DNA of 34,148 bases from Dysgonamonadaceae bacterium (GTDB taxonomy: Bacteria > Bacteroidota > Bacteroidia > Bacteroidales > Azobacteroidaceae), in contig JAISWH010000127.1 of assembly GCA_031271125.1 (NCBI GenBank), positions 1 to 34,148 of the forward strand, read 5' to 3'. Below are positions 1 to 34,148 of this stretch, one piece after another (the first letter of the stretch is position 1; every line of letters begins with the position of its first letter). The notes beneath the pieces were generated by a model. That model saw nothing but the letters and a program-made list of their open reading frames with translations, was not told the origin of the DNA and did no database searches. A program made the translations under genes and the position numbers.

Positions 1-171
1 ACTCAAAATCGTATTAACAAAGGCGATGACATTGTTAAGTGTAATATTACCCTGAAATACACAACGAATGACACAAACGAAGAGAAAAAAATATTTTTGA
101 AATATTTGCAAAATTCTGCAAATGGGTTGTTTTTGTATGAATGTAAATCTGATTCTTTTCAAACCCGATGA
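1..171 (+). CDS. C-terminal fragment of an unidentified protein, truncated by the window edge
   Basis: Frame 1 is open from base 1 to TGA 169-171: TQNRINKGDDIVKCNITLKYTTNDTNEEKKIFLKYLQNSANGLFLYECKSDSFQTR*. Absent from the ORF track because it has no start codon. Confidence 0.45.
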   Translation, partial: TQNRINKGDDIVKCNITLKYTTNDTNEEKKIFLKYLQNSANGLFLYECKSDSFQTR

Positions 172-216
172 CCTTGAAGAACCAAATCTAATATCTTTAT
201 ATCACACCATCGCCAT

Positions 217-246
217 TGTAGGGACAAGGCGCGCCTTGTCCCTACA
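217..246. repeat. 30-bp perfect palindrome TGTAGGGACAAGGCGCGCCTTGTCCCTACA (REP/MITE-like)
   Basis: Read directly; identical to its own reverse complement over 30 bp. Confidence 0.9.
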
Positions 247-348
247 CGTGACAATTCCACGCAATTCTTTAGCGCCGACCCGGCCGGAGAAAAATAAGTA
301 ATGAACAGTGAACAAACATCCGTGAATTTATCAAAAGTCTTCCGCTTT

Positions 349-1749
349 TCACAACCCAAACTCCTGATGCAACTCCGGAATCTCAACATCCCGAAATCCC
401 TTTTTCATCAAACGGCGTTTAAATTCCCGCTGCACATCCGGTTCGCCATGAACAATGAAAACGCGCGTCACATCGTTGCTGTCCTGACAGGAAAGATACT
501 GGCTCAAATCGTTGTAATCGGCGTGTGCACTCATGGAATTTAGCGTAACAATATCGGCTTTTACCGTAAACTGTTCTCCGAAAATACCTACTGTTTCGGG
601 ATGTTTTTTCAATCGGGCGCCCAAAGATTCCGGTTCGCAATAACCGATCAACAGGATGGTGTTTCGCCAATTCTCAATACTGTTGGCAATATGATGTTTT
701 ACCCGTCCGGCTTCGGCCATTCCCGATGCGGAAATGATAACCGACGGCTTAAAATCGGCATTAAGCGCTTGAGAATCCCGTTTATCCGTGATATATTTCA
801 GACCGCGGAAATAGAACGGATCTTTGTCCGTTTTCAATAATTTTTGCGCCGATCGATTGAAACATTCCGTATGTTGCTTGACAATTTCCGTTACTTTGAC
901 CGACATCGGACTGTCTACATAATAATCGACGTCCGGCAAATTGCTGTCCAATTCCAAATCGTTCAAAGCATACAACAATTCCTGGGTACGGCCAACGCTA
1001 AAAGCGGGAATAATCAATTTTCCTTTTTTCTTCAAACAAGTTTCCCGAATGTTTTTCAGCAAATCACCCGCATACGTTTCGATGCGTTCGTGAAGCCGGT
1101 CGCCGTAAGTAGATTCGATGATGATGTAATCGGCCGGCGGAAAAACCTGGGGCGAATGGAGAATCGGATCGCCGTAGCGTCCCACGTCGCCGCTGAATGC
1201 CAGCCTTGCCGTCTTCCCGTTTTCTTTCAGGACTAAGTAAATAGTAGCGCTTCCGACAATGTGTCCGCAATCGAAAAATTGCAGCAAAATATGTTCATCA
1301 ACTTGTGTCGGCTGGTGATAATGTACCGCCTTGAAATGCTCAAGTGTCCGGTACACATCATCCGCAGTATAAAGCGGCTCGAGTAATTCCCGGCCTTCTT
1401 CCCTCCGTTTTTTATTCAGGAACGTAATATCCTGCGTTTGAATATACGCCGAATCCAACAAAAGCACTTTGACGATATCAATTGTAGCCGGAGTGGCATA
1501 GATACTTCCCGCGAATCCGTCTTTCACTAACTTAGGCAATAATCCGCAATGATCTACATGCGCATGTGAAAGAAACACATAGTCAACCTCAGCGGGATTA
1601 AATCCCCAATTCCGGTTCAAAGTTTCCGTATCGCGTCCCATCCCTTGAAACAGTCCGCAATCAAGCAGAAATTTTTTACCTGTATTCAATGTCACCAAAT
1701 GCTTACTGCCTGTTACGGTCTGCGCCGCTCCATGAAACGCAATTTTCAT
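349..1749 (-). CDS. MBL-fold / beta-CASP RNA-processing exonuclease-like metallohydrolase
   Basis: SHAHVDHCG metal motif, STYGDRLHE, SGMAEAGRVKHH and SMSAHADY (RMMBL region) in a 466-aa ORF. Confidence 0.9.
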   Translation of the reverse strand: MKIAFHGAAQTVTGSKHLVTLNTGKKFLLDCGLFQGMGRDTETLNRNWGFNPAEVDYVFLSHAHVDHCGLLPKLVKDGFAGSIYATPATIDIVKVLLLDSAYIQTQDITFLNKKRREEGRELLEPLYTADDVYRTLEHFKAVHYHQPTQVDEHILLQFFDCGHIVGSATIYLVLKENGKTARLAFSGDVGRYGDPILHSPQVFPPADYIIIESTYGDRLHERIETYAGDLLKNIRETCLKKKGKLIIPAFSVGRTQELLYALNDLELDSNLPDVDYYVDSPMSVKVTEIVKQHTECFNRSAQKLLKTDKDPFYFRGLKYITDKRDSQALNADFKPSVIISASGMAEAGRVKHHIANSIENWRNTILLIGYCEPESLGARLKKHPETVGIFGEQFTVKADIVTLNSMSAHADYNDLSQYLSCQDSNDVTRVFIVHGEPDVQREFKRRLMKKGFRDVEIPELHQEFGL

Positions 1750-1775
1750 ATACCGGAAATTTTTAGTTTTTAACT

Positions 1776-2849
1776 TTAATAAATGCTTATGTCATGATAA
1801 ACAGCCCTCACAATCACACGTCCATCCTTGTCCATAAGTCCTTGTTTATCATTTTGGTAAACCTTATAGCAATTGTCATCGGTTTTTTCGATGCCATTGT
1901 ATTGGGGAGCGATGAGTTCGGCGCCATCGGTATTGATCAGCCCCCATAGATTATCCTTGATAATCAATGCACGAGCGCCGTCAAATTTGTCAATGTATTG
2001 ATACATAGGCGCCACCACTTGTTTTCCTTCCTTATTCAAAATACCATAGCGACCTTTGGATACAACAATGAAAACGTTGTTGTCTTTTACACCGACATCT
2101 TCGTAAGCCGGTTCAAACATCAGGTTTCCTTTGTCGTCAAGCATCCCGATTTTTCCATCGGAAAAAGTTTTGAATCCGTCTTTGCACGAAAAAACAGCCA
2201 CATATTTAGGCGTAATGGTTTCGTGACCGTTGGAGTTTAAAACACCCCATAATCCTTCTTTCAAAACAAAATAATTATCGCCTTTGATTTTTTGAATTTT
2301 CTGGTATTTGGGAGCAATGATTTCCACCCCTTTGTCATTCACCAAACCATAAAGGGAATCTTTCATTACAAGCGCTTTATCTTTTTCAAAATCATAGATA
2401 TAGTTGTAGGTGGGAGGTATAATTTCGATGCCTTTATCGGAAATCAAACCCATTTTTCCATTCAAAAAAACAGGCGCTTTTCCACCGTCGAATTTGCCGA
2501 TAAAATCATATTTCGGTTCTATTAAAACTACATTCTTGTCTGATTTCACACCGGATTTTCCATTTTCCGAAAAAATGATCTGTTTGCCTTTGGTTTCCGG
2601 CGAATAAGGAAGCCGTTGTCCGTTTTCGTTGACGGCATAAAGTTCGTTATCTTTAACAACCGGAGTCACTTTATTATTTGTTTTGCCGACCATGTCAAAT
2701 TCCGGTTTCAAAAGTTCGGTTCCGGTCTTGCCGATTACACCGAATTTTCCGTTCACCCCGACGCGCGCCCATTGTTTTTCGGTTTTCTGAGCATGGATTC
2801 CACTTACTATAAAAAGAGATAAACAAGTTAGAATAATTTTTGTTCTCAT
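1776..2849 (-). CDS. WG-repeat protein with signal peptide
   Basis: N-terminal hydrophobic signal (IILTCLSLFIVSGIHA) and repeated 'G(L/I)(I/L)(N/D)xxGxExIxPxY' units. Confidence 0.9.
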   Translation of the reverse strand: MRTKIILTCLSLFIVSGIHAQKTEKQWARVGVNGKFGVIGKTGTELLKPEFDMVGKTNNKVTPVVKDNELYAVNENGQRLPYSPETKGKQIIFSENGKSGVKSDKNVVLIEPKYDFIGKFDGGKAPVFLNGKMGLISDKGIEIIPPTYNYIYDFEKDKALVMKDSLYGLVNDKGVEIIAPKYQKIQKIKGDNYFVLKEGLWGVLNSNGHETITPKYVAVFSCKDGFKTFSDGKIGMLDDKGNLMFEPAYEDVGVKDNNVFIVVSKGRYGILNKEGKQVVAPMYQYIDKFDGARALIIKDNLWGLINTDGAELIAPQYNGIEKTDDNCYKVYQNDKQGLMDKDGRVIVRAVYHDISIY

Positions 2850-2888
2850 AATTCAATTATTTTAGTTTATAATATTCGGAAAATCATA

Positions 2889-2919
2889 CAAAATTACGAT
2901 TTATTCCCGACATTTCAAA
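2889..2919 (-). promoter_or_regulatory. Bacteroidota-type promoter for the WG-repeat gene
   Basis: On the minus strand: TTTG (2916-2919), 19 bp, TAATTTTG (2889-2896). Confidence 0.6.
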
Positions 2920-3012
2920 TAAATAATTCTTTTCGGGTGCATTTGACCACATTAATTTTCAATAGATGTAATATTTTTCCAAATATTTTATGAAAAGGAC
3001 AATATTTTTTTA

Positions 3013-3020
3013 TACTTTTG
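3013..3020 (+). promoter_or_regulatory. -7 box TACTTTTG upstream of the sigma-factor gene
   Basis: Matches TAnnTTTG; no clear -33 TTTG. Confidence 0.4.
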
Positions 3021-3033
3021 CAAAAAATCTCTT

Positions 3034-3603
3034 TTGTTTAGAAGAAACAACATATCCAGACTGTCGGATGAAGAAATCTTGAGCCGTTATAAAGATTCAG
3101 GAAACGCCGAATACTTTGGGGAATTATATAACCGGTATATTCCCCTCCTCTATGGTGTTGGCCTGAAATATCTGAATGATGCCGGCGATGCGGAAGACGC
3201 GGTGATGCAACTTTTTGAAAGTTTGCTCCCGGAAATTGCCCAATACGATATTCCATCCTTTCATACATGGATTTATTCGGTGATGAAAAATCATTGTTTA
3301 CAGATACTACGGAAGGAGACTCAGGAAATAATTACAGATTTCAATACCGAAACAATAGAACGGGATGAAATTTTGTATCTATTTGATGAAAGCAATGACG
3401 ACAAGGAAAAAAAAGAACTGTTGAAACGTTGCATAAAGAAACTGCCTGTCGAACAACGCATTGCCGTTATTCGTTTTTTCATGGAAGAAATGTCGTATGC
3501 CGATATTTCCGATACGACCGAATATAATTTAAAGCAAGTGAAAAGTTACATTCAAAACGGAATACGAAATCTGAAAATTTGTATTGAAAAAAATAGCCAA
3601 TGA
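3034..3603 (+). CDS. ECF-type RNA polymerase sigma factor
   Basis: Sigma region 2 (LYNRYIPLLYGVGLKYLNDAGDAEDAVMQLFE) and region 4 (LPVEQRIAVIRFFMEEMSYADISDTTEYNLKQVKSYIQNG). The listed start is TTG. Confidence 0.88.
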   Translation: MFRRNNISRLSDEEILSRYKDSGNAEYFGELYNRYIPLLYGVGLKYLNDAGDAEDAVMQLFESLLPEIAQYDIPSFHTWIYSVMKNHCLQILRKETQEIITDFNTETIERDEILYLFDESNDDKEKKELLKRCIKKLPVEQRIAVIRFFMEEMSYADISDTTEYNLKQVKSYIQNGIRNLKICIEKNSQ

Positions 3604-4436
3604 GTTTAATCCGTTACATGCAAGGAATCAGGAAAGGAACTGAAATCAATCGCCTCGAACGGGAAGCGAAGGAAAATTTGCTTTTGTCCGATGCAATGGA
3701 GGGTTACGATAAAATCCGCAATGGGGAACACGAAACCCGCATAAAAAGAATGCAAAACAATATTGCCGCCCAAACCCGCCCTTCAAATTCTACTTTGTTC
3801 TATTGGGGTATTGCCGCAAGCATTCTTTTAATCATCGCTATAGTCGCCGGAGGATATTTTTTGTGGAATCAATTCAACGGGCCGGAAACCATACTTGTAA
3901 AGGAAAATATTTCGAAACCATTGGATACAATAGCCGCTGAAAAATCGGATGAAACTGCTGCCGGTCCTCTTGCAAAGCCGGAAGTACAGACGGATCACGC
4001 CGCCGTAATTAACAGCGCGCCGCCGGAAACGACAATCGTTAACGATGAAGAAATAACAAGTATACCGGATGCGAACAAGCTACCGGTAGCTGACACTATT
4101 CAATCAATTCCTATTGATTCGACTGAAAATGAAGTTATTACCATCGAAAATGGAGAACAAAAAAACTCAATACTTCCTCCCGAACCCCTTCTCGGATACA
4201 ACGCATATAACGAATACTTAAAAAAAAACCTGATTCGTCCTACGGATGAAGAATGTAAAACGGCAACCGGATTTGTCTCGCTCTCGTTTCTCATTGATAA
4301 AAACGGATATCCGTATAACATCCATATCACGAAATCACTCTGCCTCTTAGCAGACTGGGAGGCCATGCGTTTAGTAAAAGAAGGACCGCTTTGGACTACA
4401 AGTGAATCTCTTGCGACGATAAATATATATTTTTAA
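3600..4436 (+). CDS. Single-pass membrane protein with TonB C-terminal-like domain, probable partner of the upstream sigma factor
   Basis: ATGA overlap with the sigma gene; one TM (WGIAASILLIIAIVAGGYFLW); C-terminus GYNAYNEYLKKNLIRP...GFVSLSFLIDKNGYPYNIHITKS resembles TonB_C. Confidence 0.75.
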   Translation: MSLIRYMQGIRKGTEINRLEREAKENLLLSDAMEGYDKIRNGEHETRIKRMQNNIAAQTRPSNSTLFYWGIAASILLIIAIVAGGYFLWNQFNGPETILVKENISKPLDTIAAEKSDETAAGPLAKPEVQTDHAAVINSAPPETTIVNDEEITSIPDANKLPVADTIQSIPIDSTENEVITIENGEQKNSILPPEPLLGYNAYNEYLKKNLIRPTDEECKTATGFVSLSFLIDKNGYPYNIHITKSLCLLADWEAMRLVKEGPLWTTSESLATINIYF

Positions 4437-4452
4437 TATATTATGCACATTT

Positions 4453-5007
4453 ATGAAATATATTGAAACAGAAATACCGGGTCTATGGATTATAGAGCCT
4501 GAACTTTTTGTAGACGCCCGCGGCTATTTCATGGAAACTTATAAAAAAGAATCTTTTGAGCGCCAAATCGCCCCCATCCATTTTATTCAGGATAATGAAT
4601 CCAAATCTTCTTACAGGGTTTTTCGCGGACTGCATTATCAGGAAGGCGATACCGCTCAGGCAAAATTAGTCAGGGTGATTGACGGAAAGGTATGGGATGT
4701 TGCGGTGGACGTCCGCAAAGATTCCCCTACTTTTGGGAAATATTACGCAGTAGAATTATCGGCCGAAAACAAAAGGCAATTTTTTATTCCGAGAGGTTTT
4801 GCACACGGTTTCCTCGTTTTGAGCGAAACGGCTGTTTTTTCTTACAAAGTAGATAATCACTATTCCCCTTCCACCGAAAGAACGTTGAATTGTTTCGATC
4901 CGGACATTGCCATTCAATTCCCGATCGATAAATCGCTACTGAAACTCTCTGAAAAAGATAAGTTCGGAAAATCCTTGCTGGAAATTGGTTACCCCTCAGC
5001 CCTCTGA
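4453..5007 (+). CDS. rfbC: dTDP-4-dehydrorhamnose 3,5-epimerase
   Basis: DARGYFMETYKKESF, QDNESKSSYRVFRGLHYQ, PRGFAHGFLVLSE. Confidence 0.95.
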   Translation: MKYIETEIPGLWIIEPELFVDARGYFMETYKKESFERQIAPIHFIQDNESKSSYRVFRGLHYQEGDTAQAKLVRVIDGKVWDVAVDVRKDSPTFGKYYAVELSAENKRQFFIPRGFAHGFLVLSETAVFSYKVDNHYSPSTERTLNCFDPDIAIQFPIDKSLLKLSEKDKFGKSLLEIGYPSAL

Positions 5008-5083
5008 AAGGGGAGTTTGGGGGCAGCGAGATTGAATCTTTTGCTGCGGCAAAGTCCCCTTCAGGGGATTGAGTGGTTTAATT
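4989..5083 (+). repeat. Palindromic interspersed element, copy 1
   Basis: TTACCCCTCAGCCCTCTGAAAGGGGAG...GCTGCGGCA...CCCCTTCAGGGG...GGTTTAATTA; aligns with the copies at 30534 and 33371. Confidence 0.85.
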
Positions 5084-5116
5084 ATTAGTTTTAGTTTTTT
5101 AATTTTAGTTCGTATT

Positions 5117-5977
5117 ATGAAAGGAATTATCTTAGCCGGCGGAAGCGCCACCCGCCTCTACCCTTTGTCTAAATCCATATCCAAACAAATCATGCCGGTG
5201 TATGACAAACCGATGATTTATTACCCTTTGTCGGCTTTAATACTGGCCGGAATCAGGGAAATACTAATTATTTCCACGCCCCGCGACTTACCCATGTTTA
5301 AGGAATTACTCGGGACGGGAGAAAACTGGGGTATGCGGTTCGATTACATCATTCAGGAGAAGCCCAACGGATTGGCTCAGGCTTTTGTACTGGGCGAAAA
5401 ATTTATCGGCGACCAACCGGCCTGTCTGATTTTGGGTGACAATATTTTTTACGGGCAAGGTTTCAGCAGTATTCTCGCCAAAGCCAAAGACATAACAGAC
5501 AATGCCTGTATCTTCGGCTATTCGGTGAAAGACCCCCGTGCATACGGCGTAGTGGAATTTGACGCCTTGGGAAAAGTCATTTCCATCGAAGAAAAACCCG
5601 AAAAACCCAAGTCAAGTTACGCCATTCCCGGATTATATTTTTACGACAATTCGGTAGTTGCACGCGCAAAAGCCTTAAAACCTTCGGCGCGCGGAGAATA
5701 CGAAATCACCGATTTGAACCGGACTTATTTAGACGAAGGAAAATTAAAAGTGGAAATTTTCGGACGGGGTTTTGCCTGGCTGGATACCGGCAATAGCGAC
5801 AGCCTGCTGGAGGCTTCCAATTTTGTGGCGACAATTCAAAAACGGCAAGGCTTTTATGTTTCCTGCATCGAAGAAGTTGCTTGGAGGCAAGGTTGGATTG
5901 ACAATAACCAATTGGAAAAATTGGGAAAAGACTTAAATAAAACCGATTATGGAAAATATATTCTTTCTTTAATTTAG
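5117..5977 (+). CDS. rfbA: Glucose-1-phosphate thymidylyltransferase
   Basis: [39 protein letters not shown]; start moved to ATG 5117, since the ORF-track start at 5069 lies in repeat copy 1. Confidence 0.96.
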
Positions 5978-5999
5978 CAGCAAATAAAAATTTAATTTA

Positions 6000-6040
6000 T
6001 GTCACTAATTATATTCGTGTTAATTCGTGCATTAGTGGCA
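6000..6040. repeat. Inverted/direct repeat TGTCACTAAT-ATATTCGTGTTAATTCGTGC-ATTAGTGGCA
   Basis: Arms TG(T)CACTAAT / ATTAGTGGCA with one mismatch; internal direct repeat ATTCGTG-TTA-ATTCGTG. Confidence 0.7.
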
Positions 6041-6064
6041 TATAAAAATTAAAAACATAAACAA

Positions 6065-7195
6065 ATGAAACATTACTTAGTAACCGGAGGCGCCGGATTT
6101 ATCGGAGCCAATTACGTGAAATACATTTTGAAAAAGCATAATGATATTCAATTAGTTATATTGGACGACCTGACTTATGCCGGCAATTTGGGAACAATCA
6201 AAGACCATTTGAAAGACCCAAGGGTAGAATTTATAAAAGGAAACATCGTCGATCCGCAAATCGTCAAAAGCATTTTTGAAAAGCATCCGGTTGATTCCGT
6301 GGTCAATTTTGCAGCCGAAAGCCATGTAGACCGCAGTATCGAAAATCCGCAACTGTTTCTGCAAACGAATATTTTAGGTACGCAAAACCTGCTCGACACA
6401 GCCAAAAAGTTTTGGACAGTCGGAAAGAATGAAAAAGGATATCCGGTCTACCGGGAAGGCGTGAAATACCTGCAAGTTTCCACCGACGAAGTGTACGGCA
6501 GTCTGGGCGAAACCGGCTATTTCACCGAAAAGACGCCTTTAGACCCGCGCAGCCCGTACTCCGCTTCCAAGACAGGCGCCGATTTGATTGTCGCCGCTTA
6601 TTCCGAAACCTACAAAATGCCAATCAACATCACCCGTTGTTCAAACAACTATGGGCCTTACCACTTCCCCGAAAAACTGATTCCGCTGATTATCAAAAAC
6701 ATTCTTGAAGGCAAAAAACTTCCGGTCTATGGCGACGGTTCCAACGTGCGCGACTGGCTGTACGTCGAAGACCATTGCAAAGCCGTCGATTTGGTATTGT
6801 TGCAAGGGCGACCCGGTGAAGTTTACAACGTGGGCGGCCACAACGAGATGAAAAACATCGACATTGTCAAGCTGACCATAACGACGATTCGGCAATTAAT
6901 GGAAGAAAATCCCGAATACCGCAAAGCCTTAAAACCGGCTTCACCTTCGACTGCGGATTTAAGTTGGATCAACGACGACCTGATCGCCTTCGTTAAAGAC
7001 CGCCTGGGACACGACCAACGTTATGCCATCGACCCGGCAAAAATTACCGCCGAATTGGGATGGTATCCCGAAACAAAATTTACAGACGGGATCGTAAAAA
7101 CCATTCGTTGGTATCTCGAAAATCAGGATTGGGTGGAAGAAGTCACTTCGGGCGACTATCAAAGATACTACGAACAAATGTATGGAAACAGATAA
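6065..7195 (+). CDS. rfbB: dTDP-glucose 4,6-dehydratase
   Basis: VTGGAGFIGANYVKYI, NFAAESHVDRSIENP, YSASKTGADLIV, RCSNNYGPYHFPEKLIPL. Confidence 0.96.
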   Translation: MKHYLVTGGAGFIGANYVKYILKKHNDIQLVILDDLTYAGNLGTIKDHLKDPRVEFIKGNIVDPQIVKSIFEKHPVDSVVNFAAESHVDRSIENPQLFLQTNILGTQNLLDTAKKFWTVGKNEKGYPVYREGVKYLQVSTDEVYGSLGETGYFTEKTPLDPRSPYSASKTGADLIVAAYSETYKMPINITRCSNNYGPYHFPEKLIPLIIKNILEGKKLPVYGDGSNVRDWLYVEDHCKAVDLVLLQGRPGEVYNVGGHNEMKNIDIVKLTITTIRQLMEENPEYRKALKPASPSTADLSWINDDLIAFVKDRLGHDQRYAIDPAKITAELGWYPETKFTDGIVKTIRWYLENQDWVEEVTSGDYQRYYEQMYGNR

Positions 7196-8246
7196 AGGGC
7201 AAAGGGCGAAAGGCGAAGGGCAAAGGGCGGAAAGCGAAAAGATAACGTTTGCCGTCGTTGGTTGCGGACATATCGGCAAACGGCATATTGAAATGATTGG
7301 CCGGAATCCGGACACGGAATTAGTTGCCGTATGTGATATTTTGCCTTTCACCATTGACCATGTCCCTTGTTTTTCATCTTTGGATAGTTTACTAAAATCC
7401 GGCCCCGCTTTTGACGTACTGAATATCTGCACGCCTAACGGTTTGCACGCTCAAATGGCCGTCAAAGGCCTGCAAACAGGCCATCACGTGGTCATCGAAA
7501 AACCCATGGCGCTGAACACGAAAGAAGCCGGCCTTATTCTATCCACGGCCGACAAACAGGGGAAAAAAGTTTTTTGTGTGATGCAAAACCGCTATTCCCC
7601 GCCTTCGGTTTGGATTAAGCGCCTGGTAGATTCCGGCAAATTGGGGAAAATCTTTTGGGTGCAAATCAATTGTTACTGGAATCGGGACGAGCGGTATTAC
7701 AACAGCAGTACTTGGCATGGCGATAAAACCTTGGACGGAGGAACGCTTTTCACGCAGTTTTCGCATTTCATTGATTTGATGTATTGGCTGTTTGGCGATA
7801 TTCGCGACATTCGTTCCCGGTTGGCCGATTTCAATCACCAACATTTAACCGATTTTGAAGATTCGGGGATTGTCACTTTTGAATTTATCAAAGGCGGGAT
7901 GGGCGTTTTCAACTTTTCCACTTCCGTTTACGACAAAAACTTTGAAAGTTCGATAACGATTATCGCCGAAAACGGAACGGTCAAAATAGGTGGTCAGTAC
8001 ATGAATGAGGTGGAATATTGCCATGTAAAAAATTACGAAATGCCGGCGCTTCCGCCGACTAATCCGGGCAACGACTACGGAACTTACAAAGGCTCGGCGC
8101 AAAATCATCATTATGTTATCGAAAACATTGTCGATGTGCTGAAAAATACCGGTGCGGAAATTACGACCAACGCCCGCGACGGATATAAAGTAGTGGATAT
8201 CATCGAACGCATGATGAGCCATCCGGCGAATATTGCCTTCGCCTGA
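7182..8246 (+). CDS. Gfo/Idh/MocA-family oxidoreductase
   Basis: FAVVGCGHIGKRH Rossmann motif, CTPNGLHAQMAVKGLQTGHHVVIEKPMAL, DGGTLFTQFSHFIDLMYWLFG. Resembles WlbA/WbpB-type sugar dehydrogenases, but function is not assignable here. Confidence 0.9.
   Translation: METDKGQRAKGEGQRAESEKITFAVVGCGHIGKRHIEMIGRNPDTELVAVCDILPFTIDHVPCFSSLDSLLKSGPAFDVLNICTPNGLHAQMAVKGLQTGHHVVIEKPMALNTKEAGLILSTADKQGKKVFCVMQNRYSPPSVWIKRLVDSGKLGKIFWVQINCYWNRDERYYNSSTWHGDKTLDGGTLFTQFSHFIDLMYWLFGDIRDIRSRLADFNHQHLTDFEDSGIVTFEFIKGGMGVFNFSTSVYDKNFESSITIIAENGTVKIGGQYMNEVEYCHVKNYEMPALPPTNPGNDYGTYKGSAQNHHYVIENIVDVLKNTGAEITTNARDGYKVVDIIERMMSHPANIAFA
7197..7239 (+). repeat. Tandem purine-rich repeat, two ~21-22 bp units (GGGCAAAGGGCGAAAGGCGAA / GGGCAAAGGGCGGAAAGCGAAA)
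   Basis: Direct reading; lies just after the rfbB stop, inside the next ORF's N-terminus. Confidence 0.85.
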
Positions 8247-8979
8247 ATTCACTGCAAATAATAGCCGTAGCGACCGCAACGTTTAGCGATTCGGTCGTCG
8301 CAGTTCCCGCAGGATAATTGGGAATATACAACTTGCGGGAAATGCACCCGGCAACCGGACGGCTGACGCCTTTCCCTTCGTTCCCCATGACAATCAATCC
8401 GTTGGCGCTTAACGGCTCTTCATAAATATTTTTCCCTTCGAGGAAAGCGCCGTAAACCGGAATATCGTTTAAATCGGCCAACAGCACAGGAAGTTCCGTG
8501 TAAAACACTTTGACGCGGGCAATTGCGCCCATTGTCGCCTGAACGGTTTTTGGGTTGAAAATATCGGCGGTATCGGGTGAACAAATGACGTTTTTGATTC
8601 CGAACCAATCGGCTAAACGGACGATAGTTCCCATATTCCCGGGATCTTGCACGCCATCCAAAACCAGGTTCAAATCAAGTTTTAGCGCTTCTTTATCCAA
8701 TGGGTAATTGGGTTGTTTGAAAACGGCGATTACATCTTGAGGCGTTTTGAGTAAACTTGCTTTTTCGATGTCATGGTCTTCCGCCGCAATCAGTTCGCCG
8801 GCGTGGAGGTCGCCTTGCCCCGCCATCCATGAGGGTTTTGCAACCAGCAATTCACATTCGAAATAAGGTAAAATATCTTTTACCAATTTATTGCCTTCGG
8901 CCAGAAAACAGCCTGTTTCGTTGCGGAATTTCTTCATTCCCAACGAACGAATGTATTTAATTTTGCTTTTGCTTAGCAT
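8200..8979 (-). CDS. TrmH/SpoU-family RNA methyltransferase
   Basis: LVLDGVQDPGNMGTIVRLADWFGIKNVICS, LIVMGNEGKGVS, LYIPNYPAGTATTESLNVAVATAIICSEF. Confidence 0.94.
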   Translation of the reverse strand: MLSKSKIKYIRSLGMKKFRNETGCFLAEGNKLVKDILPYFECELLVAKPSWMAGQGDLHAGELIAAEDHDIEKASLLKTPQDVIAVFKQPNYPLDKEALKLDLNLVLDGVQDPGNMGTIVRLADWFGIKNVICSPDTADIFNPKTVQATMGAIARVKVFYTELPVLLADLNDIPVYGAFLEGKNIYEEPLSANGLIVMGNEGKGVSRPVAGCISRKLYIPNYPAGTATTESLNVAVATAIICSEFRRRQYSPDGSSCVR

Positions 8980-9082
8980 TTTTCAAGCTATGTATGAAAT
9001 TCTTTGATATATCAACTGCAAAATTACTAAACTATTTTCTATATAATTCGCCCCAAGTCATTCTTTTTTCAAAAGAAAATCC

Positions 9083-9090
9083 TAACTTTG
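9083..9090 (+). promoter_or_regulatory. -7 box TAACTTTG upstream of the remnant ORF / tamL-like gene
   Basis: Matches TAnnTTTG; weak -33 region. Confidence 0.4.
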
Positions 9091-9117
9091 CCATACGAAT
9101 CATTAAAAAATAAAATA

Positions 9118-9231
9118 ATGCCAAGTAACAGGAATTTGCCTATAGGCATACAGGATTTTGAGAAGTTGCGCAAAGGAAATTACCTTTATGCGGAAGAACG
9201 TATGTTGAGCCGGTGGATTACGGCATTGTAA
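9118..9231 (+). pseudogene. Decayed N-terminal remnant of the Bacteroidota AAA-ATPase-like / PD-(D/E)XK nuclease family
   Basis: Manual translation MPSNRNLPIGIQDFEKLRKGNYLYAEERMLSRWITAL*; 'LPIGIQDFEKLR..(G)YLY' matches the recognisable start of that family, then diverges and stops. Confidence 0.65.
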
Positions 9232-9256
9232 ATTAAATATTGAATAAACTGCTCGA

Positions 9257-11542
9257 ATGAAGATTTTTTATAAAAAATATTTACCGTTTTTAACCATACT
9301 ATTCTTGTATTCGTGTAGTGCAACCAAATTTGTTCCCGATGGGGAATATCTCTTGGACAAAGTCAAAATAGAATCGGACGTCCCCGGCTATAAAACCTTT
9401 GAACTAAAGCCGTATGTCCGGCAATTGCCCAATTATAAAATGTTCGGCTTGAACAAAACAAAATTTCAACTCTATAATCTGGCGGGAAAAGACAGTTCGA
9501 ACCGGCTCAACCGATTCGTTCAAAAAATAGGGGAACCGCCTGTTATCTTCGACTCAACTTTGGTTTATAAAACAACTTCCGAATTCAGGAAATTGTTCGT
9601 TAACAAAGGATACCTGAATGTGAATGTTTCGCCGGAAATCAGTTTGAAAAACAAAAAAGCCGATGTGGTTTACCGAATCAAAGGAAACGAGCCGTACAGG
9701 ATTCGGAATTATTCGCAGAATATTGAAGATGAGGTTATTGATAAAGAACTAACTACACGCGCCCCGATGATAAAAGAAGGCATATTGTTTGACCGCGACA
9801 TGCTGAATCAGGAAAGGACGCGGATTTCCGATTTTCTTCGCAATCGTGGATATTATGCTTTCAACAGGGACTTTATTTCTTATGAGGCCGATAGCGCTTT
9901 GAACAGCTTTTCGGTCGATTTGAATATGAAATTGGGATTTTTCAGGGAACCGTCATCCGACGGAAAAACAATAGAGATTCCGCACCGGAAGTATTATTTC
10001 GACAAAATTTATCTGTATTTGGATTTCGATCCGCTGAAATTGAATGATCCGAATGAATATGTACCTTCCGACTCGCTTTCCATAAACGGCTATACGGTTT
10101 ATTACCAAGGGGAAAAGCCTTCAATCAGGGTAAAAACGCTGTTAGACAACTGTTTTATGCTTCCTCAAAGCGCCTATTCCCAATCGTTGGAAGAAGAAAC
10201 ATATTCCGCATTTTCAGCTTTGAACGCCCTCAATAATATTCATATTCATTTTGATGAATTTATGCGTAACGATACCAATTGGTTGAACGTCGGCGTCGTG
10301 ACCATGCCTGCCCAAAAACAAACGGTAACTTACTCTGTTGAAGGGACGAATACGGCCGGCAATCTGGGGGTTGCCTCGTCGGCAAATTATACCCACCGGA
10401 ATCTTTTCCGAGGTTCCGAAACCTTTAATTTCAAAGTGCGGGGCGCTTACGAAACCATCAAAAATTTTGACAATCCCTATACGGAAATCGGCGGAGAAGC
10501 TTCGATTCACATTCCAAAGTTTATTGTTCCGTTTATTAATGATTTTATACCGAGATATCTAAGGGCTTCGACAGAATTTTCTTTAAGTTACAACTACCAG
10601 AATCGTCCCGAATACAACCGGACTTTGCTTTCGGGAGGAATACAATATACATGGCGGAAAGAAGAACGTTTTGCAGCGCAGCATCAAGTTGATTTATTGG
10701 ATATTGATTATGTTTATTTGCCGAAAAAGGACTCAATTTTCATGAACCGTTTGCCGTCCGGCGCCAAATATTTCGGATACACCGACCAATTTATTGTCAG
10801 TTCGGGATATTCTTATACCAAAACGACTTTCGACCCGACGCAGACGCAACGGAATGCTTATTCTTTCCGCGCTTCTTTGGAGTCGGCGGGAAATTTGCTG
10901 TACCTGCTGAACAGAATAGGGAATGTGGAAAAAGATGCACAAGGTTCGTACCAATTGCTCAACACACTTTTTGCTCAATTTGTGAAAGGTGATGTGAATT
11001 ACGCGAAAACGATTGTCCTCGACAAACAAAACTCAATTGCCTGGCGGATAGGCAGTGGAATTGGGTTTCCTTACGGCAACAGTAAGATGCTTCCGTTTGA
11101 AAAGCGGTATTTTTCGGGAGGAGCGAATAGCGTACGCGCCTGGCCGGTGCGGGAATTAGGGCCGGGAAAATATCAACGGGTCGACTCGACAACATTTTTC
11201 CATCAGTCGGGCGACATCAAGATGGATTTTAACATCGAATATCGTAGCCGGTTTTTTTGGAAATTGGAAGCGGCGGCATTTATAGACGCCGGGAATATCT
11301 GGACGATAAGAAATTACGAAGGCCAGGAAAACGGGGCATTCAAATTCAACTCCTTTTATAAAGAGATAGCCGTAGGATATGGCATCGGATTGCGTTTGGT
11401 TATGGATTACTTTCTGGTACGTTTCGACTGCGGTTGGAAAGCTTACGATCCGTCACTCTGGGGAAAAGAAGCCTGGGTGATTAAAAATCCCAATTTTACG
11501 AGCAACTGGGCCTGGCATATAGCAGTCGGTTATCCGTTCTGA
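9257..11542 (+). CDS. Omp85-superfamily outer-membrane protein, TamA/TamL-like lipoprotein
   Basis: Lipobox-like N-terminus (FLTILFLYSCSATK), POTRA-like N-terminal half, GSETFNFKVRGAYE and FEKRYFSGGANSVRAWPVRELGPG barrel motif, C-terminal VGYPF. Confidence 0.9.
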   Translation: MKIFYKKYLPFLTILFLYSCSATKFVPDGEYLLDKVKIESDVPGYKTFELKPYVRQLPNYKMFGLNKTKFQLYNLAGKDSSNRLNRFVQKIGEPPVIFDSTLVYKTTSEFRKLFVNKGYLNVNVSPEISLKNKKADVVYRIKGNEPYRIRNYSQNIEDEVIDKELTTRAPMIKEGILFDRDMLNQERTRISDFLRNRGYYAFNRDFISYEADSALNSFSVDLNMKLGFFREPSSDGKTIEIPHRKYYFDKIYLYLDFDPLKLNDPNEYVPSDSLSINGYTVYYQGEKPSIRVKTLLDNCFMLPQSAYSQSLEEETYSAFSALNALNNIHIHFDEFMRNDTNWLNVGVVTMPAQKQTVTYSVEGTNTAGNLGVASSANYTHRNLFRGSETFNFKVRGAYETIKNFDNPYTEIGGEASIHIPKFIVPFINDFIPRYLRASTEFSLSYNYQNRPEYNRTLLSGGIQYTWRKEERFAAQHQVDLLDIDYVYLPKKDSIFMNRLPSGAKYFGYTDQFIVSSGYSYTKTTFDPTQTQRNAYSFRASLESAGNLLYLLNRIGNVEKDAQGSYQLLNTLFAQFVKGDVNYAKTIVLDKQNSIAWRIGSGIGFPYGNSKMLPFEKRYFSGGANSVRAWPVRELGPGKYQRVDSTTFFHQSGDIKMDFNIEYRSRFFWKLEAAAFIDAGNIWTIRNYEGQENGAFKFNSFYKEIAVGYGIGLRLVMDYFLVRFDCGWKAYDPSLWGKEAWVIKNPNFTSNWAWHIAVGYPF

Positions 11543-11611
11543 TATATTATTTTCTATTTGAAATACCCGGTTGTTTCATGGCACAGTCTTTTTTCAATAA
11601 AATTTTTTTTG

Positions 11612-11619
11612 TACTTTTG
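11612..11619 (+). promoter_or_regulatory. -7 box TACTTTTG upstream of ffh
   Basis: Matches TAnnTTTG 37 nt before ATG 11657; no clear -33 TTTG. Confidence 0.4.
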
Positions 11620-11656
11620 TAGCCTTAATTTTAAATTCATAACTCTTCTAAAAATT

Positions 11657-12985
11657 ATGTTTGAAAATCTAAGCGACAGGCTTGACAGGTCATTTAAGTT
11701 GTTAAAAGGTGAAGGCAGAATCACTGAAATCAATGTGGCGGAAACGCTGAAAGATATTCGTAAAGCATTGTTGGACGCCGACGTGAATTACAAAGTTGCC
11801 AAGACATTTACCGATTCCGTCAAGGAAAAGGCTTTGGGTCAAAACGTGCTTACGGCGGTAAAACCGAGCCAGTTAATGGTGAAAATAGTCCACGACGAAT
11901 TAACGGCTTTGATGGGTGGCGAAACGGCCGATATCAATCTGAAAAATAATCCTTCCATCATTTTAATGTCCGGTTTGCAAGGCTCCGGTAAAACTACTTT
12001 TTCCGGTAAATTAGCAAAAATGTTAAAAGACAAAAAGGGCAAACATCCCCTGTTGGTTGCTGACGATATTTACCGGCCGGCGGCTATTGAGCAATTAAAA
12101 GTTCTCGGCGAACAAATCGGCGTGCCTGTTTATTCCGAACCGGAAAACAAAAATCCCGTTCAAATTGCGCAAAATGCTATCAAACAAGCCAAACAATCGG
12201 GCGCCGATGTGGTGATTATCGATACCGCCGGCCGTCTGGCTATCGACGAGCAAATGATGAACGAAATCGCATCCATTAAAGCGGCCGTAAAACCTGATGA
12301 AGTTTTGTTCGTTGTGGATGCCATGACCGGTCAGGACGCCGTCAATACGGCCAAAGAATTTAACGACCGTCTGGATTTTCAGGGAGTTGTCCTCACCAAA
12401 TTGGATGGCGATACCCGTGGTGGAGCCGCGCTGTCTATTCGTAGTGTTGTCAATAAACCCATCAAGTTTGTGGGTACGGGCGAAAAAATGGAAGCCATCG
12501 ACCCTTTCCACCCGAACCGTATGGCCGACCGGATTCTCGGCATGGGCGACATCGTTTCGCTGGTAGAACGGGCGCAGGAACAATTCGACGAAGAAGAAGC
12601 CCGCCGCCTGCAAAAGAAAATCGCTAAAAACCAATTTGATTTCAACGATTTCCTTTCGCAAATTCACCAAATCAAGAAAATGGGTAACCTGAAAGATTTG
12701 GCGTCGATGATTCCGGGCGTAGGAAAAGCCATTAAGGATTTGGATATCGACGACGACGCTTTCAAAAGCATTGAAGCCATTATCTATTCGATGACGCCTG
12801 TCGAACGAAGCAATCCCGTAATTATAACCGGTTCTCGCCGGGCGCGTATTGCGAAAGGCAGCGGAACGGCGGTTTCCGAAGTAAATAAATTACTCAAACA
12901 ATTTGAGGAAACCCGGAAAATGATGAAGATGATGACAACGGCTAAGATTCCGGGGAAAGGCGGGTTCATGAAAAAACGAAAATAA
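11657..12985 (+). CDS. ffh: Signal recognition particle protein
   Basis: [65 protein letters not shown]-domain MTPVERSNP...[12 protein letters not shown]. Confidence 0.97.
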
Positions 12986-12989
12986 ATAT

Positions 12990-13019
12990 GGTAAACGGTG
13001 AACAGGTTCACCGTTCACC
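12990..13019. repeat. Inverted repeat GGTAAACGGTGAAC-AG-GTTCACCGTTCACC between ffh and folD
   Basis: 14-bp arms with 13/14 complementarity and a 2-nt spacer. Confidence 0.85.
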
Positions 13020-13038
13020 ATTCACAATTCACAAAATT

Positions 13039-13920
13039 ATGGAATTAATCGACGGAAAAGCAGTTGCCGCACAAATCAAATCGGAAATTGCCGAAGAAGT
13101 AAAACAAATTCTTGCTGCCGGTGGAAAACGTCCGCATCTGGCGGCTATTTTAGTCGGCCACGACGGCGGCAGCGAAACATACGTTGCAAGTAAAGTGAAA
13201 ACTTGCGATGAGATCGGCTTTCAATCCACTTTGATTCGTTACGAAGATGATGTTACCGAAGAAACCCTGTTAAACAGGGTCAACGAACTGAATAACGACC
13301 CCGGTATAGACGGGTTCATCGTGCAACTTCCACTTCCCAAACATATTTCCGAGCAAAAAGTAATCGAAACCATTGATTACCGGAAAGATGTGGATGGATT
13401 TCATCCGGTCAATGCAGGACGCATGGCCATCGGATTACCTTGTTTTGTTTCCGCCACGCCGGCCGGTATTGTGGAATTGTTAAGGCGATACAGGATTGAA
13501 ACTTCCGGGAAACATTGTGTGGTATTGGGACGCAGCAATATTGTCGGTAAACCGGTTGCTTCGCTTCTGATGCAAAAAAGTAATCCGGGCGATTGCACCG
13601 TTACGGTTTGTCACAGCCGCACCAAAGATATTCGTAAATATTGTTTGGACGCCGATATTATTATTGCCGCTTTGGGTTCGCCGGGTTTCCTGAAAGCCGA
13701 TATGGTGAAAGAAGGAGCTGTCGTGATTGACGTCGGTACGACGCGAGTTCCATCCGCTCAAACGAAATCAGGCTTTAAGCTGAAAGGGGATGTGGAATTT
13801 GATGAAGTCGCTCCCAAATGTTCATATATAACTCCTGTTCCCGGAGGAGTGGGGCCAATGACAATTGTATCTTTGATGAAAAATACTTTATTGGCGGCGC
13901 AAAAGGGGCTGGGGGGTTAA
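13039..13920 (+). CDS. folD: Bifunctional methylenetetrahydrofolate dehydrogenase/cyclohydrolase
   Basis: [70 protein letters not shown]; start set at ATG 13039. Confidence 0.97.
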
Positions 13921-14921
13921 ATACCGAAAACGTGATGTACCAGCAAATAAGCGATTGCAGCAAGAGCGGCGCTCACCGGAATCGTAAGAATCCATGCCCA
14001 AAGCAGACTAATCGTAATATTCCACCTGACGGCGGATAATCTTTTTACTGCGCCTACACCCATGATAGCGCCCGTGATGGTATGTGTAGTACTTACCGGT
14101 ATTTTCCATATCTCCGTGAGAAATAAGGTCAACGCGCCTGCCGTTTCGGCGCAAACGCCTTCCAAAGGGGTTACTTTGGTGATTTTCGTTCCCATGGTTT
14201 TTACGATACGCCAACCACCCATCATTGTTCCAAGCCCGATGGCTCCGAAGCAAGTGAGCGGAACCCAATCCGGCACATTGCCGACCGAATCAATCCAACC
14301 CATTGAAATCATTGCTGTGGCAATAATCCCCATTACTTTCTGCGAATCATTCAGACCGTGTCCCAAACTAAATAATCCGGAGGAAAACAGCTGTAAGCTT
14401 TTAAACAACTTTTCCGCTTTATTGGCGTTCATTTTCCTGAAAGCCCACAAAATGCAGAGCGTGATAATCGCCGAAATAAACAATCCGATTAAGGGAGCTA
14501 ATACAATGAAAGAAGCAATCTTAACAATTACCGCCGTATGAATGGACTTGAATCCTGCGGCGCAAATAGCGGCTCCGGCAAAACCTCCAATCAAGGTATG
14601 AGAGGAGGAGGAAGGAATCCCCAGACGCCAGGTGAGTAAATTCCAAGTTATTGCAGCAATCAAACCGGAAAGGATAATCGGCAGGGTAATAAACTCTTCC
14701 CATACGGTTTTAGCAACGGTATTCGCAATCCCAAATTCCCCGATAATATGTTTGGCAACAAAAAACGCAATAAAATTGAACGTTGCCGCCCAAAGTACAG
14801 CTTGGAAAGGGGTCAAAACACGGGAAGAAACGATCGTTGAAATAGAATTTGCCGCATCATGAAACCCGTTGATAAAATCAAAAACAATTGCCAGAACGAC
14901 AACGATAACAAATAAAACCAT
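13917..14921 (-). CDS. PiT-family inorganic phosphate transporter
   Basis: [71 protein letters not shown]. Confidence 0.95.
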
Positions 14922-14938
14922 GCGTTTATTCTTTATAA

Positions 14939-15592
14939 TTATGCATATTTGACAATAATCGTTTTCAAAATTTTGCCTACATTGTTAATTTTGTTGGCGG
15001 ATTTTTCCAATTCTTGAATGATTTCTTTTAATTTCATCAATTCAAGCGTTCGCATTTCACTTTTGAAAAGTCCCGAAGTTCCTTCTTCATAAACGCCGTC
15101 GGCCTCTTCTTCCAATTGTTTGATTTTTTTTACATGCGCAATTACCTGTTCGCTTGATTTTTTCACTTCGGTCAATTTGTGTGCGGCAGCTTGTACTTCA
15201 ACTGCCCCTTTCCGGATAATCCGGGCTAATTGCATAGTAGCCGGAGGCAAGATTTCCGGAGAAAAAAGCATAACCTTCTGTGCAGCGCGATTAATTGCAT
15301 CAATTACGTCATCCATTTCATCGGCTAAAGCGCTAATATCTTCCCTGTCGAAAGGAGTAATAAAAGTATCATTCAATTCCTTATAGATAAGTCCCGTAAC
15401 TTTATCGCCTTTGGTTTCTTCGGATTTGATGGCTCTACATAAATCTTTTATCTTGTCCTTATCATTATCCGACGAGAATAATTCTTCCAAAAGGGCTGCC
15501 GACTTGTCTAATATATCAGCGGTTTCTTTCAACAAAGGAAAAAATTTCCCGTCCTTTGGAGTAAAAATGCTTAAAATACTGTTAAACTTCAT
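14939..15592 (-). CDS. DUF47 / PhoU-like phosphate transport regulator
   Basis: KFFPLLKETADILDKSAALLEE, TPFDREDISALADEMDDVIDAI; adjacent to PiT. Confidence 0.93.
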   Translation of the reverse strand: MKFNSILSIFTPKDGKFFPLLKETADILDKSAALLEELFSSDNDKDKIKDLCRAIKSEETKGDKVTGLIYKELNDTFITPFDREDISALADEMDDVIDAINRAAQKVMLFSPEILPPATMQLARIIRKGAVEVQAAAHKLTEVKKSSEQVIAHVKKIKQLEEEADGVYEEGTSGLFKSEMRTLELMKLKEIIQELEKSANKINNVGKILKTIIVKYA

Positions 15593-15708
15593 AAATAACT
15601 TATATTTAGTGATTGACTCTTTCTACGACGTCTATACCTGAATACGAGTGCGAAGTTAAGATTTTTTCTCAACCCGGCCAAAATATTTACAAATTTAGTT
15701 AGGAAAAG

Positions 15709-15739
15709 TTTGTAATGAGCAAAATTTGATGTAATTTTG
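15709..15739 (+). promoter_or_regulatory. Promoter for tRNA-Arg
   Basis: TTTG (15709-15712), 19 bp, TAATTTTG (15732-15739). Confidence 0.6.
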
Positions 15740-15754
15740 TGCCCTGAAAAGAAT

Positions 15755-15827
15755 GGCCCCGTAGTTCAGCGAATAGAACGACAGATTCCGGTTCTGTAGG
15801 TCACAGGTTTGAGTCCTGTCGGGGTCA
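15755..15827 (+). tRNA. tRNA-Arg (anticodon CCG)
   Basis: Acceptor GGCCCCG/CGGGGTC, anticodon stem ACAGA/TCTGT with loop TTCCGGT, T stem ACAGG/CCTGT. Confidence 0.95.
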
Positions 15828-15871
15828 CGTTGCACGACAAGTTTGAATTACACCCCATTCAGGAATAAAAA

Positions 15872-15902
15872 TTGGATTTATAAGTATCTTTTCCTATCTT
15901 TG
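15872..15902 (+). promoter_or_regulatory. Promoter for the DUF2723 gene
   Basis: TTG (15872-15874), 20 bp, TATCTTTG (15895-15902). Confidence 0.55.
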
Positions 15903-15935
15903 CACAAAAATTTTTCAAAATACCGATTAATCAGT

Positions 15936-18900
15936 ATGAAAACATTTAAATTGGCAAATAACATTCTGGGATGGATTGTTTTCGCTATAGCGGCAGTTAC
16001 TTATTTGATGACGATAGAGCCAACGGGCAGTTTTTGGGATTGCGGTGAGTTTATTGCTTCCGCCTATAAATTGGTAGTAGGACATCCACCCGGAAATCCT
16101 ATTTTTATGATGACAGCCAATTTATTTACCCAATTGACTTCCGACCCTTCCTCAAAAGCGGCAATGGTAAATGCGATGTCGGCTATTTTCAGCGCTTTAA
16201 CTATATTATTTTTATTCTGGACTATCACCCATCTGGCAAGGAAAATATTGTTTCCCAGCGAAGGTAAAGAGATGCCGCTCTCGAAAATAATCACAATCCT
16301 CGGTTGCGGTGCGGTAGGCGCCTTGGCGTATACATGGTCGGATACTTTCTGGTTTTCGGCGGTTGAAGGTGAAGTGTATGCTTTTTCTTCGTTGATGACG
16401 GGATTGGTTTTCTGGATGATTTTGAAGTGGGAAGACGTGGCCGGCGAACCTCATTCCGACCGTTGGTTGATCTTAATCGCTTATCTGATGGGCATTTCGA
16501 TTGCCGTCCACTTGTTGAATCTGCTTTGTATCCCGGCCATCGTACTTGTTTATTATTACAAAAAATATCCTAATCCGACTTTGAAAGGTTCGCTGATTGC
16601 TTTACTGATTTCCTTTGTTATCGTAGGCATTATGCTTTACGGTATCATTCAGGGGCTGGTAAAAGTGGCCGGATGGTTTGAATTGCTGTTTGTCAATGGT
16701 TTCGGATTACCGTACAATACGGGTGTCGGTTTCTATATTTTCACGGTATTTGCCGTACTCGCTTGGGGTATTTGGGAAACGATGCGGGAAAAATACAGTC
16801 CGGGAAAGGCAAAAATCGGTTTTTTGCTTTCAATAGCCTTGTTGGGAATTCCGTTTATTGGGAATCATCCGTTGGTAGGAATTATTATCCTGGCTGTCAT
16901 AAGCATATTCGTTTTCAATACTAAAAGATTGAATCCGGCTACACTCAACAGCATTTTGATCGGTCTGTTTGTCATAACCATCGGTTATTCCTCTTATGCG
17001 CTTATCATGATTCGTTCGGCGGCCAATACGCCGATGGATCAAAATTCGCCCGAAGATATCTTTACGTTACGGGAATATCTGACGCGGGAGCAATATGGCG
17101 AAACGCCTTTGTTTTACGGACAAACCTTTGTTGCCGACGTAAAGAGAGTAAGGCAAGGAAATATGTTGTCGCCGGCAACCAAGGACAATGGCCCTGTCTG
17201 GACGCAAATTGCCAAAAACGATCCCCAGGAAAAAGACCGGTATTTTGTATCCAGAAAAAAAGAATCGTTTGTGTATCCGGAGGAATTATGTACGATTTTC
17301 CCGCGTATGTATAGCAAGGAGCATGCAGACGCTTATAAACAATGGACAAATTTCAAAGGGAAACGGGTCAGATATAAAGAAATGGATGGCGCCTCTTCCA
17401 GTGTTGCTATTGCGATTGCGCCGACTTTTTTGGAAAATCTCAAGTTTTTCTTTTCCTATCAGGTTAACTTTATGTATTGGCGGTATTTCCTGTGGAATTT
17501 TGCAGGTCGTCAGAACGAGATTCAAGGATATGGCGAAGTTGCCAACGGAAATTGGATGACCGGTATCAAATTTCTTGACGAGTTGCGGCTTGGGCCTCAG
17601 GATAATTTACCGGATTTCATTGCGAAAAACAAAGGACATAACAAATTTTATATGTTGCCGCTTCTTTTGGGTATTTTGGGTATTTTCTTCCAGATATATT
17701 CGGGGAAAAAAGGAACGCAAGATTTTTGGGTCGTCTTTCTCTTGTTTTTTATGACAGGCTTAGCCATTGTGATTTATCTGAATCAACCGCCCAACCAGCC
17801 TCGCGAGCGGGATTACGCTTATGCCGGCTCATTCTACGCTTTTTGTATTTGGATAGGGCTTGGCGTCGGTTTGCTTGAAAAAGGTTTGCATAAATACCTT
17901 AAACTTCCCGGATTGCCGTCGGCGATTGCCGCCGTGGTACTGTGTCTGTTGGTTCCCATCCAAATGGTTTCGCAGACCTGGGATGATCACAACCGTTCCA
18001 AAAGGTACCTGATGCGTGATTTTGGTTATAATTACCTGAGCACTTGCGCACCCAATGCGGTTATTTTTACGATGGGCGACAACGATACTTTCCCGCTTTG
18101 GTATGCACAGGAAGTTGAAGGATACCGCACGGATGTTCGTGTTTGTAACCTGAGTTATCTGCAAACCGATTGGTATATCGATCAAATGAAACGTCAGGCA
18201 TACGAATCGGATCCGCTTCCTATCTCGTGGACACGCGCCGAGTATCTGCAAGGGAAACACGATGTTGCCTATATTCTTAATCCGGGCGACAAGCCGCAGG
18301 ATGTGGCTTATGCTTTGGCCAGAGTCAAATCCGACGACAACCGGGTAAAAAAAGTCGGCGAATATCCGCCTATGGATAATATCCGTTCCAATATACTTTA
18401 TATTCCTGTCGATACGGATGCGGTTATCCGGTCGGGTTTGGTGAAACCGGAACATGCCGGCTGGTTGACGGATAAGGTATATATCTATTTCGGGCCCAGA
18501 TACAATACCAATCAGGAAGTAGTCACTCCGCAAAAACATGCTTTAGGCAAACAGGAAATGATGATTCTTGATATGTTGAGGAATAATAAAGATTGGTCTC
18601 GACCGTTTTATTTTGCAACTACTGTAGGGCAGGATCAATATGTAAGACTGGAAAATTATTTCCGTCAGGAGGGCGTTGCATACAGGGTTGTGCCTTATGA
18701 TGTTACAACGGAAGGAAGAAATATAGATACGGATATTCTGTATGAAAATCTGATGCACAAATATCGTTGGGGTAATTTGGAAGAACAGGACTTGTACATT
18801 GATTCCAATTCCATGCGTATGGCGAGACTATTCCGGGCAATGTTCGGAACATTGGGATCGCGGTTGGTTGCCGAAGGCAAGAAGGATAAAGCAATAGGAG

Positions 18901-19262
18901 CGATGGATTATGCCGTGAAATCGGTTCCCGATTACAATGTACCTTACGATTTCTATTCGATGAATGAGATTGCTACAACGTACTTATTAGCGGGGGATAC
19001 CGCTAAAGCGCGACAGATTAATGACAACCTGTTGGAATCCATTACCAAAGAGTTGGATTGGTATTCAAGGCTTGATGATAACGATTATACGTCCTTGTAT
19101 AGAGATATCAGGAATGACTTATACGCTATGGGGTATCTTCTGCAATTCTACCAGACGATTGATCCGGAAAAATATCAGGCTATAGTTGAAGATTACAATC
19201 GCTTTAGTAAACGGTTTGAAAGTGTTTCAAATAAGATGAACAGCGGCGGAGCAAACAAATAA
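15936..19262 (+). CDS. DUF2723-family polytopic membrane protein (TMEM260-like)
   Basis: [29 protein letters not shown] signature, many TM segments, [46 protein letters not shown]; start ATG 15936 after the promoter. Confidence 0.92.
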   Translation: [1108 protein letters not shown]

Positions 19263-19263
19263 C

Positions 19264-19878
19264 ATGTTGATAGAGAACCCTCCTAAACTATACCGCAGCT
19301 TGTATCGCGGTTCGCACTGGAGATTCACCACAGATGAAAAAGTCGTGTATCTCACATTCGATGACGGACCCATTCCGGAAATGACTCCCTGGGTTTTGGA
19401 TTTATTGGATAAGTATGGAATTAAAGCCACTTTTTTCTGTGTAGGCGATAATGTCCGTAAATATCCCGAAATTTACCAAATGGTACAGGATCGCGGCCAT
19501 ATCGTGGGAAATCATACTTTTCACCATTTGCAGGGTTGGAAAGTGACGACAGAAACCTATATCCAGGATGTAGAAGACGCTGCGAAACTGATAGACAGTA
19601 AATTATTTCGTCCCCCGCATGGACACATGCGTTTACCGCAATTTTACACCTTGAGAAAGGAATACAAAATGATCATGTGGGATGTCGTGACACGTGATTA
19701 TAGCCGGTTGATGACTGCCGATCAAGTATTTGAAGTCGTGAAAAAATACACCCGCAACGGTTCGATTATTGTGTTCCACGATTCTTTGAAATCGGGCGAC
19801 CGGATGAAAGAATCGTTGCCCCGGTCAATTGATTGGTTGATTGAAGAAGGGTACGGTTTTCGGTTGATTGAGGAATGA
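19264..19878 (+). CDS. Polysaccharide deacetylase (NodB homology) family protein
   Basis: VYLTFDDGPIPEMTPWVLDLLDKYGIKATFFCVGDNV, GNHTFHH, RPPHGHMR, IIVFHDS. Confidence 0.95.
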   Translation: MLIENPPKLYRSLYRGSHWRFTTDEKVVYLTFDDGPIPEMTPWVLDLLDKYGIKATFFCVGDNVRKYPEIYQMVQDRGHIVGNHTFHHLQGWKVTTETYIQDVEDAAKLIDSKLFRPPHGHMRLPQFYTLRKEYKMIMWDVVTRDYSRLMTADQVFEVVKKYTRNGSIIVFHDSLKSGDRMKESLPRSIDWLIEEGYGFRLIEE

Positions 19879-19955
19879 TCGCTCCTTTTTTCAATAGCAA
19901 TTTGTAAAAATAAAAACATAAAATATTTTAAAAAGCATAAAATTTGTATTGATAA

Positions 19956-19987
19956 TTTGCAAAATTAAAAGATTTAGAATATTTTTG
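19956..19987 (+). promoter_or_regulatory. Promoter for the Fur-family gene
   Basis: TTTG (19956-19959), 20 bp, TATTTTTG (19980-19987). Confidence 0.6.
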
Positions 19988-20035
19988 CAAACATATTTCA
20001 AAAACCTTACGTTGATCTATATTTATAAAAACAGA

Positions 20036-20449
20036 ATGATGGATGCGTTAAATATACTTAAAAGCAAAGGCTTAAAAAAAACGGCACAACGAATTATGTT
20101 AGTCAATATTCTACAGGCAAAAGGTATTTCACTTTCCGAGAATGAGATTAAAACGGGTATGGGGGCGATGTACGACCGGATTACCTTTTATAGAACCGTC
20201 CAAAAATTAATCGAAATGAATATTATTTACCGGATACCGGTTGATAATGTTATTAAATATGCGCTCAATAACACAGAAGAAATAAAAAAATTCCAAAATC
20301 CGGTTCGTTTCTTTTGTGAAAAATGCAATTCCACGTCATACTTAGAAAACCATCCGATACCTGATTTCCAGCTACCGGACGGATATGTTATACATGAATA
20401 CGAAGCGCTTATCAAAGGGACTTGCAGTTACTGCGCACAGAACGATTAA
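20036..20449 (+). CDS. Fur-family transcriptional regulator
   Basis: Winged-helix MYDRITFYRTVQKLIEMNIIYRI; CEKC and CSYC zinc cysteine pairs. Start ATG 20036 or 20039; the ORF-track start at 19949 precedes the promoter. Confidence 0.85.
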   Translation: MMDALNILKSKGLKKTAQRIMLVNILQAKGISLSENEIKTGMGAMYDRITFYRTVQKLIEMNIIYRIPVDNVIKYALNNTEEIKKFQNPVRFFCEKCNSTSYLENHPIPDFQLPDGYVIHEYEALIKGTCSYCAQND

Positions 20450-20469
20450 AATTCTTCACACAATGGCCG

Positions 20470-22008
20470 TCAAAATCCAAAGTCCAAACGATCCTGATCC
20501 ACCTCTTCAATTTGCTCTTCTTTTTCTTTTTTTGCTATTTGATGTACATCAACAGCCTGAATATTAATCGCTTTCACCGGACGCACCGGACAAATCGATT
20601 CACAACCGCCGCAACCGATACACAATTCGTCATACACATGCGGCAAAGTCAAAGCGTCTTCGTAAGGATCCATTTTTACCGCCCGCGTCGGACAATGTTC
20701 CGAACAAGCGCCGCAAGAAGTATGGTCGGTATAAACGACGCAACGATCTATGTCAAATCGGGCGATTCCGATTTGAGTTACCGATTTTTCCTCAATCGTC
20801 AATCGTTCGATTGCGCCGTTCGGGCAAATTTCCGAACAAATCGTACATTCGTAATTACAAAAAGCCGATTCGTAAAATGTCAAATGCGGTTTGAAAGCAT
20901 AATCCCATCCGAAGTTAAATCCCGCAGGTTTAAGGATTTGTTGCGGACAATGCGTAATACACAAGTGGCAAGCCGTACAATGTTTTTTGAAATGCGCCAA
21001 ACTTTTCGATCCCGGCGGCGTAACAGGCGTAAGTTTGGTAAAGTCTGCCGTTTCGCCCTTTTTTGCCCAGGCCGGAATGAACGGAAGCGTTGCCATCGCG
21101 CCGGCGCCTGTCAAAAGGAAAGAACGGCGTGAATGAGAAGGTATTTCATTTTTTTTCGTGTAAGCATAAGCAAACTGATATTTTATCCCATTGCTCTTGC
21201 ATCTATCCAAACAGTTGAAGCAAGCCACACAACGGGAATTATCCGCCGTTTTTTCTTTGCTGTCGATGCATTGTGATTTACAGGATTTTTCACACAGTCC
21301 GCAACTCGTACATTTCGATTGGTTCAAAACGATCCTGAAAACGGAAAATCCGGAGAGAATCCCCAACAATGAACCGACAGGACAAATCGTATTGCAAAAC
21401 AAACGGCCCCTGAGAAACGCCGTTAGGCCGACAACCAGCAAGGCAATAACCGCAATTGCCAACGAAAAACTTGTAATGGTATGAATCGTTACATGATAAA
21501 AATCGTAGTTGTTGAACTTCAGCGCTATCCAATTTACCAGGTTATTTCCTTCCATTACCGCCGGACGGAAAAGATTGACCGCAATCCGTCCGAAATTACT
21601 ATAAGGGTCTAAGTACAAAACCGGTACGGTGATTCCGAAAATCAGAAACAAGACGCAAACAGCCAACAAAGAATAACGCAGTATCGTTTGAGGTTTCGCA
21701 TATGCAAACCAACGCCTTTTCCTGTTTTTTTTCTTTCCTCTCCTTGTAAACCATGCAATTATGTCCTGCAGGATGCCTAATGGACAAATCACCGAGCAAT
21801 AAACCCGTCCGAAAAGAAAGGTCAACAAAAACAAGCCGATCAAAATACCGGCGCTTCCCACTAAAATAGCCGGCACAACTTGGATATGAGCCAATCCATG
21901 CAGCAACGGAGGTAAAATATTCGCGAAATCACAGAAATAAAGAAGCAAAGGAATAAAAATCAATAGCGCGAGTACGAGCCTGATTGTTTTTAGGATATTA
22001 AATTTCAT
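20470..22008 (-). CDS. NapH/NosR-like membrane polyferredoxin fused to a NapG-like periplasmic 4Fe-4S domain
   Basis: CPLGILQD and CPVGSLLG motifs, CTSCGLCEKSC, CVACFNCLDRC, CTACHLCITHCP, CTICSEICP, CGACSEHCP, CIGCGGCESICP; internal SRRSFLLTGAGAMATLPFIPAWA. Confidence 0.9.
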   Translation of the reverse strand: MKFNILKTIRLVLALLIFIPLLLYFCDFANILPPLLHGLAHIQVVPAILVGSAGILIGLFLLTFLFGRVYCSVICPLGILQDIIAWFTRRGKKKNRKRRWFAYAKPQTILRYSLLAVCVLFLIFGITVPVLYLDPYSNFGRIAVNLFRPAVMEGNNLVNWIALKFNNYDFYHVTIHTITSFSLAIAVIALLVVGLTAFLRGRLFCNTICPVGSLLGILSGFSVFRIVLNQSKCTSCGLCEKSCKSQCIDSKEKTADNSRCVACFNCLDRCKSNGIKYQFAYAYTKKNEIPSHSRRSFLLTGAGAMATLPFIPAWAKKGETADFTKLTPVTPPGSKSLAHFKKHCTACHLCITHCPQQILKPAGFNFGWDYAFKPHLTFYESAFCNYECTICSEICPNGAIERLTIEEKSVTQIGIARFDIDRCVVYTDHTSCGACSEHCPTRAVKMDPYEDALTLPHVYDELCIGCGGCESICPVRPVKAINIQAVDVHQIAKKEKEEQIEEVDQDRLDFGF

Positions 22009-22021
22009 ACATACAAATATG

Positions 22022-22951
22022 TCAGATCTTAATTCTCTTTACATTCAATTTGTCAATGCTTTGCGTTCCCAAATTCAATTTTTCCCCGTTAGCAATATGT
22101 CCGACTTTCTTAATATCCATCGGTTGAACCTGATTGAACAAGCCGATAGCAGCTGTATCGGCAGCGACAATGTCTTTAGAAATAATGAGCGTTTTCAGTA
22201 CGCTTGTGTCGGATACCGAACGGCCTTGCGGTCCGTTTTTACGCATACAACGGTAAGCGTCGACAATGTTCAGCGCCGGTTTTTTGGGCCAGGTGCAAAT
22301 ATCGGCGATACATTGTTGCAGGTCATTAGCGTGGAAATAGGGTCTGTCCCACACAATACCCATGTAATTTTTCATTGCGATCGACATTTGTGCGCCGTCG
22401 TGATTTTTCAGTACAGGCACGTTAAACCAAACATCAGTTTCCAGCAAGGCTTGATGTATTTTGGTCGATTTCAGTATCCTGGCTTGCGGAAGTTTCACTT
22501 CCTTGTAATATACTTCGTCATTGGCGGGGACAACGGTTGCACCTGCCGCTTCAGCCGCTTTCTTAATGCCGGAATTTTCGTAGCATTTTAGCCAATTATC
22601 GCAAGTATGGTCGAAAACAGTTACTTTCTTGGCGCCGGCCTTGATACATTGTTCCACCAATGCTTTTATTAATTCGGGATTGGTATTGGCTGCAAAATCA
22701 GGTCGTTTGTCCCAACCGATATTGGGTTTAATTACTACGCTTTGCCCTTTTTTGACATACTTTCCGATACCACCCATTTCTTTCAATGCTCTTTCTAAGA
22801 GTTGCGCCGGTTCGCCGCCCATCACGGCAACCATGTCCGGGACCGTTTCCACCATCATCGTATTTGTTTCTATTGCAGCTTGCAACTTATTGAATGTCAG
22901 TGCTGCAACCCCCAACGCTGTACTTGTTTTTAAAAAATCACGTCTTTTCAT
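22022..22951 (-). CDS. DUF362-domain protein with Tat-like signal
   Basis: MKRRDFLKTSTALGVAALTF signal; VVIKPNIGWDKRPDFAANTNPELIKALVEQC; NVPVLKNHDGAQMSIAMKNYMGIVWDR. Confidence 0.9.
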   Translation of the reverse strand: MKRRDFLKTSTALGVAALTFNKLQAAIETNTMMVETVPDMVAVMGGEPAQLLERALKEMGGIGKYVKKGQSVVIKPNIGWDKRPDFAANTNPELIKALVEQCIKAGAKKVTVFDHTCDNWLKCYENSGIKKAAEAAGATVVPANDEVYYKEVKLPQARILKSTKIHQALLETDVWFNVPVLKNHDGAQMSIAMKNYMGIVWDRPYFHANDLQQCIADICTWPKKPALNIVDAYRCMRKNGPQGRSVSDTSVLKTLIISKDIVAADTAAIGLFNQVQPMDIKKVGHIANGEKLNLGTQSIDKLNVKRIKI

Positions 22952-22982
22952 CTCTAATGCCTGTTTATTAAATAAAATTCGT

Positions 22983-23004
22983 GCAATATTACTAAAAATA
23001 TTGC
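22983..23004. repeat. Inverted repeat GCAATATT-ACTAAA-AATATTGC upstream of the DUF362 gene
   Basis: Perfect 8-bp arms, 6-nt loop, about 32 bp from the start codon. Confidence 0.6.
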
Positions 23005-23127
23005 GAAATCAGAGTAAAAATTTCATCCATTTTTTATATCATGTAATATTTTTAATTTTTTTTCGTCATATATAACAGAAAGTAAGAATTAAAATAAATA
23101 TATAATTTAATCTTAATTTTTTTCACA

Positions 23128-23844
23128 ATGAAAACAAAAGTAGCAACATTATTATTGTGTACGGTTCTTTCCTGTATAAGTTCAAATGTGGCAAATGCCG
23201 GCGAACAAAACAGAGAAGTGGGTACATTCCGGAAAATTCAAGTCAGCGCGGGAATAGACGTTTATTTTATGCAGGAAAAAACGCAAAGTATTCGTGTAGA
23301 AACGAAAAATGTAGAGGCGGACAAAGTCATTACCGAAGTAAAAAACGAAACGCTTGTCATCAAAATGAAAAGCCATAAAGGTTTTAGCTTTGGGATTGGC
23401 AAGAAAATGTCAATTAAGGTGTATGTATCCGCACCGGTCCTGGAAGGAATAAGCACGTCGGGCGGATCGGATTTTTATGCCGATGATTTGAAAAGTTCGG
23501 ATTTCAGTATTTCTTCATCGGGTGGGGCGGATATTCATATCGGAAACCTGACCGTCGACGGCAAAACAAATATATCCACTTCCGGCGGTTCCGATTGCAA
23601 TATTAAAAACCTGAAAACAAACGTCTGTAATTTGGCTTCCAGCGGGGGAAGCGATATAAAAATCGGGATAGAAACATCGGGCAACTTGACGGTAGCCGCT
23701 TCCGGAGCATCCGACATCAAACTAAGCGGGAAAGCTAATTCGGTGTGGGTTGCCGCTTCCGGTGGGGCGGATATAGATGTGCGGAATTTGGAATATAAAC
23801 AAATAGATTCTAAGGCTTCGGGCGGGGCGGATATTCATAAATAG
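23128..23844 (+). CDS. DUF2807 (head GIN-type) secreted protein with SGGSD repeats
   Basis: Signal peptide (LLLCTVLSCISSNVANA), REVGTFRKIQVSAGIDVYF, seven SGGSD/SGGAD/SGASD repeats. Confidence 0.9.
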   Translation: MKTKVATLLLCTVLSCISSNVANAGEQNREVGTFRKIQVSAGIDVYFMQEKTQSIRVETKNVEADKVITEVKNETLVIKMKSHKGFSFGIGKKMSIKVYVSAPVLEGISTSGGSDFYADDLKSSDFSISSSGGADIHIGNLTVDGKTNISTSGGSDCNIKNLKTNVCNLASSGGSDIKIGIETSGNLTVAASGASDIKLSGKANSVWVAASGGADIDVRNLEYKQIDSKASGGADIHK

Positions 23845-24964
23845 TTAAAGAAAAAATCACCTCAGCTGCCCGGTCGGAAGCGCCGGGCTTACCAAGCCGG
23901 TCAATAATTTCCCGGTATCCGGATTGTAGCCGGCTTATATACTGCCCGTTATTCAGCAAGTCGTTTAACTCTTCGCGGATGTTTTCCGTGGAAAAGCGCT
24001 CGTTGAATAGCTCTTTGACAACCATTTTACCGGCAATCAGGTTCACCAAGGAAATGTAACGGACTTTGAAAAAATGCCGCCAGATAAATCCGGCTAAATA
24101 TTTGAGCGGCGTTTTATAGCAAACCGCCTGCGGAACACGGAAAAGCGCCGTTTCCAAAGTAGCGGTACCTGATGTAACCAAAGCCGCTTTGGCCTGTTGC
24201 AGCAAACGATAAGTAGAATCAAAAACAATTCCGGCAGGATAATTAACCAGATAAGGACGATAAAAATCAGGGTCAATCCCGGGTGCGCCGGCAATTACAG
24301 GTTGGTAGTCCCCGTAAGTGGCGGCAGCCTCCAGCATAAAAGGAAGGTTATCCTTAATTTCCTGCTTTCGGCTACCCGCTAACAGTGCGATTATAGGTTT
24401 ATCAGCCAATCGGTTTCGGATGGTGAATTCGTCAAAAGATTCCGTGGAAAAAGCCCCTCCGGCTATCGCATCAACCGTCGGATTTCCCACATATTCCACC
24501 TCATAATTGTGTTTCCGGTAAAAGTCAGGCTCAAAAGGAAAGATACATAACATTCGATCTACATATTTTCGAATGAGATGTATCCTGTTTTCCTTCCACG
24601 CCCATATTTTCGGAGATATGTAATAACAAACAGGTATTTGTAATTTTTCTTTTACAAATTGAGCTATCTTAAGATTAAAACCCGGATAATCAATCAAAAT
24701 CACTCTGTCGGGAATCCAGGCTTCAATCTCGCGTTTACATAAATCCAGATTAATGAAGATTGTTTTCAAATGAAGCAATACGGGAATAAATCCCATATAC
24801 GCCATATCTTTGTAATGTTTAAGCATTTTACCGCCAACCGATTGCATGAGATCGCCTCCGAAAAAACGAAAATCAGCTTCTCGGTCGATTTTCTTCAAGG
24901 ATTTCATCAAATTAGATGCATGCAAATCACCTGAAGCCTCGCCGGCAACTAAAAAGTATTTCAA
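23810..24964 (-). CDS. lpxB: Lipid-A-disaccharide synthase
   Basis: KYFLVAGEASGDLHASNLMKSL, DYPGFNLKIAQF, CYYISPKIWAWKENRI, VTSGTATLETALF. Confidence 0.96.
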   Translation of the reverse strand: MKYFLVAGEASGDLHASNLMKSLKKIDREADFRFFGGDLMQSVGGKMLKHYKDMAYMGFIPVLLHLKTIFINLDLCKREIEAWIPDRVILIDYPGFNLKIAQFVKEKLQIPVCYYISPKIWAWKENRIHLIRKYVDRMLCIFPFEPDFYRKHNYEVEYVGNPTVDAIAGGAFSTESFDEFTIRNRLADKPIIALLAGSRKQEIKDNLPFMLEAAATYGDYQPVIAGAPGIDPDFYRPYLVNYPAGIVFDSTYRLLQQAKAALVTSGTATLETALFRVPQAVCYKTPLKYLAGFIWRHFFKVRYISLVNLIAGKMVVKELFNERFSTENIREELNDLLNNGQYISRLQSGYREIIDRLGKPGASDRAAEVIFSLTIYEYPPRPKP

Positions 24965-26115
24965 GCAAGGAATCCTAACAAAACACCTGCGGCAACTGCC
25001 GAACCGATAACGCCTGCGACATTCGGACCCATGGCGTGCATCAACAGATAATTGGTCGGATCATATTCCAAACCGACTCTCTGGGAAATACGGGCCGACA
25101 TGGGAACTGCCGAAACCCCTGCACTACCGATTAACGGGTTGATTTTGTTTCCCCGTTTCAGGAACAAATTGAAGATTTTCACAAACATTACGCCTCCAAA
25201 AGTTGCAATCATGAAAGAAAAAGCCCCTATCAGGAAAATTTTAAAAGAATCCCATTTCAAGAAAATATCGGCTTGTGTAGATGCGCCAACCGTAAGACCC
25301 AAAATGATGGTAATGATGTCGATCATCGGTCCGCGAGCGGTTTCCGCCAAACGCCGGGTAACACCGGATTCTCTCAGCAAGTTTCCGAAAAACAACATCC
25401 CCAACAACGGAAGACCCGAAGGCACGAAAAAGCAAGTCAGCATCAAACCGATAATCGGAAACATGATTTTTTCCGTTTGCGTAACCACGCGAAGCGGTTT
25501 CATGCGAATCAATCTTTCTTTTTTAGTGGTGAGCAAACGCATAATCGGCGGTTGAATAACCGGAACAAGCGCCATATAGGAATAAGCCGAAATGGCGATT
25601 ACACCAATCAAATGAGGCGCTAACTTGGATGTAAGGAAGATAGCCGTTGGGCCGTCTGCACCTCCGATAATACCGATTGCACCTGCCTGTGCAGGATCAA
25701 ATCCTAAAGCCAAAGCAATCATATACGCACCGAAAACGCCAAATTGAGCGGATGCCCCGACTAACATTAGTTTGGGGTTGGAAATCAGCGCCGAAAAGTC
25801 GGTCATAGCGCCTATTCCGAGAAAAATCAGCGGCGGATACCAACCGGTCTTAACCCCTTGATACAAAATGTTTAATACCGAACCATGCTCATAAATCCCC
25901 AATTCCAGGCCGGCGTCTTTAAAAGGAATGTTCCCTATTAAAATCCCAAATCCGATAGGAACCAGCAACATAGGTTCAAAATCTTTGGCGATAGCCAGAT
26001 AAATGAACACTACTCCCACTAGAAGCATCGCGATATGTCCAACCGTGAAATTGGCAAAACTTGTATAACTCCAGAAAATTTCCAGGTTATCCCCAAGAAA
26101 TGATAAAAAATCCAT
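24961..26115 (-). CDS. oadB: Sodium-translocating decarboxylase, beta subunit
   Basis: GAIGIIGGADGPTAIFLTSKLAPHLIG, LLPLLGMLFFGNLLRESGVT-like region, NYLLMHAMGPNVAGVIGSAVAAG. Confidence 0.95.
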   Translation of the reverse strand: MDFLSFLGDNLEIFWSYTSFANFTVGHIAMLLVGVVFIYLAIAKDFEPMLLVPIGFGILIGNIPFKDAGLELGIYEHGSVLNILYQGVKTGWYPPLIFLGIGAMTDFSALISNPKLMLVGASAQFGVFGAYMIALALGFDPAQAGAIGIIGGADGPTAIFLTSKLAPHLIGVIAISAYSYMALVPVIQPPIMRLLTTKKERLIRMKPLRVVTQTEKIMFPIIGLMLTCFFVPSGLPLLGMLFFGNLLRESGVTRRLAETARGPMIDIITIILGLTVGASTQADIFLKWDSFKIFLIGAFSFMIATFGGVMFVKIFNLFLKRGNKINPLIGSAGVSAVPMSARISQRVGLEYDPTNYLLMHAMGPNVAGVIGSAVAAGVLLGFLA

Positions 26116-26119
26116 ACGC

Positions 26120-26536
26120 TTATTCGATTATAATGAGATCAGCGCCTTCCAGCACGGAATCTCCTTTGTTTACTTTCACTTCCTTAATCACGCCATCGCG
26201 GTCGGAATTGATGGCATTTTCCATTTTCATGGCTTCCAGAACTATCACTTTTTGCCCTTTTTTCACCGCATCGCCCGGTTTGCATATAATGTCGAGAATG
26301 ACGCCGGGTAACGGTGATTTCAACGCACCCGGGCCGACGTTTGTCTGCGGACGAACCACGGGAGGCGTCGTCGTCTGAGCCGGACGCTTGATTGTAACTA
26401 CCTGTTTTTTAGCAGGCTTATTCATCTCTACTTTGTAAGGCGTACCATTCACTTCTACTTCGGCTATGGTACCCTCTATGGAGTTTATAGCAACTTTATA
26501 AACACTTCCGTTGATTGTATATTTAAAACTTTTCAT
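26120..26536 (-). CDS. Biotin carrier (biotin/lipoyl attachment) subunit
   Basis: SPLPGVILDIICKPGDAVKKGQKVIVLEAMKMENAI. Confidence 0.94.
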   Translation of the reverse strand: MKSFKYTINGSVYKVAINSIEGTIAEVEVNGTPYKVEMNKPAKKQVVTIKRPAQTTTPPVVRPQTNVGPGALKSPLPGVILDIICKPGDAVKKGQKVIVLEAMKMENAINSDRDGVIKEVKVNKGDSVLEGADLIIIE

Positions 26537-26549
26537 ACTTTTTACTCAT

Positions 26550-26996
26550 TTACTTCTTTACAGGCACCTCTCTCAATGTATAAATCTTCGAATTCCAAGG
26601 CGAATAAGCGCTTGCTTTGTTCTTGATTGTCAAAATCGTATTTTCTTCGTCGTGCAATTCGGTCGCTTCGTAAATAGCCATGGCAATCGCGGCAAATAAC
26701 TCGCCCGACCGTTCCGTAACTTCTTTTGCTTCTTCATGACTTAATCCGGAAAAAATCATAGCCCGTCTGTGGCCCAGATGAACGGAAATCTTTCCAATCA
26801 ATTTGAAAGCAAGATAAAGTATCACAAGACAACAAAACACGACGCTCATAGCCGTTATTGTCATTCCTATGCCGATGCCGTCGTGAATCCGGAAACCTTC
26901 GATTTTTTCGTTAGACAGCGCATTGGCAAATTGCGCCTGCATGACGATTACGACAAACAGGAGCATACGCAAACCAATATTTATTTTTTGTTTCAT
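26550..26996 (-). CDS. OadG-like gamma subunit of sodium pump decarboxylase
   Basis: Single TM (GMTITAMSVVFCCLVILYLAFKLIGKI), position between mmdA and biotin carrier, C-terminal AAIAMAIYEATELHDEENTILTIKNKASAYSPWNSKIYTLREVP. Confidence 0.85.
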   Translation of the reverse strand: MKQKINIGLRMLLFVVIVMQAQFANALSNEKIEGFRIHDGIGIGMTITAMSVVFCCLVILYLAFKLIGKISVHLGHRRAMIFSGLSHEEAKEVTERSGELFAAIAMAIYEATELHDEENTILTIKNKASAYSPWNSKIYTLREVPVKK

Positions 26997-27020
26997 TCGT
27001 ATTAATTTTTTAACCCCAAA

Positions 27021-28574
27021 TTACAAAGGTAAATTATCATGTTTTTTCGGAGGATTGACTTGTTTCTTCGTCGAAAGCTGCTGTAGAGCGCGAATAACGC
27101 GGAAACGAGTATTTCTCGGCTCAATCACATCGTCGATATAACCATATTGCGCCGCATTGTACGGATTAGCAAACGTTTTCGTATATTCGTCTTCTTTTTC
27201 CGAGAGCACTTTTGCCGGATCATCCGATTCTTTGGCTTCTTTCGCATAGAGAACTTCTACGGCGCCGGCCCCACCCATCACAGCGATTTCGGCCGTAGGC
27301 CAGGCATAATTCATATCTCCGCGCAATTGCTTGCAACTCATCACGATATGTGCGCCTCCATAAGATTTGCGTAAGGTAACGGTTACTTTCGGAACAGTGG
27401 CTTCTCCATAAGCATAAAGCAATTTAGCCCCGTGAGTAATTACGCCGCCGTATTCCTGTCCTGTTCCCGGAAGGAATCCCGGAACATCAACCAAGGTGAC
27501 GAGAGGAATATTGAAAGCATCGCAAAAACGCACAAAACGGGCGGCTTTACGGGATGCATTAATATCAAGAACGCCGGCCAATGTCTTGGGCTGATTAGCG
27601 ACAATACCAACCGGACGGCCGTTCATACGAGCAAAACCGACAATAATATTTTTGGCAAAATCGGCGTGAACTTCCAGAAATTCACCTTTGTCGATAATCA
27701 AACCGATAACTTCGTACATATCATAAGGTTTGTTCGGACTGTCGGGAATAATTTCGTTCAACGAATCTTCCAGACGGTCAATCGGGTCGTCGTTTTCGCG
27801 AATAGGCGGTTCTTCCAGGTTATTTTGCGGAAGGAAACCCAATAATTTACGGATTAATTCAATACCCGACCGGTCGTTTTCAACGACAAAGTGGGTAACG
27901 CCCGAACGGGTAGCATGTACTTCCGCTCCGCCGAGTTGTTCTTGAGTAACATCTTCTCCGGTAACGGTTTTTACCACCTTCGGGCCGGTCAGGAACATAT
28001 AACTGATGCCTTTCGCCATGATCACAAAATCGGTCAAAGCCGGCGAATAAACAGCGCCGCCGGCGCAAGGGCCGAAAATACCCGAAATCTGGGGGACAAC
28101 TCCCGAAGCCAGAATATTGCGTTGGAAAATCTCGGAATAACCGGCCAAAGCGTTTACACCTTCTTGAATGCGAGCGCCTCCCGAATCGTTCAAACCGATA
28201 AGCGGCGCGCCCATTTGCATTGCCAAATCCATTACCTTGCAAATTTTGGCCGACATGGTTTCCGACAACGAACCGCCGATAACCGTAAAGTCTTGTGCGA
28301 AAAGATAAACCAAACGGCCTTCAATCGTACCGTAACCGGTGACTACCCCGTCGCCCAGAAATTGTTTCTTATCCATTCCAAAGTTCGTGCAACGATGTTT
28401 CACAAACATATCCAACTCTTCGAAACTGCCTTCATCCACCAACATATTGATGCGTTCACGCACCGCATGTTTTCCCTGTGCATGTTGTTTCTCAATGGCT
28501 TTTTCGCCTCCACCCAAACGAGCCTGCGCCCGAAAATCAATAAGTTCCTTTACTTTTTCTAATTGACTACTCAT
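27021..28574 (-). CDS. mmdA: Acyl-CoA carboxyltransferase, probable methylmalonyl-CoA decarboxylase alpha subunit
   Basis: [76 protein letters not shown]. Confidence 0.93.
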
Positions 28575-28596
28575 AATAATTTAATTATAAATTACG

Positions 28597-28657
28597 AATT
28601 ACAAATCACGAATTACGATTGTTTTCTTATTTGATTCGTAATTCGTAATTTGTAATT
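28597..28657. repeat. Inverted repeat, 22-bp arms, 17-nt spacer, between mce and mmdA
   Basis: AATTACAAATCACGAATTACGA ... TCGTAATTCGTAATTTGTAATT, one mismatch. Confidence 0.85.
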
Positions 28658-28659
28658 GA

Positions 28660-29058
28660 TTATTGACATAATTCCGTTAATACGCTACATGTAGATTTCG
28701 GATGTAGAAAGGCAATATTCAGACCTTCCGCACCTTTGCGAGGCGCTTTATCAATTAACTGAATACCTTTCGATCCGGCTTCCGCCAAAGCGGTTGCAAC
28801 ATCAGGCACGGCGAAAGCGATGTGATGTATCCCTTCTCCTTTCTTTTCAATAAACTTTGCGATAGTAGAATCTTCGGAAGTAGGTTCGAGAAGTTCGATT
28901 TTTGTTTGTCCTACTTTGAAAAAGGCAGTTTTTACTTTTTGGTCGGTTACTTCTTCGATGTTGTAACATTCAAGACCCAATACGTTTTCATAATAAGGAA
29001 GGCAGTCAGCTATGCTTTTTACTGCGATCCCTATGTGCTCTATATGTGAAATGTCCAT
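28660..29058 (-). CDS. mce: Methylmalonyl-CoA epimerase
   Basis: IEHIGIAVKSIADCLPYYENVLGLE, GEGIHHIAFAVPDV, LHPKSTCSVLTELCQ. Confidence 0.94.
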   Translation of the reverse strand: MDISHIEHIGIAVKSIADCLPYYENVLGLECYNIEEVTDQKVKTAFFKVGQTKIELLEPTSEDSTIAKFIEKKGEGIHHIAFAVPDVATALAEAGSKGIQLIDKAPRKGAEGLNIAFLHPKSTCSVLTELCQ

Positions 29059-29162
29059 AGATGAATTATTTAAAATTAAACTTTAAGGCCACAAAGGTAC
29101 TATCTAATATGCAAATTAAAAAATTTTATCAGAATAATTTTTATCTCTGCCTATGTGTTATA

Positions 29163-29495
29163 TCAAATAAGTTTCTCCATTTCATCAAACTCTTTCACTA
29201 AAGCCATTAATTCGATACCGACATTTTTCAAACGGCGAACGATTTCTTCACTACGAATAACTTTGCCGGGGTTTTCCCTGAGTTTTCGCTTAGCGCCGGT
29301 CAAAGTTAGACCTTTTGTTTTCACTAAATAATAGATTAAACGAAAGGCTTTAATATCCTTTTCATCGTACCGGCGGGTGCCTTTTTCGGTCTTGTGCGGA
29401 TTAAGTCCGAATTCTTTTTCCCAATAGCGTAACATAGAACACGTTACATCAAGATTTTGAGCTGCTTCCGATATGGTATAAAAAAGTTTAGGCAT
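29163..29495 (-). CDS. MerR-family transcriptional regulator
   Basis: YTISEAAQNLDVTCSMLRYWEKEFGLNPHKTEKGTRRYDEKDI. Confidence 0.92.
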   Translation of the reverse strand: MPKLFYTISEAAQNLDVTCSMLRYWEKEFGLNPHKTEKGTRRYDEKDIKAFRLIYYLVKTKGLTLTGAKRKLRENPGKVIRSEEIVRRLKNVGIELMALVKEFDEMEKLI

Positions 29496-29498
29496 TGT

Positions 29499-30452
29499 TT
29501 ACCGGTGTTCTGCGAGATACAACATTTCGCTGTATTCTTCGGGCGACAAGTCCATAAAGAAATATTTGGCCGGATTATCATAGCGGCCTTTCACCTGAAC
29601 TTCGTAATGCACATGATTTCCCGAAGCGATGCCGGTCATGCCTACCGTAGCGATTTTTTGTCCGCGTTTAACTTTTTCTCCCCGCCTCACCAACAGATCT
29701 TTACAGTGTCCGTAAAGCGATTTAAATCCGAATTCGTGGTTAATGAGTACGCAATTACCGTAACCACCTTCCCATCCGGACGATTCAACCGTTCCGTTAC
29801 CGGTTGCATAAATGGGACTTCCGGATTCGGCATTTAAGTCAATGCCGGTGTGCATCTTGAGGTCTCCGAGAATGGGATGGACACGCATTCCATACCCGGA
29901 GGAAATTCCTTTCATATCTTTTCCGGAAAGCGGACGGATGGCCGGGATATTATTCATTCGCTGTTCTTTTTGTTTAATCAGTTTGATCAGTTCGTCGTAA
30001 GAATTGGACTGCACGTACATCTCTTTGGTCATAACATCCAATTTTTTGGTGGTAGAAATCACCAATTCCGAGTTAGATATATCCAAAAGGTGCTCATAAC
30101 GGTTCGTTCCACCGAAACCCGGCCGCCGGATAGAAATCGGAATCGGGTCGGCATTGAAAATGGCGCGATACAGTTGGTCGTCGCGTTCCTGTAAATCGTC
30201 CAATACTTTCTGGTATTCGTCAATCCGGTGAGACAGAACGCCATATTGGGCCAACAACAACTTGTTTTCTTTTTTAAGCTGTTGTTCACGAGGCGAATCC
30301 ACCGCGTAAATGGCAAACACAAATAATACGACACCAATGCCGATGCCGATGATCAGTTGCTTCAAAACAACCCAAATTTTTTGCCCGATTGAACGGCGCA
30401 CTTCTTCATAAGTCAAAGTTTGTCTATTGAAATGATATGAAGTTTTTCCCAT
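29499..30452 (-). CDS. M23-family metallopeptidase, single TM
   Basis: GYGMRVHPILGDLKMHTGIDL, VLINHEFGFKSLYGHCKDLLV, GNHVHYEVQV. Confidence 0.95.
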   Translation of the reverse strand: MGKTSYHFNRQTLTYEEVRRSIGQKIWVVLKQLIIGIGIGVVLFVFAIYAVDSPREQQLKKENKLLLAQYGVLSHRIDEYQKVLDDLQERDDQLYRAIFNADPIPISIRRPGFGGTNRYEHLLDISNSELVISTTKKLDVMTKEMYVQSNSYDELIKLIKQKEQRMNNIPAIRPLSGKDMKGISSGYGMRVHPILGDLKMHTGIDLNAESGSPIYATGNGTVESSGWEGGYGNCVLINHEFGFKSLYGHCKDLLVRRGEKVKRGQKIATVGMTGIASGNHVHYEVQVKGRYDNPAKYFFMDLSPEEYSEMLYLAEHR

Positions 30453-30473
30453 TTAATTAAAATTTAGGATTAA

Positions 30474-30507
30474 TTTGGACAAAAGTAAGTTATTTATTGT
30501 ACTTTTG
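30474..30507 (+). promoter_or_regulatory. Putative alaS promoter
   Basis: TTTG (30474-30477), 22 bp (slightly long), TACTTTTG (30500-30507). Confidence 0.55.
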
Positions 30508-30511
30508 CAAA
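30480..30511 (-). promoter_or_regulatory. Putative promoter for the M23 peptidase gene
   Basis: Minus strand TTTG (30508-30511), 20 bp, TACTTTTG (30480-30487). Confidence 0.6.
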
Positions 30512-30533
30512 TTGTTTTGAAAAAAATAACAAA

Positions 30534-30628
30534 TTAACCCCCTTGCCCCCTAAAGGGGAAGTTGGGATAGTGAGTATAAATGTGTAGCTACGGCATCCTC
30601 CCTTCAGGGGGTTAGGGGGTAATTATTA
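30534..30628 (+). repeat. Palindromic interspersed element, copy 2, in the alaS leader
   Basis: TTAACCCCCTTGCCCCCTAAAGGGGAAGTTGGG...GCTACGGCATCCTCCCTTCAGGGGGTTAGGGGGTAATTATTA. Confidence 0.9.
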
Positions 30629-30642
30629 AATAATTTTTACAG

Positions 30643-33363
30643 ATGAAAGCAGAAAAATTGCAACTCAGCGCAAGCCGGATTCGTCAGTCTTTTAAGGATT
30701 TTTTTGAAAGTAAAAATCATAAAATAGTCCCGTCGGCTCCAATGGTTATCAAAGACGATCCGACTTTGATGTTCACCAATGCCGGCATGAACCAGTTTAA
30801 AGACATTATACTGGGCAATGTTCCCATCAAATATTCCCGCGCGGCCGATTCACAAAAGTGCCTGCGTGTCAGCGGGAAACACAACGATTTGGAAGAAGTC
30901 GGTCACGATACTTACCACCACACCATGTTTGAAATGCTGGGCAATTGGTCGTTCGGCGATTATTTCAAAAAAGAGGCCATCGAATATGCCTGGGAATACC
31001 TGACCGAAGTATTGCAATTGGATAAAAACCGTTTATATGTGACCGTTTTTGAAGGAAGTCCTTCGGAAAATTTGAGCCGCGACGACGAAGCCGTCGCTTA
31101 TTGGGAAAAATATTTGCCGGAAAACAGGATTATCAACGGCAGTAAAAAAGATAATTTTTGGGAAATGGGCGACACCGGCCCCTGCGGCCCCTGTTCCGAG
31201 ATTCACATTGACATCCGTCCCGACGAGGAAAGAGCTAAAACGGACGGTTTAACTTTAGTCAATCGCAACCACCCACAGGTAATCGAAATCTGGAATCTGG
31301 TTTTCATGCAATTCAACCGCAAAGCCGACGGTTCGCTCGAAAGTTTGCCCAACAAAGTTATTGATACCGGCATGGGATTTGAACGCTTGTGCATGGCTGT
31401 ACAAGGAAAAACTTCCAACTACGATACCGATGTCTTTCAACCGTTGATTGCCGAAATCGGACGAATTACCGGTCGTCGTTACGGCGACAATCCCCAATCG
31501 GATGTGGCTATGCGCGTTATTGCCGACCATATCCGCACCATTGCTTTTTCTATTACCGACGGACAGTTGCCTTCCAATGCTAAGGCCGGCTATGTGATTC
31601 GCCGGATTTTGCGCCGCGCCGTCCGTTATGGTTATACTTTCCTTGAACAAAAACAGGCTTTCATGTACCGCCTGATTCCTGCGCTGATCGATTCGATGGG
31701 TGATGCTTATCAGGAATTGATTGATCAGGAAATATTAATTGGAAAGGTTGTCAAAGAAGAAGAAGAATCTTTCTTGCGGACTTTGGAAAACGGAATCAAA
31801 TTGCTTGATAAAACAATTCAGGAAGCGAAAACTGCCGGGACAAACCGCATTGCCGGCGCCGGCGCTTTCGTGTTGTACGACACTTACGGATTTCCGCTTG
31901 ACTTGACCGAACTCATTCTGAGAGAGCATAAAATGGAACTCGACAAGGAAGGTTTTGACGTCGAAATGCAAAAGCAAAAAGAACGGGCAAGAAACGCCGC
32001 CGCCGTCGAAACCGACGATTGGGTGAACATCCGGGAGGGTGAACAGGAGTTTGTCGGTTATGACAAAACTTCGACAGAGGCAAAAATTTTGCGTTATCGC
32101 AAAGTAAAACAAAAAAACGCTGAGTTTTATCAGATTGTTTTCGACCGGACGCCTTTCTATGCCGAAATGGGGGGGCAGGTAGGCGATAGCGGCTTGTTCA
32201 GACTCTGCTCGGCGAAGGCTACTGCTTTCGCCGAAGATAAAAGCAAGGCTGTATCCCTGCAAAACAAAAACCTCGACGACAGAGCCTATGCCGAGCAGGG
32301 GATAGAAATTTTCGATACGAAACGGGAAAATAATTTGGCGGTGCATCTCACGCAACGGTTACCGGATAATCCCGAAGATGAATTTATCCTCGAAGTAAAC
32401 ATTCAAAAACGCCGCGCTACGGAATGTAACCACACGGCGACACACTTGTTGCACGAAGCGCTACGGAATGTTTTGGGAAAACATGTCGAACAAAAAGGCT
32501 CATTTGTTTCGCCCGATGTACTCCGTTTTGACTTTTCGCATTTTCAGAAATTGACGGATGAAGAAATTCGCCAAATAGAAAAACAAGTAACGGCTAAAAT
32601 TCGCGAAGATATTATTTTGAACGAATCGCGTCATGTTCCGGTTGCCGAAGCAAAAAAAATGGGAGCGATGGCTTTGTTCGGCGAAAAATACGGCGAAGAT
32701 GTACGGGTTGTCCGTTTCGGTTCGTCGATAGAATTGTGCGGAGGGACGCATATCGCTTCGACGGGACGGATAGGTACGTTCAGGATTATCAGCGAAAGTT
32801 CGATTGCGGCGGGCGTCCGTCGTATCGAAGCCATTTCGGGCGAGGCATGCGAAAATTACCTGTATTTGCAACAAGATATAATTCGTGATTTGCGCGGGTT
32901 ATTACTTAATAATACGGATTTGCAGCAAGCCGTCAGAAAATTCATCGAAGAAAATGCCGGTTTAAAAAAGCAAGTCGAAGAGTTTATGAGAGAAAGGACG
33001 CAAAGATTGAAACAATTGATTATTGACAAGAAAGAAATTAAGAATGAAATTAATTTGTTTGTAATCAAAGGTTTATATCCTGCGGAAATTATTAAAGACA
33101 TTGCTTTCCAATTGCGGGGCGAGTTTCCTGAAAAAATGTGTTTTGCCGGCGCCACATCTTTTGAATCGAAACCTGCGCTGACGCTGATGATCAGCGACGA
33201 TTTGGCGAAAGGCGGATTGAATGCTTCACAAATTGTCCGTGAAGCTGCAAAACACATTAAAGGCGGCGGCGGCGGACAGGCGCATTTTGCTACGGCCGGG
33301 GGAAAAGACCCCGACGGCTTGCAACGGGCTGTGGAGGAAATTATTGCTCAAGTAGTTGGTTAA
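30643..33363 (+). CDS. alaS: Alanyl-tRNA synthetase
   Basis: [44 protein letters not shown]-type motif ([16 protein letters not shown]), [32 protein letters not shown]. Confidence 0.98.
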
Positions 33364-33370
33364 ATGATTA

Positions 33371-33459
33371 TCACACATCCCATTAAAGGGGAGTGGGGCG
33401 GCGAGTATGAATATACTGCTACGGCAATCCCCCCTTTAGGGGGTCGGGGGGTAGTTAAA
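33371..33459 (+). repeat. Palindromic interspersed element, copy 3, between alaS and hisS
   Basis: ...CCCATTAAAGGGGAGTGGGGCGGCGAGTATGAATATACTGCTACGGCAATCCCCCCTTTAGGGGGTCGGGGGGTAGTTA; left end degenerate. Confidence 0.88.
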
Positions 33460-33507
33460 TGTTATTTATTATTAAAAAAACAGATTACATTTTAAATCGT
33501 AAAAACA

Positions 33508-34148
33508 ATGCAAAAACCGTCTATTCCAAAAGGAACAAGGGATTTTTCGCCGGAAGAAACGGCGAAACGCAACTATATTTTCGATACAATCCGCAGTGTA
33601 TTCCGCTTATACGGTTTTAAACAGATTGAGACGCCGGCGATGGAAAATCTTTCCACGTTGCTGGGAAAGTATGGCGAAGAAGGGGACAAGTTGCTTTTCA
33701 AGATATTAAATTCCGGTGATTTTTTGTCGGGAGTAAGCGATGAGGAATTGTTGAACCGGAATCCCGTTCGGCTGACGAACAAAATCTGCGAAAAGGGTTT
33801 ACGTTATGATTTGACTGTTCCTTTCGCCCGTTTTGTCGTCATGCACCGCAATGAAATTTCATTCCCGTTCAAGCGTTTTCAGATTCAACCGGTTTGGCGT
33901 GCGGACCGTCCGCAGAAAGGGCGTTATCGCGAGTTCTACCAATGCGACGCCGATATGATTGGCTCCAATTCGCTGCTGAATGAAATCGAATTGATTCAAA
34001 TCATGGACGAAGTTTACCGGCGGTTTGGTATCCGGGTTTGTATTAAAATCAACAATCGCAAGATATTGAGCGGTATTGCGGAAATGATTGGCGAAGCGGA
34101 AAAGATTACGGACATTACCGTTGCCATCGACAAATTGGATAAAATCGG
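33508..34148 (+). CDS. hisS: Histidyl-tRNA synthetase, N-terminal part, truncated by the window edge
   Basis: ATG 33508: [47 protein letters not shown] ... [53 protein letters not shown]. Confidence 0.97.

Follow-up and report, generated by a model that had tools for sequence, protein, structure and literature searches.

Rickettsia palindromic elements (RPEs) lie inside genes and are open throughout. REP repeats are reported within 20 bp of the 3′ ends of genes, where a GTAG end of the repeat often provides the TAG stop (PMC3733652). Two MITEs are described as overlapping gene ends in a related manner. In enterobacteria, a RU-1 copy replaces the stop codon of the amidase ECA3499 and extends the protein (PMC2759123), and in Coxiella burnetii a single case is reported in which QMITE2 replaced the stop of EnhC and extended the protein (PMC5896051). 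Y1 (REP-associated) transposases of subclass 2.6 are mostly from Bacteroidetes, are flanked by atypical secondary structures, and have dispersed hairpin copies (PMC6006769).

We examined a repeat of this general kind in the window – the whole 34,148-nt stretch of contig JAISWH010000127.1 that was analysed. Like REP repeats (the GTAG and CGTC super-families), BIMEs and REPINs, it is built from small GC-rich palindromes, often in inverted pairs, with many intergenic copies near gene 3′ ends. In keeping with the definition of REPs and REPINs, we found short, high-copy palindromes that are mainly intergenic, with two inverted palindromes to an element. Inspection nevertheless revealed neither a GTAG nor a CGTC tag at the hairpin feet; the consensus instead has CCAG before the left hairpin and AAT or AAAG before the right one. 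Unlike in REP repeats, the first hairpin usually contributes a TAA or TGA stop, and a gene’s stop codon falls within roughly half of the copies that match well. The element is also short, non-coding and bounded by terminal inverted repeats, as MITEs are, and it resembles RU-1 and QMITE1/2 in being a short inverted-repeat element that overlaps gene 3′ ends. It differs from them in sequence, and in that the replaced ends are numerous, ortholog-checked and mostly carry the same short (Y)PPAP tail. As with RPEs, palindromic repeats become parts of proteins, but the reading frame here usually closes within six codons of entering the element, which is located at gene ends, and this sets it apart from that class. 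The family is new but the kind of element is known: gene ends supplied by REP or MITE copies are already in the literature, and the share of copies at gene ends is unusually high here.

The copy at the junction of two operon genes, rfbC and rfbA, is organized as follows.

4453–5007, + strand: rfbC, dTDP-4-dehydrorhamnose 3,5-epimerase, 184 aa, starting at ATG 4453 (Pfam PF00908, E = 1.9e-66, residues 5–175)
~4989–5083, + strand: palindromic element copy 1, 95 nt, core ~4992–5077, with TTA / TTAA flanks
5000–5014, + strand: left small hairpin, CCCTCTGAAAGGGGA in copy 1, consensus CCCCCTAAAGGGGG (alignment inspection, pair counts)
5005–5007, + strand: rfbC stop TGA, within the element’s left hairpin (consensus there CCCCCTAAAGGGGG)
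5055–5068, + strand: right small hairpin, TCCCCTTCAGGGGA (inspection, pair counts)
5117–5977, + strand: rfbA, nucleotidyl transferase, the next operon gene (Pfam PF00483, E = 3.1e-74)

Positions 4989–5007 (TTACCCCTCAGCCCTCTGA) lie in the rfbC frame. The final rfbC codons, GGT TAC CCC TCA GCC CTC TGA, continue into this segment, and the RfbC C-terminus reads KSLLEIGYPSAL before the TGA at 5005–5007. Reading the sequence thus confirmed the original prediction that the left end of the element is translated in frame as the last RfbC residues (GYPSAL) and that the stop falls inside the element; the element-derived part comprises the last five residues (YPSAL) and the TGA. The element had also been said to fill the rfbC–rfbA gap, and copy 1 does occupy most of the 109 nt between the end of the stop (5007) and the rfbA ATG (5117).

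A further claim was that the element had inserted into, or replaced, the rfbC 3′ end. We therefore read the rfbC ends and downstream DNA of relatives that lack the element, in which the empty state is visible. Where no strong inverted repeats are present at the junction, the rfbC stop and the rfbA start mostly lie −4 to +4 nt apart, and up to 35 nt – the exception being L051, which has a 68-nt gap with merely a weak repeat. The rfbC of G018, the closest (91% identical), ends in KPLKELF; its stop aligns with the junction Tyr codon and is directly followed by the rfbA ATG. The corresponding ends are KSLKEI in G004, KSLKEITIND in G024 and SLKEVYQESLNF in G022. An element-free relative with the same C-terminal residues and stop was sought, and none of the same-genus rfbC genes read ended in GYPSAL. 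On this comparison of sequences the claim is supported and largely right: an element inserted at the rfbC 3′ end, with the last codons and the stop replaced, though the exact insertion nucleotide cannot be fixed because the relatives differ at that place.

The element is ~90 bp long, with terminal inverted repeats and no coding capacity. Its family consensus, approximately (T)TA CCCCCCAGCCCCCTAAAGGGGGAG TTTGGGCAGYGAGTATGAATATTCTGCTACGGCAAT CCCCCCTTTAGGGGGTTAGGGGG TA(A), has a short stem at its centre with a small GC-rich hairpin on either side, the two in inverted orientation, between ends that are inverted and TTA..TAA-flanked. Both of the inverted-orientation palindromes (left CCCCCTAAAGGGGG, right CCCCCTTTAGGGGG) are paired in >90% of cells by pair counts. 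As single-stranded DNA, copy 1 folds at −23.9 kcal/mol, versus −12.2 (sd 2.2) for shuffles (z = −5.4). When a single long hairpin was set against two local hairpins, the counts leaned towards the local arrangement, but largely because of a single column pair that a subfamily has in common, and for that reason we claim no RNA function. An Rfam search of the window returned a single match, a tRNA, with the element above no gathering score.

The main reading frames of the element meet a stop within it, and few copies span an ORF. The left end, TAC CCC CCA GCC CCC TAA, reads Y-P-P-A-P-stop, which explains why (Y)PPAP is the usual element-derived tail. The right end reads inward as CCC CTA ACC CCC TAA. 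Stops come soon in two of the three frames at the right end, while the left end has one early stop and one later. A scan of ORFs around all copies identified left-end tails of NYPPTP, DYPPAP, NHPPAP, LLYPPAP and KKHPPAL and right-end tails of KKPLTP, YNPLAP and TNPLTP, each followed by a stop.

We observed two kinds of variant. A minority of copies (L006, L009, L010, L038 and L127 flanks) share a longer end, (GATACGAAATAAATAACATG)TAATTACCCC, and may represent an earlier, full-length form whose inverted ends were longer. In L032 (~1486), L040 (~2963), L033 (~2768) and also L163, the right hairpin is broken by a short repeat, AAACAACGTTCGGCGTTAGCCAATT, which also occurs after a kdtA-like stop in relative G024.

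Copy 1 is not a chance palindrome, since two further copies are present in the window and ~40 across the assembly (2.55 Mb; BLAST with copy 2, best non-self match E = 7e-17), few of them wholly within genes. We searched the consensus against 61 genomes and found many copies in the window’s own genome and in both G022 and G004 (dozens more in the latter two) and shorter or more diverged matches in G002, G012, G028 and a few others. The same search detected no copies in G018 and G024, the closest relatives by rfbC. Such a patchy distribution is as expected of a mobile element. The same genus includes Candidatus Azobacteroides pseudotrichonymphae (G003; 100% plasmid match), a termite-gut symbiont, and the window therefore comes from a relative of that symbiont. 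The element was not found in the plasmid and phage collections searched, and two exact-pattern scans of 84,980 genomes, with patterns that were too strict, gave no match. In a genome from another family of the order, one short contig carries three partial end copies (L084; G046:C16).

The other two copies in the window lie on either side of alaS.

~30531–30624, + strand: element copy 2, in the alaS 5′ untranslated stretch (element-free site in relative G004)
~33364–33456, + strand: element copy 3, starting ~6 nt past the alaS stop (relatives G022 and G018 without the element there)

At the copy 2 site, G004 has the empty sequence AATAACAACTTAACATAG, whereas the window has AATAACAAATTAA, the element and then AATTATTAAAT. 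The absence of the element from this site in G004, and from the copy 3 site in G022 and G018, indicates that both copies inserted in the window’s own lineage. Within alaS itself, positions 32185–32310 (residues ~519–552) encode ~25–30 residues more than nearly all relatives have, and their alignments break here. An inverted repeat, CTGCTCGGC..GCCGAGCAG, lies in the extra DNA, which may represent an in-frame insertion of another palindromic element.

The C-terminal parts of 17 further genes were sought and read in four relatives. Judged by these orthologs, all 17 have lost their own ends to element copies. The ortholog stops lie near the junction, at a median distance of ≤6 codons in 15 of 18 genes (rfbC included) and ≤3 codons in half. 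No recognisable element-derived tail was found in orthologs from the four relatives, L137 being ambiguous. By Pfam, the affected genes belong to ordinary conserved families and include carbamoyltransferase, TruB, KH domain (Era-type), MarC, M24 peptidase, MFS, LOG-type, reductase and others. In L042, a single copy terminates two convergent genes, which end in LAPKSPEGDFAVAK and FYALAP; in G004 the same pair ends in KRILESLK and LEQFI, with overlapping gene ends. The pair is probably a carbamoyltransferase-like and a UDP-diacylglucosamine-hydrolase-like gene. One G024 ortholog, ending EQFYPPTP.., resembled an old copy, but its DNA was too different to say.

We counted positions for the 34 own copies scoring at least 55 bits. 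A gene’s stop codon is held by 18 of these (two of them by ≤3 nt), another eight begin ≤15 nt after a stop, and one lies 16–60 nt away; gene starts lie within 15 nt of three copies. Outside gene ends, 8/16 copies lie 0–15 nt past a stop, a zone that makes up 8.2% of intergenic bases – with gene ends called by ORF heuristics and this null drawn from the window only.

These comparisons establish that the family exists, that its copies inserted in particular lineages, that C-termini were replaced and that copies cluster at gene 3′ ends. We think it very probable that the element is a dispersed, non-coding, non-autonomous mobile palindrome that inserted at the rfbC–rfbA junction, where an in-element stop now ends RfbC, and that the clustering at gene ends is the product of selection. 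The insertion would postdate the split from the nearest sampled relatives. It would have displaced the last rfbC codons and stop, leaving the left end of the element to terminate the protein, at a stop that lies five to six codons inside it. The proposed mode of movement is transposition of a non-autonomous REP- or MITE-like element by trans-acting enzymes. An element moved in this way fits the observed anatomy: GC-rich hairpins in inverted orientation, a stem at the centre, a lack of coding capacity, copies that are dispersed and diverged, and insertions specific to a lineage. Insertions within genes or promoters would have been purged, while those at stop codons would be nearly harmless because most tolerated frames soon meet a stop in the element’s ends, at the cost of a few residues.

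Alternatively, target choice could steer the element to stop codons, as with TA-targeting into TAA or TAG, rather than copies being scattered and then filtered. Consistent with this idea, most copies have (T)TA/CCCC..GGGG/TA(A) boundaries, with (T)TA flanking both sides and conservation dropping to background just beyond the TTA at either end; the stops of the pyrB ortholog and of the closest relative’s rfbC align exactly with the TA-C codon; and the clustering around the ancestral stop is tight, to within a few codons. Against it, the junction reading frames are mixed (roughly 9:6:4), several insertions lie 2–10 codons ahead of the ancestral stop, and the empty sites reveal no single consistent target-site duplication, a clean TA duplication being absent from most. 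We consider steering unlikely. A strict TA-in-stop-codon rule was not adopted, as junction frames and empty sites are mixed.

A second alternative, which we regard as quite unlikely, is that the hairpin is useful at gene ends as a transcript-stabilising or terminating 3′ structure and that copies were selected for their position. Stable hairpins do lie within or directly after the last codons, and published REP repeats, which cluster ≤20 bp from 3′ ends, are thought to act in RNA (PMC3733652). However, the sequence shown has no T-run after the hairpin, copies occur in both orientations, and there is only weak covariation over and above the inverted repeat, most of it from one column pair. That the rfbC ending is ancestral and was lost in the relatives, with the element merely an unrelated neighbour, is scarcely credible: no point favours it, GYPSAL is present in no same-genus ortholog read, and its codons read as the element’s own left end, found in dozens of other places.

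For a non-autonomous element inserted at gene ends and filtered by selection, we looked for a source of transposase. No transposase gene bordered by element ends was found in searches limited to PF01797 and PF13358, and the own assembly has no match to either, which is weak evidence at 83% completeness. In contrast to REP repeats, no linked REP-type transposase was found for the element in this 83%-complete assembly; in contrast to Y1 subclass 2.6 systems, none was detected in the assembly. No link to Y1/RAYT emerged in relatives, where the ten Y1 loci examined had no element copy within ~1.5 kb, nor did one to IS630-type DDE_3 (PF13358), with no copy within ~1.5 kb of the relatives’ loci examined. 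By analogy, a subclass 2.6 Y1 transposase is a possible mobiliser of such a family.

The family is a case, genome-wide and checked against orthologs, in which a mobile palindrome has rewritten the C-terminal ends of many conserved genes, a convergent pair among them. It also calls for caution, as C-terminal residues in such genomes can derive from mobile elements. Its filled and empty sites form a ready set for the question of stop-codon choice versus tolerance.

Other palindromes were also observed at gene ends. In other species, the rfbC–rfbA gap holds different repeats at the same junction (L046, L050, L054, L060 and L064), among them long palindromes in L054 and L060 (27-nt arms) and in L064. 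The L060 palindrome, TGTCATTGCGGGCTTGACCCGCAATCC, also supplies an rfbC end (..VSLRA, then stop). Unrelated palindromes in this genus seem to settle at gene ends quite generally. It is conceivable, if distinctly improbable, that a common mechanism brings several unrelated mobile palindromes of the genus to stop codons, and that the ends of this family evolved early stops that allow repeated, low-cost takeover of gene ends. In the window, an unrelated AT-rich palindrome at 28583–28664 (AATTACGAATTACAAATCACGAATTACGA, arms 86–92% complementary) reaches the 3′ end of a glyoxalase-like gene (28660–29058).
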